Assembly: GCA_017404725.1 (NCBI GenBank)
Contig: JAFRBS010000029.1
Span: 1-64,000, forward strand
DNA: 64,000 bases
Source: Candidatus Saccharimonadota bacterium
GTDB taxonomy: Bacteria; Patescibacteriota; Saccharimonadia; Saccharimonadales; Saccharimonadaceae
Direction: 5' to 3'
Below the pieces are notes generated by a model. That model was not told where the DNA came from and did not search any database. It saw only the letters and a program-made list of their open reading frames with translations. Each line of letters starts with the position of its first letter. The first letter of the stretch is position 1. The position numbers and the translations under genes were made by a program. Shown here piece after piece: positions 1-64,000 of the stretch.

Positions 1-155
1 TCCGCCCAGCTTCAGATCTTCCGTCATCCAACAATTTCCATCAGCCAATTTCCGCACAGTATAAGTCTTTACATTCGCTCCAGACGTCACGGGATTGGCG
101 CTCGTCCCTGTTCCGTCCAAGCCGCGAATGTCGTACAATGTCGTTTAAGCGACAT
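1..155 (-). pseudogene. Silent FISUMP-domain cassette A (runs off left edge)
   Basis: Reading the minus strand from 155 leftward gives an open FISUMP (Fibrobacter succinogenes major paralogous domain) frame with residues TTLYDIRGLDGTG, KTYTVRKLADGNCWMTEDL and KLGG. It continues past the window edge. It has no start codon, ribosome site or promoter. The same frame hits a TAA stop immediately upstream (V-A-stop-T-T-L-Y-D), where the expressed copy at 1401 has V-A-Q-T-T-L-Y-D. By eye it differs from cassette C (3651-3803) at only about ten of the first 150 bases. I infer a silent donor cassette rather than ordinary decay, because its boundary coincides exactly with the palindrome at 138-155. Plain gene fragment is the alternative. 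Confidence 0.7.
138..155 (-). repeat. Palindromic cassette-boundary site A
   Basis: The minus strand reads ATGTCG-CTTAAA-CGACAT, a 6-bp inverted repeat around a 6-bp spacer. It is followed by TGTACGACATTCG, which contains a third CGACAT half-site. The identical core occurs at 3786-3803 (minus), and a variant with spacer CACAAA lies inside the expressed gene at 1401-1418 (plus). The TAA inside the CTTAAA spacer closes the cassette frame. The layout resembles a crossover site for a tyrosine recombinase or invertase. That role is inference. Confidence 0.6.
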
Positions 156-170
156 TAAGCAAAAATCGAG

Positions 171-258
171 ACAACCCCCCAAAAATCCCCAAAAAACCAA
201 AAACCAACAAAAACCTCCAAAAATAAACCAAAATCCAACAAAAAATCCCACAAAATTT
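171..258. other. G-free A/C-rich tract (T/G-rich on minus strand)
   Basis: No G occurs on the plus strand from 171 to 258. The tract is runs of A broken by CC, CCC, CCCC and CCCCCC. On the minus strand it lies directly upstream of cassette A and includes G4 and G6 runs near 175-190, with further GG pairs. Such a tract could favour a G-quadruplex or R-loop next to the recombination site. It also abuts the promoter of the expressed FISUMP gene. Confidence 0.6.
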
Positions 259-286
259 GTATTTTTTATCGCGCATATGCTATAAT
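257..286 (+). promoter_or_regulatory. Promoter of expressed FISUMP gene
   Basis: TTGTAT at 257-262 and an extended TGC-TATAAT at 278-286 are spaced 18 bp. The start ATG (293) is only 7 nt after the -10 box, so the transcript should be leaderless or nearly so. If the 155-1401 segment inverts, this promoter travels with the N-terminal coding segment. Confidence 0.65.
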
Positions 287-292
287 GGAAAC

Positions 293-2074
293 ATGACAGA
301 GAAAAAAGAGGCGCATAAAGCCAGAGATATTTTCTTTAAGGTTGGGGCTGGTGTAGCTATCTTTGGGGTTGCGTTTTTCGTGACGTTCCTATCTTCTTCG
401 CATTTTATGCCAGTTTCGGAAAGCTCCGCGGAAACCACGGGCGATTATTATGCTAACATCACTAACACCGGTTCGATCGACATAAGCCTCGTGGCGACCC
501 CTGATGGAATTGGCAAGGTCGGCAAGGACACGCTCACGGTCGACACGAACGCGACCTCTGGGTACAAACTTTATCTCTCGACAGTCTCTACTGCCCCGAA
601 CAACATGCTTTATCTTTCGACCGATGACACGACCGGGCTGACCGCTACGACCGGCTCGATCGCGACCCCGTCTAAGCTCGCGCCGAACACTTGGGGCTAC
701 GCGCCTTCGCGCTCTACCCCTTCGGACACTGCCGTTTCTTATACCGACGCCGCGGCCGACGCCGTAACAGGGAGCGCCGTGTTTATTGGTGTGCCTGAGT
801 ATGGCGACGAAAACATTATCTATACGAACGACACGCCTACCGTTTCCGGCTCAAACACCATCGACGTCTATTACGGCGTGAACGCCTCAACAGCCCTGCC
901 TTCAGGGGAATATTCGAATACGGTCGTGTATACCGCCATAGTAGACGCAATAAATCCAGACAGCGAAGACGTCACGATCTCCCCAGTTTCCCAGAACAGC
1001 CTCAGCGCCGGCACAACCGTTATAATCTCTACCGGACTTTACCCTGGCTTTGCCGCCTCTGATATGGGTACAATCTCCGTAGCGCTCGGAGGAAATGCCT
1101 GCACGAACGTCACCCCGTCCATCGGCGCAAACGGAAACCTCGTAGTTACCTGTAATACTCCTGCCGCCGCAGAAGCCGGCTCGGTTGACGTCGTCGTGAC
1201 CGTCGCGAAGTACGGAAAGACCTATACTTTGACGGGTGGGTATGAGTATATTAATCCATTGCCAGATTTTTACACAATTTCAACAATGCAGGAGATGACA
1301 AGTAGCGTTTGTAATTCCGTCCCAACGCCATCAGCGTCCGCTACAACGTCCATGACGGCCGAAAATTATGATTCAACTCAACTTGTGGCCGGCGGGTCTT
1401 ATGTCGCACAAACGACATTGTACGACATTCGGGACAATAATTCATACATTGTTCGGAAGTTATCCGACGGAAGCTGTTGGATGACCCAAGACCTTAAGCT
1501 CGGTGGCAGCTCCGCCGTAACCTTAACCACAGAAAATTCTGATCTTCCAGAGGGCTCAGCAAACTGGACTCTAAACACTGAGAATACTGGTACTTGGTGT
1601 ACCGATCAAACCGCCGCTTGTTATAACCAACAGCTAATGCTAAAGACTGGTGTCCCTAACGGTTATCTCTACAACTGGTACGCGGCTACCGCCGGCACAG
1701 GCGTCTACGGTACAGGCGCAGGAAGCGAAGCTACGGCAAGCATCTGTCCAAAAGGCTGGAAACTACCAACTGGTGGTCCATCTAGTCAGTTTGCGAACCT
1801 CGACATCGCCTACGGCGGCTCAGGTTCTAACCGTACCGGCGATACGTCGCAAGTCACAAAATTCCTAGCCTCGCCCCTTAACTTTAATTATACCGGCTAC
1901 CGCAATGGCGGCTCGGTCAACTTCCCGTCAGACTACGCGCTCTACTGGTCGTCTACGGCGGGTTCCGAGGTGTACGCGTACAACTTGTACTTCCACTCCG
2001 GTGGCTACTTCGACCCTCAGGCCTACAACTACAAGTACGTCGGATTTGCCGTACGCTGCGTAGCCGCCTCCTAG
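293..2074 (+). CDS. Surface-anchored FISUMP (lectin-like) protein, expressed copy
   Basis: This 593-aa protein has an N-terminal membrane anchor or signal (about residues 13-37), then Thr/Ser-rich beta-type repeats. An IPT/TIG-like Ig fold follows at about 225-321, and a C-terminal FISUMP domain at about 376-593 carries CWMTQDL, YLYNWYAA, SICPKGWKLP and a YWSS...GFAVRC end. It should be displayed outside the cell, probably for adhesion or recognition; that function is inferred. I start it at ATG 293 rather than the upstream TTG because TATAAT sits at 281-286. The palindrome at 1401-1418 encodes YVAQTT exactly at the border between stalk and FISUMP domain. The same border starts the silent cassettes on the opposite strand, so the C-terminal domain looks exchangeable by inversion. 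Confidence 0.85.
   Translation: MTEKKEAHKARDIFFKVGAGVAIFGVAFFVTFLSSSHFMPVSESSAETTGDYYANITNTGSIDISLVATPDGIGKVGKDTLTVDTNATSGYKLYLSTVSTAPNNMLYLSTDDTTGLTATTGSIATPSKLAPNTWGYAPSRSTPSDTAVSYTDAAADAVTGSAVFIGVPEYGDENIIYTNDTPTVSGSNTIDVYYGVNASTALPSGEYSNTVVYTAIVDAINPDSEDVTISPVSQNSLSAGTTVIISTGLYPGFAASDMGTISVALGGNACTNVTPSIGANGNLVVTCNTPAAAEAGSVDVVVTVAKYGKTYTLTGGYEYINPLPDFYTISTMQEMTSSVCNSVPTPSASATTSMTAENYDSTQLVAGGSYVAQTTLYDIRDNNSYIVRKLSDGSCWMTQDLKLGGSSAVTLTTENSDLPEGSANWTLNTENTGTWCTDQTAACYNQQLMLKTGVPNGYLYNWYAATAGTGVYGTGAGSEATASICPKGWKLPTGGPSSQFANLDIAYGGSGSNRTGDTSQVTKFLASPLNFNYTGYRNGGSVNFPSDYALYWSSTAGSEVYAYNLYFHSGGYFDPQAYNYKYVGFAVRCVAAS
1401..1418 (+). repeat. Palindromic site B inside the expressed FISUMP gene
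   Basis: The sequence is ATGTCG-CACAAA-CGACAT in frame (Tyr-Val-Ala-Gln-Thr-Thr), followed by TGTACGACATTCG as in cassette A. It is inverted relative to sites A (138-155) and C (3786-3803). Only two spacer bases differ from the silent sites (CAC versus CTT), and these turn TAA into CAA. A crossover to the right of them would join the stalk to either cassette in frame and leave the stop behind. Confidence 0.6.
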
Positions 2075-2169
2075 GTCGCTTTCGCGTAGCTTTAGTTTAC
2101 TTCTGCCGACTCGCCGTCTCAAAAACCTTGGCATTTCGTTAATAAATGACGTTATCCATAGATGCCCGG

Positions 2170-2313
2170 CTATTTGATTTTCACGGCCTTTTTCAAGACT
2201 TCCTGCTGGTCTTTATAAGTGGCTTCAAGAGCTTTCTGAAAAATAGCACGAACAGCCGGACTGGGATTCTTCGCGACTAGATCCCTGGCGGTAACTGATT
2301 TTCTCGGGGCCAT
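2170..2313 (-). CDS. 47-aa partner of zeta-like kinase (possible antitoxin)
   Basis: This small ORF begins MAPRKSVTARDLVAKNPSPA and ends in a Lys-rich tail (KKAVKIK). It starts at ATG 2313 behind AAAGGAG, with a 6-nt spacer. The ribosome site lies inside the last codons of the kinase gene, and only one base separates the kinase stop (2315) from this ATG, so translation is probably coupled. Its length, basic character and tight linkage to a zeta-type toxin suggest an antitoxin or accessory protein. Known epsilon/PezA antitoxins lie upstream of zeta, so the order here is reversed and the role is inferred. It falls within the segment between sites B and C. Confidence 0.6.
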   Translation of the reverse strand: MAPRKSVTARDLVAKNPSPAVRAIFQKALEATYKDQQEVLKKAVKIK

Positions 2314-2314
2314 G

Positions 2315-3010
2315 CTATTCTCCTTTAATATATTTAATCAACTTATCTTTATTATATTCCAGTTTTACAAATTCGTCAATTTCTGAGAAATCCATGTTGT
2401 CATACCATACGCCGATGCGATTATCTGCGGTTTTAACAACAATATCAATAGAAATTTGGCCATGGAATTCCTGATAGATCTTTTTCAGATTTTCCAAGGT
2501 ATTATAATAAACCTTAATGAACCCACCAAATTTAATTGCGCGATGTTCGATTTTCTCGCGTGCCTTAGTAAATTCCCAGGCTGTCTTTGGATCCTGGTAT
2601 GTATAAATTATTTTAACCATGTAGCCGTGTTTAAGCGTACGCTCAATATTAGTTTTAGCCTTTGGACTACCAAAAGTACCGTCCATGATAAAGTCAAGGT
2701 TATGGTACAGGGCGTAACTAAAAACTTCGCTAAGCAGTGTCGTTGCGCCAAGTCGGAATCTGTCCGCTTCTTTTGGGTCATAATTTTCAATTTGGGAAGC
2801 GATTTCGTCCATATCTATACGGACGAAGTTAATTTTGGAAAAGTCAATGATATTTTTAGAAAGTTCAGTTTTACCGGCGCCAGGTAGCCCAGCCATAAAA
2901 ATCGCCGTTGGGTCGTTTTGAGGTTCTGCTCCAGAGGCCTCGACAAGAGCTTTGACAAATTCTCGTCTATGTTGTTTTGCCCAAAGTGCTGCTGGATTTT
3001 CTGTTGTCAT
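2315..3010 (-). CDS. Zeta-toxin-like P-loop kinase
   Basis: This 231-aa protein has a Walker A motif GLPGAGKT at residues 41-48, then a FVRIDMDEI segment at 62-70 and DGTFG at 110-114. That is the arrangement of zeta toxin/PezT family kinases, which phosphorylate UDP-N-acetylglucosamine-type sugars and block wall synthesis. Whether this one is toxic cannot be seen. It is followed one base later by a 47-aa gene. It lies between the expressed FISUMP gene and cassette C, inside the segment that would invert if sites B and C recombine, and could penalise loss of the locus. A plain nucleotide or aminoglycoside kinase of the same superfamily is the alternative. Confidence 0.75.
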   Translation of the reverse strand: MTTENPAALWAKQHRREFVKALVEASGAEPQNDPTAIFMAGLPGAGKTELSKNIIDFSKINFVRIDMDEIASQIENYDPKEADRFRLGATTLLSEVFSYALYHNLDFIMDGTFGSPKAKTNIERTLKHGYMVKIIYTYQDPKTAWEFTKAREKIEHRAIKFGGFIKVYYNTLENLKKIYQEFHGQISIDIVVKTADNRIGVWYDNMDFSEIDEFVKLEYNKDKLIKYIKGE

Positions 3011-3087
3011 GATTATATTATATCAAAGTTTTTAGACGATCTTTGGGCCCCTGCTTCTATTTGGTGGTTTTAAGGCTGAGAAAACGG

Positions 3088-3803
3088 TTAGGACGATGCG
3101 GCGAGGCAGCGGATGGCGTAGCCGGTAAACTTACTGCTGCTAAACTGGAGTATGAAATTGCCGCCAATGCGAAAGTCGAAACGAAACGCATTTATCTCAG
3201 TAGTATTTGCGGTGCGCGACCAATAGCTTGCGCGATTTACTGTGCTAGAAACCGTGCCATCCACGTAGCCAGTATAGTTAAAGGATAGGGGGTCAGCTGT
3301 AAACTTAGCTACCCACGATACATCCGATCTATTCTCACCACTTCCACCATAGGCGACATCGAGAGTGGCAAACTGACCGCCGGAGCCACCAGTTGGTAAT
3401 TTCCAACCCTTAGGACAAATGGAGCCCGCCGCGTTATCGGAAGTCAGCTCATACGTTCCCGTTCCAGCTGTAGCAGTATACCAGTTGTAGAGATACCCGT
3501 TAGGAACCCCCGTCTTAATCCATAGGCTCTGGTTATCACAGGCTGCGGAATCAGTGTCGCACCACGTCCCCGTATTCTCCACTGGCAAGGTATAGGTTGT
3601 GCCTTGCGCAAGATCCGTTTCACTAGACGTCAACGTCACAGCAGAGTTTCCGCCCAGTTTCAAGTCTTCCGTCATCCAACAATTTCCATCAGCCAATTTC
3701 CGCACAGTATAAGTCTTTACATTCGCTCCAGAAGTCACTGGATTCGCGCTCGTACCTGTTCCGTCTAGGCCGCGAACGTCGTACAATGTCGTTTAAGCGA
3801 CAT
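3088..3803 (-). pseudogene. Silent FISUMP-domain cassette C
   Basis: An open minus-strand frame runs from the palindrome at 3786-3803 to a TAA at 3088. It encodes a complete FISUMP domain (KTYTVRKLADGNCWMTEDL, YLYNWYTATAGTGTY, SICPKGWKLPTGG, GYAIRCLAASS). It has no signal peptide, stalk, RBS or in-frame ATG near its 5' end, and a TAA precedes it. It closely matches cassette A over the shared part and, more loosely, the expressed domain at 1432-2074. The frame after the palindrome matches the expressed gene, so inversion of 1401-3803 would yield an intact stalk-FISUMP fusion. I infer a reservoir cassette. If translated alone from TTG, the product would lack an export signal. Confidence 0.75.
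3786..3803 (-). repeat. Palindromic cassette-boundary site C
   Basis: The minus strand reads ATGTCG-CTTAAA-CGACAT, identical to site A, and is followed by TGTACGACGTTCG. It marks the 5' edge of cassette C, is inverted relative to site B and lies in direct orientation with site A. A-C recombination would therefore delete the expressed gene, while B-C would invert the segment carrying the zeta-like pair. Confidence 0.6.
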
Positions 3804-3820
3804 CTAGCTTTTCGAACCGG

Positions 3821-3844
3821 CTTATGCTATAATGAGAGCATAAG
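3821..3844 (+). promoter_or_regulatory. Promoter with operator-like inverted repeat
   Basis: TATAAT at 3828-3833, preceded by TGC, is embedded in a perfect 8-bp inverted repeat, CTTATGCT (3821-3828) and AGCATAAG (3837-3844). The repeat covers the -10 box and start point for the FISUMP paralogue at 3856. This could be a repressor site or a 5' hairpin of the mRNA. Confidence 0.5.
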
Positions 3845-3855
3845 TTTGGAGGAGT

Positions 3856-5172
3856 GTGCGAAATCTAAGGCGAAAATTTGGGATTTTTGGAATCGTCCTA
3901 GCGGCATTCTTTGCTGTTGCTGGCTTTGCGCATTTTGACGAGACGAAAGCGATTTCGGTTTCGGGGAACGTTAAGGTCCAGGCGGAGATTACTCCTTCGG
4001 TTTCGATGCAGATCCAAAGTCCGAACGATAATGATCCGACTTGCGTAGCAGAGAGCGGGGCGAAACCGTCTTGTGCATCGCTTGCCATGGAGCCGGACAC
4101 TTATAATTCCAGCTATTCAGATATCACGGTCTATACGAACAACTACAGCGGCTATTCTCTGACGGTCGAGGCGGCGGACCCGAACTTAACCAACGTTTCG
4201 GACAGCACGCTTACTATTCCGACGGGGATTTTGGCGGAAAGCGGTGGCTCGGTTCCGGGCGGACAGAACAAATGGTCGTTTAAATCGGACGGGTATATCG
4301 AAAAATGGACGGCGATGTCCTCAAGTCCGATCACTGTCGTGGCGTATAACAGCCCGGTCCCAGAAGGGAACACTACGCGGGTTACTTACGGAATTTCCTC
4401 GGGGACTAACCCGGTCGGCGTCTATAGCACGACTTTGACATATACCGCGACGGTTTACGACGGCGCTAACCCGGCGACGGAGGAAGTCGCGTATATGCAG
4501 GGCTTTGTCTGCGGTTCGCTTGGCCAGGGCGAAACGACGACGCTTATGGACCGGCGCGATCGAAAGACGTATGCAGTTTCGCGATTGGCCGATGGGCTTT
4601 GTTGGATGGGCGAGGATCTCCAGCTCGGCGGCGATTATGATATGCAGTTGACCTCTGATTTGTCCGACGTCACTACGAGTTTCACGCTTAAGGCAGAAGA
4701 TACTTCGGAATGGTGCACAACGAACTCAGCAGAATGTACCGACCAATCGCTAATGCGAAAAACCGGCGGAACGGGCACAAATTACGCGCCGACGTACCTC
4801 TATAACTGGTACGCAGTCACAGCCGGCGGCGGAACTTACAATACGACTTCCGGCATGGTCGAAAGCTCAATTTGTCCGAAAGGCTGGAAACCGCCGCACG
4901 GCGGAACCGGCATCGGCTCATTCGCATCAATCACGGCGACATATAATACCGTAGCCGCGCTGACCACTCAGCCGCTCCCAGGTTTCAACTTCACCGGTTT
5001 CAGAACGGGCGCGACGGTCAACTACCCTTCGACGGGCGGCTATTATTGGGCTCGCTCAGCGGTCGACGCGCTGAACGCGAATTACCTGGTCTTCCACTCG
5101 AATGTAGTCAATCCACAAAACACCGCACAAAAATATTACGGCTTTGCGCTACGTTGCGTGTCGACGCTCTAG
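3856..5172 (+). CDS. Surface FISUMP protein, fixed paralogue
   Basis: This 438-aa protein has a signal peptide or anchor (GIFGIVLAAFFAVAGFA, about residues 9-25), a beta-rich stalk to about residue 215, and a C-terminal FISUMP domain. The domain carries GLCWMGEDLQLGG, YLYNWYAV, SICPKGWKPP and YYWARS...GFALRC. The only in-frame start is GTG 3856, with GGAGGA two to three bases upstream, so spacing is short. It lacks the ATGTCG-N6-CGACAT palindrome (the matching peptide is GETTTLMDRRD), so it should not take part in cassette exchange. It converges on truB with an 8-bp gap. It probably acts in surface recognition, with ligand unknown. Confidence 0.8.
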   Translation: MRNLRRKFGIFGIVLAAFFAVAGFAHFDETKAISVSGNVKVQAEITPSVSMQIQSPNDNDPTCVAESGAKPSCASLAMEPDTYNSSYSDITVYTNNYSGYSLTVEAADPNLTNVSDSTLTIPTGILAESGGSVPGGQNKWSFKSDGYIEKWTAMSSSPITVVAYNSPVPEGNTTRVTYGISSGTNPVGVYSTTLTYTATVYDGANPATEEVAYMQGFVCGSLGQGETTTLMDRRDRKTYAVSRLADGLCWMGEDLQLGGDYDMQLTSDLSDVTTSFTLKAEDTSEWCTTNSAECTDQSLMRKTGGTGTNYAPTYLYNWYAVTAGGGTYNTTSGMVESSICPKGWKPPHGGTGIGSFASITATYNTVAALTTQPLPGFNFTGFRTGATVNYPSTGGYYWARSAVDALNANYLVFHSNVVNPQNTAQKYYGFALRCVSTL

Positions 5173-5180
5173 GCCTAAGC

Positions 5181-5846
5181 CTAGTCAACAACCCCAAAAT
5201 CTTCCAAAGTTTTCGCGTCTTTTACGTCATAATTGCCGATTTTCAGGCGACGAAGCGCCGTCAGATACGCTCTGGTCCCTAAAATTTTGCCAATATCTTC
5301 GCCGAGAGTACGAACATAAGTCCCGGAAGAAACGTGGCAGCGAATTTTCAGGACAGGGAAAGCGTAATCTAAAATCTCGATGCTATAGATCATAATTTTT
5401 CTAGTCGGCATTTCCACGGCGCGTCCCTTACGGGCTAGTTTATAAGCGCGTTGGCCGTTAATTTTAACTGCGGAAAATTGCGGCAAAGTCTGTTCGATCT
5501 CACCTTTAAAGCGGCCCACGGCGGCCTCCACTTCTTCTAAAGTAGGCGCCTTAGCGACTTTTTCCTCAGTAATCTCGCCCTCAGGGTCGCCAGTCGTAGA
5601 CGTTGTGCCGAGCCTAATCGTCGCCTCATAAACCTTGTCTAGCTTCAAAAATTCTTGGCACTTTTTCGTCATTTTGCCGGACATCAAAATCAAAAGTCCG
5701 GTCGCAAAGGGATCGAGGGTCCCGGTATGACCGACCTTAACCTTTTTCCCGGCGGCCTCAGAAATCTTACGTCGCACGCGTGCAACCACGCCAAACGAGG
5801 TCATATTCTCTGGCTTATCGATTAATATCATCTGATCCGGGCTCAT
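5181..5846 (-). CDS. truB: tRNA pseudouridine synthase B
   Basis: TruB makes pseudouridine 55 in the T loop of tRNAs. The 221-aa protein has the family N-terminus (ILIDKPENMTSFGVV), and the catalytic motif HTGTLDPFATG places the nucleophilic Asp at residue 45. The nearby KVYEATIRLG and SSGTYVRTLGEDIG stretches are also typical. It is shorter than E. coli TruB because the C-terminal PUA domain is missing or reduced. The start ATG 5846 follows ATATAATATTTCT on the minus strand, again with almost no leader. Confidence 0.93.
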   Translation of the reverse strand: MSPDQMILIDKPENMTSFGVVARVRRKISEAAGKKVKVGHTGTLDPFATGLLILMSGKMTKKCQEFLKLDKVYEATIRLGTTSTTGDPEGEITEEKVAKAPTLEEVEAAVGRFKGEIEQTLPQFSAVKINGQRAYKLARKGRAVEMPTRKIMIYSIEILDYAFPVLKIRCHVSSGTYVRTLGEDIGKILGTRAYLTALRRLKIGNYDVKDAKTLEDFGVVD

Positions 5847-5908
5847 AGAAATATTATATCATGCGGAATTTCCTGGCGAAAATGCTTATGATGTTGTATA
5901 ATAAGCTT

Positions 5909-6541
5909 ATGGATAATAAAGAACGAATTAGTCAGGGTGGCGGAGAAAATCAGTGGGAAGGTCTGAAAAATGTCGAATTTTCAGCAGAAAAGGCTCAGGA
6001 GCGAGCAAATTTAGCGGCCCAAGAACGAGCAGAGAAGTCTAAAGAGCAAGCAGACTCCCCGGCCCAGAGAGCGGAAAAAGCCAAGCCGAGCGTCGAATAT
6101 CATCAGGTTGAAAAAGAATATGGCGACCTAGTGCGCCCAAAAGTCATAAAATTCCCGGCCGGAACAGAACTTGGCCAGGCGTTACCGGCGGGCGAATCCC
6201 CGAGCGATTATATTAAGTACCCGTCGTCGGAAAAGGAAACTGCCGCGGTAAAGAGGGAATTATCTGGACAGAGCTTCGTGGACCAGATTTATAGAGCAGA
6301 AAGCCTCGAAGAATTTCAAGAAGCAAAAGCTTTAGCGAAAAAAATCGAAAGCGACAAAGTCATCGCTAATGACAAAGAGCTTCAAAGCGTCCTAGACCAG
6401 GTCAAAGAACATAAGGCTAGCCCTGCATATAAAGAAAAAGAAGCCTTTTTCGCGCTCGACGGCGATGGGGCAGGCCCTGACCTCTCCGCACGAAGGGCGG
6501 CGTTCGTTGCCAAAGTGCAAAAAGCGCGAGCAGCAAGTTAA
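5909..6541 (+). CDS. Hypothetical charged protein, 210 aa
   Basis: I do not recognise the family. The protein is highly charged and Ala/Glu/Lys/Gln-rich, with a probable coiled coil at about residues 20-60 (EKAQERANLAAQERAEK). There is no signal peptide or membrane segment, so it is probably cytoplasmic. I start at ATG 5909, which follows TGTATAATAAGCTT, rather than at 5861, which would put the -10 box inside the gene. The truB promoter is divergent, so the two genes share a short regulatory region. A helical cytoplasmic scaffold or cell-cycle protein is possible but unsupported. Confidence 0.6.
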   Translation: MDNKERISQGGGENQWEGLKNVEFSAEKAQERANLAAQERAEKSKEQADSPAQRAEKAKPSVEYHQVEKEYGDLVRPKVIKFPAGTELGQALPAGESPSDYIKYPSSEKETAAVKRELSGQSFVDQIYRAESLEEFQEAKALAKKIESDKVIANDKELQSVLDQVKEHKASPAYKEKEAFFALDGDGAGPDLSARRAAFVAKVQKARAAS

Positions 6542-6552
6542 ACTTGCTAAAT

Positions 6553-6577
6553 AAAAAAGAGCCCCCTATGAGCTTTT
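6553..6577 (-). terminator. Terminator of tRNA-Ser
   Basis: On the minus strand, just after the tRNA CCA, AGCTC-ATAGG-GGGCT forms a short stem with one G-U pair. It is followed by CTTTTTT, and A residues upstream can extend the pairing. Confidence 0.5.
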
Positions 6578-6663
6578 TGGCGGTAGGGACAGGATTCGAA
6601 CCTGCGGACGTTTCCGTCTCTGGTTTTCAAGACCAGTGCCTTCAACCACTCGGCCACCCTACC
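6578..6663 (-). tRNA. tRNA-Ser (UGA)
   Basis: The 86-nt tRNA has acceptor GGTAGGG pairing with CCCTACC, discriminator G and an encoded CCA. The D arm is GCCGAGTGGTT..., and the anticodon loop CTTGAAA gives UGA. A long type II variable arm and a GGTTCGAATCC T arm complete it. It reads UCA codons, and UCG by wobble-type expansion. Confidence 0.95.
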
Positions 6664-6728
6664 GCCTATAATTATAGCATATTTTGTGGTATAATATGGT
6701 AAATATAATCGTTAAATTAAGGAGTTTT

Positions 6729-7433
6729 ATGTCAGGACATAGTAAATGGGAAACGACAAAACGCCAGAAGGCAGTAGTTGACGCAAAGCGCGGCGCGCTA
6801 TTTACGAAAATTGGAAACCAAATTGCCATTGCGGCGCGCGCCGGTACCGATCCAGCAATGAACCCGTCGCTTGCGATGGTACTTGAAAAAGCGAAACACG
6901 CGAATATGCCGAAGGCGAACATCGAGCGCGCGATCGCGCGCGCCGCTTCGAAGGAAGGCGCAGCGCTGATTGAGGAAACTTACGAGGCTTATGGCCCTGG
7001 CGGAATCGGCGTAATCATCGAAGTCGCGACCGATAATAAGAACCGCACGATGCCAGAAGTTCGAAATACTCTTCAGAAAAACGGCGGCCGGATGGCCGAC
7101 CCAGGTTCGGTTATGTTCCAATTTGAGCGTAAGGGCGTAATTTTCGTTTCCGACAAGGGCGAAGATGCTCTGATGACCGCGCTGGATGCTGGCGCAGAGG
7201 ACGCCTCCGAAGAAGAAGACGGCACAGAAATTATTACCGCCGCTTCCGATTTAATGAAGGTTCGCCAAGCTTTAGTTGACGCGGGGCTGACCGTTACTTC
7301 GGCAGAGCTGAAATATTTGCCAACCGGCGCGCGCGTTGAACTCGATGGCGAAGACTTGGAAAAAGCCGAAAAATTGCTCGAAGCGGTTGACGACCTTGAC
7401 GATGTCACCGCCGTCCATACCAACCTCGGATAA
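6729..7433 (+). CDS. yebC: YebC/PmpR-family regulator
   Basis: The 234-aa protein begins MSGHSKWETTKRQKAVVDAK and contains NMPKANIERAIARA and YEAYGPGGIGVIIEVATDN, which identify the YebC/TACO1 family. YebC proteins act at ribosomes to ease translation of proline-rich stretches, and some have been described as transcription regulators. This genome encodes several Pro-rich surface proteins (for example 55535-57097), which fits a translation role. The start ATG 6729 has AAGGAG upstream. The ORF could extend to 6684, but the promoter TATAAT lies there. Confidence 0.92.
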   Translation: MSGHSKWETTKRQKAVVDAKRGALFTKIGNQIAIAARAGTDPAMNPSLAMVLEKAKHANMPKANIERAIARAASKEGAALIEETYEAYGPGGIGVIIEVATDNKNRTMPEVRNTLQKNGGRMADPGSVMFQFERKGVIFVSDKGEDALMTALDAGAEDASEEEDGTEIITAASDLMKVRQALVDAGLTVTSAELKYLPTGARVELDGEDLEKAEKLLEAVDDLDDVTAVHTNLG

Positions 7434-7455
7434 GTATACTACTTCCCGCCAAAAA

Positions 7456-7486
7456 CAAAAATAGCCCCAATAGGGGCTATTTTTGT
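7456..7486. terminator. Bidirectional terminator between yebC and rplY
   Basis: A perfect hairpin AAAATAGCCCC-AATA-GGGGCTATTTT has A and T tracts on both sides, so it can end both the rightward yebC and leftward rplY transcripts. Confidence 0.9.
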
Positions 7487-7493
7487 TAGTCTT

Positions 7494-8204
7494 TTACTCA
7501 GCTTTTTCCTCAGGCTTTTCTTCGGCTTTGGCCTCGCCCTCAGCAGCGCCTTCGGCTGCTTCGCCCTCAGCCGCACCAGTCTCAGCCGCCGCCGCCTCAG
7601 CCGCAGCTTTCTCCTCAGCCTCACGCTGCGCCGCCTCAATTGCAGGATCGTAAACTGTAGCAATGACCTGATCCGGTTTCATTTCCTTATCGGCGAGCTC
7701 AACGCCCTTCGGCAGAACGATATCGGCAACCGTGATTTTATCTTCGGTCGTCGCAAGCTTCGAAGCATCGACCTCGAGTTCTTTCGGAAGGTCGGACGGC
7801 TTCGCTTTGACCTCAATCTCCTCCATAATCTGGGAAAGGGTATAATGAAGCTTCGTCGCTTCAGAAGCTTCGTAGCCAATGAGCTTAATCGGCGTCGTCG
7901 CCTCAATTGCCTTATCGGCAGAAACCGCCTGGAACTCAATATTGATGATCCGGCGCGTAACTGGATCAATATCGATATTTTTCACAATCGCCATCTGGGT
8001 TTTTCCGTCGACGGCGAGATCGATCGTTGAGTGGTAACCAGCCGAGCGGAGCACCTTCTCGGTATCGTTATAAGTAGATTGTGCGAGTTTTGGCTCGCCC
8101 TCGCCTCCGTAGATCACGGAAGGAATCAGCCCATCCTTACGTAAACCAGCAAGTTTTTTGCCGGTCAGAGTACGCTTCTCTAAATTCAGTTTATTTTCTG
8201 ACAT
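7494..8204 (-). CDS. rplY: 50S ribosomal protein L25 (TL5/CTC type)
   Basis: L25 binds 5S rRNA in the large subunit. The 236-aa protein has the N-terminal L25 domain (MSENKLNLEKRTLTGKKLA, LIPSVIYGG) and the C-terminal TL5/CTC beta domain to about residue 193 (PSDLPKELEVD, DKITVADIVLPKGVE). A low-complexity Ala/Glu tail of about 40 residues follows. Similar acidic tails occur on L19 in this window. The start ATG 8204 lies behind a GGATTTTTT leader. It converges with yebC through a shared terminator. Confidence 0.92.
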   Translation of the reverse strand: MSENKLNLEKRTLTGKKLAGLRKDGLIPSVIYGGEGEPKLAQSTYNDTEKVLRSAGYHSTIDLAVDGKTQMAIVKNIDIDPVTRRIINIEFQAVSADKAIEATTPIKLIGYEASEATKLHYTLSQIMEEIEVKAKPSDLPKELEVDASKLATTEDKITVADIVLPKGVELADKEMKPDQVIATVYDPAIEAAQREAEEKAAAEAAAAETGAAEGEAAEGAAEGEAKAEEKPEEKAE

Positions 8205-8267
8205 AAAAAATCCTTTTTTCTAATACTTCCTATCATTTTACCTCATTTTCTGATTTTTGACAAGGGG

Positions 8268-9086
8268 TTAAGCAATTAAAACGAAAATCAGAACTATCGA
8301 GGCTAAAATCACACGATAAAAACCGAAAGTTTTAAGCGAGCCCGGGCGCTTTAAATATTTCAAAACAAACTTAATCGCGAGAAATCCGGAAACTAGTGCG
8401 ACAAAGTTCGCGATCGAAAGCATCCAGAAGTTAGAAAATAGATATTCGCGCGCCGAAGAACTGATCAAAGTCTTAAGACAAACTGCGGCCATCAGCGGAA
8501 TAGAGACCAGGAACGAATATTCCGCTGCAGATTTATTATCTAAGCCCGAAACCCGGCCCGCGAGAATCGTCGAACCCGAGCGCGAAACTCCCGGAATCAG
8601 CGCAAAAACCTGCGCGATACCGATGCCGAGCGCGCGCGGCTTCGTCAGATGATTCTCGGATTTAAGTTTCGCAAGATGCGGCAGCCGATCCGCGATAATC
8701 ATCAAAATCCCAACCAGTCCCATCGCGATCGCCACGGTATAAAGCGACGAGAAAAAGCCATTGCTCTCGATGAAATCGGAGAGCAAAAGTCCCGCGAGCC
8801 CAGCCGGAATACAAGTGATAATTACGTTGACAAGCAGCTTATAATTATGCTTCCTAAAAATATCGTTACAAATTTTCTTAATTCGCGGCCAAAAATAAAT
8901 AATCAGTGCAATTAAAGTGCCAAAGTTGATTAATTCTAAGAAATAATGAAAATCTTCCGGACGCGAGCCGTCGAGCATCCCGCCGAAAGCCTGCTCAAAA
9001 ATCTCGAGATGTCCAGAGGAAGAAACCGGAATAAATTCGGTCAAACCCTGAACTAAACCTAAAAGTAGAATTGTCCAAATACTCAT
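8268..9086 (-). CDS. uppP: Undecaprenyl-diphosphatase
   Basis: UppP (BacA) recycles undecaprenyl diphosphate to the monophosphate carrier for wall synthesis and can give bacitracin resistance. The 272-aa polytopic protein shows both signatures: GLTEFIPVSSSGHLEIF at about 14-30, with the catalytic Glu and His, and IPGVSRSGSTI at 164-174. Multiple hydrophobic helices span the length. The ATG at 9086 lies in a short divergent promoter region shared with the aldolase fusion gene. Confidence 0.95.
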   Translation of the reverse strand: MSIWTILLLGLVQGLTEFIPVSSSGHLEIFEQAFGGMLDGSRPEDFHYFLELINFGTLIALIIYFWPRIKKICNDIFRKHNYKLLVNVIITCIPAGLAGLLLSDFIESNGFFSSLYTVAIAMGLVGILMIIADRLPHLAKLKSENHLTKPRALGIGIAQVFALIPGVSRSGSTILAGRVSGLDNKSAAEYSFLVSIPLMAAVCLKTLISSSAREYLFSNFWMLSIANFVALVSGFLAIKFVLKYLKRPGSLKTFGFYRVILASIVLIFVLIA

Positions 9087-9121
9087 ATAATATATATTAT
9101 AGCATATGATATAATATAAAC

Positions 9122-10921
9122 ATGAACGTATTAATTATTGGGAACATTTTAAAAGATGTCTATCTTCGGTTAGACGAACAAAAAAACAATTTTGAATTAG
9201 ATGATAATGACACACCTTGGCTCGACCTCGCCTTCGACGGAAGCTCGCATCGTTTTTTCCGTCGGTCCTCGATTTATGGCGGCGCAACCGTCACGCTTGA
9301 TGTCCTGAGCAGATTTGGTCATAACGCTAGCGTAATCGGCGCTCGTCTGAAATTCAAAGACGGCGAGGTTGACCCGAATGACCAGATCCCGGCTGGTTAT
9401 CGTTATATCTTGTGCAATGGCGATAAAATCACTTATCTCGCTCCGACTGAACATGAGGAAACCGTCTGGGTAAATCCGACTGAGCCGATTGATTGGCTGC
9501 TGATCGATCGTTCCGCCGGGATCACAAAAGAACTTTTTGACAATTTGCAGAATTTTCTATCCATGTCTTCGCATACGCGCATCGCGATGTATGCCGGAAA
9601 GGAAATGAACGAGTTCGCGCGCGAGCTGGCCGGCCGCGCAGATATGATTTTCTCGGACGGCGAATATCGCGGCGAGAAAAAAGCCTCGGTCTGTGAAATT
9701 TATGACGGAAAAATTGTTCTCGGCGAGCTTTCTGAAAAATGGCATCTTAATCGCACGGATTTGATGACTCGCCTTACGATTCATTCGATTATTTCCGCCA
9801 CGATTTTTGCGGCGCTTTTGAATGGCCAGCCGGTTCGCGAGGCTCTGAAATTTGCGCGCCTGAATGTTGAGAATTCGACGTTAATCAGCACGGTTCCGCC
9901 GAAGAAATTAAAAGAACTCTCTGAAGACCACGACGACCACGAAGCTGACATCGCAATGATTGCCGCCCAGATGGTGGCGCCGAAAAAAGGCATCCTCGCC
10001 GCCGACGAATCCGGCGGTTCGATCGAGAAAAAATTCGCCCAGCTCGACATTCCTGACGACGAGCAACACCGCCGCGATTATCGCAACATTTTCCTCTCGA
10101 CTAGCGGTTTAGAAAAATATGTCAACGGCGTGATTTTGTTCGAAGAAACTACCCATCAAAAAACCGACGATGGTGAAAATTTCGTCTCATTCCTGACTTC
10201 GAAGGGTATCATCCCGGGCATCAAAGTCGACAAAGGCTTAGAGAATTTTGAAGACTCTGAAGAAAAATATACGAAGGGCTTAGACGATTTGCCGAAACGC
10301 CTGAACGAATTTTATAAACAGGGCCTTCGCTTCGCGAAGTGGCGCGCGGCGTTTGAAATTACTAGCGATACGCCGAGCGAAAAAGCGATTATAAAAAATG
10401 CGGAGATTTTAGCGCAATATGCGAAAGATTGTCAGAACGCCGGCATTGTTCCGATTGTTGAGCCGGAAGTTGTTCACGATGGCGACTACACGATCGACAA
10501 GTGCGCCGAAGTTACCGGAAAAATTTTGAACCAATTATTTGTTGAGTTAGGAAACAAAAACGTTCGCCTCGAGGCTTGTATTTTGAAATGCAACATGATC
10601 CTCGCCGGAAAGAAATATCCGATCCAGTCTACTCCGGAAGAAGTCGGGCGTGCGACTGCAGGGGTCTTAAAGGCGCATGTCCCAGAAGAGCTCGCCGGCG
10701 TCGTCTTCCTCTCTGGCGGCCAGACCGTCGAGCAGACCACGGATAATCTCCGCGCCGTCGAAAAGAACGGTCCATTCCCATGGCCAGTCACTTTCTCGTT
10801 CGCACGCGCACTCCAAGATCCGGCGCTCTTTACTTGGAAAGGCGATAACAAAAATGCCGACGCCGCGAAAGCTGCGTTTAAGGAGCGCTTAATCGCAAAT
10901 ACCGACGCCCTCGAGGGCTAA
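9122..10921 (+). CDS. PfkB-like domain fused to class I fructose-bisphosphate aldolase
   Basis: Residues 1 to about 255 resemble a ribokinase/PfkB sugar kinase (IIGNILKDVYLRL, SIYGGATVTLDVLSRFGHNASVIG). The usual catalytic GAGD anion-hole motif is absent where expected (NRTDLMTRLTIHSIISATIF), so this half may be inactive or regulatory. After an acidic His/Asp linker, residues about 276-599 are a class I aldolase (GILAADESGGSIEKKF, VNGVILFEET, GIIPGIKVDKG). The Schiff-base Lys is at about 489 in LEACILKCNM, followed by FLSGGQTVEQ. The aldolase half should cleave or form fructose-1,6-bisphosphate. ATG 9122 sits 6-8 nt after TATAAT. Confidence 0.88.
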   Translation: MNVLIIGNILKDVYLRLDEQKNNFELDDNDTPWLDLAFDGSSHRFFRRSSIYGGATVTLDVLSRFGHNASVIGARLKFKDGEVDPNDQIPAGYRYILCNGDKITYLAPTEHEETVWVNPTEPIDWLLIDRSAGITKELFDNLQNFLSMSSHTRIAMYAGKEMNEFARELAGRADMIFSDGEYRGEKKASVCEIYDGKIVLGELSEKWHLNRTDLMTRLTIHSIISATIFAALLNGQPVREALKFARLNVENSTLISTVPPKKLKELSEDHDDHEADIAMIAAQMVAPKKGILAADESGGSIEKKFAQLDIPDDEQHRRDYRNIFLSTSGLEKYVNGVILFEETTHQKTDDGENFVSFLTSKGIIPGIKVDKGLENFEDSEEKYTKGLDDLPKRLNEFYKQGLRFAKWRAAFEITSDTPSEKAIIKNAEILAQYAKDCQNAGIVPIVEPEVVHDGDYTIDKCAEVTGKILNQLFVELGNKNVRLEACILKCNMILAGKKYPIQSTPEEVGRATAGVLKAHVPEELAGVVFLSGGQTVEQTTDNLRAVEKNGPFPWPVTFSFARALQDPALFTWKGDNKNADAAKAAFKERLIANTDALEG

Positions 10922-10971
10922 AACGACGGAATTTGATTTTACCCCTTTTCTTTTTAGATTAAGTGTGCTAT

Positions 10972-11004
10972 AATAATCCGTAAGTGTAAATATAAAGGTA
11001 AATT
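10972..11004 (+). promoter_or_regulatory. rplS promoter and leader
   Basis: GTGCTATAAT (extended -10 type) ends near 10976 and is followed by a roughly 30-nt leader before ATG 11005. A weak AAAGGTAAATT ribosome site lies in the leader. Confidence 0.5.
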
Positions 11005-11481
11005 ATGAGTTTTTCTATTCTAAAGAAGATTGGTGACGAACAGAAAAAGAAAGCTGTGGTAGATGTTCGTTCGGGTGATACCGTTAAAGTTACCCAGAAA
11101 ATTAAAGAAGGTGAGAAATTCCGTCTTCAGGTTTTTGAAGGCGTAGTTATTCGTACGGATCGTAAAGATTCTCATACCGCTCGGATCACCGTTCGCAAAA
11201 TCGCCTCTGGCGTTGGCGTCGAGAAATCTTTCTTGATCCATAGCCCGCTAGTCGAGAAAATCGAAGTCGTTAAGCGCGCAAAAGTTCGCCGCAAGAATCT
11301 TACCTATCTTCGTGAGCGCTCTGGTAAATCCGCTCGTCTCGCTGGTAAAGATTTCGACCGTGCCGCGGTAAACGACGTTGCGGTTCCTGAAGAGCCAGCT
11401 GAAGAAGCTCCAAAGGAAGAGGCTCCTGCCGCTGAAGCTCCGAAAGAAGAACCGAAAGCTGAAGAAACTCCAGCCGAGTAA
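11005..11481 (+). CDS. rplS: 50S ribosomal protein L19
   Basis: L19 lies at the 30S-50S interface. The 158-aa protein has the core SGDTVKVTQKIKEGEKFRLQ, FEGVVI, SFLIHSPLVEKIEVV and RAKVRRKNLTYLR, ending at about residue 115. A Glu/Pro/Ala tail of about 40 residues follows, unlike the usual 115-aa protein. A matching acidic tail is seen on L25. In most bacteria rplS sits by trmD, but here trmD is 19 kb away (30604). Confidence 0.95.
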   Translation: MSFSILKKIGDEQKKKAVVDVRSGDTVKVTQKIKEGEKFRLQVFEGVVIRTDRKDSHTARITVRKIASGVGVEKSFLIHSPLVEKIEVVKRAKVRRKNLTYLRERSGKSARLAGKDFDRAAVNDVAVPEEPAEEAPKEEAPAAEAPKEEPKAEETPAE

Positions 11482-11484
11482 TCT

Positions 11485-11536
11485 TTACAAAAACGTTCTC
11501 TTATGGTATAATAAAGACATAGGAGCGTTTTTGTAA
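11485..11536 (+). terminator. rplS terminator-like hairpin enclosing a promoter
   Basis: Arms TTACAAAAACG (11485-11495) and CGTTTTTGTAA (11526-11536) pair perfectly, and CTC/GAG adds pairs beyond a bulge. The loop holds TATAAT (11507-11512). The hairpin with its T run can end rplS transcription, while the loop promoter could start transcription of the gene at 11589. Confidence 0.6.
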
Positions 11537-11546
11537 CTCGTAAATA

Positions 11547-11573
11547 GAGGGCAAGCGCCCTCGTATTTTTTAC
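11547..11573 (+). terminator. Attenuator-like hairpin in 5' leader
   Basis: A GAGGGC-AAGC-GCCCTC stem is followed by GTATTTTTT and then by AGGAGGTGG before ATG 11589. It lies downstream of the promoter at 11507 and upstream of the ribosome site, the position of a transcription attenuator. Confidence 0.55.
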
Positions 11574-11588
11574 AGGAGGTGGTTTGAA

Positions 11589-12254
11589 ATGATTAGTCCG
11601 GAGCTTTTAGAAAAAGCCAATCATCATGCACGGATGTCCTGCACGAGGTGGAATAAAAAGAGTGGCAGGCTTGGTAAGCTGAGCCGCCGTCACCATCGTA
11701 ACAAATATCGCAGGTGCGCAATGCGAACTTTCGCTTCGCCAGAGCACCAAAAGCTGGTCCGTAAATATTATAACCAAGGAGATTATGAAATAAATACATA
11801 TCCCTGGCCGTATTGTGATTCTGGATTTGCCGATTGGCCAGAATCAGACGACGCCGACGACTATTCTTTGATTTCCGATCAGTCTGGCTTCATCGTTAGA
11901 TATGCGACAAGCTACGTCGCGTATAAAATCTTCGAGTACACCGGCGCTTGGCCCCAGCGCGAAGTTAGAAAGCGTTACGACGCTTGGAATTGGATTGAGT
12001 TTCTGGAGCAGGCTGGCTACGACGAACCGGCCTATTATTGCCCGATCAACGGCGAACGCTATGTTGGAATACTTAAAAAGACTGACTATTTCGAAAAACT
12101 CTATGAATGGGGAATAGTAGTCTGGTTTGAGCAGGTTAGCCATGGTGGGACTAAAGTCAAAGTAACGACATATCTGGATAAAAAATTCCAGATACTAACC
12201 GTCAACCCGTGGAACTATGCCTGGGTCAAAATCTCCGCCTCAATTCGATTTTAG
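11589..12254 (+). CDS. Hypothetical protein, 221 aa
   Basis: I do not recognise a family. The N-terminal 50 residues are very basic (RWNKKSGRLGKLSRRHHRNKYRR). The rest is rich in Trp, Tyr and Asp (YPWPYCDSGFADWPESDD) with no membrane segment or signal peptide. A strong AGGAGGTGG ribosome site precedes ATG 11589, and an attenuator-like hairpin sits in the leader. The basic N-terminus could contact nucleic acid. The aromatic C-terminal half has no motif I can name. Confidence 0.6.
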   Translation: MISPELLEKANHHARMSCTRWNKKSGRLGKLSRRHHRNKYRRCAMRTFASPEHQKLVRKYYNQGDYEINTYPWPYCDSGFADWPESDDADDYSLISDQSGFIVRYATSYVAYKIFEYTGAWPQREVRKRYDAWNWIEFLEQAGYDEPAYYCPINGERYVGILKKTDYFEKLYEWGIVVWFEQVSHGGTKVKVTTYLDKKFQILTVNPWNYAWVKISASIRF

Positions 12255-12263
12255 ACACGCTCC

Positions 12264-12295
12264 AAAAGGCCACGCAATTTGCGCGGCCTTTTTCA
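12264..12295 (+). terminator. Terminator after 11589 gene
   Basis: AAAAGGCC-A-CGCAA and TTGCG-C-GGCCTTTTT form a GC-rich stem with one internal mismatch and a T run. It lies 10 bases after the stop codon. Confidence 0.85.
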
Positions 12296-12324
12296 TGCGC
12301 CGAGGCTCGTGCTATAATTATAAA

Positions 12325-13398
12325 ATGAAATACATTCTCGGCATCGACGAAGTTGGCCGCGGGCCTTGGGCGGGGCCATTAGTTATTGGCGCCTGTGTTT
12401 TAAATCCGCGCTTTGATGACGATGAAAACCCCGTCGCTTCTGAAAATTGGCAGGAAAAACTTGCCGACTCAAAAAAGTTAACCGCGAAAAAACGCGAAGA
12501 GCTAGATAAAGAAATCCGCGAAAAAGCCGCAAGTTTTGGGCTCGGTTGGGTTTCAGCCAGCGAGCTAGATAAAATCGGGCTAAGCGAAGCCTTAAAACTT
12601 GCCTCGCGCCGCGCTGTTGAAAAAATCAAAACCGAACCTACCGAAATTATTATCGATGGTACCCAGAATTTTCTAAAAGGCACCAGATATGAAGAAAAAG
12701 TCACGGTTCTTAAAAAAGCTGACGATAAAATCAAAGAAGTCTCCGCCGCCAGTATTATCGCGAAAGTTGCGCGGGATAATTATATGGTGGAACTTGCCAA
12801 GAAATATCCAGAATATGGCTTTGAAAAACACGTCGGCTACGGCACCGCGAAACACAAGGCCGCGCTAGAAGCCAAAGGCCCCTGTCCGGAACACCGCTTC
12901 AGTTTTAGGCCGGTAGCAGTTGCTGGGAATGTTTTTAACGACCCTGCGGAGGTTACGACCGAGCAGGAGCGCCGCTCGCCCGTAACGACCGCCCCTTGGG
13001 ACGCGGAACGAAGTACGGGCCGAGCGGACGCGTGTCGTAAAAACATTTCCACGACTGCCATCGGCAGAAAAGCCGAAAAAATCGTCGCAGAAGAATTAAC
13101 TCGCCGTGGCCATAAAATCTTAGCCAGAAATTATAAAACCAAATTTTACGAAATTGACATCATTTCCGCGACAAAAGATCATATTTATTTCACGGAAGTA
13201 AAATATCGCAGAACGAAAAAGTACGGCGATCCGCTCGAGTTTATAGACAAAGAAAAAATGACTTTCGCCGCCGAGCTTTTTATGAAAACTTTGGCCAAAA
13301 AACTTCCAGAAAAAACTTTACCCAGTCCAATTCTTGCTGCGGCTTCCGTCACGACCGAAGATTTTGCGCTCGAAAACTGGCTCGAACTAGAAGACTAA
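12325..13398 (+). CDS. rnhB: RNase HII fused in frame to YraN/UPF0102 nuclease-like domain
   Basis: Residues 1 to about 195 are RNase HII, which removes RNA from RNA-DNA hybrids. They include GIDEVGRGPWAGP with catalytic Asp8 and Glu9, IIIDGTQNF, VSAASIIAKVARD and HRFSFRPVA at the usual C-terminus. Residues about 246-357 are a YraN-type domain (AIGRKAEKIVAEELTRRGH, YEIDIIS, FTEVKYRR) with the restriction-like D-ExK triad. The two are often adjacent genes. Here a 157-bp GC-rich palindromic element (12909-13065) fills the junction and keeps one frame. The ATG at 12325 follows TATAATTATAAA. Whether the chain stays intact or is cut or reinitiated is unknown. Confidence 0.88.
   Translation: MKYILGIDEVGRGPWAGPLVIGACVLNPRFDDDENPVASENWQEKLADSKKLTAKKREELDKEIREKAASFGLGWVSASELDKIGLSEALKLASRRAVEKIKTEPTEIIIDGTQNFLKGTRYEEKVTVLKKADDKIKEVSAASIIAKVARDNYMVELAKKYPEYGFEKHVGYGTAKHKAALEAKGPCPEHRFSFRPVAVAGNVFNDPAEVTTEQERRSPVTTAPWDAERSTGRADACRKNISTTAIGRKAEKIVAEELTRRGHKILARNYKTKFYEIDIISATKDHIYFTEVKYRRTKKYGDPLEFIDKEKMTFAAELFMKTLAKKLPEKTLPSPILAAASVTTEDFALENWLELED
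12909..13065. repeat. GC-rich imperfect palindromic element in coding sequence
   Basis: The outer arms are roughly 32 nt (12909-12942 with 13034-13065); both contain a GCAGT block and an AATGTTTTTA-CGAC core in inverted form. Inner arms at about 12969-12986 and 13013-13031 (GCCGCTCG/CGAGCGG type) also pair. Base composition is much richer in GC than the flanks. It encodes a linker containing RSTGR, a peptide also encoded by the element in lepA (26985-27115). Confidence 0.65.
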
Positions 13399-13468
13399 AT
13401 TACCCTGATATTTTAAGAAATTTTTAAGAAATCTAATATATAATATATAGTATAAGCAGGAGCAGAAT

Positions 13469-14764
13469 ATGGAAAATCAGAACCCAGAAACTACGATAAA
13501 TCTCGAGGCGAAAAACCCGGCGCCGGAGCATCCGCTTCGTCGCCAGAACAATAAGCCGGACCATAAGATGCGCAATATTTTTCTGATAATTATTGGCGCG
13601 GTCGTGCTTATTTCCGCCGCGATAATTATTACTCTGCTTTTGACGCGTTCCGATGAACAAGAAGTCGAAGTTGTTGAAGAAACTGTAGTCGAAGAGGAGG
13701 AAGAGACTCTGTTAAACAGTCCTTTGCAAGCCGGTTCGGTCACGACGACAATCGACGGCAAGTCGATTACTTATAACGCCGCTTATGTCGTTGACGGTAT
13801 CGAGGCGACCATCGGTTCCGGAACCTATGAAGCCAAAGAAGATAACCAGGCTGTCTTTCTCGTTATTAATGGCGGTTCTTTGAAAATTGAAGGTGATGTC
13901 GTGATCGATAAGACCGGTTCCGAAGATTTTCAGGGGCGTGGTGACGACTATAGCTTTTATGGGACGAACTCCGCTATTGTAGTCGTCGGCGAAAATTCAA
14001 AAGCGGAAATTAGTGGCGTAACGCTGTCGACTATGGTTTCTGGAGCGAATGCCGTTGTCGCGACAAACGGCGGTTCTGTCGAGATAAAAAACTCGAAAAT
14101 TAGTACAACTTCTGATAACTCTCGCGGGCTACATGCGACTTACCAGGGAACTATTTCCGCGAAGGATACCGAGATCTCGACCCTCGGCGCCTCCTGTGCC
14201 GCTCTAGCCACCGATCGCGGAGAGGGAACCGTTACGGCGGAAAATATGACTATGGAAACCTCCGGCGCCGGCAGTCCGTTGATCTATTCTACTGGCAAAA
14301 TTACCGTCAAGAATTCGAAAGGTACTGCGATTGGTGCTCAAATCGCTGTCGTCGAAGGAAAAAATTCTATCTCGCTTGAAGGTTGTGACTTTTCGACCTA
14401 CGGTATCGGTAATCGTAACGGCGTCGATAATGCTGGCGTAATGATTTATCAGTCTATGTCTGGTGACGCTGGCGAAGGAACTGGCTCTTTCTCCGCAACC
14501 GGCTGTAAACTCACAATTATGCAAGACTCAGCAGTTTACGAAAGCACGCCATTCTTCTTCGTCACGAACACGACCGCAGCGATTTCACTCGTAAATACGA
14601 CTATCGATTTCTCCGAGACGCAGAAATTCATCTCCGCCAAAGGTACTTCCGAATGGGGTCGCTCCGGCCGAAACGGCGGCACGGTCAATCTCTCCGTTTC
14701 CGGTTTAACCGCTACGAATGAGAATGTCGAAACCGATAGCATTTCTATCGTGCGCAAAGTCTAA
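13469..14764 (+). CDS. Membrane-anchored beta-helix surface protein
   Basis: This 431-aa protein has a Pro/Asn-rich cytoplasmic N-terminus and one membrane helix (about residues 35-59, NIFLIIIGAVVLISAAIIITLLL). An acidic Glu/Val spacer follows, then a long extracellular region of short repeats such as GSVEIKNSKISTTSDN and GTISAKDTEISTLGA. These spaced Ile/Val and Asn/Ser steps are typical of right-handed parallel beta-helices (pectate-lyase/NosD type). No catalytic motif is visible, so adhesion is the likeliest role, by inference. ATG 13469 has GCAGGAGC upstream. ychF follows after 21 bp. Confidence 0.7.
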   Translation: MENQNPETTINLEAKNPAPEHPLRRQNNKPDHKMRNIFLIIIGAVVLISAAIIITLLLTRSDEQEVEVVEETVVEEEEETLLNSPLQAGSVTTTIDGKSITYNAAYVVDGIEATIGSGTYEAKEDNQAVFLVINGGSLKIEGDVVIDKTGSEDFQGRGDDYSFYGTNSAIVVVGENSKAEISGVTLSTMVSGANAVVATNGGSVEIKNSKISTTSDNSRGLHATYQGTISAKDTEISTLGASCAALATDRGEGTVTAENMTMETSGAGSPLIYSTGKITVKNSKGTAIGAQIAVVEGKNSISLEGCDFSTYGIGNRNGVDNAGVMIYQSMSGDAGEGTGSFSATGCKLTIMQDSAVYESTPFFFVTNTTAAISLVNTTIDFSETQKFISAKGTSEWGRSGRNGGTVNLSVSGLTATNENVETDSISIVRKV

Positions 14765-14785
14765 AAATATAGTATAATAACAGGT

Positions 14786-15775
14786 ATGAATCTGAAAATC
14801 GCCATTGTCGGTTTGCCTAACGTCGGAAAATCCACGCTTTTTAACGCTTTAACAAACGGCGGAGCGCTTTCTGCGAATTATCCGTTCGCGACCATCGAGC
14901 CGAACGTCGGCATCGTGCCGGTTCCAGATGAACGTTTGAACGTTTTGGCAAAAATGTACGAAACTGAAAAAGTCGTCCCTGCGACGGTCGAGTTCGTCGA
15001 CATCGCTGGCCTGGTCGGCGGCGCATCAAAAGGCGAAGGCCTCGGCAACAAATTCCTCGCAAACATCCGCGAGTGTCAGATTATCTGTCACGTTGTCCGC
15101 GCGTTCGAAAACGACGACATTATGCACGTCGCCGAAGATGCAAACACTGTCGCGAAAGTCGATCCGAAACACGATATTGATATTATTAATACCGAGCTCG
15201 AACTCGCCGATCTTGAAACTCGCGAGAAAGTTGAGGCGAAACGAAAAAAGGACCCAAGCGACGAGCATATTCCATATCTGACCGAAAAGCCAGTAATTTA
15301 TATGTTCAATGTTGATGAGTCCCAGCTGACTGATGACGACAAAAAATCTGAGCTCGCGAAAATGGTCGCGCCATCGCAGGCAGTTTTCGTAAACGCGAAA
15401 CTAGAAGAAGAAATGGCCGGAATGTTGCCGGACGAAAGGAAAGAATTCTTAAAGAGCTATGGCGTAGAAGAAGACGCGCTTTCTGAATTAATTAAAGCCG
15501 CCTATAAAACTCTCGGGCTCCAGTCGTTCTTAACGGCAGGGAAGAAGGAAGTTCGCGCCTGGACCATTAAACAAGGCTCGACCGCTCCCGAAGCCGCCGG
15601 CGCAATCCACACCGATTTCCAGCGCGGTTTTATCGCGGCCCAAGTCTGCAAGTATGATGACCTTGTCGCAAAAGGCTCCGAAAAAGCCGTCAAAGAAGCT
15701 GGTCTCATGCGCACCGAAGGTAAAGACTACATCATGCAAGATGGCGATGTTGTCGAGTTCAAATTCAACGTCTAG
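14786..15775 (+). CDS. ychF: Ribosome-associated GTPase/ATPase YchF
   Basis: YchF/Ola1 is an Obg-related P-loop protein that hydrolyses ATP and binds ribosomes. The 329-aa protein has G1 GLPNVGKST at 9-17, VDIAGLVGGASKGEGLGNKFLANIRE with G3, FNVDES in place of NKxD, and a C-terminal TGS domain (GLQSFLTAGKKEVRAWTIKQG). It is slightly shorter than the usual 363 aa. ATG 14786 lies 9 nt after TATAAT. Its end overlaps the convergent gene at 15772 by four bases. Confidence 0.94.
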   Translation: MNLKIAIVGLPNVGKSTLFNALTNGGALSANYPFATIEPNVGIVPVPDERLNVLAKMYETEKVVPATVEFVDIAGLVGGASKGEGLGNKFLANIRECQIICHVVRAFENDDIMHVAEDANTVAKVDPKHDIDIINTELELADLETREKVEAKRKKDPSDEHIPYLTEKPVIYMFNVDESQLTDDDKKSELAKMVAPSQAVFVNAKLEEEMAGMLPDERKEFLKSYGVEEDALSELIKAAYKTLGLQSFLTAGKKEVRAWTIKQGSTAPEAAGAIHTDFQRGFIAAQVCKYDDLVAKGSEKAVKEAGLMRTEGKDYIMQDGDVVEFKFNV

Positions 15776-17163
15776 TCGTCGCAATAGTAAATAGTTTTGC
15801 CGTAAATCGTCTGTGGCATAGCCCAGTCGACTAGAAAATCCTCCTGCGCGAGATAGATATAAGGCAATCTTCTAGACGTGGCATCGTCGAGACTAACGCA
15901 ATAAGTATCGCTTTCGGTCGTCCTGATCTCCTCTAGAATCGGCGTAATTCTAGAATAATAAGAAATCGCAAAATAAGAACGCACAATTAGTACGAATAGC
16001 GACAGACCGAGCAGTATCGTCGAGTATACGGTCAAATGTTTCTCTAGTCGCTCGGAAGCCTTAGCGAAAAACAACTGCTTTATTATGTAAACAAAAATTG
16101 CTACCCCGAAAATATATGCTGGAAGCATCGCTCGCGTCGGGTAGATAATCTGCGACATAGCGAGAACGTGCAAAATAATAAACGCCAAAGATGCGACCAG
16201 AAAATTTCGAGAAGACTTAAGATTCTTGAAATTCGGTTTTATACGGCTAAACACGGCATAAATCGCGGCGAATATAGACATGACCAGAAACGGTGCAAAG
16301 AACCGACCGAAGTTATAGACATTATGCCAGAGCATACGTCCGAGACTCCTACCAAAGTCTTCGAATATTTCCGCTAGAGGCACATAGTCAAAGACGGTTT
16401 TATATCCAGGGTCTATGTCGTAATCACCAGTTCCGCTGCCGACAATATACATCAAGAACTCGGCGATTAAAATTCCGATTACCCCAGCAAATCGCCAAGA
16501 AAATACGAATTTTTTAAGTACTTTCCAAAAACCTTTTCGCAGCCGAAAATACCTATAAATTCCGTAAACTACGAGCGCGGCTAGAAACGCGAGCGCCGTT
16601 ATATTAGAAGCGAACCCAAATAGAAATCCTAAAACGAGCATGAATAATGTGAACCACGGCGACCTAGGAAGTTTTTGTCCCCAAAGATCTTTGAGATAAA
16701 AAATCCCAAACAGAAGCGAGAAGACACCGATAAATACATAGTTATGGATTGCCGAAAAACCAGTATACATAGTACGCCCGTTCGATGTCAGGAAAAATGC
16801 TAAGAAAATACTAGAAAAGACCGCTGCGTCCGGGAGCGTAAGTTTCGGCCTTCGCCGCAGTACGATATATGTCGCCATAAAGAAGAGCGAAAGCGCCATA
16901 AGCACGTCCAGCAATCGGAAAATCGTATCTGGACCGAAAGAATAATTATAATCGAAGAAATTAATTACGGACCAAGCAAACATATCCGCTAGCCTTACCG
17001 AATGGCTAAACGCATCTGCCGTATCGCCAAGGATATCGACCTGCGAGTTTGCACCCTGGAAAATGTCTTCCCCAGAAGTGATGATTAGAAAATAGCAAAC
17101 GATAAAAAATACTACCGGAATCGCATATAAAAGCACCGCTAGAATTTTTTTGAACCTGTTCAT
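15772..17163 (-). CDS. Polytopic membrane protein (GT-C/DUF6056-like)
   Basis: The 463-aa protein has about ten hydrophobic helices. The first is at about 7-28, followed by a loop NSQVDILGDTADAFSHS and a conserved-looking NGRTMYTGFSAIHNYVF stretch, then helices spread to about residue 400. A soluble tail follows. The shape resembles GT-C-fold membrane glycosyltransferases or the DUF6056 family, which use lipid-linked sugars. It is divergent from a polyprenol-type GT2 gene (17201) with a 37-bp shared promoter region. That pairing supports a role in surface glycan assembly. The catalytic residues cannot be assigned. Confidence 0.65.
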   Translation of the reverse strand: MNRFKKILAVLLYAIPVVFFIVCYFLIITSGEDIFQGANSQVDILGDTADAFSHSVRLADMFAWSVINFFDYNYSFGPDTIFRLLDVLMALSLFFMATYIVLRRRPKLTLPDAAVFSSIFLAFFLTSNGRTMYTGFSAIHNYVFIGVFSLLFGIFYLKDLWGQKLPRSPWFTLFMLVLGFLFGFASNITALAFLAALVVYGIYRYFRLRKGFWKVLKKFVFSWRFAGVIGILIAEFLMYIVGSGTGDYDIDPGYKTVFDYVPLAEIFEDFGRSLGRMLWHNVYNFGRFFAPFLVMSIFAAIYAVFSRIKPNFKNLKSSRNFLVASLAFIILHVLAMSQIIYPTRAMLPAYIFGVAIFVYIIKQLFFAKASERLEKHLTVYSTILLGLSLFVLIVRSYFAISYYSRITPILEEIRTTESDTYCVSLDDATSRRLPYIYLAQEDFLVDWAMPQTIYGKTIYYCDD

Positions 17164-17200
17164 AAGAATATTTTACCATATAATATGGTATACTTAAATT

Positions 17201-18169
17201 ATGAAGAAAAGAGTTTCGGTTGTTGTGCCGATTTATAATGAAGAGCAGGGAATTAAGCAATTTTTAAGCGAACAGCTATTCCCCGAGCTGAAGAATCTGA
17301 GCGGAAGTTATAATTTTGAGGTCATTTTAGTGGACGATGGTTCCGAGGACAAGACAGCAGAAATCGTTCGCGCAGAAATTCTTCGAGAAAAATCTATGAA
17401 ATCCAGGATGCTTTGTTTTACGCGAAACTTTGGCAAAGAAGTTGCCCTGACCGCTGGGATTATGGCCGCGAAAGACAGCGACGCGGTAATTATGATCGAC
17501 TCGGATGGCCAACATCCCGTCGAAGCGATTCCGAAAATGCTTGAACGTTGGGAAAGTGGCGCGAAGGTCGTGACCGCGATGCGGAGCCGAAATAAAACTC
17601 AGCATAAAGCCGGTTCGAAAATTTTCTATAAAACCATGCGACTTTTAGGCGACAAAAATATCATCGAAGGGGCGATGGATTTTCGGCTGATTGACCATAA
17701 AGTCGCGGAGGATTACGCGCGGTTTAGCGAGCATATGCGGATTACCCGCGGCCTAATCGACTGGCTCGGTTATCCCCAAGAATACATCAGTGTCGAACTA
17801 AAAGGGCGAAAGTATGGCGACGGAACCTATAGCTTCAGGAAACTTTTAAAGCTCGCCGGCGACAGTTTCGTTTCCATGACGAGGACGCCGCTCGCGATTT
17901 TCGGCTACCTCGGGCTTTTTATCACGGTGCTTTCGCTGCTTCTCGGCCTATTTATTCTCATCCAACAATACATTCTTGGCGATCCGTTGGGTCTAGATTG
18001 GAGCGGCGCAGTCGCAATGTGTGTCTTCATCTCGTTCTTAGTCGGCCTAGTTTTAATCTCCCAGGCGATTACTGCGCTCTATATTTCACAGATACATATC
18101 GAAGCAAAGAACCGCCCGCTCTTCGTTATAGACGACGATAAATCTGAAGGAGCGATCGAGAAAAAATGA
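17201..18169 (+). CDS. Family 2 glycosyltransferase, polyprenol-phosphate type
   Basis: The 322-aa protein has a GT-A fold start VVVPIYNEEQGIKQF (7-21), LVDDGSEDKT (about 45-54) and a DSDGQHP metal/nucleotide motif near residue 100. Two C-terminal membrane helices lie at about 230-255 and 265-290. This is the layout of DPM1/GtrB/ArnC enzymes, which move a sugar from a nucleotide donor to polyprenyl phosphate on the inner membrane face. Its stop overlaps the start of the NodB gene (ATGA), so the two are an operon. The neighbouring membrane protein at 15772-17163 is a plausible user of the lipid-linked sugar. Confidence 0.87.
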   Translation: MKKRVSVVVPIYNEEQGIKQFLSEQLFPELKNLSGSYNFEVILVDDGSEDKTAEIVRAEILREKSMKSRMLCFTRNFGKEVALTAGIMAAKDSDAVIMIDSDGQHPVEAIPKMLERWESGAKVVTAMRSRNKTQHKAGSKIFYKTMRLLGDKNIIEGAMDFRLIDHKVAEDYARFSEHMRITRGLIDWLGYPQEYISVELKGRKYGDGTYSFRKLLKLAGDSFVSMTRTPLAIFGYLGLFITVLSLLLGLFILIQQYILGDPLGLDWSGAVAMCVFISFLVGLVLISQAITALYISQIHIEAKNRPLFVIDDDKSEGAIEKK

Positions 18170-18942
18170 CCGTACTTTTAAGTTTTGATATCGAGGAATT
18201 TGATTTTCCAAAAGAACGCGACGAAGAAATTAGCGTCGAGGACGGCGTAAAAGTTTCTAAAAAAGGCGCCGAAAAAATTTTGAAAATTCTAGAAAAAACT
18301 AACGTAAAAGCTACTTTTTTTGTAACGGGAAACTTTGCGAGACTGGAGCCAGATTTAGTTAAAAAAATGATCGCCGACGGCCACGAAGTCGGCGCGCATG
18401 GTGTAAACCATTTTAACCCAACCAAAAAAGATATTGCCGAAGCGAAGAAAATTTTAGAAAAAATTACCGGAAAAAAAGTTAACGGCTGGCGTCAGCCACG
18501 CATGCAGAAAATTGATTACTCCGAGCTCGCGCGCTGCGGATATTTGTATGATTCGAGTATGAACCCAGCCTTCATTCCTGGCAGATACAATAATAGTAAA
18601 ATTTCTAGAACGCCATACGAAATAAAAACTAAACACGGTAAAATCCTAGAAATCCCAGCGTCGGTCGCGACTTTCATGCGCGTCCCAACTTTTTGGCTCG
18701 CGCTACATTTATTCCCGCTAGGACTCTACAAGCGCTTCGCAAAAATGTCTTTGAAAAAGACCGGCTATTTCGTAACTTATTTCCATCCTTGGGAATTCAC
18801 CAGGGAATTATCCAGTTTCGACATCGTCCCCGGCTACATCAAACGCAACTCTGGCGAAAAACTTGAACGCCGCCTAGAAAGCGTAATCAAAACCCTAAAA
18901 TCTTCCGGCCACGAATTTAGGACGTATAGCGAAGTGCTCTAA
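18166..18942 (+). CDS. Polysaccharide deacetylase (NodB/CE4)
   Basis: The 258-aa protein has the CE4 motifs in order: LSFDIEEFD (motif 1 Asp at residues 7 and 11), ATFFVTG, GHEVGAHGVNHF with the metal-binding His pair, and a C-terminal YFHPWEF. No signal peptide is present, so it may act in the cytoplasm on a lipid-linked or precursor sugar, as ArnD-like enzymes do. It is translationally coupled to the GT2 gene through a 4-base ATGA overlap. Removal of N-acetyl or formyl groups from a surface glycan is the expected reaction, with substrate unknown. Confidence 0.87.
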   Translation: MTVLLSFDIEEFDFPKERDEEISVEDGVKVSKKGAEKILKILEKTNVKATFFVTGNFARLEPDLVKKMIADGHEVGAHGVNHFNPTKKDIAEAKKILEKITGKKVNGWRQPRMQKIDYSELARCGYLYDSSMNPAFIPGRYNNSKISRTPYEIKTKHGKILEIPASVATFMRVPTFWLALHLFPLGLYKRFAKMSLKKTGYFVTYFHPWEFTRELSSFDIVPGYIKRNSGEKLERRLESVIKTLKSSGHEFRTYSEVL

Positions 18943-18944
18943 GT

Positions 18945-19610
18945 CTAACGCGCGATTCGGTTTCCGTTTTCGTCATATGAGTTAGTTTCCTCACTATTAT
19001 CCTCAGTATCGTAATGCTCTTGTTCGGGCTCAACAATTTCTATCTCTGGATCTCTTACTGCCTCGTTATCAGCCAACCATTTTTTTACCATACCGGTAAA
19101 ATCGGCGTTATTATTGGAAGCGTAAACTAAAACTCGATCGGAATCATCACGTTTAATCGCGGTTGACAGAAATGATACAGCCTCACTTTGCGGGTCCCGT
19201 TGCACTATTACCCAAACTTTATATTCTCGTTTGTCACTCGTACTTAGGTTAAAGGTGTAAACTTCTGGATTTTCGGAAGGCATTTTAAAAGTACCGTCAA
19301 CAATTGTAGCCGTAATTGAATCTGTATATTCATGTTGATTAGATACAGTTGCGAGCTCGGATTCTTTAGTGATGGCTTTTTCGAGCTGAGAGATGGCCAA
19401 ATTTGAACCATATCTAGCTAAAGGATAATCAAGATGGAATCTATTCTCGAAGCTCACCAGATTTTTCCAATCTTCAAAATAGCTTGGCAATTCGGTAGCT
19501 TTTTTAGAACCAACGCCAGCAACGATACATATTACGGAAGTAACTACGACTAACAATATGAAAGCTGCTGTCGCAATTATTATTTTTTTTAATTTATTCT
19601 TATCGTACAT
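18945..19610 (-). CDS. Membrane-anchored hypothetical protein, 221 aa
   Basis: I do not recognise the family. It has one N-terminal membrane helix (about residues 10-33, IIIATAAFILLVVVTSVICIVAG) and an outside domain of about 160 residues. The tail (about 185-221) is strongly acidic (EIEIVEPEQEHYDTEDNSEE). It lies 11 bp after the SGNH-M15 gene on the same strand (stop at 19622, start at 19610), so it is probably co-transcribed and may assist that cell-wall enzyme. The codon and AT use of this pair is noticeably more AT-rich than the flanking genes. Confidence 0.6.
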   Translation of the reverse strand: MYDKNKLKKIIIATAAFILLVVVTSVICIVAGVGSKKATELPSYFEDWKNLVSFENRFHLDYPLARYGSNLAISQLEKAITKESELATVSNQHEYTDSITATIVDGTFKMPSENPEVYTFNLSTSDKREYKVWVIVQRDPQSEAVSFLSTAIKRDDSDRVLVYASNNNADFTGMVKKWLADNEAVRDPEIEIVEPEQEHYDTEDNSEETNSYDENGNRIAR

Positions 19611-19621
19611 ATTCTCTCCCG

Positions 19622-21385
19622 TTAGTCTGGCTCCTTGCTACCTTTCTCAAGGTATGTAAAATGCATTGCATCGAAATAAGCGTCGCTGAAGTAACCACCC
19701 CAGTTAAAGCCATGTTTCTTCCAGATTTTTATCACCTCGTCAGTAACCGCGTATTCATTTACTCCAGGCTTATACCCGCTACGATTTTTGTAAGGGTTAT
19801 CATCGGCATTGATGTCTATGGCAGCGCCATAAGCATGTATCGATATATTGCTACTGCCCCGCTTAGTTCTCCAGTTATAGCTACTGGTTCCGCTCTTTTT
19901 TATCTTGAAACCAATCGCTACCATCTCATCGAAGACTGCTTCAACCTCAGAAGCTAATTTTTTATGTATACGTAAGGTTATTGTATCTTTTTCACCCTTT
20001 TCATTTAGGATATTTAGTTTGACACTTACGAGATACTTTTCCATTTGAGACGAAGATGTCGGGACACCATCTGGGAACAGGTATTTCCATCGCGGGTCGC
20101 CATCTTTTACGCCTGCTGCCTCGCCCGCCGGAACATCGACGCCGCAGCCAGCAGTTCGCTTACTACCGTTTAGCGCATCACTGAGCAACTTGACCCATAG
20201 TTCTACCCCTTCAGCATTTGGATGCGTCCCATCACTAAGATATTTATCTGGATCTCCCTTAACTTCCCCAGCCCAATCAATAACTTCTACATTAGAGTGA
20301 TCTTTCTTCATCTTTTTAAGTACGTTGTTATTATTGGTGAAGTCTTTGCCCTTTTCATAGTTCGTAAGAAATATAACCGACGTATTGTCACCAGCCAACT
20401 CGATAACTTCCTCTGCCTGCTTCTTTGTTAAGCCGTTGCTATTGGTACCTAAAGCATAAATCAAAGTTCTTCTCAACTTTCCTTTATCGACCAATTTTTT
20501 CAAAATATCTATTCCGGCTGGGTTATTTTCTGGGCTTGGGGCATAGAATTGCTTGCTCACTTTCGTATGCGCATCGGTTTTGGGGTATGCCTCTAGGAAT
20601 TTGCTTTTTGCACCATCAGCAATCGAGTCCCCGATTAGTGTAATATTACTACCATCGTCTTCCTTACCGTTAGTCGTGGCCTTGCATTTCTGTTTCATTT
20701 CTTTAACCCAATCACCCTCGTACTCATCGCCCCAACATTCGCCAAAGGATGAACTCGGTGAATATACGGCGCAAACGCCGTATCCATTTTGTTTAGTATA
20801 ATCGACATCATCGCGGCATTTTCTCTGCTCTTTATTCCAGACGCAGACAATCTTTCCTGCGCCAGTATCCGTAGCCCCGCCAGTAGCGTTACCAATGGCA
20901 AACCGTATATTGTTACTACCTCCTAAAGCCTCATCGATTATTTTCTGATCCTTAGCAGTAATCTTATAACCCTTATTTGTACAAGTAGCATCTGATGGTC
21001 TGTAGTCCTCGCATTGGTGATAAAGCCAATCATGAAGCGTCCCATCGGAACCATGTTTGGAAATGATTTGGTTCATATATCCCTCAACAGCAGATATACC
21101 CTCATTTTCCTCCATCGTGACTTTGTAAAAATCATTTTTGTCTTGTTCAGAGGCTGCATTCCACATAGCGGTGCGAAGTTCAGCTAATATTTCACATCCT
21201 TGGACGTCCACACAAAGACTCGATTGCCCACCTTCCCTATAATCCGGGTCATAATATAAAATATTATTCTCAGCAAACTCGGACATATATTTCGCATCTA
21301 AGCCAAATACTGCGCTAGTTGTTATTTCACCGACAAAAAGCAACGCTAACAACATACATATTAGTCTGAGAAACCTCTTGACCAT
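19622..21385 (-). CDS. Secreted SGNH esterase plus M15 peptidase cell-wall enzyme
   Basis: The 587-aa protein starts at ATG 21385, 7-9 nt after TATAAT. The upstream in-frame ATG at 21418 precedes that promoter. A signal peptide covers about residues 1-28 (LICMLLALLFVGEITTSAVFG). Residues about 30-235 are a Cys-containing region I cannot name. An SGNH/GDSL domain follows (ITLIGDSIADG at about 249-259, DGTHPNAEG near 385), as in OatA-type peptidoglycan O-acyl enzymes. The C-terminus is an M15 (VanY/CwlK-like) zinc peptidase: SIHAYGAAIDIN at about 515-526 and DAMHF at 572-576 supply the His/Asp/His ligands. It probably remodels its own wall or that of the bacterial host. Confidence 0.85.
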   Translation of the reverse strand: MVKRFLRLICMLLALLFVGEITTSAVFGLDAKYMSEFAENNILYYDPDYREGGQSSLCVDVQGCEILAELRTAMWNAASEQDKNDFYKVTMEENEGISAVEGYMNQIISKHGSDGTLHDWLYHQCEDYRPSDATCTNKGYKITAKDQKIIDEALGGSNNIRFAIGNATGGATDTGAGKIVCVWNKEQRKCRDDVDYTKQNGYGVCAVYSPSSSFGECWGDEYEGDWVKEMKQKCKATTNGKEDDGSNITLIGDSIADGAKSKFLEAYPKTDAHTKVSKQFYAPSPENNPAGIDILKKLVDKGKLRRTLIYALGTNSNGLTKKQAEEVIELAGDNTSVIFLTNYEKGKDFTNNNNVLKKMKKDHSNVEVIDWAGEVKGDPDKYLSDGTHPNAEGVELWVKLLSDALNGSKRTAGCGVDVPAGEAAGVKDGDPRWKYLFPDGVPTSSSQMEKYLVSVKLNILNEKGEKDTITLRIHKKLASEVEAVFDEMVAIGFKIKKSGTSSYNWRTKRGSSNISIHAYGAAIDINADDNPYKNRSGYKPGVNEYAVTDEVIKIWKKHGFNWGGYFSDAYFDAMHFTYLEKGSKEPD

Positions 21386-21445
21386 ATACCATATATTATA
21401 CCACAACCACTTTCCCAATGAAATAAATATGCTAGAATATTAAAG

Positions 21446-22186
21446 ATGGAAAAGAAGCAGAACCTCCGACTTAAACGTACATTGGCGGCCCTTTTGGTGC
21501 TCGCCGGAGTCGGAATCTGGCTGATCGTTAATCCGGCAAGCTACGAATCGGCGCCAGTCTCCGAAACGCCAATCAACGGGGAATCGCAGACGTCCGAAAC
21601 CGGAGCTCAGCCAGCCTCTACCGAAAACTCCGCCCTCACGATTTTAGCAAAACTCGAAATTAAAGGCCGTGCGCCAAAAACCGGCTATGCTCGCACAGAG
21701 TTCTACGACAACTGGCCGAATATTAACGGCTGTTCTTTAAGGCAAATTATCATCAAACGCGAGGCCGGCGATTCCGCCGAACTAAACGGCTGCGACGTCA
21801 TTAAAGGAAAATTTACGGAGCCGTATACTGGCAAGATTTTTGAAGCTCTAACAAAATCCGATTTTAGTAAACACATCCAAATCGACCATGTCGTTGCGCT
21901 TTCTGACGCCTGGCAAAAGGGCGCACAAAATAAAACCAAAGAAGAACGTTTCCAGTTCGCGACCGACCCTCTAAATTTGCTCGCGGTCGATTCTAGTGCG
22001 AACCAGCAAAAATCAGACGGCGACGCCGCGACTTGGCTCCCGCCGAATAAATCTTTCCGTTGCCAATATGTCGCCCGCCAAACTTCCGTGAAATATAAAT
22101 ACGGACTTTGGGTCACGCAAGCTGAACACGATGCGATAGCTAAGGTACTCGAAACTTGTCCGAACGAGCCAGCTGTCGGAATCTAG
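21446..22186 (+). CDS. Secreted HNH nuclease (DUF1524 family)
   Basis: The 246-aa protein has an N-terminal signal anchor (about residues 10-28, LAALLVLAGVGIWLIVN), a Ser/Thr spacer, and a DUF1524/GmrSD-C-type HNH domain. That domain contains IQIDHVVALSDAWQKGA, DPLNLLAVDSSANQQKSD and TWLPPNKSFRCQYV. Four Cys (GCSLRQ, NGCDVI, FRCQY, ETCPNE) could form two disulfides, fitting an extracellular enzyme. Such nucleases release nucleotides from environmental DNA. That fits an organism without visible nucleotide biosynthesis genes here, although scavenging is inference. Confidence 0.85.
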   Translation: MEKKQNLRLKRTLAALLVLAGVGIWLIVNPASYESAPVSETPINGESQTSETGAQPASTENSALTILAKLEIKGRAPKTGYARTEFYDNWPNINGCSLRQIIIKREAGDSAELNGCDVIKGKFTEPYTGKIFEALTKSDFSKHIQIDHVVALSDAWQKGAQNKTKEERFQFATDPLNLLAVDSSANQQKSDGDAATWLPPNKSFRCQYVARQTSVKYKYGLWVTQAEHDAIAKVLETCPNEPAVGI

Positions 22187-22326
22187 CTGCGAAAACTACT
22201 CCACAAACTTGCCAATCTAAACATAACCGTTTGACCCTTTAAAAAATCTTTGTTAGAATAAACTTACTCTATTTATCGCAAATCTTCCCAAAATCGTTTA
22301 TAATATATAGTATATAAGGAGGTCCT
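22187..22326 (+). promoter_or_regulatory. recA upstream region
   Basis: The 140 bases hold a TATAAT-like box near 22301-22306 and an AAGGAGGTCCT ribosome site directly before ATG 22327. I see no clear LexA-type GAAC-GTTC palindrome. Confidence 0.5.
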
Positions 22327-23331
22327 ATGGCTAAAAAATCAGATGACACTAACGAAAACGGCAAGAACCAAGCTCTAGACCTTGCGATTGCCCAGATTAC
22401 TAAACAATTCGGCGACGGTTCGATTATGAAGCTTGGCGAGGCCAAGAAAATTGATGTTGAACTTTTGCCTTCAGGCTCTTTGAGCCTTGATCTTGCGCTC
22501 GGCGGCGGTTATCCAAAGGGTCGCATTATTGAGATCTACGGTCCAGAAAGTTCGGGTAAAACGACGCTCGCGCTTCATGCGATCGCCGAAATTCAGAAGC
22601 AGGGTGGCCAGGCCGCGTTTATCGATGCTGAGCACGCGCTCGACCCAGCTTACGCCAAGAAAATCGGCGTAAAGACCGAAGACCTATTAATCTCCCAGCC
22701 AGACAACGGAGAACAAGCTCTTGAAATTTGTGAGACTCTCGTTCGCTCCGGCGCGGTTGATTTGATCGTGGTCGACTCGGTTGCCGCCCTCGTTCCGCAA
22801 GCTGAAATCGACGGCGACATGGGCGATGCCCAGATGGGTCTTCAGGCTCGCTTGATGTCCCAGGCCATGCGTAAACTTACCGGCATCATCAGCAAGTCCA
22901 AAGCGACCGTAATTTTCATCAACCAAATTCGTATGAAGATCGGCGTAATGTTTGGTAACCCTGAAACCACGACCGGCGGCAACGCCCTTAAGTTCTACGC
23001 TTCGGTTCGCATGGATATTCGCCGCATCGGCCAGATTAAAGATGGCGATAATGTGAGTGGCAATCGCACAAGAGTTAAAATCGTGAAGAATAAGATTGCT
23101 GCGCCGTTCCGCGTCGCCGAGTTTGACATTATGTATAACGAAGGCATTTCTAAGACCGGCGATATTCTCGACCTCGCTGTCGCGAACGGCGTAATCGAAA
23201 AATCTGGCGCGTTCTTGAAATACGGTGGCGAAACTCTTGGCCAAGGTCGTGAGAACGTAAAGAAACTTCTCGCCGAAGATCCAAAGCTCATGGCAAAACT
23301 CGAGAAAGAAGTCCGCGAAAAAGCGAACTAG
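22327..23331 (+). CDS. recA: Recombinase RecA
   Basis: RecA forms the nucleoprotein filament for homologous recombination and DNA-damage signalling. The 334-aa protein has Walker A GPESSGKT at 72-79, [20 protein letters not shown] (Walker B and L1), [33 protein letters not shown] (L2 region) and a short C-terminus. The ribosome site is strong (AAGGAGG). It leads a probable operon with a DinD-like gene and recX. It could also drive homologous exchange among the FISUMP cassettes. Confidence 0.97.
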
Positions 23332-23353
23332 AAATTCTAAGGAGCATCACATC

Positions 23354-24211
23354 ATGACAGACAAAGACGCTGTAAAACTTTTTGAGGACAAAAACATCCG
23401 CGTCACTTGGGATAAAGATCGCGAGGAATGGCTGTTTTCGGTAGTGGATATAATTAGCGTACTAGTTGACGGGAATTATCAACAAGCTAGAAACTATTGG
23501 AAGTGGCTAAAAACAAAATTAAAAGAGGAAGGAAGCCAACTGGTTAGTAATACTAACCAGTTGAAACTGCGCGCAGAAGACGGCAAAATGAGGCTAACTG
23601 ACGTAATGACAAGTAGGCAAATTCTACGTTTAATCCAATCAGTTCCGTCGAAGAACGCAGAGAAGATTAAACTTTGGCTCGCTGAAGTCGGTAACGATCG
23701 AATCGAGGAAGAATATGACCCTGAAAAAGCGATAAACCGCGCGCTTGAAACTTACCGCCGGAAAGGTTATTCCGAAAGTTGGATTAACCAACGCTTAAAA
23801 TCTATTGACGTTCGCAAGGAATTTACGGACGAACTAAAAAATACTGGCGTCACTCGTCAGCGAGATTTTGCGATTTTGACTAACGTCCTGACTCAAGTTT
23901 GGAGCGGCTATTCGGTCAAGGAATATAAAGAATTGAAGGGCCTAACGAAGGAAAATCTCCGCGATAATATGACCAATATGGAACTTGTCCTGAATATGCT
24001 CGCGGAAACTTCCTCGACCGAGATTTCTAGACAGTCCGCAAGACGTGGTTTTGAGGGCGCGGAGAAATCCGTTAAGCAAGGTGGCGTAGTCGCTAAGACC
24101 GCTCGCGAGCAAATCGAGGGTATCACCGGTAAGAAAATCATCTCGAGTAAAAGACACGTGAATCGCGCGCTTTCGTCGGGTGATATAATGGAAGAAGATG
24201 GAAATTCATAA
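23354..24211 (+). CDS. DinD-like Bro-N domain protein
   Basis: The 285-aa protein has an N-terminal Bro-N domain (residues about 8-110, VTWDKDREEWLFSVVDIISVL). The C-terminal half carries ILTNVLTQVWSGYSVKEYKE, GLTKENLRDNMTNMELVLNML and AETSSTEISR, as in DNA-damage-inducible protein D. E. coli DinD inhibits RecA filament activities. Here the gene lies 22 bp after recA, and its last 14 bases overlap recX, another RecA modulator, which supports the assignment by context. The ribosome site AAGGAGCATC precedes ATG 23354. A phage-type BRO antirepressor is the alternative, but no phage genes are near. Confidence 0.8.
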   Translation: MTDKDAVKLFEDKNIRVTWDKDREEWLFSVVDIISVLVDGNYQQARNYWKWLKTKLKEEGSQLVSNTNQLKLRAEDGKMRLTDVMTSRQILRLIQSVPSKNAEKIKLWLAEVGNDRIEEEYDPEKAINRALETYRRKGYSESWINQRLKSIDVRKEFTDELKNTGVTRQRDFAILTNVLTQVWSGYSVKEYKELKGLTKENLRDNMTNMELVLNMLAETSSTEISRQSARRGFEGAEKSVKQGGVVAKTAREQIEGITGKKIISSKRHVNRALSSGDIMEEDGNS

Positions 24212-24956
24212 GTTAGACGAGGACGAACGAGTACCCGCCGCGGAGCATAATCGCAGTGCATTAAAAATCACTGCGATTAAACCTGCCGTAAAAAATGAGA
24301 ATCGCGTAAACATTTTCGTAAACGAAGAATACGTATTTTCGCTTGATCTCGCCCAAGTTATTGATTATAAAATCAAAGTCGGAAAAAACCTGAGCCCCGA
24401 GGAACTGGACGAGCTGAAACATGCTTCTGAATTCGGTAAATTGTATCAAAGAACTTTAGAATGGGTTTTGACTCGTCCGCATTCCGAGAAAGAAACTCGC
24501 GATTATCTTCGCCATAAACGCCAGAAGCGCGAAACTGAAAATCGCCAGGCGATTAGGAATCGTGAGCGCTCAAAAGAAGAGCGCGAAAAATATAAGTTAA
24601 AGACAAAAGAACTCCCGCTTTTTTCCGACGATGACATTGAAAAAATCATCACGCGCTTGATCGAAAAAGGTTACTTAAACGACTATGAGTTCGCGAAATA
24701 TTTTCTAGAAAATCGCAACGCGAGAAAAGGCACGAGCACGAAGAGATTGAAGCTCGAACTTGTCAAAAAGGGAATTAGTCAGGCCACGATCGACGAGCTA
24801 TTAAACGAGAATTTAAGAACCGATGAAGAAGAAATTCAAAAAATCATCGCGAAAAAACGCCAAAAATACGATGACGAAAAACTTGTACAATATCTCGCAA
24901 GGCAAGGTTTTAGTTATGATTTAATCAGAAGTGCGTTAAATCAGCAAGAAAGTTAG
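24198..24956 (+). CDS. recX: Regulatory protein RecX
   Basis: RecX binds and limits RecA filaments. The 252-aa protein has an N-terminal extension of about 85 residues with a beta segment (NRVNIFVNEEYVFSLDLAQV), then three-helix RecX repeats: ALEWVL-type TLEWVLTRPHSEKETRDYLR, ITRLIEKGYLNDYEFAKYFLENR and KRLKLELVKKGIS. A basic insert (RKRQKRETENRQAIRNRERSKEER type) sits near residues 110-135. It overlaps the DinD-like gene by 14 bases. Its stop codon lies inside a 15-bp hairpin shared with the convergent gene. Confidence 0.9.
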   Translation: MEIHKLDEDERVPAAEHNRSALKITAIKPAVKNENRVNIFVNEEYVFSLDLAQVIDYKIKVGKNLSPEELDELKHASEFGKLYQRTLEWVLTRPHSEKETRDYLRHKRQKRETENRQAIRNRERSKEEREKYKLKTKELPLFSDDDIEKIITRLIEKGYLNDYEFAKYFLENRNARKGTSTKRLKLELVKKGISQATIDELLNENLRTDEEEIQKIIAKKRQKYDDEKLVQYLARQGFSYDLIRSALNQQES

Positions 24957-24979
24957 GACATGTGCCTAACTTTCTTGCT
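24943..24979. terminator. Gene-end hairpin between recX and convergent PRC-barrel gene
   Basis: Perfect 15-bp arms AGCAAGAAAGTTAGG and CCTAACTTTCTTGCT flank a 7-nt loop (ACATGTG). The recX stop TAG is in the left arm. There is no long T run on the plus side. The layout matches the outer stems of the structured elements at 38930 and 49711, but with an empty loop. Confidence 0.75.
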
Positions 24980-24983
24980 ATGA

Positions 24984-25577
24984 TTATTCTTTGACAGTTG
25001 GGGAACTTTCTTCTAAAGAAAGTGCCCCACTACGGAATGGATTTACGAAACTCGGAGTAAAATCCTCCGCAGCGTGTTCCTTAATTTTCGCTTCCTCGTC
25101 GCGGACGACAACTTTGTCATCGTCGACCGAAACTACTTCGCTCCGCCCAATCAGAAGCTCCGGGTCGACAAATGCCTTAAGAATTGGTCGCTGAACCGTC
25201 ATCTGCTGAATCATAAAATCGTCAGAATTTACCGTGTAATCAATAACTTTTCCGAGCTTCGTGCCTTTTTTCGTGACGACTTTTTTGCCAATCAAAGAAA
25301 AATTAATTTTCCGAATCTCGTCCAGGCGAATCACGTCACCCGGATTTACAAAAACGTCAATTGAATCTACGATCATCCCGATATCAGAAAACTCGCGGAT
25401 GTCGCGCGTTTCCAAAATCGTCCCCGCATCGCGGCCAACCAATGGTCCGCTAAGTTCAAAAGCAGCAATCTTCAAATCGTTCGGATCAATAATCGGCGAA
25501 ACCACGCGTGCGATTTCATCGCCAACATGAAGGCTCATCACCGGGCAATTTGTCAACCTCGAACTAGTAACTAACAT
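24984..25577 (-). CDS. PRC-barrel domain protein
   Basis: The 197-aa protein starts at ATG 25577 just after TATAATTATAAT. It has two PRC-barrel-like beta units (about residues 1-75, MLVTSSRLTNCPVMSLHVGDEIARVV, and about 85-165, GKKVVTKKGTKLGKVIDYTVNSDDF), then an acidic tail. PRC barrels occur in RimM and in photosynthetic reaction-centre H subunits and usually bind protein or RNA surfaces. There is no membrane segment or RimM N-terminal domain, so the partner is unknown. The gene is just downstream of tilS on the same strand. Confidence 0.75.
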   Translation of the reverse strand: MLVTSSRLTNCPVMSLHVGDEIARVVSPIIDPNDLKIAAFELSGPLVGRDAGTILETRDIREFSDIGMIVDSIDVFVNPGDVIRLDEIRKINFSLIGKKVVTKKGTKLGKVIDYTVNSDDFMIQQMTVQRPILKAFVDPELLIGRSEVVSVDDDKVVVRDEEAKIKEHAAEDFTPSFVNPFRSGALSLEESSPTVKE

Positions 25578-25584
25578 ATTATAA

Positions 25585-26430
25585 TTATAGCACAAAACTG
25601 CTTTTGGTAAATCGAACTAGCCGGTCGCCAGGTAGATTAAATTTTTTTCCAGAACCATAAGTCCGAATCGCCGAAAGAAAGTCTAAAATTTGCGGACGCG
25701 TCGCTGAAACCCCAGCGCGGAGCAGTCCGGCGCGTAAGATTTCCAGCGCGACCGAGTCGTCCAAATCGGAAAACCAGGCCCGCTCATACCGTCCGTCTTC
25801 TGGTAAAATTTCGGCTAAAATGCCATCAATCTCGCCCCTTAAATTATTCATCTCATGATATATTTTTAACAATTTATCTCGCGTCCCTGAAGATAGATTA
25901 TTCGCCTCATGGCGTAGCCGATTACGCAAATATCGCTCGTCCGTATTCGTCGGATCTTGTCGAAAAACGATCTCATGCGATGCGGCATAGCGCAAAATAT
26001 CTTGTTTGCTCATAGCCAAATCTCCAGAGATAAATGGTCGCTGAATTTCTAAATTCCCAAACGGCGCCAGTCCGCGCCAGCCCGTTCCACGAACGAGATT
26101 AATCGCCATACTTTCGATCAGATCATTAGTATGGTGTGCCGTATAAATCTCGCCACCGTACTTAGCGGCAACCGCAGAAAAAAACTCATAGCGTGAATAT
26201 CGAGCCTCTTCTTCCGAAGCGTTAGGTCCGAGCTCTGCTTGACCTAAAACGAACGGCAAATCGTATTGAGCGGCGGCGCGCCGGACGAACTCTGCGTCAT
26301 CCGAAGAAGATGGCCGAGTGCCGTGGTCAAAATGCGCGACGACGATGTCCGCGCCGCCGAATTCCCGAAAAATTTGATCGAGCAGCACCATCGAGTCCAC
26401 CCCGCCAGAAATTGCCAAAATCCGCTTCAT
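25585..26430 (-). CDS. tilS: tRNA(Ile)-lysidine synthase
   Basis: TilS converts C34 of the AUA-reading tRNA-Ile to lysidine using ATP. The 281-aa protein has the PP-loop SGGVDSMVLLDQ at 8-19, VVAHFDHGTRPSSSDD and YTAHHTNDLIESMAINLVRGTGWRGL, which are family signatures. It lacks the full C-terminal substrate domains of E. coli TilS (432 aa), as is common for compact versions. It is divergent from lepA with a 20-bp spacer packed with -10-like AT sequence. Confidence 0.93.
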   Translation of the reverse strand: MKRILAISGGVDSMVLLDQIFREFGGADIVVAHFDHGTRPSSSDDAEFVRRAAAQYDLPFVLGQAELGPNASEEEARYSRYEFFSAVAAKYGGEIYTAHHTNDLIESMAINLVRGTGWRGLAPFGNLEIQRPFISGDLAMSKQDILRYAASHEIVFRQDPTNTDERYLRNRLRHEANNLSSGTRDKLLKIYHEMNNLRGEIDGILAEILPEDGRYERAWFSDLDDSVALEILRAGLLRAGVSATRPQILDFLSAIRTYGSGKKFNLPGDRLVRFTKSSFVL

Positions 26431-26450
26431 ATTATATAATTATAGCACAT

Positions 26451-28340
26451 ATGAATACCGAAAAAATCCGCAATTTTTGCATCATCGCGCACATCGATCA
26501 CGGCAAATCTACCCTCGCCGATCGCATGATGGAACTGACCGGGACTGTCGAAAAACGCGAAATGAAATCGCAACTTCTAGACAGCATGGAGCTTGAACGC
26601 GAAAAAGGTATCACGATTAAACTCGCACCAGTCCAGATGCATTACAAAGGTTACGAACTGAACCTAATTGATACGCCGGGTCATGTGGATTTTTCGTACG
26701 AAGTTAGCCGTAGTCTCCAGGCGGTCGAAACTGCTATTCTCGTCGTTGATGCGACCCAAGGTATCCAAGCTCAAACTCTCGCAAATGTCTATCTCGCCAT
26801 CGAACAAGATTTAAAAATCATCCCTGTGATCAATAAGATTGACCTTCCAGCCGCGGACGTTGAAAAAGTCACGAACCAAATCGTAAATCTCCTCGGCTGT
26901 GACCCAAAAGAAATCATCGGCGTCTCCGCCAAAACCGGCAAAAACGTCAACCAAGTCCTCGACGCGATCATCGAGTACGCTCCTGCACCAAGCCCGGTGA
27001 AGACTCTTTCTCGCGAACCTGCCCGATCGACGGGGAGGGTAAGAGCGACCGAGCCCCGCGACGGCGGGCGCGAGGGAAGCGTTTCGCGAAAAGAGCCTTC
27101 ACCAGGCTTGGTACCTCTGCGCGCTCTAATCTTCGACTCCTACTTTGACGACTACCGCGGCGTAGTTTTGTACGTCCGAATTTTCAACGGCGCGCTCGAA
27201 AAAAACAGCGACATCTACATGATGGCCGCCGAGAAAACCGGCATTGCTCTCGAAGTCGGCACTTTGACTCCAAAGATGACTCCGAAACCAAAACTCGAAG
27301 AAGGCGAAATCGGCTATATCGTTACAAACTTGAAAACCACGCGCGAAGCAAAAGTCGGCGACACGGTAACAAAAGCAAAGGCAAAGGCTGAAATTCCGCT
27401 CCCGGGTTACAAAAATGTCCAGCCATTCGTTTATGCCGGATTTTTCCCGGTCAGTAACGAAGACTATAAAACTCTAAAAGAAGCGATCGAAAAACTAAGC
27501 CTTTCTGATTCCGCGCTCCAATTCGAGCCGGAAAATTCGCCAGTCCTCGGTTTCGGCTTAAGGATCGGTTTTCTCGGCCTTCTTCATATGGACATTATTA
27601 AAGAACGCCTAGAGCGCGAATTCGGGCTCGACCTTGTCATTACGAACCCGTCCACGAATTACGAAGTAACATTAAACAACGGCGAAAACGTTGAAATCAA
27701 ATCCGCCGCCGACCTTCCAGACCAAACCGAAATCTTAGAAATTCGCGAGCCTTGGGTAAAGGGCGAAATCATCGTCCCGAAAGACATGATCGGAAACGTC
27801 CTAAATCTCATCGTCGAAAAACGCGGACATCAAACTAACCTAAGCTACATTGAAGACCGCGCAGTGATCGATTTTGAGGCGCCGATGGCAAACCTCCTCA
27901 CCGATTTTTACGATCAGCTAAAGTCCACAACTTCCGGCTATGCATCATTCAACTACGAACTAAAAGACTACCGCGCCGAAGATCTCGTTCGCGTGGATTT
28001 TCTCGTCGCCGGACAAAAAATCGACGCGCTGGCGATCATGTGCCATAGATCTGAAGCCGAAAAAATCGGCAGGGAAGTGACGAAAAAACTAAAGGAAGTT
28101 ATCCCGCGACAATCGTTTGAAGTTGCTCTCCAGGCCGCCATCGGCGCGCGCATCATCGCTCGCGAAACCATCGGCGCGTACCGAAAAGATGTTACCGTGA
28201 AGATTCATACCGGCGATCGCGATCGTAAAGCGAAGCTTCTAAATAAGCAAAAACGCGGCAAGGCCCGTATGAAACGCTTCGGGAAAGTCGATATCCCGTC
28301 CGAAGCCTTTACAGTTATGCTAAAACGCGACGACGACTAA
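26451..28340 (+). CDS. lepA: Elongation factor 4 (LepA) with in-frame insertion
   Basis: LepA is a ribosomal GTPase that back-translocates or aids initiation. The 629-aa protein has G1 AHIDHGKST at about 13-21, DTPGHVDF, NKID and the C-terminal LepA domains (ITNPSTNYEV, GRKAKLLNKQKRGKARMK). I start at ATG 26451 because the longer frame runs back through tilS. Between domain I (IIEYAPAP) and domain II (PLRALIFDSYFDDYRGVV) lie about 40 extra Ser/Arg-rich residues encoded by a GC-rich palindrome (26985-27115). E. coli has only a short linker there. Its end overlaps the convergent kinase gene by four bases. Confidence 0.95.
   Translation: MNTEKIRNFCIIAHIDHGKSTLADRMMELTGTVEKREMKSQLLDSMELEREKGITIKLAPVQMHYKGYELNLIDTPGHVDFSYEVSRSLQAVETAILVVDATQGIQAQTLANVYLAIEQDLKIIPVINKIDLPAADVEKVTNQIVNLLGCDPKEIIGVSAKTGKNVNQVLDAIIEYAPAPSPVKTLSREPARSTGRVRATEPRDGGREGSVSRKEPSPGLVPLRALIFDSYFDDYRGVVLYVRIFNGALEKNSDIYMMAAEKTGIALEVGTLTPKMTPKPKLEEGEIGYIVTNLKTTREAKVGDTVTKAKAKAEIPLPGYKNVQPFVYAGFFPVSNEDYKTLKEAIEKLSLSDSALQFEPENSPVLGFGLRIGFLGLLHMDIIKERLEREFGLDLVITNPSTNYEVTLNNGENVEIKSAADLPDQTEILEIREPWVKGEIIVPKDMIGNVLNLIVEKRGHQTNLSYIEDRAVIDFEAPMANLLTDFYDQLKSTTSGYASFNYELKDYRAEDLVRVDFLVAGQKIDALAIMCHRSEAEKIGREVTKKLKEVIPRQSFEVALQAAIGARIIARETIGAYRKDVTVKIHTGDRDRKAKLLNKQKRGKARMKRFGKVDIPSEAFTVMLKRDDD
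26985..27115. repeat. GC-rich imperfect palindromic element inside lepA
   Basis: The outer arms of about 29 nt (from 26986; ACCAAGCC-CGGTGAAG type) pair with 27084-27113 with few mismatches. The centre holds further inverted GC-rich blocks (CCCG..TCG..GGGG). It is in frame and encodes about 40 residues, including RSTGR and GGREGS. The RSTGR peptide also appears in the palindrome at 12909-13065, so the two may belong to one family. Confidence 0.7.
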
Positions 28341-28981
28341 TTTTCGCCCTGGCTGAGAGAAAACTCATACAACTCATCGACAACATCGCGAAACACCGTC
28401 TCGCGGTCTGCGCCGCCAGAAACCGTAACCAGCATCCCGAGATCTTGATAACGCCGAATTACCGGCACCGTCTTGGTATTAAATTCAGAAATCCTGGTCT
28501 GGAAAGTCTCCTCGTCCGCATCGTCTAAACGCCTCTCCATAGTATGCGCAAGGTCGCGCTTCCCGAGCTCCTTTGCCTCACGCCACCTCTCTAAAACTTC
28601 CTCTTCAGAAACGTTCAGAAGCACCACCGCCTTAATCGGATGCCCCGCCGCCTCCGCCGCTTCCATGACGCGTTCCTCTTCGCCAGACCATCGCCCGACC
28701 GAAGAAAGCACCAGCGGCGATCCCTTAAGATCCTCGCGTTTAAAATACGGCAAAATCCATTCGTAAAAGAGGTCCGTCGGCAAAAGATGCCCCTCGTCGG
28801 TATAATGCTCTTTATTTTCTTTTTCCATCGTCCGAATAATCATCCCCGACGACAAAAACCTCGCGCCAAGCGTCTCGGCGAGCCGGACCCCGACGGTATC
28901 TTTTCCGCTCATCGGCAGGCCAAAAATATCGATGCTCCCCGTCCCGAGCCATTTACGAATTTTAGAAATCTTCTCTTCCAT
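28337..28981 (-). CDS. Adenylate-kinase-like nucleoside monophosphate kinase
   Basis: The 214-aa protein has a P-loop IFGLPMSGKDTVG near residues 18-30 and FLSSGMIIRTM in the NMP-binding position. A LID-type region follows (RDLAHTMERRLDDADEETFQTRISEFN...VPVIRRY). This is the fold of adenylate kinase/UMP-CMP kinase. The nucleotide specificity is not clear, and Met replaces the usual Gly in the second position of GxPxxGKxT-type loops. It converges with lepA and is followed upstream by a bidirectional terminator. A role in salvaging scavenged nucleotides is plausible. Confidence 0.82.
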   Translation of the reverse strand: MEEKISKIRKWLGTGSIDIFGLPMSGKDTVGVRLAETLGARFLSSGMIIRTMEKENKEHYTDEGHLLPTDLFYEWILPYFKREDLKGSPLVLSSVGRWSGEEERVMEAAEAAGHPIKAVVLLNVSEEEVLERWREAKELGKRDLAHTMERRLDDADEETFQTRISEFNTKTVPVIRRYQDLGMLVTVSGGADRETVFRDVVDELYEFSLSQGEN

Positions 28982-28998
28982 ATTTCCAGTATAACATA

Positions 28999-29030
28999 AA
29001 ACTAGCCCGATCGCTCGGGCTAGTTTTTTG
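28999..29030. terminator. Perfect hairpin with T tract
   Basis: AAAACTAGCCCGA-TCGC-TCGGGCTAGTTTTTT is a 13-bp stem in the 5' region of the kinase gene, with T runs on both strands. It may end read-through from either side. The 150 bases that follow (29031-29180) hold only a small TCCAC/GTGGA hairpin and no gene that I can see. Confidence 0.75.
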
Positions 29031-29181
29031 CTGAACCGCGCCCACCCTGGGGCACATTGTTTTGTTTTAATCCGCTGTTTGTTTTAATGTAGTCTCCACA
29101 CTCCACTTTTCTACAGTGGAACCCCTGTGAAGCGTTTCAGCTTATTCTTATCATACCGCAACATAAGCGTTTTGTCAAGCC

Positions 29182-29210
29182 TTGACTTTTTCCTGAAAAA
29201 GAGGTATAAT
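29182..29210 (+). promoter_or_regulatory. Near-consensus promoter of unknown gene 29262
   Basis: TTGACT (29182-29187) and TATAAT (29205-29210) are 17 bp apart. A leader of about 45 nt ends in AGGGGGTGATTTCAC before ATG 29262. This is one of the few genes here with a full leader and strong ribosome site. Confidence 0.8.
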
Positions 29211-29261
29211 ATAAGTAGTAGTGCGTTAACAGGAAGCCACATTTATAGGGGGTGATTTCAC

Positions 29262-30553
29262 ATGAGTAAATGGAACTCTAGAACGCCGATAACGGCGGAG
29301 AAACTTAAATACATGCTCCGTAAATATAAGGAGCTAACTGGAGAAATTAACGTCGAGAAAGTCGTTACGCCGACCAACCTCGACACCGAGAAAAGGCGAT
29401 GGGTTTCCGCCGCAAAAGTCGGAGTTTTTAACAGCCCGAGTTTTACCTATAACGAGCGTTATCTGCGCGAAGTTATAGAGAAAAAACCGGAGGTCGAGGA
29501 GCTAAAGAAAATGGTAATGGGCGACACGGCCGGCCTCGGTCCCGATGATCGCACGATCGCCGATCTTCTGACCAACAGGGTCGAGGACGTCTTAGCGACG
29601 ATCAAACTCGCCGAATCGATTCTTCATCGCGACGACGCCACTTCGGCCAAAATTTCTAGGGAGAAGTTTGGCGTGCCGTCGAGCCAGGCCGTTCATTACG
29701 CTAACGATTTCGTTGAAGCGATGAAGTCGAAGGGCAGCGACGCGCCGAAGCAGTTTTTAAAAGGCGGCAGCGAGCCACTGTTCACTGACGACGAAATCAG
29801 TAAACTCCAGGACCTGCGGCTGAACACCTCGATCGTAGTAAAGAGCCTGGAGAAGGCTTTACACTCTGGGGAATACCGCGGTTGGAAAGTAGAAACAGGT
29901 CCGATCCAGGTCCCGAGAGTTCTGCCGCGAAAGATCATTGTCCCAGAGGTCTTTCATATCACAGCCTTTCGACTGGCGATGTTCGTGGTGAAGAATCTGG
30001 ACTGCTGGGCCCTGCGCGAGGCGAACGCGGAACAATACCTTCGCGGCATTGGCGGAAGCGCATTTAAGACCGACGACAGCACTCTGTCCGAAGGCCTCGA
30101 GGCGTTTTCTAGCCTTGACTTTGAGCTCAAGGCTATCGGTAAGGCCGCCCAGATGCCCGCGCCGTTCCAGATTTTGGCGATAAACCAGGCGCTCCGCAAG
30201 CGGTCTTTTCGGACAGTCGGCGAGGAGATTATAACCTTCGCTACGACACCGGTATAAAAGACTACGAAGCCGCCGCCAAGGCCGCCTGGATGGTCACGTA
30301 CAAGACCTTCCGCGGCGTAACCAACACCATGAACCCCGGCGCTTACGCTTTTTGTAAGGACAAAGCACCATTCGAGGGGTATCACATGGTAAAAGAGATG
30401 ATGGGAAGGAAAGACCGCCGCGCAAAAGAGTGGATCCGTCTCGGCTTTTACGACCGAAACGACATCGACTATCTCTGTCAGCACGCCGATCTCCCGGTCC
30501 CAATTTTCCGATCCCGTGACCTCGGCATTGAGGTCGCCAGAAGCTTCCTGTAA
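29262..30553 (+). pseudogene. Unknown protein gene split by a frameshift
   Basis: The first frame (29262-30257, 331 aa) and a second frame open to 30553 (ending ...RDLGIEVARSFL) appear to be one gene. The second frame reads back upstream past its first ATG (30290) as a natural-looking chain, GDYNLRYDTGIKDYEAAAKAAWMV. The first frame ends soon after entering this stretch. The switch is a -1 shift between about 30160 and 30240. I see no canonical slippery heptamer, so a sequencing error or true mutation is likelier than programmed shifting. No family is recognised. The product would be cytoplasmic, about 430 aa, with a strong promoter and ribosome site. Confidence 0.65.
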
Positions 30554-30557
30554 AAAT

Positions 30558-30586
30558 TCCGCCCGACTTTATGCCGGGCGGTTTTT
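30558..30586 (+). terminator. Terminator after unknown gene
   Basis: CCGCCC-GACTTTATGCC-GGGCGG is followed by TTTTTATG. The trmD -10 box TATAAT begins four bases further on (about 30590). Confidence 0.85.
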
Positions 30587-30603
30587 ATGTTATAATATGT
30601 CCA

Positions 30604-31278
30604 ATGTCAAAGATTAAATTCACGATTATCACTTTGTTTGAAGAAGCTATGCGCCCCTATCTTGAGGCCTCGATGATGTGGAAAGCCGCCGAAAAAGGCC
30701 TGGCGGAGTTCGAGTTCGTGAATCTTCGCGACTACGGCCTCGGGCCGCATAAATCTGTCGATGACACCCCTTATGGCGGCGGCGATGGCATGCTCCTCAG
30801 ATGCGAACCGGTTTTTGCCGCGATTGAAGAAATCAAGGAAAAAGACCCCTCCGCCGAGGTGATTCTCCCGACCCCGGCCGGTCGTTTGTGGACCCAAAAA
30901 TACGCCAAGGAATTAAGTCCAAAAACGACCCCAAAACATTACATCATCCTCTGTCCTCACTACGAAGGCTATGACGAGCGCATCCTAAAACTCGTTGACC
31001 ATAAAATCTCCCTCGGTCGCTACGTCTTAACCGGCGGCGAACTTCCTGCTCTGATCATTATCGACAGCATCACTCGCTTAATCCCAGGGGTCCTCGGCGG
31101 CGAAACTTCTGCCGAAATCGAGAGCTTTTCCGACGACGAAAACGAGCTTATTGAGTACCCCCAGTACACTAAGCCCGCCGATTTCAGGGGTGACAAAGTC
31201 CCCGAAGTCCTACTTTCTGGCCATCACCAGAAAGTTGACGAATGGCGTAAGGCTCACATGAAAAAAGCCGAAAACTAG
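30604..31278 (+). CDS. trmD: tRNA (guanine37-N1)-methyltransferase
   Basis: TrmD makes m1G37 and prevents frameshifting. The 224-aa protein is of the SPOUT trefoil-knot type: DDTPYGGGDGMLLRCEP, HYEGYDERIL and SLGRYVLTGGELPALIIID form the AdoMet knot, and SGHHQKVDEWRK is at the end. ATG 30604 comes 8-9 nt after TATAAT. The alternative ATG at 30571 lies within the preceding terminator. It starts a string with recG. Confidence 0.96.
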   Translation: MSKIKFTIITLFEEAMRPYLEASMMWKAAEKGLAEFEFVNLRDYGLGPHKSVDDTPYGGGDGMLLRCEPVFAAIEEIKEKDPSAEVILPTPAGRLWTQKYAKELSPKTTPKHYIILCPHYEGYDERILKLVDHKISLGRYVLTGGELPALIIIDSITRLIPGVLGGETSAEIESFSDDENELIEYPQYTKPADFRGDKVPEVLLSGHHQKVDEWRKAHMKKAEN

Positions 31279-31292
31279 CGTATAATAGAAGT

Positions 31293-33332
31293 ATGCTAGA
31301 GAGTGAGGTAACCGTCCTGCCGGGCGTTGGCGAGAAAACTGCGAAAATCTTGGAAAAAGCCGGCTTTTTCACGGTTAAAGACCTCTTTTACTACCTTCCG
31401 AGAACTTATGAGAATTATCAGTCCGCGGTTAAAATTAGAGATGTAGAGCCCGGGAAGGTTACTATTAAAGCCAAGGTCAAAGACGCGAAAACCCACTACG
31501 GCCGCCGCCGCAACTTCGCCATAACCGAGGCGACGCTTTATGACGACACCGACAGTATTCGCGCCGTCTGGTTTAACCAGCCCTACCGCGCTAAACAGCT
31601 AGAAACTGGCAAAGATTTCTATTTTTCTGGCGATTATGAGCTAAAAAACGGCCGGTACCAGCTCATGTCTCCCTCTGTTAATCTCGCTACGCTCGACAAT
31701 TCTGTCGGCGAAACTGGGTTTATGCCGGTCTATTCTTCGAAAAACGCCCTGAAACCTGACGCGTTTAGACGGCTTTTTCGGGGGTTCCGTCCAGAATTTG
31801 CGAAAATCCCCGATTTATTGCCAAAAACAGAACATACTCCGAGTTTTGTCAAGGAAAACGCCAGAAAAGAGGCCTTATATAAAGCGCATTACGCGACAAA
31901 CGATAAAGAGGCGAAACAGGCGCGCGAATACCTCGCCTACGAGGAGCTTTTTGAGCTAATTTTGGCCGCAAAACTGAATAAACAGGAAACTCAGAAGCTA
32001 AGAGCCGAGAAAATCCCCTACGATGACAAAGCCATGAAGGACCTCTTAAAATCGCTAAAATTTACCCTAACTGACGCCCAAAAACTCGCTACTTGGGAGA
32101 TTATCAAAGATCTCGGGAAACCAACTCCGATGAATCGGCTCTTACAGGGGGATGTCGGCGCCGGAAAGACCGTAGTCGCCGCGGCGAGCGCTTTTCAGGC
32201 CATTAGGAGCGGTTTTCAGGTCGCTCTGCTCGCGCCGACGGCTGTTCTGGCGGTTCAGCACGCCGAGGGCTTAGACGCGCTCCTAGGGCCTCTAGGCGTA
32301 AAAATCGGGCTTTTAACCGGCGCCACAAAGCATAAAACCGAGCTAAAACGCCAAATTGAACAGGGAAACGTTGATCTCGTCGTCGGCACGCACGCCTTAA
32401 TTACCGATGATACAAGGTTCAAAAACCTTGCTCTCTGTGTTATCGACGAGCAACACCGTTTCGGCGTTAATCAGCGCCAAAAACTCCTCTTAAAATCGCC
32501 AGAAGGAGCCGCGCCGCACCTCTTGTCCATGACCGCGACCCCGATTCCGCGCTCGCTCCAGCTCACCGTCTTCGGCGATCTCGATATTTCTACGATTAAA
32601 CAGCTTCCGAAGGGTCGCCAGCCGATTAAAACCAAGGCTATGAACAGCTTCAACATGAAAGACGAATTATACCCGAAAATCAGGGAAGAATTAGAAAAAG
32701 GCCGCCAAATCTACTGGATTTGCAAAAACATCGAAGATAGTCCCTCCCTTGAAACAATTTCCGTAAAAAAGCAAGCAAAAAAGCTAAAGACCATCTTTAA
32801 ATCCGCGAAAATTGAGTTTCTGCATGGCCGGATGAAACCCGCCGAAAAAGACGAAATTATGGAAAAATTCGCCAAAAAACAGATTGACATCCTCGTTTCT
32901 ACTACTGTGGTCGAGGTCGGGGTAAACGTCCCGAACGCCTCGGCGATCGTCATTATGGATGCGGAAAATTATGGCCTCGCTCAGCTCCATCAGCTCAGGG
33001 GTCGGGTCGGCCGCGGGGCACACCAGTCTTACTGCTATCTGATAACCGGTGGCGAAAATCCTCCGACCAGAAGATTAAAAGAATTAGAGAACTCTACCGA
33101 CGGATTTTACCTTGCTGAAGTCGATTTAAAACTGCGCGGTCCTGGCGAAATTTATGGCGCGCTTCAGCACGGCGCCCTCGATCTAAAAATCGCCTCCTTC
33201 TCTGATACTCATCTGATCGCGAAGGCCAGAAAGCACGCCGAAGATGTTGCAAAAAACCCGGAAATTATGTTAAAATATAAAGAGCTAAGCAAAAGTATTA
33301 AACGTTATCAACAATTAACGACACTAAATTAA
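31293..33332 (+). CDS. recG: ATP-dependent DNA helicase RecG
   Basis: RecG remodels stalled forks and Holliday junctions. The 679-aa protein has an N-terminal wedge/OB domain (about 60-150). The SF2 motor includes Walker A GDVGAGKT near 285, DEQH in IDEQHRFGV, SMTATPIPRSL, and VVEVGVNVPNASAIVIMDAENYGLAQLHQLRGRVGRG. The C-terminus is complete. ATG 31293 lies 8-9 nt after TATAAT. The next gene starts at the base after its stop. Confidence 0.96.
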   Translation: MLESEVTVLPGVGEKTAKILEKAGFFTVKDLFYYLPRTYENYQSAVKIRDVEPGKVTIKAKVKDAKTHYGRRRNFAITEATLYDDTDSIRAVWFNQPYRAKQLETGKDFYFSGDYELKNGRYQLMSPSVNLATLDNSVGETGFMPVYSSKNALKPDAFRRLFRGFRPEFAKIPDLLPKTEHTPSFVKENARKEALYKAHYATNDKEAKQAREYLAYEELFELILAAKLNKQETQKLRAEKIPYDDKAMKDLLKSLKFTLTDAQKLATWEIIKDLGKPTPMNRLLQGDVGAGKTVVAAASAFQAIRSGFQVALLAPTAVLAVQHAEGLDALLGPLGVKIGLLTGATKHKTELKRQIEQGNVDLVVGTHALITDDTRFKNLALCVIDEQHRFGVNQRQKLLLKSPEGAAPHLLSMTATPIPRSLQLTVFGDLDISTIKQLPKGRQPIKTKAMNSFNMKDELYPKIREELEKGRQIYWICKNIEDSPSLETISVKKQAKKLKTIFKSAKIEFLHGRMKPAEKDEIMEKFAKKQIDILVSTTVVEVGVNVPNASAIVIMDAENYGLAQLHQLRGRVGRGAHQSYCYLITGGENPPTRRLKELENSTDGFYLAEVDLKLRGPGEIYGALQHGALDLKIASFSDTHLIAKARKHAEDVAKNPEIMLKYKELSKSIKRYQQLTTLN

Positions 33333-34151
33333 ATGTATTCGACCGTTGGACTACTGAAAAATTCCAAAAAATCCGGCAAACTCGTCGGCACGCACCAAAA
33401 ACTCGACCGTATCGCGCGGGCGAGCCTGATGCGCTTGGCGCCGAAGGGGACTTTTTTCCCGACAATCGACCATATTCTCCATTTCGAGGGGAATCGCGGC
33501 CCAGACGGTCTGAAATGGAAAAGCCCCGGCGAAGACGAGCCAATGCATTTTCTGGTCCCTGGACATGATGATGGCAGCCTGATGAGAATCATCAAAAACC
33601 ATCAGTATAATCTGAGAAAGGCCCTGAAAGACAAGGATGAAATTCGCGCGTCCTTCGAGGCGGCTTGGTTGGCACACGCGGTCACGGATGGCCTGACGCC
33701 CGCGCATCACTACCCCTATCAGGACGCGATTGAGGACCTGATGTCGGACAAGGATTATTTGAAGATTTTTGGCAAGCCGGTAAAAGGCGTGATGCGCGGC
33801 CAGAACCTCGCTAACGCCGCGAGAAATAACTGGCTTTACTGGGGTCCAGAGGGCTACATGACGAAACATATCGCCTTCGAATACGGCGTCGCGCTGGTTT
33901 GTGCCTCGAAAAGGGCCAAAAAACTCACCCCGAAAATTGACGAAAAAGAGCTAAAAGACCTCGATTTAAAGACTGAATTTTATAAATCGTTCGAAAAAAT
34001 CAACAACCTCGATATGTATGCGCGCTTCCGCCTTAAGGGGTGGAACAACGAACTCGCCAGCGAATCTGTCCGAATTTTACTGCCAGAAATCGTGCGCATG
34101 ATTATTTTAGCCTGGTATTCAGCCTTGCCAGAAGAAAGGAGCAAAAAATGA
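33333..34151 (+). CDS. His-rich hypothetical protein, possible Zn phospholipase C/P1 nuclease fold
   Basis: The 272-aa protein has GTHQKLDRIARASLMRL near the start, GHDDGS at about 72-77 and AWLAHAVTDGLTPAHHYPYQDA at about 110-131. The spaced His and Asp residues in predicted helices recall the zinc-dependent phospholipase C/S1-P1 nuclease fold, but I cannot confirm the family. There is no signal peptide. It starts directly after recG and overlaps rsmD by four bases, so it is in an operon with DNA and RNA maintenance genes. The exact substrate is unknown. Confidence 0.6.
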   Translation: MYSTVGLLKNSKKSGKLVGTHQKLDRIARASLMRLAPKGTFFPTIDHILHFEGNRGPDGLKWKSPGEDEPMHFLVPGHDDGSLMRIIKNHQYNLRKALKDKDEIRASFEAAWLAHAVTDGLTPAHHYPYQDAIEDLMSDKDYLKIFGKPVKGVMRGQNLANAARNNWLYWGPEGYMTKHIAFEYGVALVCASKRAKKLTPKIDEKELKDLDLKTEFYKSFEKINNLDMYARFRLKGWNNELASESVRILLPEIVRMIILAWYSALPEERSKK

Positions 34152-34702
34152 GCAAAAGTACTAGCTCTCTCCGCATCACCTCAGGCGAGGCGAAAAACCG
34201 CGAGATAAAAGTCCCAAAAAGCGCCGCTACCCACCCCATGGGCGACCGCGAGCGCCTCGCCCTATTCAACAGCCTCGGTCCAAAGCTAAAAGGCGCCAGA
34301 GTATTAGACCTCTACGCCGGCTCCGGTGCACTCGGTTTGGAAGCGCTGTCCAGGGGTGCAGAAGAAGCAATTTTCGTAGAAAAAAACCCGAAAGCAATCC
34401 AGTGCATTTTTGATAATTCCTGCGCCCTCGGGTACGATGATGATGCCGCAAACCTCCAGTTTGAGGTTAAAATGGCGATGTGCACGATTTTATATGGGGA
34501 AATTTTCGACATCATTTTCTGCGACCCGCCTTACGACCGGTTCAACCTCGAAGATTTCATCGATGTTGCCGACTGCCTGGACGATGACGGCGTTTTTGTC
34601 CTCTCCCACCCCTATGACGAGGCGCCTTATCTCCCCGGCTTAGTATCAAAATCCACTAAAAAATACGCCGCCGCCCACCTCTCTTTCTACGAAAAAGCAT
34701 AA
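34148..34702 (+). CDS. rsmD: 16S rRNA (guanine966-N2)-methyltransferase
   Basis: RsmD methylates G966 of 16S rRNA. The 184-aa Rossmann methyltransferase has RITSGEAKNREIKVP near the start, motif I VLDLYAGSGALGLEALSRGA, VEKNPKA and motif IV DIIFCDPPYDRF. I start at ATG 34148, which overlaps the upstream TGA. The longer frame back to 34040 would run through the previous gene. The usual partner coaD is not present. Confidence 0.92.
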   Translation: MSKSTSSLRITSGEAKNREIKVPKSAATHPMGDRERLALFNSLGPKLKGARVLDLYAGSGALGLEALSRGAEEAIFVEKNPKAIQCIFDNSCALGYDDDAANLQFEVKMAMCTILYGEIFDIIFCDPPYDRFNLEDFIDVADCLDDDGVFVLSHPYDEAPYLPGLVSKSTKKYAAAHLSFYEKA

Positions 34703-34782
34703 GTATTAAAAAATATACTTCCATTTTTGTAAAGTTTGTGGTATAATAGATTAAATTAATCAATTTGGGAGTTATTTTTATC

Positions 34783-35226
34783 ATGACAGAAAAAACTGAA
34801 GGACTTTATGGGGAAAACCCAACTACGAAAGCGCAGAGCATCCGCTTTATCTTGACAACCGTTTTAGTTGCGGTAGTTATTCTCGGCATCGCCGTCTGGG
34901 GTATCATCTACGCCGTCTCTGGCGAAAAGAAGGTCGAAGCCGCCCCTGAAGAAATCGTCGCCCAAACAGAACAAACGGCCCAGACAGACCAAACAGACCA
35001 AACAGACCAAACCAGCGACGTCATCGAAGTGACGAATCTGAACGAAGAAAGCGCGACTAGCGCCGCCACGACAGAAACAGCCGCCGCTACGACCGCTACT
35101 GCCGCGACAACCGCACAAAATAACATCCCAAAAACCGGTCCTGAGAGCGTTCTCCCAGTTGCGCTCCTAGCCGGCGCGTTTGTCACCTTCATCGGCTCCC
35201 TGAAACTTGCCAAAAATAAGGCTTAA
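34783..35226 (+). CDS. Surface protein with sorting-signal-like C-terminus
   Basis: The 147-aa protein has an N-terminal membrane helix (about residues 18-42, IRFILTTVLVAVVILGIAVWGIIYAV). A Thr/Ala/Gln-rich stalk includes a QTD tandem repeat (9-bp DNA repeat near 34980-35010). It ends with IPKTGPESVLPVALLAGAFVTFIGSL-KLAKNKA, that is, an LPxTG-like IPKTG motif, hydrophobic helix and basic tail. This is the pattern of a sortase substrate, although no sortase is in the window and an uncleaved two-helix protein is possible. TATAAT lies about 36 nt upstream of ATG 34783, with a TTGGGAG ribosome site. Confidence 0.7.
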   Translation: MTEKTEGLYGENPTTKAQSIRFILTTVLVAVVILGIAVWGIIYAVSGEKKVEAAPEEIVAQTEQTAQTDQTDQTDQTSDVIEVTNLNEESATSAATTETAAATTATAATTAQNNIPKTGPESVLPVALLAGAFVTFIGSLKLAKNKA

Positions 35227-35254
35227 GTGTATAATAAAAACTAGTCTATTAAGA

Positions 35255-35339
35255 GCCCGGGTGGTGGAATTGGTAGACACGCTTGCCTTAGGAGCAAGTG
35301 CCGCAAGGCTTGCAGGTTCAAGTCCTGTCCCGGGTACCA
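35255..35339 (+). tRNA. tRNA-Leu (UAG)
   Basis: The 85-nt tRNA has acceptor GCCCGGG with CCCGGGT, discriminator A and encoded CCA. The anticodon loop CTTAGGA gives UAG. A long variable arm and GGTTCAAGTCC T arm are present. TATAAT lies at about 35230, and a hairpin terminator follows. Confidence 0.95.
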
Positions 35340-35353
35340 GAAATACCAATAAA

Positions 35354-35382
35354 CAAGAGCAAAAAGCTCTTGCTTTTTTATG
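35354..35382 (+). terminator. Terminator of tRNA-Leu
   Basis: CAAGAGC-AAAAA-GCTCTTG is followed by CTTTTTTA. Confidence 0.85.
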
Positions 35383-35423
35383 CGACTTTGTTATAATAGA
35401 CTAAATAAGGTTATGTTAAAAGG

Positions 35424-37025
35424 GTGGTCGTGAATAAAATTGCCAAATATCTAAATCAACACTTAATCGGAAATGTTTTTGATAGCGAGGAAATCCTCGC
35501 AAAATATTCGACCGATCACTCGATTGTCAAGGTTACTCCGAAGATGGTCGTCGTCCCAGAAGACACGAACGACGTCCGGAAAGTTGTCCGCTTTGTTTCC
35601 CAGCTCGCGAAAAAAGACGTCCGCCTGGAACTTGCTGTTCGCGGCTCTGGCCTCGATAAAACCGGCGCAGACCTCGGTAAAGACATCTTGATTTCCATGG
35701 AAAATATGAACAAAATCCAGGAGATCGACGAGCGTTCGCGTCTAGTTCGTGTTCAAGCCGGCGTTAAGCTTGGCGCCTTAAATCAAGCCTTAAGTCTAGT
35801 CGGCCTGACCATCCCAATTAACGGCGATCCAGAGGACACGATCGGATCCCTAATCTCTAACTTTAAAACTGATAGTTACGCCGGAAAGTATAACGGAATT
35901 TATTATTACGTCGATTGTCTCGAGGCGGTCATCCATACCGGCGATGTCATCCAGACTAACCGCTATTCGAAACACGGCATCGCCAAAAAACAGGGGCTAA
36001 CTTCCGCCGAGGGCGCGCTTTATCGCGACCTTTACGGCTTAATCGAAGACAACTACGACCTCGTCTCCGACCTCCGTGCTAGGGATACTATCGACAGTAC
36101 TGGTTACCAGATGATTACCCAAGTTTTCCGTGAACGCGGCAACACTTTCGACCTCATGCCGATGTTCTTCGCTGCCCAAGGTACGCTCGGCATCATCACC
36201 GAAGTTATTTTGCGTTGCGAAGTCCTTCCAGACGAGCCGGCCCATTTCGCCGCCGCCTTCGGTAGCGCTAAAGCCGCGGTCGACTATGCTATAAGTCTAG
36301 AATCGCTAAATCCGAGAGAAGTTAATCTTTACGATGCCCGCATTTTCAAAATTGCCGCCGAATCCGGCAAAGATCCGAACATTTTCAGCAAAAAATTCAG
36401 TGGCGGCTATATGCTTCTGGTTTCTTTCGACGATTCCGAGCGCAAATCCCGCCGAAAAATCGCAAAATGCTTAAGGCGTCTCCCAGAATCCGCCGCCGCA
36501 ATTATCGAGGACGAGGCGAATACGGGCGATTTCCAGAAAATTGTTACCGCTATAAGGAGCTTCAAAAACGACAATTTAAGGGGTGAGCGCGCTCCGATCT
36601 TAGACGACGTCTATGTTCCAGCCGACCGTCTCGACGAGCTTGTCAAAGCGCTGAAGTCCCAGGAAGAGGCTTACGACGTCGAGTTGCCGCTTATGGGCTC
36701 GATCACTGCGAATAATTACTGCATCCGTCCAGACCTCAGGCTAAACTCCGTCGAAGGTCGCCAGGTTGCTGTTCGCCTAATTAAAGATGTCGCCGAAGCC
36801 TTAAACGAGCAAGGCGGCTCACTGACCGGCGGCTCCCCAGAAGGTAGAACAAAGGCTCTCGCCGCTTACCCAGAACTTACCGATGCCGAAGTCGTGCTCT
36901 ATACGAAGGTTAAAGACATCTTCGACCCGCTCGAAATTTTCAGCCCCGAAATTAAACTCGGCGCCGGCCTAAAAGAAACGGTAAAAAACTTACGCACCAG
37001 CTACTTAGAAGACATAACTCGCTAG
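35424..37025 (+). CDS. FAD-linked oxidase (GlcD/D-lactate dehydrogenase-like)
   Basis: The 533-aa protein has a PCMH-type FAD-binding domain (residues about 35-230: KMVVVPEDTNDVRKVVRF, RGSGLDKTGADLGKDILISM, INGDPEDTIGSLISN) and a C-terminal FAD-oxidase C domain (GSITANNYCIRPDLRL, YTKVKDIFDPLEIFSPEIKLG). These enzymes oxidise 2-hydroxy acids such as D-lactate or glycolate. No Fe-S domain or transmembrane helix is present. GTG 35424 or GTG 35430 could be the start, with AAAAGGG just upstream. In a fermentative episymbiont it may turn over lactate, but the acceptor is unknown. Confidence 0.82.
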   Translation: MVVNKIAKYLNQHLIGNVFDSEEILAKYSTDHSIVKVTPKMVVVPEDTNDVRKVVRFVSQLAKKDVRLELAVRGSGLDKTGADLGKDILISMENMNKIQEIDERSRLVRVQAGVKLGALNQALSLVGLTIPINGDPEDTIGSLISNFKTDSYAGKYNGIYYYVDCLEAVIHTGDVIQTNRYSKHGIAKKQGLTSAEGALYRDLYGLIEDNYDLVSDLRARDTIDSTGYQMITQVFRERGNTFDLMPMFFAAQGTLGIITEVILRCEVLPDEPAHFAAAFGSAKAAVDYAISLESLNPREVNLYDARIFKIAAESGKDPNIFSKKFSGGYMLLVSFDDSERKSRRKIAKCLRRLPESAAAIIEDEANTGDFQKIVTAIRSFKNDNLRGERAPILDDVYVPADRLDELVKALKSQEEAYDVELPLMGSITANNYCIRPDLRLNSVEGRQVAVRLIKDVAEALNEQGGSLTGGSPEGRTKALAAYPELTDAEVVLYTKVKDIFDPLEIFSPEIKLGAGLKETVKNLRTSYLEDITR

Positions 37026-37044
37026 GTGTGGTATAATGTAGTTT

Positions 37045-38322
37045 ATGAAGACTACAACTAAACAATTATCAGATACCAAGGTGGAATTAACTGTCGTTTT
37101 AGACAAAGAAGATTTAGCGCCGGTGCATAAAAAAGCCGTTGAGCGCCTCGCGAAAGACGTTAAAGCTAAAGGTTTTAGAAAAGGGAAAGCCCCAGCGAAC
37201 GTCGCTGAGAAGCTGCTCGACCCGAACCAGGTGAACAGTACCGCTCTCGATATCGCGGTTCGCACTACCGTCCCGCTGGCTTTCGAACAGTCTAAAAAGG
37301 TCGCGATTATGCTCCCGAACGTCGAAGTCACGAAGTTTGTTCCGGGCGAGACCGTCGAATACAAGGCCGTCGCAGACATTCTCCCAGACATCAAACTCGG
37401 AAATTATAAGAACCTGAAGGTAAAAAAGGAAGATTTGAAAGTTACCGATAAGGATATGAAAGAGGTTCTCGAGAACATCGCGAAAGCTTACGCCGAGAAA
37501 AAGGCGGTCAAGCGCAAGGCGAAGTTGACCGACGAAGTTATCATCGATTTTACCGGCAAATTAAACGGCGAGCCTTTCGAGGGTGGTTCCGCGAAGGACC
37601 ATCATCTCGAGCTCGGTTCCGGCGCTTTCATCCCTGGCTTCGAGGATGGCGTTGTTGGCCATGAACCAGGCGACAAATTCGAAATTAATCTGACTTTCCC
37701 GAAAGATTATCACGCTGAACATCTTAAGGGTAAGAAAGTCGTCTTCGAGGTCCTCTTAAAGCAGGTCAACGAAGTCGTTGTTCCGAAATATGATGACGAG
37801 TTCGCGAAAAAATGCGGTCCGTTTAAGAATATGGACGAGCTAAAAGCCGATATTAAGAAGAATCTCCAGGCCCAGAACGATCATAAAGTTATGGAAAAAT
37901 ATAAGGACGACCTCGTTGAGGCGTTCGTTAAGAGTTGTAAAGTTTCTGCGCCAGAAGTTATGGTCGATGATCAGGTCCGCTTTATTAAGGACGACATTTC
38001 TAGAAATGCCGCTTCCCAGGGTCTAAAGTTCGAAGATTATCTAAAACAGATTAAACAAACTGAGAAAGATTGGGAAAAAGAGGCTCGCAAAGTCGCCGAA
38101 AAGCGCGTAAAAGCTTCGCTCTGTCTCCAGATCCTCGCTCGCGACGAAAAAATTGAAGTCGATGACGCGCTAGTTGACGCAAAAATCGCTGAACTCTGCG
38201 ATGTTTATAAAAAATCTAAAGAAGCTCTAGCGAATTTGAAGACCCCGCAGGTCCGCCAAGAGATTAAGAACCGCATGACGATCGAGAAAACTCTCGACTT
38301 TCTCGTCGACGCGAATAAATAG
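37045..38322 (+). CDS. tig: Trigger factor chaperone
   Basis: Trigger factor binds nascent chains at the ribosome exit. The 425-aa protein has the ribosome-binding N-terminal domain with the GFRKGKAP signature (residues about 48-55) and an FKBP-type PPIase domain (VIIDFTGKLNGEPFEGGSA, LGSGAFIPGFEDGVVG) at about 165-245. A helical C-terminal cradle follows. It has normal length. ATG 37045 lies 9 nt after TATAAT. The usual partners clpP and clpX are not adjacent. Confidence 0.96.
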   Translation: MKTTTKQLSDTKVELTVVLDKEDLAPVHKKAVERLAKDVKAKGFRKGKAPANVAEKLLDPNQVNSTALDIAVRTTVPLAFEQSKKVAIMLPNVEVTKFVPGETVEYKAVADILPDIKLGNYKNLKVKKEDLKVTDKDMKEVLENIAKAYAEKKAVKRKAKLTDEVIIDFTGKLNGEPFEGGSAKDHHLELGSGAFIPGFEDGVVGHEPGDKFEINLTFPKDYHAEHLKGKKVVFEVLLKQVNEVVVPKYDDEFAKKCGPFKNMDELKADIKKNLQAQNDHKVMEKYKDDLVEAFVKSCKVSAPEVMVDDQVRFIKDDISRNAASQGLKFEDYLKQIKQTEKDWEKEARKVAEKRVKASLCLQILARDEKIEVDDALVDAKIAELCDVYKKSKEALANLKTPQVRQEIKNRMTIEKTLDFLVDANK

Positions 38323-38323
38323 C

Positions 38324-38391
38324 TTGACAAATCCGTGGTTTTCGCTTATGCTAGAAGTATAAACATAAGCTTAAAAGGAGTTTAAAAAGCT
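38324..38391 (+). promoter_or_regulatory. Promoter and RBS of membrane protein 38392
   Basis: TTGACA (38324-38329) and TATGCT (38347-38352) are 17 bp apart. AAAAGGAG lies about 12 nt before ATG 38392. The promoter starts two bases after the tig stop. Confidence 0.65.
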
Positions 38392-38937
38392 ATGCAAACA
38401 GTAACCTATACTACTACCAACCCGAACGCCACCGCGGCTGTTGCCGGCGTTGCCGCTGGGACGGTTGTCATGATGGGCTTTCTCGCCCTCGCATTGATGG
38501 TTCTAAGAATCATCGCTCGATGGAAAATCTTTACGAAAGCCGGCGAAAAAGGATGGAAAGCAATCATTCCGTTCTATAGCGACTATATTTTCTATAAAAT
38601 TATCAACATGGTGCCGTTCTTCTGGACCTTGCTTATCGGCGGGTTCGCGATCGGCCTTATCGGCTCTATAACCGGTAACGCCAGCACGATAACCTTCGGC
38701 GCCGATGGCAGCTTCTCGTTCGCTTCGACCGAGACTATGAACCCATTCGTCGGCTTCCTAGTCTTCGCCTTGGCTGTCTTCAGCATCGTCACCATAATTC
38801 TCTCGGCGATTCGCCTCGCGAGAGTCTTCGGTAAAGGTGGCGGCTATATCGCTGGCCTGATCCTCATTCCAGACATCTTCTTGATGATCCTCGGCTTCGG
38901 TAAGGCAAAATACGACAAAAAAGCCCTGAAGAAATAA
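38392..38937 (+). CDS. DUF5684-like membrane protein
   Basis: The 181-aa protein has four predicted membrane helices (about 18-42, 78-98, 118-140, 148-170). A conserved-looking cytoplasmic motif WKIFTKAGEKGWKAIIPFYSDYIFYKI sits after the first helix, as in the DUF5684 family of small membrane proteins near signal peptidases. No catalytic residues are apparent. It ends with a Lys-rich tail, and the coding end forms part of the large inverted repeat at 38930-39097. Confidence 0.7.
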   Translation: MQTVTYTTTNPNATAAVAGVAAGTVVMMGFLALALMVLRIIARWKIFTKAGEKGWKAIIPFYSDYIFYKIINMVPFFWTLLIGGFAIGLIGSITGNASTITFGADGSFSFASTETMNPFVGFLVFALAVFSIVTIILSAIRLARVFGKGGGYIAGLILIPDIFLMILGFGKAKYDKKALKK

Positions 38938-39097
38938 GAAACAGCCTTTCTCAAAACCTAATGAGATTTAGACCAGACTTGACGGCGTAGATTTTACTAA
39001 CGGATTGACTGCGAAAAACATCAGTTTTTCCAGTCTAGACGTTGTAAAATCTACAGGCCGTCAAGTCTGTTTTGAGAAAGGCTGTTTTTATTTCTTC
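38930..39097. repeat. Structured terminator-loop element, copy 1
   Basis: The outer stem GAAACAGCCTTTCTCAAAA with TTTTGAGAAAGGCTGTTTT spans the stop codon of the 38392 gene and ends in a T-rich run. Inside are a left bulge TAATGAGATTTAGA (38959-38972) and stem CAGACTTGACGGC/GCCGTCAAGTCTG. Further stems are GTAGATTTTAC/GTAAAATCTAC, GACTG/CAGTC and GAAAAAC/GTTTTTC. The inner part resembles copy 2 at 49711-49837, with compensatory changes in the stems. Confidence 0.75.
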
Positions 39098-39120
39098 TTG
39101 TAATTTTTATCGTTTTTTGC

Positions 39121-39204
39121 TATAATAGACTCAAGAGTTTCATCTCTGTTTGCTATTGCTGTAAACAAACAGGGAAAATAATATCAATTTAAGAGGATTT
39201 TTAA
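39121..39204 (+). promoter_or_regulatory. rpsL-rpsG promoter and leader
   Basis: TATAAT at 39121-39126 precedes a leader of about 75 nt. The leader includes a CTGTTTG (39146-39152)/CAAACAG (39166-39172) hairpin and an AAGAGGA ribosome site before ATG 39205. S7 autoregulates the str operon in E. coli from an RNA site, so the hairpin is a candidate control site. Confidence 0.5.
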
Positions 39205-39618
39205 ATGCCAACTATCAACCAGTTGATTCGAAAACCTAGAAAAAAGGCTATCAAAAAATCGAAAGCTCCGGCTCTCGGTTCTATCGTAAATACGTTAAAA
39301 ACCCGTCATTATGACCAGCCTGCGCCTCTGAAGCGTGGCGTTTGCGTCAAAGTGACGACGAAGACCCCGAAGAAACCGAACTCCGCGCTTCGTAAAGTCG
39401 CCCGCGTGCGCTTGACAAATGGCCAGGAAGTATGGGCTTATATCGGCGGCGAGGGCCATAACCTCCAGGAACACGCTGTTGTGCTCGTTCGTGGCGGTCG
39501 TGTGCCGGATCTTCCGGGTGTCCGTTATCATATCGTCCGCGGTACTCTTGATTTGCAGGGTGTCGATGGTCGTAAACAGGGCCGTTCGAAATACGGCGCG
39601 AAGAAAGGAGATAAGTAA
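39205..39618 (+). CDS. rpsL: 30S ribosomal protein S12
   Basis: S12 lines the decoding centre. The 137-aa protein has [47 protein letters not shown] (with the streptomycin-relevant Lys), [31 protein letters not shown] and a basic end. Its TAA stop shares a base with the rpsG ATG. fusA and tuf do not follow, so the str operon is truncated to two genes here. Confidence 0.98.
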
Positions 39619-40094
39619 TGTCGCGTAAAGTAACTACCTCTCTCCAGAGAAAATTAACCCCAGACCGCAAGTATCAGTCGGTTTTGGTCCAGAGACTAAT
39701 TAACAAGTCCATGCTAGATGGTAAAAAGCAGGCCGCCGAGCGCGCAGTTTACGCCGCTCTCGAGGGTGCTGCTAAGAAATTGAATTCGGAAGACCCAGTA
39801 GCCGTTTTCGAACAGGCTATTGCTAATGTTTCCCCTGACTTCGAGGTCAAATCTCGTCGTGTCGGCGGCGCAAACTACCAGATTCCGTTCCCAATTTCTG
39901 GTCACCGCCAGCAACATTTCGCGTTCTCTTGGCTCGTCCAAGCCGCTCGCGATCGCAAAGGCATGCCTTATTCTAAGCGCCTCGAGCTTGAAATCGTCGA
40001 CGCTTATAACGAAGCCGGCGCCGCCTTCAAGAAGAAGGAAGATTGCCACCGTATGGCCGAAGCAAACCGCGCCTTCGCGCACTTTGCCAGATAA
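39618..40094 (+). CDS. rpsG: 30S ribosomal protein S7
   Basis: S7 nucleates 30S head assembly. The 158-aa protein has YQSVLVQRLINKSMLDGKK, VGGANYQIPFPISGHRQQHFAFSWLVQAAR and KKEDCHRMAEANRAFAHFAR, matching the bacterial family in length and order. AAAGGAG lies before ATG 39618, and the gene overlaps the rpsL stop by one base. A strong terminator follows. Confidence 0.98.
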   Translation: MSRKVTTSLQRKLTPDRKYQSVLVQRLINKSMLDGKKQAAERAVYAALEGAAKKLNSEDPVAVFEQAIANVSPDFEVKSRRVGGANYQIPFPISGHRQQHFAFSWLVQAARDRKGMPYSKRLELEIVDAYNEAGAAFKKKEDCHRMAEANRAFAHFAR

Positions 40095-40105
40095 GGTCAC
40101 AAAGT

Positions 40106-40138
40106 AAAAACCCACCCTGTAAAACGGGTGGGTTTTTT
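40106..40138 (+). terminator. Terminator of rpsL-rpsG
   Basis: AAAACCCACCC-TGTAAAAC-GGGTGGG is followed by TTTTTT, directly after rpsG. Confidence 0.92.
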
Positions 40139-40146
40139 GGTGGTAC

Positions 40147-40359
40147 CTAGGAGACGACAACGTTGTCTGGGTGTAACCGTCTTAACGGAATAGGCATAGC
40201 GTCCCAGTCGGGATGTCGCCCCTCCAGACAGTCGTCCCAGTTCTGGAGCGCCAGTATCTTCAGTTCGCCTAAGACCGAATGGGCTCCATCGGTTTCTTTC
40301 AGCCCGTGAATTCGCCGCGTGAGATACTCCCGGGCGGTTTCATTTAACGGCTCCTTCAT
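40147..40359 (-). CDS. Small hypothetical protein, 70 aa
   Basis: The small acidic-basic mixed protein begins MKEPLNETAREYLTRRIHG and has no membrane segment. I start at ATG 40359 because AAAGGAGG is 6 nt upstream. The ATG two codons earlier would overlap that site. It follows a 35-aa membrane peptide gene (40381-40488) on the same strand, and both appear driven by the consensus promoter at 40524-40552. No family is recognised. Confidence 0.6.
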   Translation of the reverse strand: MKEPLNETAREYLTRRIHGLKETDGAHSVLGELKILALQNWDDCLEGRHPDWDAMPIPLRRLHPDNVVVS

Positions 40360-40380
40360 AAGCAACCTCCTTTTAATGTT

Positions 40381-40488
40381 CTAGACTAGCCTGAAGAATT
40401 GACAACCTGCTACTATTCCGAGTACTAATATACAGAGTAGCGTCATCAATATCAGAGCATCTACGATTCTATGTGCTGCGTCTAACAT
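40381..40488 (-). CDS. 35-aa single-helix membrane peptide
   Basis: On the minus strand, ATG 40488 opens a frame of MLDAAHRIVDALILMTLLCI plus a hydrophobic LVLGIVAGC and a FFRLV end, closing at TAG 40381. One membrane helix (about 11-29) is clear. GAGGGGGTGATTTTT provides a good ribosome site, and a TTGACA-17-TATAAT promoter lies just upstream. Together with the 70-aa gene downstream it could be a small regulatory or toxin-like operon. The function is unknown. Confidence 0.6.
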   Translation of the reverse strand: MLDAAHRIVDALILMTLLCILVLGIVAGCQFFRLV

Positions 40489-40523
40489 AAAAATCACCCC
40501 CTCGAAAACAGCCACATACCTAT

Positions 40524-40552
40524 ATTATACCACGCTTACGTTAAAATGTCAA
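40524..40552 (-). promoter_or_regulatory. Consensus promoter of small-ORF operon
   Basis: On the minus strand TTGACA (40552-40547) and TATAAT (40529-40524) are 17 bp apart, a perfect consensus. It overlaps the divergent start region of the FtsA-like gene, whose own TATAAT lies near 40559. Confidence 0.85.
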
Positions 40553-40571
40553 GATGTGTTATAATGTAACT

Positions 40572-41858
40572 ATGAGCATTATTCAGAAACTCAAGACTAC
40601 CGCCCCTGAGAAAACTCCTGAGGCCGAATTCCAGGCGCGGGATGATGTGATTTTGGCGCTTGATATTGGTACTGAATTTGTGAAAGTTTTGCTTGCGAAA
40701 CAGGGAAAGAACAACAAACTTTCCGTGATCGGCGTCGGGAAAGCCAGGCAACGTGGCGCGAATATGTACGCCGGCGCGATCGCTGATATTGGCGCTGTGA
40801 CCGATGTTTGTGAAGAGGCCTTAAACGAGGCGGAAAAAATGGCGAAGGTCCGCGCGAAGCTGGCGGTCGTCGGCATCGCCGGCGAGCTGATCAAGGGCAA
40901 TACCTCGACGGTTCATTATCGCCGGAAAAACGGCAATAAGCCCCTGTCCGAGGCTGAGATGAACCTGATTATTCGCCGGGTTCAGGAAAAAGCCGGTGAA
41001 CAGGCGCGCCGCGAAGTTGCGCTCGAGACGAATAACCCGGATGTCGAGGTCCGCCTGATTAATTCCGCGATTGTGAGCCTGACGATTGATGGTTACAAGA
41101 TCAGCAACCCGATCGGTTTTAAGGGGACAGATCTAACAATTCAGTTTTATACGGCTTATGCGCCGCTTGTCCATATTTCTGCGATCGAAAAAGTTTGTGC
41201 AGAGCTTAGCCTCGATCTTCTTGCCGTGGCGGTCGAGCCGTTTGCGGTTTGTCGCGCTTGTCTCGGCGATAATCCAGATTCCAGTTTATCGACCATCGTG
41301 ATGGACATCGGTGGCGGTACGACCGACATCGCAGTCGTCGATGACGGCGGTGTCGAAGGAACGAAAATGTTCTCGATCGGCGGCCGCAGCTTTACCCATC
41401 AAATCGAAACGACTCTCGGCGTTGATTTCGACACCGCCGAAGATCTGAAAGTCAACCCCGAAAAAGCTGATGAAAAAACCGCCGAGAAGCTTGCAAAAGC
41501 GATTGAGAAAAATCTCATCGTTTGGACCTCTGGCGTAGAACTCGCCCTTTCCGATTTTCCGATGTTAGATGTCCTGCCGAATAAAGTTCTGCTCTGCGGC
41601 GGCGGCGCTGGTTTGATGGAGCTCCAAGAAGAGCTTGCGACCGCGGATTGGTACAAAAATTTGCCATTTGCGCGCCGCCCAGTCATCCACCTCGTCGAGG
41701 CCACCGACATCCCCGGCATCAAAAACGAAACCGAGGCGACTTTGGATCATTCGTTCATCACTGCTTTTGGTCTACTTCGCGTCGCTCTTGATACTTTGGA
41801 CGGTAACCCTGAGGGTCAAACTTTCCGCGAAAAGCTTTCGAAGCTGCTTGAAAATTAA
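40572..41858 (+). CDS. ftsA: FtsA-like cell-division ATPase
   Basis: The 428-aa protein is an actin-fold ATPase with phosphate 1 ILALDIGTEFVKVLLAK (about 26-42), an SHS2/1C-type insert, phosphate 2 TIVMDIGGGTTDIAVV and adenosine motif VLLCGGGAGLMEL. A C-terminal amphipathic segment FREKLSKLLEN could tether it to the membrane. FtsA anchors FtsZ at the septum. PilM is the alternative, but no pilus genes are adjacent and ftsZ is not in the window. I start at ATG 40572, 8 nt after TATAAT. Confidence 0.82.
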   Translation: MSIIQKLKTTAPEKTPEAEFQARDDVILALDIGTEFVKVLLAKQGKNNKLSVIGVGKARQRGANMYAGAIADIGAVTDVCEEALNEAEKMAKVRAKLAVVGIAGELIKGNTSTVHYRRKNGNKPLSEAEMNLIIRRVQEKAGEQARREVALETNNPDVEVRLINSAIVSLTIDGYKISNPIGFKGTDLTIQFYTAYAPLVHISAIEKVCAELSLDLLAVAVEPFAVCRACLGDNPDSSLSTIVMDIGGGTTDIAVVDDGGVEGTKMFSIGGRSFTHQIETTLGVDFDTAEDLKVNPEKADEKTAEKLAKAIEKNLIVWTSGVELALSDFPMLDVLPNKVLLCGGGAGLMELQEELATADWYKNLPFARRPVIHLVEATDIPGIKNETEATLDHSFITAFGLLRVALDTLDGNPEGQTFREKLSKLLEN

Positions 41859-42535
41859 GCGCTATCCTCTAGCTCGATAAATTCGCCCGGCTTAAGCTCG
41901 CCGAGCTCATATTTCCCGAATACTTTTCGCTCTAAGCTTACGACTGTATACCCTAGCGCCCCAAAAGTCCGCCGAATCTGCCGATTTCGCCCCTCGCTCA
42001 TTTCCACGCGCCATAATTTCCGCGAATCATCCAGGCTAGTCAGTCCGAGCTGCGACTTTCCATCGCTGAGCTCGACCCCAAAATCCGCAATCATCTGCTG
42101 GTGTAACGGCTCAAGCGGACGGTCCAGACCGACCTCATAAACTTTATGCTTTATGAATTTCGGATGGGTCATAGAAAAAGCAAAATCTCCGTCGTTTGTC
42201 AGCAAAATCAGCCCCGAAGAATCCTTATCTAGCCGCCCAACGGTCTTAAGCGCACGGTATTTTTCCGGCAGAAGTTCATAGATCGTCGGGGTGTCGCCCT
42301 GGCGTTTCCTAGAACAAACGTACCCGACCGGCTTATTTAGCGCGAGATAAAAATATACCGCATTAAACGGTACTATACTTCCATTATAGCACACTTTATC
42401 GTTTTTGTCAACCTTTACCCCTGTTACGGCTGGCTTGTCGTTGACCAAAACTTTACCAGCAGAAATCGCCTCATCGGCCTCACGGCGAGAAATCCCCACC
42501 CTCTCCGCTAGGAATTTGTTCAGCCGCACGGACAT
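41855..42535 (-). CDS. 23S/16S rRNA pseudouridine synthase (RluB/RsuA family)
   Basis: The 226-aa protein has an N-terminal S4 RNA-binding domain (RLNKFLAERVGISRREADEAI, residues 4-24). The catalytic part includes ALNKPVGYVCS, VGRLDKDSSGLILLTNDGD (catalytic Asp in RLD) and EGRNRQIRRTF. Members modify 23S rRNA (RluB, RluE, RluF) or 16S rRNA (RsuA), and the exact target cannot be told. It overlaps the response regulator gene by one base (42535) and converges with the FtsA-like gene. Confidence 0.9.
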   Translation of the reverse strand: MSVRLNKFLAERVGISRREADEAISAGKVLVNDKPAVTGVKVDKNDKVCYNGSIVPFNAVYFYLALNKPVGYVCSRKRQGDTPTIYELLPEKYRALKTVGRLDKDSSGLILLTNDGDFAFSMTHPKFIKHKVYEVGLDRPLEPLHQQMIADFGVELSDGKSQLGLTSLDDSRKLWRVEMSEGRNRQIRRTFGALGYTVVSLERKVFGKYELGELKPGEFIELEDSA

Positions 42536-43056
42536 TACGCTACCGGGTTAATCGGCTGTTGCGGCATAGTAGGTTCTGTCGGCGCAACTGCCGCAGCTTG
42601 TGCCGCCGCTACTGGTGCCGCCGCAGCGGCTGGCGCCGCTTCGGCGACCGGAGCTGCCGGTACCGCCGGTTCAGCGGGCGTGGCCGCCTTATCGCCCAAG
42701 ACCTCATGCACTGCATTGACTACGTCTTCGATCCCGACCTGAGACTTGACCAGGTAACGGTCCGCGCCGAGGCTCTCACCACGCTGACGCTGGTCCTCAG
42801 AGGAAAGCGCCGTCATCATGATAACCTTAATATCTTTCGTTTCCGGAGTCGAACGGAGAATGTCCAGCATATCGAACCCCGAAATCTTCGGCATCATCAC
42901 ATCCGAAACGATCAGGACTGGCCGTTCTTTAACTGCTAACGCTAGAGCCTCCTCGCCATCGCCCGCAGACACGACTTCGTACCCCTCAGCGGTCAAGCGG
43001 ATGCTATAAATCTCTCTCAGACTTTGGTCGTCCTCAACTAGCATAATTTTTGACAT
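42535..43056 (-). CDS. CheY-like response regulator with Ala/Pro tail
   Basis: The 173-aa protein has a receiver domain (residues about 3-122): MLVEDDQ with acidic pair, VSDVMMPKISGFDML with the phospho-accepting Asp near 52, MMTAL and VKSQ with the conserved Lys. After it comes a tail rich in Ala, Pro and Val that ends QQPINPVA. No DNA-binding output domain is present. No kinase is adjacent. The pair at 46629-47668 is the nearest two-component set. The ribosome site AGGAGG lies before ATG 43056. The tail may tether or bind a partner. Confidence 0.88.
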   Translation of the reverse strand: MSKIMLVEDDQSLREIYSIRLTAEGYEVVSAGDGEEALALAVKERPVLIVSDVMMPKISGFDMLDILRSTPETKDIKVIMMTALSSEDQRQRGESLGADRYLVKSQVGIEDVVNAVHEVLGDKAATPAEPAVPAAPVAEAAPAAAAAPVAAAQAAAVAPTEPTMPQQPINPVA

Positions 43057-43145
43057 ATTTTCCTCCTAAGCTTAACTCTATTTTACACCACCTTAACCAT
43101 TTTGAAAAGCCTATTTTCGAAAAATGTGGTATAATTACGCCATAT

Positions 43146-44234
43146 ATGCAGTATCTCGCGATATTAGGACGGCAGCCAGAAATTTCTCTGGCGGAACTTC
43201 TAGCACAATTTGAAAATGTGCGGAAGATTTCTGATGTCGTCGCGACTTTCGAGAGCGAGAAGGCTCCGGATTTGAGCCGGTTTGGCGGCAGTTTGAAATT
43301 TGGGCAAAAATTAGACGTCTCAGCGGTGGAATTTCTGGCGAATTTTCCAGAGGGGAAGATCACGCTCGGCGTTTCGGACTATTCTAAAAAGGCCAGCTCG
43401 CGCTCGGCGCAAGCAGAGGCTTTGAGACTGAAGCGCATTTTGAAGAGACAGGGAAGATCTGTGCGGGTTTTGCCGAACACGAACGGCCCGGCGATTTCTA
43501 CCGCCGCCGCGCATCATGAAGGGCTAGGCACAAAGTCGCGGCGAGCGGAGATCATGCTCGTCGGAAGAGATCAATATTTCTCGCTTGGTGCCCAAAATAT
43601 CACGGCGTACGCTCGCCGCGACCGCGCGCGGCCGGCGCGTGATGCCAAAGTCGGCATGCTCCCGCCGAAGTTAGCGCAGATTTTAATCAATCTCTGCGGC
43701 CCCCTAAAGCCGGCCGCGCGCATCCTCGACCCGTTCTGTGGCACCGGCGTCGTCCTCCAGGAAGCCCTGCTTATGGGCTACCGCGCCTACGGCACCGACC
43801 TTTCCGACCGTATGATCGAATACAGTCGGAGGAATCTCCGATGGCTAGAAGAAAGCAACTTTTATTTAGCCATCGGTGATGCCACCGATTTTATTTGGCA
43901 ACAGCCGATCGACGCGGTCGTCTTCGAAGGCTACCTCGGCCCTCCCATGTCCAACCCCCCTGCCGAAATCAAACTAAAAGAGGTAAAACAAGAGCTAAAA
44001 TCCCTATATCACAATGTTTTCAAGAACTTGTCAAGTCAGCTAGAAAGCGGAACTCCCGTCGTAATGGCCATTCCAGCTTGGCTCCGCCCAGATGGCAGCT
44101 ATTCTCGCCTAAATCTACTTGACGAAATAGAAAAACTGGGCTATAATGTAAAAAAGGACTCTGGGTCTGGCTTATTGTATGCTCGCGCAGGACAAGTCGT
44201 GGCCCGGGAAATATTAATTTTAAGGAAGAAATAA
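43146..44234 (+). CDS. THUMP-type RNA guanosine methyltransferase-like protein
   Basis: The 362-aa protein begins MQYLAILGRQPEISLAELLA. Its N-terminal half resembles NFLD/THUMP tRNA-binding regions. The C-terminal Rossmann methyltransferase has ARILDPFCGTGVVLQEALLMGYRAYGTDL (motif I) at about 190-218. The Trm11/TrmG10 family makes m2G10 in tRNA. The expected motif IV D-PPY is altered to FEGYLGPPMS, so activity is uncertain. I start at ATG 43146, 12 nt after TATAAT. The longer ORF start at 43050 overlaps the divergent regulator promoter. rpmA follows at once. Confidence 0.75.
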   Translation: MQYLAILGRQPEISLAELLAQFENVRKISDVVATFESEKAPDLSRFGGSLKFGQKLDVSAVEFLANFPEGKITLGVSDYSKKASSRSAQAEALRLKRILKRQGRSVRVLPNTNGPAISTAAAHHEGLGTKSRRAEIMLVGRDQYFSLGAQNITAYARRDRARPARDAKVGMLPPKLAQILINLCGPLKPAARILDPFCGTGVVLQEALLMGYRAYGTDLSDRMIEYSRRNLRWLEESNFYLAIGDATDFIWQQPIDAVVFEGYLGPPMSNPPAEIKLKEVKQELKSLYHNVFKNLSSQLESGTPVVMAIPAWLRPDGSYSRLNLLDEIEKLGYNVKKDSGSGLLYARAGQVVAREILILRKK

Positions 44235-44235
44235 G

Positions 44236-44508
44236 ATGTCACATGTTAAAGCTGGTGGTAGCTCAAAAAACATCCACAACAATGCTGGTCAGCGCCTAGG
44301 CGTTAAGCGTTTTGGTGGCCAAAAAGTTCGAAACGGCGAGGTTCTCGTCCGCCAGACTGGTAGCACTAAAATTGCCGGCCCAGGTACCTACATGTCGCGA
44401 AACTTTACTATCCACGCTGCGAAAGACGGTGTCGTCACTTTCGTGAAGACGAAAAAGACCCATTTTTCCGGTAAAAGTGTTCCGCGCGTGCGTGTAGAAG
44501 TGCGCTAA
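44236..44508 (+). CDS. rpmA: 50S ribosomal protein L27
   Basis: L27 reaches toward the peptidyl-transferase centre. The 90-aa protein has KAGGSSKNIHNNAGQRLGVKRFGGQ, then VLVRQTGSTKIAGPGTYMSRNFTIHAAKDGVV. There is one base between the methyltransferase stop and this ATG, with AAGGAAG upstream. The usual neighbour rplU (L21) is absent, and xseA follows one base after the stop. Confidence 0.97.
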   Translation: MSHVKAGGSSKNIHNNAGQRLGVKRFGGQKVRNGEVLVRQTGSTKIAGPGTYMSRNFTIHAAKDGVVTFVKTKKTHFSGKSVPRVRVEVR

Positions 44509-44509
44509 A

Positions 44510-45532
44510 ATGCTAGAGACTCCAAAGTTTTCCGTTTCCGAATTCCTAGAAGTTCTGAACCAAACTTTGGAGTATTCTTATGCCAGCATCTTAGTTGAAG
44601 GCGAAGTTTCTGGTTTTAAAGTCAACCAGGGAAAGTGGGTCTTTTTCGACCTCAAAGACGAACAGGGTAGCATCAGCTGTTTCATGCCACTTTGGGAACT
44701 TCGCACCGAATTAGAAGACGGTATGAAAGTCGTTGTGCGTGGCTTTCCAAAGGTCACGAACTGGGGCAAATTCTCCTTTACGGTTCGCCAAATTATGCCG
44801 GTCGGCGAGGGCAGCATTAAAAAGAGCTTCGAAAAATTGAAGGCCAAATTAGAAAAAGAAGGCCTGTTCGACCCTGCGAAAAAGCGTTCACTCCCAGAAA
44901 ACTTAACCAAAATCGGCGTGATTTCCTCGACTTCCGCCGCTGGCTATGCGGATTTTTGCAAAATTATCAACGCGCGCTGGGGCGGACTAGATATTCAAGT
45001 TTGTCATACCCAGGTCCAAGGCTTAATCGCCCCAGATCAAATCATTCGCGCCCTGAAATATTTAAACGAGCGCCAAGAGGTCCAGGTCATCGCCATCATC
45101 CGCGGCGGCGGCTCGGCGGACGATTTGGCTTGTTTTAACGACGAGGCGTTAGTTCGTGCCATCGCCGCCTCGAAAATACCGGTTATCACCGGTATTGGTC
45201 ACGAAATCGACGAGTCGCTTTCGGACCTCGCCGCCGACATCCGCGCCTCGACTCCGAGTAACTGCGCGGAGCTATTGTCGAAGGATCGTAAAACTGAACA
45301 GATCGAGGACCAAATTCGCACGATTCGAACGAAAATTGATACCGAATTTTCTGCCGCCGAAAATAAAATCGCCGCGACCCTACGAATTCTCGAAAGTCTG
45401 AACCCAGATTTAATTCTTTCCCGCGGTTACGCAATTTTATCTGGCAAATTAGAACTCGGAAATGTTGTAAAAATTACAACAAAAGACAAGAAACTGAGCG
45501 CTGAAATCAAGGAAATTAAAGAAAGGAGATAA
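44510..45532 (+). CDS. xseA: Exodeoxyribonuclease VII large subunit
   Basis: The ExoVII large subunit degrades single-stranded DNA. The 340-aa protein has the N-terminal OB fold (FSVSEFLEVLNQTLEYSYASILVEGEVSGF, WVFFDLKDEQGSISCFM) and the catalytic domain (IGVISSTSAAGYADF, IAIIRGGGSADDLACFND, VITGIGHEIDESLSDLAAD). The C-terminal coiled-coil region is much shorter than in the 456-aa E. coli protein. It is followed by xseB after one base, so both subunits are co-expressed. Confidence 0.95.
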   Translation: MLETPKFSVSEFLEVLNQTLEYSYASILVEGEVSGFKVNQGKWVFFDLKDEQGSISCFMPLWELRTELEDGMKVVVRGFPKVTNWGKFSFTVRQIMPVGEGSIKKSFEKLKAKLEKEGLFDPAKKRSLPENLTKIGVISSTSAAGYADFCKIINARWGGLDIQVCHTQVQGLIAPDQIIRALKYLNERQEVQVIAIIRGGGSADDLACFNDEALVRAIAASKIPVITGIGHEIDESLSDLAADIRASTPSNCAELLSKDRKTEQIEDQIRTIRTKIDTEFSAAENKIAATLRILESLNPDLILSRGYAILSGKLELGNVVKITTKDKKLSAEIKEIKERR

Positions 45533-45533
45533 A

Positions 45534-45734
45534 ATGCCTGAAAAAAGATCAATTAACCAAAAAATCGACGAGTTAAATGCCAGCGTAGACTGGTTTTACG
45601 GGGATAATTTTTCTTTAGAAGATGCTCCGAAAAAATACGAAGAGGCGGTTAAACTCGCCAAAGATATTGAAAAGGATTTGAAGACTTTGAAAAACAAAAT
45701 CGAAGTAGTAGACAAAGACTTTTCAAAAGAATAA
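45534..45734 (+). CDS. xseB: Exodeoxyribonuclease VII small subunit
   Basis: The 66-aa protein is predicted to form two helices (IDELNASVDWFYGDNFSLEDAPKKYEEAVKLAKDIEKDL), which matches XseB. It binds the coiled coil of the large subunit. AAAGGAG lies inside the end of xseA, so translation is coupled. Confidence 0.92.
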   Translation: MPEKRSINQKIDELNASVDWFYGDNFSLEDAPKKYEEAVKLAKDIEKDLKTLKNKIEVVDKDFSKE

Positions 45735-45755
45735 ACATAAGCTATAATATATATT

Positions 45756-46589
45756 ATGGAAAATGGGCAAAATCCTGGGTTTATCCCGCAACCAAATCAA
45801 CCACAACCAAATCCGCAGCCAAACACCTTCGCGACTGGCCAGTTCCAGAGTGCGCAGGCGACGACTCCGGTTTTTAACGCCGGGAACGCTATTCCGCAGG
45901 TCGGAAATAACGCCGTATCTGCTGCTTCGCCGATTTCTGAAGATCGCCGGCCGCTGACTTTTATCGTCATTATCGTTATCGTTTCGCTTATCGCGGTGAC
46001 TTTTGTCGGCCTGTTTATTTGGATGGCTTCGCAGTATTCTTCCGTTTCTAGCGATGTTAACGGCCAGATTAAAGAGGCCGTCGCCGTCGCCGTAAACGAA
46101 AATACTGAAAAATTAGAGTCCGATTTCGCTGAGCGTGAAAAATCCCCGTATAAGACTTTTTCCGGTCCGGCGGATTATGGCGAACTTTCGTTTAAATACC
46201 CAAAAACCTGGAGCGTCTATATCGCGAAAGATACTTCGGCAAGCTCGTCGAGCGGCGATTTTGAGGCTTACTTAAACCCAGACGTTGTCCAGCCGATCAG
46301 CAACGAAACGATTAATGCCCTGCGCGTGACGATCAAAAATTCTTCGTATGATACCGTCGCAAAACAATACGAGAGCCAGATCAAATCCGGAAAACTTACG
46401 ACTACCGTCTATAAAGTCAACGGCGAAAATGCGAATGTTTATACCGGCGAGCTCCAGGGCAGCAATAAACTCCAGGGCATCTTTGCCATTTTGAAAATTC
46501 GCGATAAGACCGCGGTCATCCAAACTGATGCTATGGTCTTCGAAAAAGATTTCTATAACGTTCTCGACAGCGTAACTTATAAATCATAA
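45756..46589 (+). CDS. Membrane-anchored hypothetical protein, 277 aa
   Basis: The N-terminal 60 residues are Pro/Gln/Asn-rich (PNQPQPNPQPNTFATGQFQS). One membrane helix lies at about 68-91 (FIVIIVIVSLIAVTFVGLFIWMA), then a short helical linker and an outside domain (about 130-277) with YGELSFKYPKTWSVYIAKD, which resembles PsbP-like lipoprotein domains in general shape. The same layout (low-complexity N-terminus, one helix, outside domain) is seen in 13469-14764 and 55535-57097. The function is unknown. ATG 45756 follows GCTATAATATATATT. Confidence 0.65.
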   Translation: MENGQNPGFIPQPNQPQPNPQPNTFATGQFQSAQATTPVFNAGNAIPQVGNNAVSAASPISEDRRPLTFIVIIVIVSLIAVTFVGLFIWMASQYSSVSSDVNGQIKEAVAVAVNENTEKLESDFAEREKSPYKTFSGPADYGELSFKYPKTWSVYIAKDTSASSSSGDFEAYLNPDVVQPISNETINALRVTIKNSSYDTVAKQYESQIKSGKLTTTVYKVNGENANVYTGELQGSNKLQGIFAILKIRDKTAVIQTDAMVFEKDFYNVLDSVTYKS

Positions 46590-46628
46590 TCGTTTTTCAG
46601 TCAGCCCAGCCTGTGCTAAAATAGAGTT

Positions 46629-47321
46629 ATGGAAAGTGAGGTAAACGGTATTTTGGTGGCAGCGCACGAGCTTAAAGCTCCGCTCGCCCTCCTGCGCCAG
46701 CTCGCTTTTTCGCTTGAACTCGCCGAAGATGATGTCGATGCGCGCAAAAAAATTCAATCCCAGATGATCGATATTTCCGACCGCGCGATTAAGCAAGTTT
46801 CCGATCTTACGAAAATCGCTCGCCTAGAAGATGGGTTGTTTGACCTCGAGCCGGTTGCGATTCGCGGCGTTTGCGACGAAGTTACCGCTGAACTTCGCCA
46901 TCTCTTCCGCTATAACCATCGCAAACTTGAGATTTCCTATACGAACCGTTCGCGCTTGGTCGTGGCGAATCGCGATTTATTATATAGCGTAGTTTATAAT
47001 TTTTGCCTAAACGCCATGCATTATTCAGACGAAGAAACTTTCTCGACGATGTCTGTGAAAGATTATCATGATAAGGTTCGGCTTTCGGTTCGCGATTTTG
47101 GACCGAGTTTGCCGACCGATGTTTGGCAAAGTCTAAAAAAAGGTTGGGTCGAAAAACCGACTTCGATTGCTATGCGCCCGGGCAGTTCCGGTCTCGGGCT
47201 TTATATCGCCTCGAAATTTTCGCAGTATATGGACGCGAACGTTGGCGCCGTTCGTCATCGCGACGGCACGAGTTTCTTTGTTGACTTGCCAATTTCTAAA
47301 CAAGCGAGTTTATTTTCATGA
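46629..47321 (+). CDS. Soluble histidine kinase
   Basis: The 230-aa protein has no membrane segment or sensor domain. An H-box AAHELKAPLALLRQLAF puts the phospho-accepting His at about residue 13. A HATPase_c domain follows with N-box YSVVYNFCLNAMHYS, G1 VRDFGP and G2 SSGLGLYIASKF. It overlaps the response regulator at 47318 by four bases, so they form a two-component pair. With no sensor domain, the input must come from another protein. TAAAAT precedes ATG 46629 by about 7 nt. Confidence 0.9.
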   Translation: MESEVNGILVAAHELKAPLALLRQLAFSLELAEDDVDARKKIQSQMIDISDRAIKQVSDLTKIARLEDGLFDLEPVAIRGVCDEVTAELRHLFRYNHRKLEISYTNRSRLVVANRDLLYSVVYNFCLNAMHYSDEETFSTMSVKDYHDKVRLSVRDFGPSLPTDVWQSLKKGWVEKPTSIAMRPGSSGLGLYIASKFSQYMDANVGAVRHRDGTSFFVDLPISKQASLFS

Positions 47322-47668
47322 TATTTATTATTGATGACGATCACGAAATGGCGGAATGTATCGCCCGCGCGGTCAGGCCTAACGAGGCTCGCATTTTTAA
47401 AGATACCATCGCCGCGATTTCCGCGCTCGACGAAGGGGAATTGCCGAGTCTGATTTTTCTAGATATTTTATTGGACGGCCCGGACGGCTTCACTTTTCTA
47501 AACGAACTAAGTTCCTATTCCGACACCGCAAAAATCCCAGTCGTAATTATTTCATCTTTAAATCTTGCGCAGAAATCGCTGGAAAATTACGGCGTCGTCG
47601 GTGTTTTAGACAAGGCTATGATGACGCCGAAAGATATTCAGAAATTTGTTAAACGGGAGCTTTCATAA
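47318..47668 (+). CDS. Single-domain response regulator
   Basis: The 116-aa protein is a bare receiver: IIDDDHE with the acidic pair, IFLDILLDGPDGFTFLNEL with phospho-Asp near 50, VVIISSL and LDKAMM with Lys near 98. It has no output domain. It is translationally coupled to the kinase at 46629 and ends one base before recO. It may act by protein contact like CheY or pass phosphate on, possibly to the CheY-like protein at 42535. That link is inferred. Confidence 0.9.
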   Translation: MIFIIDDDHEMAECIARAVRPNEARIFKDTIAAISALDEGELPSLIFLDILLDGPDGFTFLNELSSYSDTAKIPVVIISSLNLAQKSLENYGVVGVLDKAMMTPKDIQKFVKRELS

Positions 47669-48364
47669 ATGCCCAGCAATACGAAAAAAGCCACCGATTT
47701 AAAAACCGAGGCCATCGTCCTTCGTCGCACCAACATCGGCGAGGCGGACCGGCTAATTAACCTCTTAACGCCCGGCGGAAAACTTACCGTAAAAGCTCGC
47801 TCGGTCCGAAAAGAAAAGTCCCGCCTCGCCGGCGGAATTGAGATGTTTTGTCTGTCTCAGGTCGGCATCCATCAGAGCCAAAAAACTGGAAATAACATTT
47901 TAACTTCCGCGAAGATGATAAAGTTTTACGAAAATATCCTAGCCGACCTTCCGCGTTTGGAGTTTGCTTCGGAAATTTTGCGTCAAATTTCTAAAGCCGC
48001 CGAACAGACGGATAGCCCGGAATATTTCGAAATCACTCGCGAATGTCTAGAAGCCCTAGACAAAAAAGTTTCGCCGGACGTCGTTTCCGCCTGGTTTTAT
48101 TTTAATCTCGTTCGCATAAAAGGCGAGCAGGTAAATCTCGTTTCTGACACAAATGGGGAACCGTTAAGTCCTGAAGAAACCTACGTCTGGGACAGCGCCG
48201 ACCTTAGTCTCCGTCCCCTGCCGAAAGGTCGGATTTCCGCGCCAGAAATTAAAATCATGCGACTGATGTTATCCAGTTCCCTTTCCCTGGTTTCGCGCAT
48301 CGAGAAAATCGAAGACTATATTCCCGAAGTTCTATACATTGCGAAATCGCTAAATCAGTTGTAA
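47669..48364 (+). CDS. recO: DNA repair protein RecO
   Basis: RecO helps load RecA on SSB-coated DNA. The 231-aa protein has an N-terminal OB fold (KTEAIVLRRTNIGEADRLINLLTPGGKLTVKARSVRK) and a helical C-terminal domain, with no clear zinc-finger Cys cluster. It directly follows the regulator gene and lies just upstream of glyS, an arrangement found in many bacteria. Confidence 0.9.
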   Translation: MPSNTKKATDLKTEAIVLRRTNIGEADRLINLLTPGGKLTVKARSVRKEKSRLAGGIEMFCLSQVGIHQSQKTGNNILTSAKMIKFYENILADLPRLEFASEILRQISKAAEQTDSPEYFEITRECLEALDKKVSPDVVSAWFYFNLVRIKGEQVNLVSDTNGEPLSPEETYVWDSADLSLRPLPKGRISAPEIKIMRLMLSSSLSLVSRIEKIEDYIPEVLYIAKSLNQL

Positions 48365-48373
48365 AATATAAGT

Positions 48374-49735
48374 ATGAATAATCTAGAAGATATTGTAAGT
48401 TTATGTAAGCGTCGCGGCTTTATTTTTCCAGGCTCGGATGTTTACGGCGGCTTTGCTGGGACTTGGGACTTTGGTCCGCTCGGCGTGAGTTTAAAGAAAA
48501 AAATTATGGATGAATGGTGGAAATTTTGGGTCGAGGATCGCGATGATATGTACGGCATCGATGCGGCGATTTTGATGAATCCTAGAACTTGGGTTGCTTC
48601 TGGCCATACCGCGACTTTTGCCGATCCGCTAGTTGAATGTAAAGACTGTCACGGTCGTTTCCGCGCCGATAAAATTACTGACGGAATTACCGAGTCGGTC
48701 ACGACCGAAGAATTCCAGGCTCTGAACGTAAAATGTCCTACTTGCGGCAAAACCGATTGGGGCCCGATTCGTAAGTTTAATATGATGTTTGAAACTCATG
48801 TTGGCGCCGTTTTGCCAGAAGATGTAAACGGCGACGAGAACGCGAAGGCGTTCGCCGAAAAATCGGTCGCTTATCTTCGTCCAGAAACCGCGCAGGGAAT
48901 CTTCACGAATTATAAAAATGTCGTCGATACGTTATACCCAGATTTGCCATTTGGCTTAGCCCAGCAAGGAAAGGCTTTTCGAAACGAAATCTCTCCGCGC
49001 GATTTTATTCTGCGCGACCGCGAGTGTTCGCAGATGGAAATTGAGTATTTCGTCCGCCCAGACGATTGGGAAAATCAGTTTGAAAAATTACTCGCCGAAA
49101 ATCACGAGTTCTTAGAAAAGAACATGGGTCTTCCGGCCGATAAAATTAAAGACTACGAAGTCCCGGCCGACGACCGCGCGCATTATTCCAAGCGCACGAT
49201 TGACTTTATGTTCGAATATCCAAACGGCGAGGAAGAGCTGATGGGCTTGGCCTATCGTACGGATTTTGATTTACAAAACATCGCCCGCGAATCCGGAAAG
49301 TCCATGGAATATCGCGACAAGAATAGCGGGGAAAGCTTCGTTCCGCACGTCATCGAGCCTTCGATTGGTGTCGAGCGTTTATTCCTTGCTGTTTTATCTG
49401 CGGCTTATGCCGAAGAGGAAATCGACGGAGGGAAACGCATCGTTTTAAAACTGCCGGAGAATCTTGCACCGTATAAGTTCTGTGTTTCCCCGCTCTTAAA
49501 GAATAAGCCAGAGCTCGTCGAAAAAGCCCGAGAGGTTTATAATCTTCTTCGCAAAAAATACGGCAACGTTACTTGGGACGATTCCGGCAATATCGGCAAA
49601 CGCTATCGTAAACAAGACGAAATTGGCACCCCGAAATGCGTGGTTATCGATTTCGACACGCTAGAAGATAACACGGTCACTATTCGCAACCGTGATACAA
49701 CTACGCAGGAGCGCATAAAAATAAGTAGTTTGTAA
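48374..49735 (+). CDS. glyS: Glycyl-tRNA synthetase (dimeric type)
   Basis: The 453-aa protein is the alpha2-type glycyl-tRNA synthetase. It has GFAGTWDFGPLGVSLKK, a CKDC...CPTC zinc-binding pair near 97-130, motif 2 FRNEISPRDFILRDRECSQMEIEYF, and motif 3 PSIGVERLFLA. The C-terminal anticodon domain (YKFCVSPLLKNKPELVEKAREVY) is complete. Its last codons and stop form the left arm of the inverted repeat at 49711-49837. Confidence 0.96.
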   Translation: MNNLEDIVSLCKRRGFIFPGSDVYGGFAGTWDFGPLGVSLKKKIMDEWWKFWVEDRDDMYGIDAAILMNPRTWVASGHTATFADPLVECKDCHGRFRADKITDGITESVTTEEFQALNVKCPTCGKTDWGPIRKFNMMFETHVGAVLPEDVNGDENAKAFAEKSVAYLRPETAQGIFTNYKNVVDTLYPDLPFGLAQQGKAFRNEISPRDFILRDRECSQMEIEYFVRPDDWENQFEKLLAENHEFLEKNMGLPADKIKDYEVPADDRAHYSKRTIDFMFEYPNGEEELMGLAYRTDFDLQNIARESGKSMEYRDKNSGESFVPHVIEPSIGVERLFLAVLSAAYAEEEIDGGKRIVLKLPENLAPYKFCVSPLLKNKPELVEKAREVYNLLRKKYGNVTWDDSGNIGKRYRKQDEIGTPKCVVIDFDTLEDNTVTIRNRDTTTQERIKISSL

Positions 49736-49837
49736 AATATAATGAGATTTAGAACAGATTTGAGCGCGTAATTTTTACAATTTATTGTAAAAATTACAAG
49801 CGCTCAAGTCCATTTTACAAACTACTTATTTTATGCG
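49711..49837. repeat. Structured terminator-loop element, copy 2
   Basis: Outer arms of about 27 bp span the stop codons of both convergent genes (glyS end GCGCATAAAAATAAGTAG type, ppa end CTACTTATTTTATGCG type). Inside are the bulge TAATGAGATTTAGA (49740-49753) and stems TTTGAGCGC/GCGCTCAAG and GTAATTTTTAC/GTAAAAATTAC with a short AATTTATT loop. The bulge and stem positions match copy 1 at 38930-39097. Confidence 0.75.
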
Positions 49838-50358
49838 TTCCAACGCTTAATTGCATCAGCAATCACCTGCTTCGCTTCCGCAATATCGCCAAACTTCTCG
49901 ACTTTCGTCGTTCCCGGCTTCTTGAGATCCTTGTAATGATTGAAGTGAAACTCAATTTGCTCCAAAGTTCGCTTTGGCAAATCTTCAAGCGTCTGATAGC
50001 AATCGCCATTATTGCGGTCGTCCGCCGGCACGCAGATAATCTTATCATCTACTTCCCCGTCGTCAACAAATTTCATTACGCCGAGAATTCTCGCGGCGGT
50101 GTAAACGCCGGTCGTGAGCGGCTGGTCGGTAATTAATAGCACATCGAGTTCGTCGCCGTCTTCATCCAAGGTCTGCGGAATAAACCCATAGTTACAAGGC
50201 TTCGCAAACGCCATTGGCTCTACGCGGTCAAGCATGAAGCAAGCTTTTTCCCTGTCCCACTCAATTTTATGATTCGATCCAGTCGGAATCTCAACGACGA
50301 CGTTGATTTCCCCGTTTTCATAATCCCCCGGTTCTAAGATTTTGTTAAAATCTGCCAT
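49831..50358 (-). CDS. ppa: Inorganic pyrophosphatase
   Basis: Ppa hydrolyses pyrophosphate to drive biosynthesis. The 175-aa family I enzyme shows VVVEIPTGSNHKIEWD, YGFIPQTLDEDGDELDVLLIT (metal-binding Asp cluster, PROSITE-like DGDELDV) and VCVPADDRN. It has normal length. The start ATG 50358 has AAAAGGAG upstream and is divergent from the ABC exporter. Confidence 0.96.
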   Translation of the reverse strand: MADFNKILEPGDYENGEINVVVEIPTGSNHKIEWDREKACFMLDRVEPMAFAKPCNYGFIPQTLDEDGDELDVLLITDQPLTTGVYTAARILGVMKFVDDGEVDDKIICVPADDRNNGDCYQTLEDLPKRTLEQIEFHFNHYKDLKKPGTTKVEKFGDIAEAKQVIADAIKRWNA

Positions 50359-50396
50359 ATTATCTCCTTTTACATAGTATATGATATAATATTTTT

Positions 50397-52190
50397 ATGG
50401 CAAAATCAAGCAAAAGCAAAAAAATTCTTGCCAGAAGAACGCTGCATTATTTTTGGAGTGCCCAATGGAAACATAAAGGCTTGACCCTAGGAACTTTTAT
50501 TAGCACTCCCCTCGTTGCTCTATGGCGCGAAGTTTTTTCGGTCTATATTTTAGCAGATATTGTCACAAAGATTACCGAAAATCCTTCAATGGATTTCATC
50601 TTAAATAATCTCGTTCCGGAAGCCATACTTTTTATAGTACTTAGAATTATCTTTTCCAATATTCTTGGCGAGCTTCGGATTTACTGGCATTGGAAAATGG
50701 AAATTTACGCAATCTACAATTTGTCCAACCTATGTTTTGACGCAATTTCTGCTCAGTCTATGCAATTCCATAACAATCGCTTCTCCGGCTCTCTCGTTTC
50801 TCAAGCCAATAAATTCACTTCCGCTTACGAGCGTTTTATGGACGTTTTGGTTTGGGATATTTTGCCAATGGCCGTGTCGTTAATTTCTTCGTTGATAATT
50901 TTGTTCGTCCAAATCCCTATCTTTGCTACCGGTCTAACATTCTTTATCCTTGCCTATGGGCTAGTTTCCTTCCTTGCTTTCAAAAAAATCATTCCTTTGA
51001 ACGCAAAAATGGCAAGCACCGAAAACCGCCGCACCGGTCAACTAGCAGACAGTATAACTAATATCGTTTCTGTGAAATCCTATGCTAGAGAAAAATACGA
51101 GCACTCGCGTTTCAAAAAATTTAGCACCAAGGTCGCGGATGCCACCTCGGATTTGCTTATCGCCGAATTAAAACGCAATATTGGATTTGATTTTGTCTAT
51201 ATGGGAATCTTTATCATTATTTTGATATTCCTTATTTTCGGACAACCGATTTTTGGCGTTCCACTTGGCGCTTTGATTTTGGCGTATCAATATACTGTCA
51301 ACATTACCGACCGACTCTGGAGTTTTAACAACATATTCAAAAACATGAACCGCGTTTTTGGTGACGCTAAAGAAATGACGGAAATCTTAGACATGGAAGA
51401 CGATGTCATTGATCTATCAGACGCAAAACCGCTGGTTGTCAAAGACGCAGAAATTTCGTTTAACCATATTAATTTTAAGCACGCTGATGCGAAGGATGCG
51501 ATTTTTGAAGATTTTTCGCTAGATATTAAGCCTGGTGAACGCATTGGTCTAGTTGGCGTTTCCGGTTCGGGTAAAACTACCTTAACTAAATTACTGCTGA
51601 GATTTGCAGACGTAAATCAAGGAACAATTACCATTGATGGCCAAGACATCAAACACGCTACGCAGCAATCTTTGCGTGAAAATATCGCCTATGTTCCGCA
51701 GGAAACTTCCCTATTCCATCGCTCAACTGCCGAAAATATTGCCTATGCTAAGCCAGATGCTAAGCAGACAGAAATCGAGCGCGCCGCGAAGCTTGCGAAC
51801 GCAGATGAATTTATCAAAAATTTACCGGACGGCTACGAAACTTTGGTCGGCGAGCGCGGGATTAAACTTTCCGGCGGTCAGCGTCAGCGTATCGCCATCG
51901 CTCGTGCGATTCTAAAAGACGCGCCGATTCTGGTTTTGGATGAGGCAACCTCTGCGCTTGATTCCGAATCTGAGGCTTTGATTCAAGGCGCTTTGGTTGA
52001 GTTAATGAAAAACCGCACTTCTATCGTTATTGCCCATCGCCTCTCCACGGTCGCCAGCCTTGATCGCATTATCGTTCTGGAAAATGGCAAAATTGTTGAG
52101 CAAGGAACCCACAGGGAATTATTGATCAAAAACGGCGCCTACGCAAAACTCTGGTCGCGCCAATCCGGCGGATTTTTAGAAGAAAACTAA
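50397..52190 (+). CDS. ABC exporter (MsbA-like fused TMD-NBD)
   Basis: The 597-aa half-transporter has six membrane helices in residues about 35-330 and a C-terminal ATPase with Walker A GVSGSGKTTL near 384, Q-loop YVPQETS, signature LSGGQRQRIAIARA and Walker B LVLDEATSALD. It would work as a homodimer exporting a lipid, peptide or drug. No second half-transporter is adjacent. ATG 50397 lies about 7 nt after TATAAT. Its end overlaps rarA by four bases. Confidence 0.93.
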   Translation: MAKSSKSKKILARRTLHYFWSAQWKHKGLTLGTFISTPLVALWREVFSVYILADIVTKITENPSMDFILNNLVPEAILFIVLRIIFSNILGELRIYWHWKMEIYAIYNLSNLCFDAISAQSMQFHNNRFSGSLVSQANKFTSAYERFMDVLVWDILPMAVSLISSLIILFVQIPIFATGLTFFILAYGLVSFLAFKKIIPLNAKMASTENRRTGQLADSITNIVSVKSYAREKYEHSRFKKFSTKVADATSDLLIAELKRNIGFDFVYMGIFIIILIFLIFGQPIFGVPLGALILAYQYTVNITDRLWSFNNIFKNMNRVFGDAKEMTEILDMEDDVIDLSDAKPLVVKDAEISFNHINFKHADAKDAIFEDFSLDIKPGERIGLVGVSGSGKTTLTKLLLRFADVNQGTITIDGQDIKHATQQSLRENIAYVPQETSLFHRSTAENIAYAKPDAKQTEIERAAKLANADEFIKNLPDGYETLVGERGIKLSGGQRQRIAIARAILKDAPILVLDEATSALDSESEALIQGALVELMKNRTSIVIAHRLSTVASLDRIIVLENGKIVEQGTHRELLIKNGAYAKLWSRQSGGFLEEN

Positions 52191-53365
52191 TCTATGAATA
52201 TTCGTTGATCTTTGATTTCGTCCGGCAGATAACTTTTATCAAGGTGGAACCCTGCCTCCCATTTCTGCCCTTTGCCAAAGCCCAGATCTTTCATCAGTTT
52301 TGTTGGCGCGTTGCGAAGATGTGTCGGTACTGGCAGTCCCATCGATTTTCTCGCCAAATCCTGCGCGCGAATCCAAGCGTCGTAAGACGTGCGACTTTTC
52401 TTCGACTTCGTCAGCGCGCAAACAACGTGCGATAGTATAATTCCCCCCTCCGGCATCCCGACTCGCTCGATCGCTTCAAAACAGGAAACCGCAAGCGAAA
52501 GCCCGCCGTTTCCTGCCAGCCCAATGTCTTCCGAAGCAAAAATCACCATCCGCCGCGCGATAAACTTCGGGTCCTCCCCTGCCTCGACCATTCGCGCGAG
52601 ATAATATAGCGCCGCGTCGGTATCACCGCCGCGCATCGATTTAATAAACGCGGAAATGTTATCGTAATGTTTATCGCCGGCCTTGTCATATCCCGGCACC
52701 TTCTTCCCCGCCGCTTCTTTGACAACTTCTTCGTTAACTTTCGGTGCCAAAGACAGCGCGAGCTCTAAGTCGCCGAGCGCGCTCCTAGCATCGCCGCCCG
52801 AAAGCTCTGCGAGATAATCTAGCGCCTTCGCGGTGACCTTTTTCGTCGCTTTCTCGGCCTTAATCGCCCGTTTTAAAACCTCCAAAATCGCCGCCTTAGA
52901 CAGCGGGGAAACAACCACTACGCGTGAACGGGAGAGTAGCGGGGAAATAACTTCAAACGACGGATTCTCAGTCGTCGCGCCGATTAAAATGATCAAGCCA
53001 GATTCGACGTGCGGCAAAAACGCATCTTGTTGCGCTTTATTAAAACGGTGAATTTCATCTACGAACAGTACGGTGCGTGTGCCCAAGTTCCAATTCTGCC
53101 GCGCCCTCTCGACTACGGTCGCAATATCTTTCTTCCCCGCCGTAACTGCCGAAAGCTCAACGAAGTCCGCCTTATATTCCCTCGCCAAAATTCTCGCCAG
53201 CGTAGTCTTCCCCGTCCCCGGCGGCCCCCAAAAAATCAGATTCACCGGTTCCCCCTTCTTCACGATTTCTGTCAGGATTTTCCCCTCACCAATAATTTCC
53301 TCTTGTCCGACAACTTCGTCCAGGTTTTTCGGTCGCATCCTCTCGGCTAACGGTACTCTATTCAT
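52187..53365 (-). CDS. rarA: Replication-associated recombination protein RarA
   Basis: RarA (MgsA, WRNIP1 family) is an AAA+ ATPase acting at stalled forks. The 392-aa protein has PLAERMRPKNLDEVVGQEEI at the start, Walker A WGPPGTGKTTLAR, Walker B LFVDEIHRFNKAQQDAFLP, ATTENPSFEV sensor 1, and the C-terminal DIGLAGNGGLSLAV and PVPTHLRNAPTKLMK region. It is full length for the family. Its promoter is near 53378-53383 on the minus strand. Confidence 0.95.
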   Translation of the reverse strand: MNRVPLAERMRPKNLDEVVGQEEIIGEGKILTEIVKKGEPVNLIFWGPPGTGKTTLARILAREYKADFVELSAVTAGKKDIATVVERARQNWNLGTRTVLFVDEIHRFNKAQQDAFLPHVESGLIILIGATTENPSFEVISPLLSRSRVVVVSPLSKAAILEVLKRAIKAEKATKKVTAKALDYLAELSGGDARSALGDLELALSLAPKVNEEVVKEAAGKKVPGYDKAGDKHYDNISAFIKSMRGGDTDAALYYLARMVEAGEDPKFIARRMVIFASEDIGLAGNGGLSLAVSCFEAIERVGMPEGGIILSHVVCALTKSKKSRTSYDAWIRAQDLARKSMGLPVPTHLRNAPTKLMKDLGFGKGQKWEAGFHLDKSYLPDEIKDQRIFID

Positions 53366-53385
53366 AATATATATTATACCACCAT

Positions 53386-53529
53386 ATTATAATTACCGAC
53401 GACGGTGAGTATGAGGCCAAGGCGATTATTCTCGCGATCGGCTCAGAAGATAAAAAACTTGGGCTAGAAAACGAAGAGCATCGTCGCAGGATACTTGAAT
53501 TAGAAACGAAGTATGGTATAATAGATTAA
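53386..53529 (+). pseudogene. Remnant of a thioredoxin-reductase-like gene
   Basis: The plus frame reads TDDGEYEAKAIILAIGSEDK then KLGLENEEHRRRILELETK to a TAA near 53529. The EYEAKAIILAIGSE-KLG part matches the thioredoxin-reductase FAD/NADPH region (xYxAKAVIIATGSxPRKLG). No start codon, N-terminal FAD motif or rest of the enzyme is present. It probably is a fossil. A short translated peptide is less likely. Confidence 0.45.
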
Positions 53530-53617
53530 GACGTTTGGCTCTGGTCGCTTATGCTCCCAGATCCTCGTTCGTCGAAAAAGCTGAAAAACGAGTTTTTCAT
53601 CGTTTTTCTCCTCACTC

Positions 53618-53693
53618 GGCTCTGTAGCTCAGTTGGTAGAGCAGAGGCCTGAAGAGCCTTGTGTCACTGGTTCAAGTCCAGTCGGAGCCACCA
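53618..53693 (+). tRNA. tRNA-Phe (GAA)
   Basis: The 76-nt tRNA has acceptor GGCTCTG with CGGAGCC, discriminator A and encoded CCA. The anticodon loop CTGAAGA gives GAA, and GGTTCAAGTCC is the T arm. TATAAT occurs about 100 nt upstream (53515). The next gene's ATG lies six bases after the CCA. Confidence 0.95.
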
Positions 53694-53699
53694 TATAAT

Positions 53700-54740
53700 A
53701 TGAGAATACCTTTCAAAAAGAAGCATTTAATCATATATCTCGCAGGAGCAATCCTGACGACCGGACTTTTTGGCGTGCTTGCGCGAACCATCCCGAACAC
53801 GTTTGCGAACGATTCCGAAGAAGACCATATCGCCTCTGAAGTCCATCACGTTATAATTCACGACCAGACGAAAAAGCTAACGATCAAAACCGACGCGATT
53901 ACCGTCCGCGAAGCTTTGGAGCGCGCCGAGTATAAACTCGCTAATACGGATGTCGTTGAGCCGAAGCTGACCACGCGCATCGACGCGGATAACTTCCATA
54001 TTAACGTTTATCGTTCTCGGCCAGTTCTGATTATCGATGGCACGATGAAAAAATATGTCATGACCTCGAGCTACGACGGCAGAACTATCGCCGAAGCCGC
54101 TGGGCTGACGATTTATGATGGCGACGAAATCAAACTCATCAAAAACGAAAATTTCCTTGAAGCTGGCGACGCCACGACTTACCAAATAATTCGAAACGGC
54201 GGCCGCACGATTACCGTCGAGACGCCGATTGCCTACGAAGAAGAAACTGTTAACGACACGAATTTGGCGGATGGCGCTTCCGAGGTTCGCCAAGTCGGCG
54301 AAGAGGGAATAAAATCCACAGTTTATAAAGTCAATTTCGTGAACGGGGAAGAAGTTTCCCGCGAACTCGTCGAGGAAAAAGTCACAAAAGAACCGGTCAA
54401 AAAGATTACAGCCGTCGGCTCGAAAGCCGCCACTCCGTCCGTTCCGCCAGAATGGGAAACTTGCGCAACTTGGGCGCGCCAGGCTGGTGTTTCCGAAGCT
54501 GATCTCTATAATGCCCTGACCTTGATTTATCACGAATCTGGTTGCCGTGTGAACGCCGCTAACCCGTCCGGCGCTTATGGCATTCCACAGGCCCTACCGG
54601 GCAGCAAAATGGCTGAATTCGGCGACGACTGGCAGACTAACCCGATTACCCAAATCAAATGGATGGCGAAATATGTTACCGGTCGTTACGGCGGTTGGCA
54701 ACAAGCTATGGCGTTTTGGTGGGGGCACCATTGGTACTAA
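53700..54740 (+). CDS. Rpf/RpfB-like G5-domain lytic transglycosylase
   Basis: The 346-aa protein has an N-terminal membrane helix (about residues 8-27), DUF348 ubiquitin-like repeats (about 55-180, TIKTDAITVREALERAEYKL and MTSSYDGRTIAEAAG) and a G5-type domain (about 185-235). A C-terminal lysozyme-fold domain follows with IYHESGCRV (catalytic Glu), SGAYGIPQALPGSKMA and QAMAFWWGHHWY. It resembles actinobacterial RpfB, which cuts peptidoglycan. That may aid growth or contact with a host bacterium. ATG 53700 is just six bases after the tRNA-Phe CCA, so the mRNA 5' end may come from tRNA processing. Confidence 0.9.
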   Translation: MRIPFKKKHLIIYLAGAILTTGLFGVLARTIPNTFANDSEEDHIASEVHHVIIHDQTKKLTIKTDAITVREALERAEYKLANTDVVEPKLTTRIDADNFHINVYRSRPVLIIDGTMKKYVMTSSYDGRTIAEAAGLTIYDGDEIKLIKNENFLEAGDATTYQIIRNGGRTITVETPIAYEEETVNDTNLADGASEVRQVGEEGIKSTVYKVNFVNGEEVSRELVEEKVTKEPVKKITAVGSKAATPSVPPEWETCATWARQAGVSEADLYNALTLIYHESGCRVNAANPSGAYGIPQALPGSKMAEFGDDWQTNPITQIKWMAKYVTGRYGGWQQAMAFWWGHHWY

Positions 54741-55498
54741 AAAATAAAAAATCCCTCGGCCAAAATTGGCTGAAAGATCGCCAGCTCCTCGATTTGATTG
54801 CGAGTTATGCTAAAACGCCAGATGTTAATCTATGCCTAGAAATTGGCCCGGGCCTCGGGACGCTAACCAGTTCCCTCCTAAAACTTTTTCCGAAAGTTTT
54901 GGCGGTCGAGTTTGATGAAAATCTGGCAAAAAATCTGCCTAAATCTTTTCCTGGCAAAAATCTCGAAGTCATAAATGCGGATTTTCTGAATTTTGACCTC
55001 GAAAAAATCAAAGAGCCGTATGTCGTTGCCGGAAATATTCCCTATTATATCACTTCGCCGATCATCATGAAACTGCTCGAGGCGGGGAACCGTCCGGAGA
55101 AAATTGTTCTCCTCGTTCAGAAAGAAGTTGCCGAGCGTATCGTCGCGAAAAAAGGCGACCATACCCTGCTTTCCCTCTCCGTCCAAAATCTCGCTACGGT
55201 AGATCTCGGAGCGATCATCGAGCGGAATTTTTTTACGCCGCCGCCAAAAGTCGATAGCCAAGTTATTATTTTAACCCCCCATGCGCAAACCGTCGAAAAA
55301 GAAGCCATTCGCCTCGCGAAAATTGGTTTTTCCTCGCCGCGTAAGAAACTGATCAATAATCTCGGCTATAAAACTCAAGATATTTTGCCGCTTTTTAAAG
55401 AGTTAAAGCTCTCTCCTGACGCTCGCCCGTCGGATCTCGACCTGAAAGATTGGCAAAAATTATATAATTCGCTTGCAAAATTTAAACATAAGAGTTAA
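54731..55498 (+). CDS. rsmA: 16S rRNA dimethyladenosine transferase
   Basis: RsmA (KsgA) dimethylates A1518/A1519. The 255-aa protein has KSLGQNWLKD, motif I CLEIGPGLGTLTSSLLK, VEFDENLAK, VVAGNIPYYITSPI (motif IV) and FFTPPPKVDSQVI. I prefer TTG 54731, which gives MVLKNKKSLGQ and follows GGTGGGGG. It overlaps the stop of the previous gene. GTG 54719 is a possible alternative. The ATG far upstream is inside the transglycosylase gene. Confidence 0.93.
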   Translation: MVLKNKKSLGQNWLKDRQLLDLIASYAKTPDVNLCLEIGPGLGTLTSSLLKLFPKVLAVEFDENLAKNLPKSFPGKNLEVINADFLNFDLEKIKEPYVVAGNIPYYITSPIIMKLLEAGNRPEKIVLLVQKEVAERIVAKKGDHTLLSLSVQNLATVDLGAIIERNFFTPPPKVDSQVIILTPHAQTVEKEAIRLAKIGFSSPRKKLINNLGYKTQDILPLFKELKLSPDARPSDLDLKDWQKLYNSLAKFKHKS

Positions 55499-55534
55499 AA
55501 TAGAACAAAGCATCATAAAAAGGGAGTATTTTTA

Positions 55535-57097
55535 ATGAATCCGGAAGACAACCAACCACAATCACCAACCACTGGCCCTATGCCAGGCCCGGCGAATCCT
55601 ACGCCTATAACCCCTGGGGTAAGTAACCCAATTCCCGACCAGCCGGATGTTACTGATGCGATTAATCAACTGGCGGCTGATGCCGCTGCCGCTGGCGTCG
55701 AGGTTACCTCGGCCGCTCCTGAAGCCGCGCCAGCCGCGCCAGTCGCTCCGGCTGCTCCCGCTCCAGATATTGCCGCTGCCGCTACCGAATTAGATGCGGA
55801 CGCCGTGCTAGATTCTATTGACCAGCCGGACACTACTCCCGAAAATGCAATCCCGGCCGCTATCGGCGTCGACCCAGTAGCCTCGGCTAACGAAGCGGCG
55901 TCTAATTCGATTGATGCCGGAACTCCTGAAGAATCGACCGCCCCGACGGAAGAAGATGGTGCGAAAATCGTTTCTGAAGAAGGGGGCGAGGAAGAGCCAA
56001 TCGAGCCGGCCGAGCCAGTTCCAGGCTCAATCGGCTCCGCGATCAATTATTCCGCAACCGCCTCAGACCATTCTGAGCCGACAAAGAAGCCTACTGGCCT
56101 CGCCGCACTGTTTGCTAAAAAACCGAAGAAAGCTGAGGCCGCGCCAGCCGCTGTCTCTGAAGCGCCAGCCGCGCCAGTTGCGCCTGAAGCTCCATCCGCC
56201 CCTGAAGCCCCGGCTACTCCATTCGCGACTATCTCCGAAGCGTCAGCCCCTTCAGCCCCTTCAGCCCCTTCGGCCGCGCCAGCTCCTGAGCCGACTTCTG
56301 AAGAAACCCCAGAAGCCTCCCAGGAAATTCCCGAAAATGCCCCGATCTCGCCTGAGATGCCGATCGCCCCAGGCCTAGCTGCGCAGAAAAATAAGAAAAA
56401 TAGCATCATTCTTGCCGCGATTATTCTTGGCGCCGTTGTTTTAGTAGCCATAATCGTTTTGATTATCATCTTCATCGTTACGAGTGGCAACAATAAAACC
56501 ACTACTACGACGAACACCACGAATAATAATACTACTATCGTCGAGGCCGAGCCGGAGGATACTTCCCTTATCTGTACATATACCTCGACCGCGACCGACA
56601 TCACCAACGCGAAGGATAAGGCGCTCGCTAGCTATGGGCTTAAGATGATCGCCAATTATACCGATGATGAGCTAGTCGATATGTCGATTTCCGGTACATA
56701 TAATTATACTAACGCTGACGCCGCCTCCGAGGGTGCTCGCCAGGCGCGCGTGGCTTATACTCGAGAGTATAACAAACTCAGCCTAAAGGAAGACCCGTTC
56801 TCGAGTAATTACCCAGTCACAGGCAACAGCTTTACCGCTTCGCACTTCGCCGATGCTGATGAAATCGACGAGACGAACGCCGCGCTGTTATATCTTTCAG
56901 CAAATTCGAAGGGCGTCGTAGTCACGGACAAAGAAACCATTCGGAAAACCTTCACGAACAAGGGCTATACTTGTTCCGGCGAAGAGGGCACAACGGATGA
57001 AACCGATGAGGATGATTCTACTGCCGCCGAAGACGATACTACCGTCGAAGATTACGAAGACGATGCCACTATCGACGACTACGAAGACGAAGAGTAG
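55535..57097 (+). CDS. Ala/Pro-rich membrane-anchored protein
   Basis: The 520-aa protein has a very Ala/Pro/Glu-rich N-terminal half (residues 1 to about 285, with APAAPVAPAAPAPD and SAPSAPSAPSAAPAPEP repeats). One membrane helix at about 288-315 (IILAAIILGAVVLVAIIVLIIIFIV) and a Thr/Asn-rich spacer follow. The outside domain at about 340-500 is rich in Thr, Asn and Asp. A DNA repeat of TCAGCCCCT units near 56245-56270 is slippage-prone. The cytoplasmic Pro-rich arm may bind partners, and the outside domain has no known motif. ATG 55535 follows AAAGGGAG. Confidence 0.7.
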   Translation: MNPEDNQPQSPTTGPMPGPANPTPITPGVSNPIPDQPDVTDAINQLAADAAAAGVEVTSAAPEAAPAAPVAPAAPAPDIAAAATELDADAVLDSIDQPDTTPENAIPAAIGVDPVASANEAASNSIDAGTPEESTAPTEEDGAKIVSEEGGEEEPIEPAEPVPGSIGSAINYSATASDHSEPTKKPTGLAALFAKKPKKAEAAPAAVSEAPAAPVAPEAPSAPEAPATPFATISEASAPSAPSAPSAAPAPEPTSEETPEASQEIPENAPISPEMPIAPGLAAQKNKKNSIILAAIILGAVVLVAIIVLIIIFIVTSGNNKTTTTTNTTNNNTTIVEAEPEDTSLICTYTSTATDITNAKDKALASYGLKMIANYTDDELVDMSISGTYNYTNADAASEGARQARVAYTREYNKLSLKEDPFSSNYPVTGNSFTASHFADADEIDETNAALLYLSANSKGVVVTDKETIRKTFTNKGYTCSGEEGTTDETDEDDSTAAEDDTTVEDYEDDATIDDYEDEE

Positions 57098-57113
57098 AAT
57101 ATTATTACAGAAA

Positions 57114-57140
57114 CTCCCCTTGCGAAAGGGGCGTTTTTGT
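57114..57140 (+). terminator. Terminator after Ala/Pro-rich gene
   Basis: CCCCTT-GCGA-AAGGGG lies within ACTCCCC...GGGGCGT and is followed by TTTTTG. Confidence 0.85.
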
Positions 57141-57154
57141 TATAAAATATAGAT

Positions 57155-58591
57155 ATGTCAGAAAACCAAAAAAACATTTATATCACAACCGCAATTCCTT
57201 ATGTTAACGGCGCGCCGCATCTTGGCCACGCCATGGATTATCTCCTCGCGGATACATATACACGATACCAAAAATTAAACAATAAATCCGTCCGTTTTCA
57301 AGCCGGAACCGACGAACACGGTAGCAAGATTTATAAAAAAGCGGCAGAAAATGGCGTAGAAGTCAAGGCATATGTCAGCGAAAACTCAAAAAAGTTCCAG
57401 GATTTTATTAAAAAACTTGGCGTAGAATATACCGATTTTATCAGAACAACCGATAAAGATCACGAACGCCGCGTCCAAGAAATCTGGCAGAAACTGGAAC
57501 CGCATATTTATAAAAATTCCTATGAAGGCTGGTACTGCGAAGGTTGTGAACGTTTTATTACCCAGAAAGAATATGACGAAAACGGCGGAGTTTGTCCAGA
57601 CCATCAAAAACCCTACGAAAAACTTTCCGAGGAAAATTATTATCTAAGAATTTCCGATTTTAAAGACGAGATTAAGCGCGCGATCAAAACCGACGAGATG
57701 AAAATTCTGCCAGATTTTCGCAAAAAGGAAATCCTAAAACTTCTCGAGGATTCGCCGGATGTTTCGATTTCGCGTCCGAAAGAACACGTTAAATGGGGCG
57801 TAAAAGTTCCTGGCGACGAAGATCAGATTATGTATGTTTGGCCCGACGCACTCGCGAACTACATCACGGTTCTAGGCTACCCAGACGAAGACATCTCCGA
57901 GTTTTGGCCAGCTAACGTCCAGATTGTCGGAAAAGACATTTTAAGGTTCCATACGATCATTTGGCCAGCAATGTTACTCGGACTTGGGCTGCCGCTCCCG
58001 AAGACGCTTTTGTCGCACGGCTTCGTTCTCGCGAACGGTCAGAAAATGAGTAAATCGATCGGCAATGTCGTCGATCCGCTCGAAGTTCTAGGAAAACACG
58101 GTCTTCCGGCTTTTCGTTATTATTTCTTGCGCCACGCCGATACTTTTCTCGACGCCGATTATACTGATGAAAAATATGAAGAGGCTTATAATAACGAACT
58201 CGCAAACGACCTTGGAAATCTCGTCCAGCGTCTCGCCGCGATGTGCAAAAAACAGGACCTAGGCGGCTTAGAAAATTTTGTGCCAGCCGACGATGAAAAA
58301 TACCGCGAAATTATGGATGCCTTATATTTCAGCAGAGCTTTCGACTATGCATGGGAAAAAGTCCAGGCGATTAATAAACGCATCGACGATACAAAACCAT
58401 GGGAACTCGCAAAAGCAGGGAAGAGCGAGGAATTAAAAACTCTCCTAAATAGCCTTGCGACCGACCTTCTAAACGCGAACCATCTCCTAAAACCATTCTT
58501 GCCGGAAACTACCGAAACGATTGAGAAAATTTTTACCGCCGAGAAAATCGTTCCAGGCGACCCGCTATTTCCAAAATCGCTGTCCGCCTAA
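57155..58591 (+). CDS. metG: Methionyl-tRNA synthetase
   Basis: The 478-aa class I enzyme has PYVNGAPHLGHAMDYL (HIGH motif as HLGH), a zinc-knuckle region CEGCERF...CPDHQ near 128-150, and KMSKS in LANGQKMSKSIGNVVDPL. The C-terminal dimerisation or tRNA-binding domain of larger homologues is absent. ATG 57155 lies about 8 nt after TAAAAT. Its last 27 bases overlap the convergent sulfatase gene. Confidence 0.96.
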   Translation: MSENQKNIYITTAIPYVNGAPHLGHAMDYLLADTYTRYQKLNNKSVRFQAGTDEHGSKIYKKAAENGVEVKAYVSENSKKFQDFIKKLGVEYTDFIRTTDKDHERRVQEIWQKLEPHIYKNSYEGWYCEGCERFITQKEYDENGGVCPDHQKPYEKLSEENYYLRISDFKDEIKRAIKTDEMKILPDFRKKEILKLLEDSPDVSISRPKEHVKWGVKVPGDEDQIMYVWPDALANYITVLGYPDEDISEFWPANVQIVGKDILRFHTIIWPAMLLGLGLPLPKTLLSHGFVLANGQKMSKSIGNVVDPLEVLGKHGLPAFRYYFLRHADTFLDADYTDEKYEEAYNNELANDLGNLVQRLAAMCKKQDLGGLENFVPADDEKYREIMDALYFSRAFDYAWEKVQAINKRIDDTKPWELAKAGKSEELKTLLNSLATDLLNANHLLKPFLPETTETIEKIFTAEKIVPGDPLFPKSLSA

Positions 58592-60460
58592 TATGTCGTA
58601 AACTACTTGCTTATAGTTTTCTACAGCTTCGGTCTTTATTTCTTTTCCGTTCAGATATTTAGCCGTTAAGACTGGCGCGTCCTTACAGACGTCGTCGAGC
58701 AGATACCCCAGAACCGGCTTTTTAACTCCGAGCACATTATAAAGCGTGTTCGAAAGACAATTTGGCGTCGTCGTAGGCAGCGTCGTCGTAGAAACTTTCT
58801 CTGGAAGTTCATCAGTCGCGCTCGCATATTTCACTAGATTAAAATCGTAGTCGAAATTAGTATAGATAAAGTACGGCGTAAGCTGGGTAATATTTCGTTC
58901 AGCGGCAGAAGAACTGCCATTCGTTTTTGCAAAAATCCCCGGACTATGGTCGCCGAAAAGCAGCACGACAGTCTTTTCGTCCATCTTCGAAAGTTCGTCG
59001 ATAAACTCGCCGAGATATTTATCGGAATTATGAAGCGACTGGAGATAAGTTTCGATGTCTCGCTTAGTATTATCGGCTTCTCCAGAAACCTCGAAGTCAT
59101 GATTATTATAATTATCGTAATTATACGGCAGATGATTTTGCATTGTAATTAACTCGATCATTTGTTTATCAGGATTTTCGCGCAAAGTTTTCAAAGCTTC
59201 TTGGTACGATGAACGATCGTTTATGTATTGTGAGTTATCATCATGCTCCGTAAAATCAAACCGCGTAATGTCGACGAAATCGTCATACCCCTCAACCTTC
59301 AGCGCAATGTCGCGTTTATACATTCCGCCATTAAACGGATGCAGCGTAACGGCGTTTTTATATCCGCCGGCCGTTTTCGCCCAGCTCGCGATACTGTCCA
59401 CAGATTCCAATCTCGGGAAAATATCTGTGTACGGGACCGTGTTCGCCCAGTAATTTGAAAGCCCAGTAAAGACTTCGAACTCCACGTTCGCCGTCCCGCC
59501 GCCATATTCCGGCGAATACATATACCCGCTCGGGTACGAAGCGGCAATCTTATGCCAATTTGGCGTCACATCTTCCGTGGCGTAATTATAATATTCGCGA
59601 ATTAATTCCGGATCATAAAACGACTCGTCTAAGATCACGACAATATTATAATCCGTATCTTTTAGATCTGTTCGATTTTTATCGTCCGCATTTTTCTCGT
59701 CAGAATATTTATTATAAATCGCATTGATTTTTTCTTCACTATAACCCTCCGGCTCTTCGAGCGAAACTTTTTTCAGGTTATATAAAAAGCCAAACAAAAA
59801 TCCGTTATCGTCATAATTTTTGTTCTGGTTCCAGGCCGTAAAGCTCGTATCTAACCATTCAATATTCTGATATGCGATCCCCGCATGATTTCGCGCGAAA
59901 TCCGTTGTCACGAAAAATAGCCCAATCATCGCCCCCATGATGGCAACGCGCGGAATAACCATCCGCTTCATCCAGAATGGCAGATTTTCTGGGAACGAAA
60001 ACCTCAGAATCGAGCGCGTTTTATAATCTAAGAACCCGCCGACGAAAAGGGAAAGAATGCACGCCAGAATCATCCGAATCAGCGCCCCTATGTCGATAAA
60101 CTTCGCGAGCTGACCCGCCTGGTCCGCAAGCTGAAAATCTTCCGGCAGGAGCGGCGACCCCCGAGAAACGTACTTATTTATATGAATATAAGTGAGGATA
60201 ATTATGATTGTCCAAACAATAGAAATCGAGAGGCACGGTCGAAAAGTTAATGCGTAGATAAAGATTAAAATTATCGCGATAACTAGCGCAGAAAAGAAAA
60301 ACACTTTCGGACGTTCGAAAACAAAATTAAACGCCGAGCCGGAATTGTTGATGAAATAGCGATATTCTAAAAACCAAGTTAAAAACAGCGCGCCGACAAA
60401 AATCAGAGCTACATTTAAAATAATCTTCAAAATAAGACGTTTATTCATACGCGATACCAT
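58565..60460 (-). CDS. LTA synthase-like sulfatase-fold membrane enzyme
   Basis: The 631-aa protein has five predicted membrane helices in residues about 8-215 and an outside alkaline-phosphatase/sulfatase domain. That domain has IVVILDESFYDPELI (metal and nucleophile region), GGTANVEFEVFTGLSNYWAN, a VTLHPFNGGMY stretch and VVLLFGDHSPG near the end. LtaS-family enzymes transfer glycerol phosphate from phosphatidylglycerol to a growing polymer. The same fold is used by phosphoethanolamine transferases, so the substrate is uncertain. ATG 60460 follows TAAAATATACTT. The adjacent aquaporin-family gene could supply glycerol. Confidence 0.85.
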   Translation of the reverse strand: MVSRMNKRLILKIILNVALIFVGALFLTWFLEYRYFINNSGSAFNFVFERPKVFFFSALVIAIILIFIYALTFRPCLSISIVWTIIIILTYIHINKYVSRGSPLLPEDFQLADQAGQLAKFIDIGALIRMILACILSLFVGGFLDYKTRSILRFSFPENLPFWMKRMVIPRVAIMGAMIGLFFVTTDFARNHAGIAYQNIEWLDTSFTAWNQNKNYDDNGFLFGFLYNLKKVSLEEPEGYSEEKINAIYNKYSDEKNADDKNRTDLKDTDYNIVVILDESFYDPELIREYYNYATEDVTPNWHKIAASYPSGYMYSPEYGGGTANVEFEVFTGLSNYWANTVPYTDIFPRLESVDSIASWAKTAGGYKNAVTLHPFNGGMYKRDIALKVEGYDDFVDITRFDFTEHDDNSQYINDRSSYQEALKTLRENPDKQMIELITMQNHLPYNYDNYNNHDFEVSGEADNTKRDIETYLQSLHNSDKYLGEFIDELSKMDEKTVVLLFGDHSPGIFAKTNGSSSAAERNITQLTPYFIYTNFDYDFNLVKYASATDELPEKVSTTTLPTTTPNCLSNTLYNVLGVKKPVLGYLLDDVCKDAPVLTAKYLNGKEIKTEAVENYKQVVYDILGGQRFWK

Positions 60461-60476
60461 AAGTATATTTTATCAC

Positions 60477-60511
60477 AAAAAATGACGCCCGTAAATCGAG
60501 CGCCATTTTTT
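60477..60511. terminator. Terminator between aquaporin-like and LtaS-like genes
   Basis: AAAAAATGACGC and GCGCCATTTTTT pair with one bulge around CCGTAAATCGA. It has A and T tracts on both sides and acts mainly for the minus-strand aquaporin-like gene. Confidence 0.8.
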
Positions 60512-60518
60512 CCAGAAA

Positions 60519-61451
60519 TTATTTCTTAACTTCTTTGCAGCCACAGCAGCATTTCTCGCCAGAAAGCTTAGCGGCAAAGTCGGAAAGGTAGAAGCCGACA
60601 ACGCCACCAATCAGCGGGAAGATCCAGTAAGTTACGAGCGCGAGCGAAGCGCCGCCAAGCAACTCACCAAAGTTTTCTGCGCCAGATGGCATGATCTGGT
60701 ACATCAGGGCAACGGCTGGGTTAAGCGCGAAGTTGTTCTGGAGCGAAAGGAAATTCGAAGAAATCACAATCGCGAACAAGAGCGCAACCGAAATGCCGGT
60801 ACCGACAATCGCTGCGAAGGTTAGCGGGCTCTTCTTGTACGCCAAAGCGCGTGCGAAGAAGAACGCGATCATGATAGCGCCGACGAACTCGATCATCGTT
60901 ACTACCCAGAATTGGCCGCTTTCAACTTCGGCCATTTTCGGTAGCTCATAAGCCCCATCGCCAGCGTTGCGGAATAGGCTTACGATCCAGAGCGCGAGCC
61001 ACGCACCGAGAATCTGCGAGATGATGTAAAGCACACCACGAATCGCGGACATCCGGCGAGAAGCCATCATACCGACCGTAATGATCGGGTTCAGGTTTGC
61101 GCCAGAAAGGCCATAAACCGCCGCCGTAATCGCAATCAAACCGAACATGATGTAGAGCGGCTGATAGAGACCGAGGCTTAGTAAAATAATAGTTAAAAGC
61201 ATCGTACCGACGAGCTCGCCGATAATCGCGCCGTAAATTCGAGGACTTTTGAAAATTGTCAGGATGTTCTCGTTCGCATCACATTTGCGCGCGAAAAATC
61301 CCTTTAGTGGTTTGTCAGCACAGGTCGTAACTTCCTCGCGAGTTTCAACTTTAGCGGTCTTAGGGGCAGTCTTTTTGACTTGCTTCGCTTTGGTCGCTGC
61401 TGACTTTGAAGACTTTTTTGCGGTCGTCTTCGTAGACTTAGTAGTAGCCAT
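60519..61451 (-). CDS. Aquaporin/glycerol-facilitator family channel
   Basis: The 310-aa protein has a Lys/Thr/Ala-rich cytoplasmic N-terminus (about 1-45), six membrane helices, and the two MIP half-helix signatures, modified as SGANLNPIITVGM and NNFALNPAVALMY. It ends with a Cys cluster (EKCCCGCKEVKK) that could bind metal or be lipidated. MIP channels pass water or glycerol, and the specificity cannot be read here. AGGAGG precedes ATG 61451. It lies upstream of the LtaS-like gene on the same strand, with a terminator between. Confidence 0.9.
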   Translation of the reverse strand: MATTKSTKTTAKKSSKSAATKAKQVKKTAPKTAKVETREEVTTCADKPLKGFFARKCDANENILTIFKSPRIYGAIIGELVGTMLLTIILLSLGLYQPLYIMFGLIAITAAVYGLSGANLNPIITVGMMASRRMSAIRGVLYIISQILGAWLALWIVSLFRNAGDGAYELPKMAEVESGQFWVVTMIEFVGAIMIAFFFARALAYKKSPLTFAAIVGTGISVALLFAIVISSNFLSLQNNFALNPAVALMYQIMPSGAENFGELLGGASLALVTYWIFPLIGGVVGFYLSDFAAKLSGEKCCCGCKEVKK

Positions 61452-61572
61452 TTAACCTCCTATTAAATTTGATATTAAACCCATTATACCACAACTTCAA
61501 AATAAGAAAAGTGTTTTGTTTTAAAGAAAAGTGTGATATAATACTTAAGTATATTTTATAAAGGAGGCAGAA

Positions 61573-61803
61573 ATGGGCGTTATTGTATCAAAAGACCGTG
61601 ACCAGAATTCTAGATTAACTGAGCGTATTAATAGTGATTTGCGCGAGCGTGCTATGAAAAGTTCTAGCGACGTAAAAGACCCAGACCTCGCCGAGGATTC
61701 TGAATACGTGCGAGATTTCAAGAAAACTGGCCATTTCGGCTGGATTTGGTTCGTTCTTATCGGACTAGCTTTAATTTCCATCGTCATCATTGTTGTGGTA
61801 TAA
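61573..61803 (+). CDS. Small tail-anchored membrane protein, 76 aa
   Basis: The protein has a polar N-terminal part (MGVIVSKDRDQNSRLTERIN) and one C-terminal membrane helix (about 54-75, WIWFVLIGLALISIVIIVVV) that ends at the terminus, a tail-anchor layout. AAAGGAGG lies 6 nt before ATG 61573, and TATAAT is near 61535. Its 3' end overlaps the promoter of pheS. The function is unknown. Confidence 0.65.
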   Translation: MGVIVSKDRDQNSRLTERINSDLRERAMKSSSDVKDPDLAEDSEYVRDFKKTGHFGWIWFVLIGLALISIVIIVVV

Positions 61804-61813
61804 TATATACCAT

Positions 61814-62758
61814 ATGACTATCGAGGAAATTAAGAAGAAGCTAAAGGCCTTAAACGGCGAATATGCTAAAATTAAAGATCTGCCAAAAGATGAGCGCAAA
61901 GATTTTGGCGCGAAATTAAACGAGGAGCGCGAAAAATTAGAACGCGAGTTAAAGGCGGCTGAGGAGACTGCCGAGAGCGAAAATATTGAGCCGATCGATA
62001 TTACTGCGCCGGCAGCTTTAAACGAAGAAATCCCGCGAATTAAACAAGGCTCGAAACATCCGCTCATGACCGAGTTAAATCGCGTCCTCGATATTTATTC
62101 TCATATGGGCTTTAACATCATCGAAGCGCGCCAGCTCGACGACGAGTTCCATATGTTCGAAAGTCTGAACTTCCCCGAGGGGCACCCCGCTCGCGACGGC
62201 TACGACACTTTCCGGACCGAGGAAGGCTTTATCCCGCCGGCCCATACCTCGACGATGCAATATCGCGCGCTGACGAAATTTAAACCAGATCTCGAAGCTG
62301 GCGGCCAGATCGCCGTCGTGATTCCCGGCCGCGTGTTTCGAAACGAAGACGTCGACGCGACGCATGAGCATACTTTTTACCAGTGCGAAGGCGTGTTCGT
62401 GTCGGAAGACGCGACTTTTGGCCAGATGCTTGGCGTCCTGAAAAATCTGTTCGAGAATTATTATGGCCAAGATTTGAAGATTAAAACTCAGCCTGGGTAT
62501 TTCCCGTTTACCGAGCCGTCCTGCGAGCTTTTGATCGAAAAGCCGAAGTCGCTCGGCGGCAAAGGCGACGGCTGGCTTGAGATGCTCGGTTGCGGTATGA
62601 TCCATCCGAACGTCTTAAAAACTGCCGGCATCGATCCAGAAAAATACAAAGGTTTCGCTTGGGGCGGAGGAATCGATCGTCTGGCGATGTTGAAATATGG
62701 CTTAAACGATGTACGCTATTTTGAATCAGGCAAATTAGAATTTTTGGAGGAATTTTAA
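61814..62758 (+). CDS. pheS: Phenylalanyl-tRNA synthetase alpha subunit
   Basis: The 314-aa protein has a shortened N-terminal coiled coil and the catalytic core: HPLMTELNRVLDIYSHMGF, FPEGHPARDGYDTF, LTKFKPDL-type PPAHTSTMQYRAL, FRNEDVDATHEHTFYQCEG, FPFTEPSCELLIEKP and GFAWGGGIDRLAML (motif 3). I start at ATG 61814, since the longer ATG at 61790 is in the upstream gene. pheT follows after one base. Confidence 0.96.
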   Translation: MTIEEIKKKLKALNGEYAKIKDLPKDERKDFGAKLNEEREKLERELKAAEETAESENIEPIDITAPAALNEEIPRIKQGSKHPLMTELNRVLDIYSHMGFNIIEARQLDDEFHMFESLNFPEGHPARDGYDTFRTEEGFIPPAHTSTMQYRALTKFKPDLEAGGQIAVVIPGRVFRNEDVDATHEHTFYQCEGVFVSEDATFGQMLGVLKNLFENYYGQDLKIKTQPGYFPFTEPSCELLIEKPKSLGGKGDGWLEMLGCGMIHPNVLKTAGIDPEKYKGFAWGGGIDRLAMLKYGLNDVRYFESGKLEFLEEF

Positions 62759-62759
62759 A

Positions 62760-64000
62760 ATGAAAATCAGTCTAAATGAAATCAAAAAACTAGTTCCTAA
62801 GGCCGCCGAGGTCGAGACCGACGAGCTGGTAAAGTTGATCGGCTCGCGCCTGGTCGAAGTCGAAGGCACGAGCGACTGGAGCGCGAAATATAATAATATA
62901 TATATAGTAAAAGTCGTTGCTTGCGAAAAAGTCCCGAATACGCATCTCAGCGTTTGTCAAATCGACGACGGCAAAGACGGCGTCCAGGTAGTTTGTGGCG
63001 CGCCGAATGTTCGCGAAGGAATGTTTGCAGTCTGGATTGCGCCCGGCGCGATCGTTCCGCAAACTTTCGGCACAGACGACGAGTTCGAAATTAGCTCCCG
63101 AAAGCTGCAGGGCCACGAAAGCAACGGCATGCTCGCCGGTTTGGACGAACTAGACTTAGGTGATGATCATTCTGGCATCGTGGAAATTGATCCAGAAATG
63201 CCCGGCGTAAAATCCGGCGCCAGTTTTGCCGAAGTTTTTGAATTGAACGATGTGATTTTGGACATCGAAAATAAATCGCTGACCCATCGTCCAGACACTT
63301 TCGGCTTGATTGGTTTCGCACGCGAGGTTTCTGGTATTCTCGGCGAAAAATTTAATGAGCCGAAATTTTCCGAGCTTGCGTTAGACGAAGAAAATATTGA
63401 TATTAAAATTTCTGATCCTGAAATCTGCGCGCGCTATTCTTGCGCAGTGTTGGATTTTGCTGATGAGCCGCGCTCAGAATATTTGACAAAAGACGCAGTC
63501 TTCCTCGCGAAGGCCGGCATGAAATCGATTTCGCCGATTGTTGATGTGACGAATATCTTGATGCTGATTACGGGTCAGCCGCTCCACGCGTTCGATTACG
63601 ATAAATTTGTTAAAGTCGGCGGCGCCGATAATCCGGAGGTTATCGTCCGCACTGCTCGCGATGGCGAAAAATTAACGCTCCTCGACGGCAAAGAAATTAT
63701 CTGCGACGAAAACGATATTTTGATTACCTCGAACGATGTCCCGGTCGCTTTGGCCGGCGCGATGGGCGGCGAGAATACCGCGATCGATGCTCAGACGAAG
63801 CGGATTATTCTAGAATCGGCGACTTTCTCGCTTTATCATCTCCGTAAAACTCAGATGAAACACGGCATTTTCTCCGAAGCTATCACGCGTTTTACGAAGG
63901 GCCAGCCGGCCGGCATGACCATGCCGACCCTCGCTGAAGCGGTCAAAGCGTTAGGCTCCGAGCCGCTCGCCGTTGTCGATTGCTTCCCCGCGAAACCGGA
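62760..64000 (+). CDS. pheT: Phenylalanyl-tRNA synthetase beta subunit (partial)
   Basis: Starting at ATG 62760 the frame runs MKISLNEIKKLVPKAAEVET and stays open to the window end (about 413 codons). It includes the EMAP/OB tRNA-binding domain (VKVVACEKVPNTHLSVCQIDD, VVCGAPNVREGMFAVWIAPGA) and the B3/B4 domains (DIENKSLTHRPDTFG, ISPIVDVTNILMLITGQPLHAFDYDK, VALAGAMGGENTAI). GGAGGAATTTT lies upstream, and it is coupled to pheS by a one-base gap. The C-terminal part lies outside the window. Confidence 0.97.
   Translation, partial: MKISLNEIKKLVPKAAEVETDELVKLIGSRLVEVEGTSDWSAKYNNIYIVKVVACEKVPNTHLSVCQIDDGKDGVQVVCGAPNVREGMFAVWIAPGAIVPQTFGTDDEFEISSRKLQGHESNGMLAGLDELDLGDDHSGIVEIDPEMPGVKSGASFAEVFELNDVILDIENKSLTHRPDTFGLIGFAREVSGILGEKFNEPKFSELALDEENIDIKISDPEICARYSCAVLDFADEPRSEYLTKDAVFLAKAGMKSISPIVDVTNILMLITGQPLHAFDYDKFVKVGGADNPEVIVRTARDGEKLTLLDGKEIICDENDILITSNDVPVALAGAMGGENTAIDAQTKRIILESATFSLYHLRKTQMKHGIFSEAITRFTKGQPAGMTMPTLAEAVKALGSEPLAVVDCFPAKP

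Follow-up and report, generated by a model that had tools for sequence, protein, structure and literature searches.

A likely inversion switch of surface-protein heads at dif-like sites in Saccharibacteria

Introduction

Does a complete surface-protein gene that faces startless copies of its own C-terminal domain belong to a DNA switch that exchanges the head of the protein? The locus that raises this question lies at the start of a 64,000-nucleotide stretch of DNA (the window) from a Candidatus Saccharimonadota genome (G000; 739 kb in 32 contigs). We consider it likely that the locus is a working site-specific inversion switch of surface-protein heads. The sites, their arms and spacers, their arrangement, the open frames and the pattern of template and variable repeats are shown; inversion itself, its catalysis by Xer and a change of surface phenotype are all inferred, without support from reads. 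The organism is tiny and probably parasitic. It is still unclear by what means such episymbiotic Saccharibacteria recognise their hosts, move to new ones or evade phages, and the locus offers a testable system of surface variation for this question.

Results

Layout of the locus

The features of the locus are listed below in window coordinates.

1-155, minus strand: silent startless FISUMP cassette A, truncated by the contig end so that only its 5' part is present
128-155, minus strand: switch site A, silent, ATGTCGCTTAA-ACGACA-TTGTACGACAT, with an in-frame TAA in the left arm
293-2074, plus strand: coding sequence of the expressed FISUMP gene, 593-aa product, with site E in frame inside it
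293-1400, plus strand: constant part, consisting of an N-terminal membrane/signal segment and the stalk
1401-1428, plus strand: switch site E of the expressed gene, ATGTCGCACAA-ACGACA-TTGTACGACAT, encoding ..YVAQTTLYDI.. (left arm 1401-1411, spacer 1412-1417, right arm 1418-1428)
1418-2074, plus strand: expressed FISUMP cassette (PF09603 / TIGR02145)
1887-2070, plus strand: variable region (VR) of a diversity-generating retroelement (DGR) in the expressed cassette, copied from the template repeat TR1 on contig C24
2170-2313, minus strand: 47-aa open reading frame directly downstream of the zeta-like gene, no function assigned
2315-3010, minus strand: zeta-toxin/AAA kinase-like gene, inside the putatively invertible E-C segment
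3088-3803, minus strand: silent startless FISUMP cassette C, with an open frame, tail-to-tail with the expressed cassette
3776-3803, minus strand: switch site C, silent, ATGTCGCTTAA-ACGACA-TTGTACGACGT, with an in-frame TAA in the left arm
3856-5172, plus strand: neighbouring complete FISUMP gene without a switch site, for comparison

The identity of the window domains as FISUMP rests on matches to both the PF09603 and the TIGR02145 profiles; no PDB homologue of the domain was found by sequence, and its AlphaFold model (pLDDT 34.5) is unusable, which leaves a C-type-lectin fold as a mere possibility. Cassette A is 93% identical to the start of cassette C. A TATAAT box can be read in the sequence (window 262-293), although a promoter scan did not return it. 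About 7 bases separate its end from the start codon of the switch gene, a spacing that may indicate a leaderless transcript, as inferred from sequence alone. FISUMP genes are numerous in G000 and most lack the site. Long near-identical internal stretches are common to the cassettes of this genome and the assembly is broken there, with ten contig ends falling inside FISUMP cassettes. An earlier sequence-only reading, which had proposed an inversion switch here, suggested looking for more cassettes to the left of the window; contig C19 ends at base 1 of the window, and an extra cassette was found elsewhere, on C32 beside ruvC. Its distance and orientation to the window are not established.

The zeta-toxin-like gene and the 47-aa frame (2170-3010) lie within the E-C segment and also between the direct-orientation sites A and C. 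One could speculate that a toxin-antitoxin pair at this place penalises deletion.

The repeat unit is a 28-bp site

The sequence-only reading reported three copies of the palindrome ATGTCG-N6-CGACAT, and these are present exactly where it placed them (138-155, 1401-1418 and 3786-3803), with 0.08 matches expected from shuffles at up to one mismatch. It was also correct that the copy at 1401 is in frame at the stalk/domain border of the expressed FISUMP protein, and that each of the two minus-strand copies (at 155 and at 3803) is followed by a FISUMP frame that has no start of its own and carries an in-frame TAA. Across the whole G000 genome there are four copies; the fourth, at C32:12893 next to ruvC, likewise marks the 5' edge of a FISUMP cassette without a start.

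The claim that failed is that the palindrome is the repeat unit. The 31-bp inverted repeats in the window and the alignment of the borders in relatives define the recombination unit as a 28-bp site of 11-6-11 form, with the consensus ATGTCGCACAA-NNNACA-TTGTACGACAT across borders; the silent window copies have the joint form ATGTCGCTTAA-ACGACA-TTGTACGAC(A/G)T. The CGACAT half is made of the spacer and the start of the right arm. Relatives keep the 11-6-11 arms and not the CGACAT symmetry, so the palindrome was rejected as the functional unit; it arises incidentally from the spacer ACGACA. When the genus was searched with the exact 18-bp pattern, only single scattered matches in five other genomes were returned, and it was the corrected pattern that revealed the family. 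One more site in G000, the fifth, lies close to the end of C8 and has a different spacer (GCAACA).

The homology of the cassettes starts exactly at the first base of the 28-bp site, and the flanks are unrelated. Non-coding copies of the site keep the DNA sequence, and other FISUMP genes (L052, L072, L017) use other codons for the same region.

Switch sites have the arms of dif and a spacer of their own

The putative chromosomal dif of G000 (C24:25965) is ATGTCGCACAA-TGTATA-TTTTACGACAT, and the arms of the switch sites match it at 11/11 positions on the left and 10/11 on the right. Every switch genome has one such putative dif, single-copy and intergenic; in G000 it lies beside a VirD4-like gene. 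Two further genomes, G093 and G103, carry a single-copy ATGTCGCAAAA-TATGTA-TTGTGCGACAT beside the same VirD4-like gene as in G000, and single-copy sites of similar type occur across Patescibacteria. That the C24:25965 type is the chromosomal dif is inferred from its form, copy number, intergenic place and conservation. The switch sites have dif arms and never the dif spacer.

Spacers are identical in all seven local pairs of sites (p=0.0009 with spacers shuffled within genomes; 0 of 200,000 when all sites are shuffled), although three of the seven pairs lie in the window and are not independent. The spacers found are ACGACA, GCAACA, CGCACA, GCTACA, CATACA, TCTACA, CGTACA, CGTACC and TCTACC. 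Each is one free codon followed by ACA or ACC, and its first three bases encode the X in YVAQ-X-TLYDIRD. The same spacer can recur at distant loci, and heads could conceivably be exchanged between those too.

Three side observations concern site-like sequences elsewhere. A second stalk with the same linker (C11:59083; in L129, which is G000 C11:56000-62000, stalk 1943-3124 and site 3084-3111) ends at a perfectly palindromic ATGTCGCACAA-GGTTGC-TTGTGCGACAT, with a stop 9 codons later and no head domain. This site was considered as the chromosomal dif of G000 and rejected once C24:25965 was found; it might record the loss of a whole cassette segment by deletion, and simple inversion does not explain it. 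In G156 a silent flank with its site (spacer CGTACA) is repeated outside FISUMP loci, at C4:186 (L259) and C8:27057, and at C4 the site leads into sequence other than a FISUMP domain. Ten IMG/VR viral contigs (L261-L270) also contain dif-like sites of the Patescibacteria type, possibly as places of Xer-dependent integration; no FISUMP cassettes were found in the IMG/VR contigs scanned.

The same arrangement is found in relatives

Four congeneric Saccharibacteria have this site too, likewise at the stalk/domain border, which makes five species with the window species, and both coding and non-coding copies occur. According to a GTDB contig scan, these relatives are MAGs from goat ileum, goat duodenum and water-deer ileum, together with SRR10912535_bin.47. 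A search of 174 genomes of the genus with the corrected site pattern (one match with a control pattern) returned multi-copy sites in G000, G018 and G019, whereas G156 had three loci with a full match and G112 a single one; a search allowing three mismatches added further sites in G156.

G156 and G018, which are among the genomes of the genus that match the cassettes best, have tail-to-tail pairs in which a full gene (stalk and domain) faces a startless domain, as in the window. The inverted repeats in these pairs are 86-106 nt long and begin at the domain border, and resolved pairs share 26-46 identical bases. Each cassette has one site, at the 5' edge only, and expressed-silent pairs on one contig are all inverted (E-A, E-C, G156 C3 and C5, G018 C2 and C9). 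Sites A and C are in direct orientation to each other, and recombination between them would be predicted to delete the stalk.

Computed inversion products are open and silent cassettes look selected

Inversion products were computed with the crossover inside the spacer. In the window, the E x C product has a 629-codon open frame from the stalk through cassette C, and the E x A product is open as far as the contig end. The products in G156 and G018 have 609, 688, 288 and 430 codons, so that full-length fusions were computed in all five complete cases, the one of 288 codons being cut by its contig. It had been claimed that the stop codon would be left behind after a crossover, and this holds in the computed window products: in each of them the TAA in the left arm of the silent site remains attached to the silent flank. 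Just before the silent site of G018 C9 there is a terminator-like hairpin with a 12-bp stem, which perhaps does the same job as the TAA in the window.

The silent cassettes have intact frames and pN/pS values of 0.26-0.56, comparisons of silent with silent cassettes included; these values are approximate, since synonymous sites are near saturation. The silent cassettes therefore look selected and are likely to be translated at times, an inference from sequence alone. In G018 alone the assembly shows a fork: a stalk flank (C3) and a silent flank (C13) become identical from 2 bp ahead of the site and have exactly 141 nt in common up to both contig ends. Such a convergence could reflect mixed orientation, with two flanks leading into one cassette, and also fits two cassettes with identical 5' ends.

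Retroelements diversify the head

What the sequence-only reading missed is that the C-terminus of the head, about 60 residues, is the variable region of a DGR. G000 has three RVT_1 reverse transcriptases (RT), and on C24 and C23 the order is target cassette, accessory ORF, RT and template repeat. The accessory (Avd-like) ORF is in the right position and has no Pfam or NCBIfam match. Between TR1 and the expressed head of the window, mismatches fall at 19/52 TR adenines vs 2/132 other bases. TR1 also fits five other heads and TR2 fits one (25/63 vs 4/200); cassette C is at present a VR of neither template.

The target half next to TR2 (C23) and the silent ruvC cassette (C32) have an exact overlap of 100 nt, from which we infer that the retroelement's own target is a startless cassette with the ACGACA spacer of the window. 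The DGR target of G018 (TR/VR 20/61 vs 2/152) continues into a silent CGCACA cassette on C11. The two contigs overlap by 119 nt and differ there at one base only, which corresponds to an adenine of the template, as would be expected if the silent cassette was undergoing diversification in that sample. The RT-adjacent DGR target is thus a silent site-bearing cassette in two species. Not every cassette is a current DGR target, since no clear direct TR match was found for G018 C9, G018 C2 or most G156 or G019 cassettes.

As further observations on the retroelements, TR and its VR share sequence beyond the stop codon, with a GC-rich hairpin at TR1 (L027 12060-12100; L036 near 4805), as in DGR target-recognition regions. 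A third DGR-like RT with an accessory ORF (L047 7826-11182, on C10) has another kind of target protein, one that contains repeats. In two species the ndk-xer gene pair has a DGR template next to it (L027 10420-12032 on C24; L236 2758-5503 on C5 of G001).

The conserved Xer is the candidate enzyme

The sequence-only reading suggested looking for a tyrosine or serine recombinase. A conserved Xer was found, and there is no dedicated recombinase gene at the window switch loci. Each of the 12 genomes tested has one Xer orthologue, 62-74% identical to the C24 protein, and other recombinases are only 24-35% identical to it; XerC, XerD and XerA models score equally. No tyrosine recombinase besides Xer was found in G156 or G112 (the latter genome being only 86% complete). 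A serine invertase was rejected as the enzyme because serine recombinases were not found in G000, G018 or G019. On these grounds the conserved Xer is the most parsimonious candidate, and a dedicated enzyme need not be assumed; this is an inference, and binding and recombination of the site by Xer are not shown. Xer at dif usually needs FtsK. This need counts against the model, and FtsK action at the switch sites is unknown.

Discussion

Proposed mechanism

In the proposed mechanism, a single promoter and stalk would be connected through a dif-like 28-bp site to whichever of several FISUMP heads is in use. The heads not in use would be kept as cassettes without a start, in inverted orientation, with a copy of the site at the 5' edge of each. 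Strand exchange, in the 6-bp spacer, would be carried out by the chromosomal Xer, a conserved tyrosine recombinase recruited to these mimics of dif. A flip of 1401-3803 would bring cassette C into position after the stalk; a flip of 155-1401 would do so for cassette A. The spacer would act as an address, in that sites of one locus match each other and not the chromosomal dif. The left arm would stay with its own flank, so that the TAA of the silent sites would never enter the expressed gene. Separately, DGRs would hypermutate the C-terminal ~60 residues of the head, the RT-adjacent targets in two species being silent site-bearing cassettes. The original claim that inversion joins promoter and stalk to cassettes A and C is supported by the relatives, the spacers, the dif arms, the computed fusions and the selection on cassettes; the flip is inferred and no reads bear on it.

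A bolder reading, which we would neither favour nor discount, is a two-tier machine. DGRs would hypermutate silent startless cassettes off-line, and the housekeeping Xer, by inversion at dif mimics, would bring them into use behind a single stalk; the one-codon spacer address would limit which cassette pairs with which stalk and would protect the chromosomal dif.

Alternative explanations

The best surviving alternative, although unlikely, is that silent cassettes are donors for homologous gene conversion, as in pilS-like systems, and that the site is only a block of homology. The long near-identical internal stretches between cassettes and the intactness of the silent copies speak for it. Against it, the homology sets in at the very first base of the dif-like site, next to flanks that are unrelated, spacers match by locus, and 26-46 identical bases are few for an exchange by RecA. 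Gene conversion may nevertheless operate alongside inversion.

It is very unlikely that the cassettes are truncated duplicates or pseudogenes in which the site is kept only as the protein motif YVAQxTLYDIRD. The motif is translated in expressed copies and FISUMP genes are many; however, non-coding copies keep the DNA, other FISUMP genes use other codons, the arms are those of dif, and the silent frames are open and selected. Also very unlikely are Xer-dependent mobile modules (Acinetobacter pdif- or IMEX-like) that carry heads mainly by integration and excision rather than inversion. This reading can draw on the dif-like sites in IMG/VR contigs, the G156 silent flank repeated without a FISUMP domain and the direct pair A-C; against it stand the single site per cassette, at the 5' edge only, and the inverted orientation of all local stalk-silent pairs. 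A terminator, attenuator or operator role for the palindrome, suggested by the hairpin and in-frame TAA before silent frames and by one copy that scores as terminator-like, is hardly tenable with no CGACAT palindrome in the other four species and with the sequence lying inside an expressed frame.

Implications and comparison with known systems

If the inversion switch is real, an essential chromosome-resolution recombinase could be turned to antigenic switching through nothing more than copies of its site in which the spacer is changed, and retroelement hypermutation and inversion could be stacked on one domain. The spacer rule predicts exchangeable cassettes in any related genome, and existing metagenome reads can test it. 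The sequence-only reading knew of no described case in this lineage; in the literature searched, which was mainly open-access and gives only a weak negative, we found none that joins DGR, shufflon/Xer and Saccharibacteria, and no link between DGRs and inversion. With that reservation, dif-armed sites inside a reading frame, locus-matched spacers and their union with DGR targets are apparently new.

Several known systems share parts of the design. CPR DGRs (PMC8144416, PMC10907252) likewise have an RT, TR/VR pairs with adenine-specific change and a variable C-terminus of a surface-type protein, and their accessory gene has a counterpart here in position at least; what differs is that the RT-adjacent target here is startless and carries a recombination site in two species. 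Acinetobacter pdif modules (PMC11705084) also have dif-like sites, variable spacers and a host Xer. Acinetobacter pdif sites flank whole plasmid modules; here there is one site per domain cassette, at its 5' edge and inside the reading frame. Single-recombinase Xer/dif systems (XerH, XerS, XerA; PMC5357621, PMC2958812) share the 28-bp 11-6-11 site and the conserved Xer, but the switch sites are multi-copy, in coding sequence and altered in their spacers, and the proposed outcome is inversion, not dimer resolution.

The likeness to shufflons that had been suggested holds for the logic and not for membership of the Rci (or Gin) family. As in the phage Mu G segment (Gin) and the R64 shufflon (Rci-sfx; PMC11852207 for shufflons), C-terminal domains with startless alternatives would be swapped behind a constant N-terminus at in-frame sites. 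Dif-type sites are used by neither enzyme: Gin belongs to the serine recombinases, and Rci acts on sfx sites.

The closest match is the mba locus and UU172 element of Ureaplasma parvum (PMC3599477, PMC3047005), where inversion driven by XerC has been shown (PMC3599477). There, as is proposed here, an Xer-type tyrosine recombinase inverts DNA at short inverted repeats and joins a constant N-terminus to alternative surface-protein parts. In Ureaplasma, XerC is separate from CodV, which binds the putative dif site, whereas here the sites have dif arms and the only common enzyme is the conserved Xer; the window-type sites also differ in their locus-coded spacers, and their heads are DGR targets.
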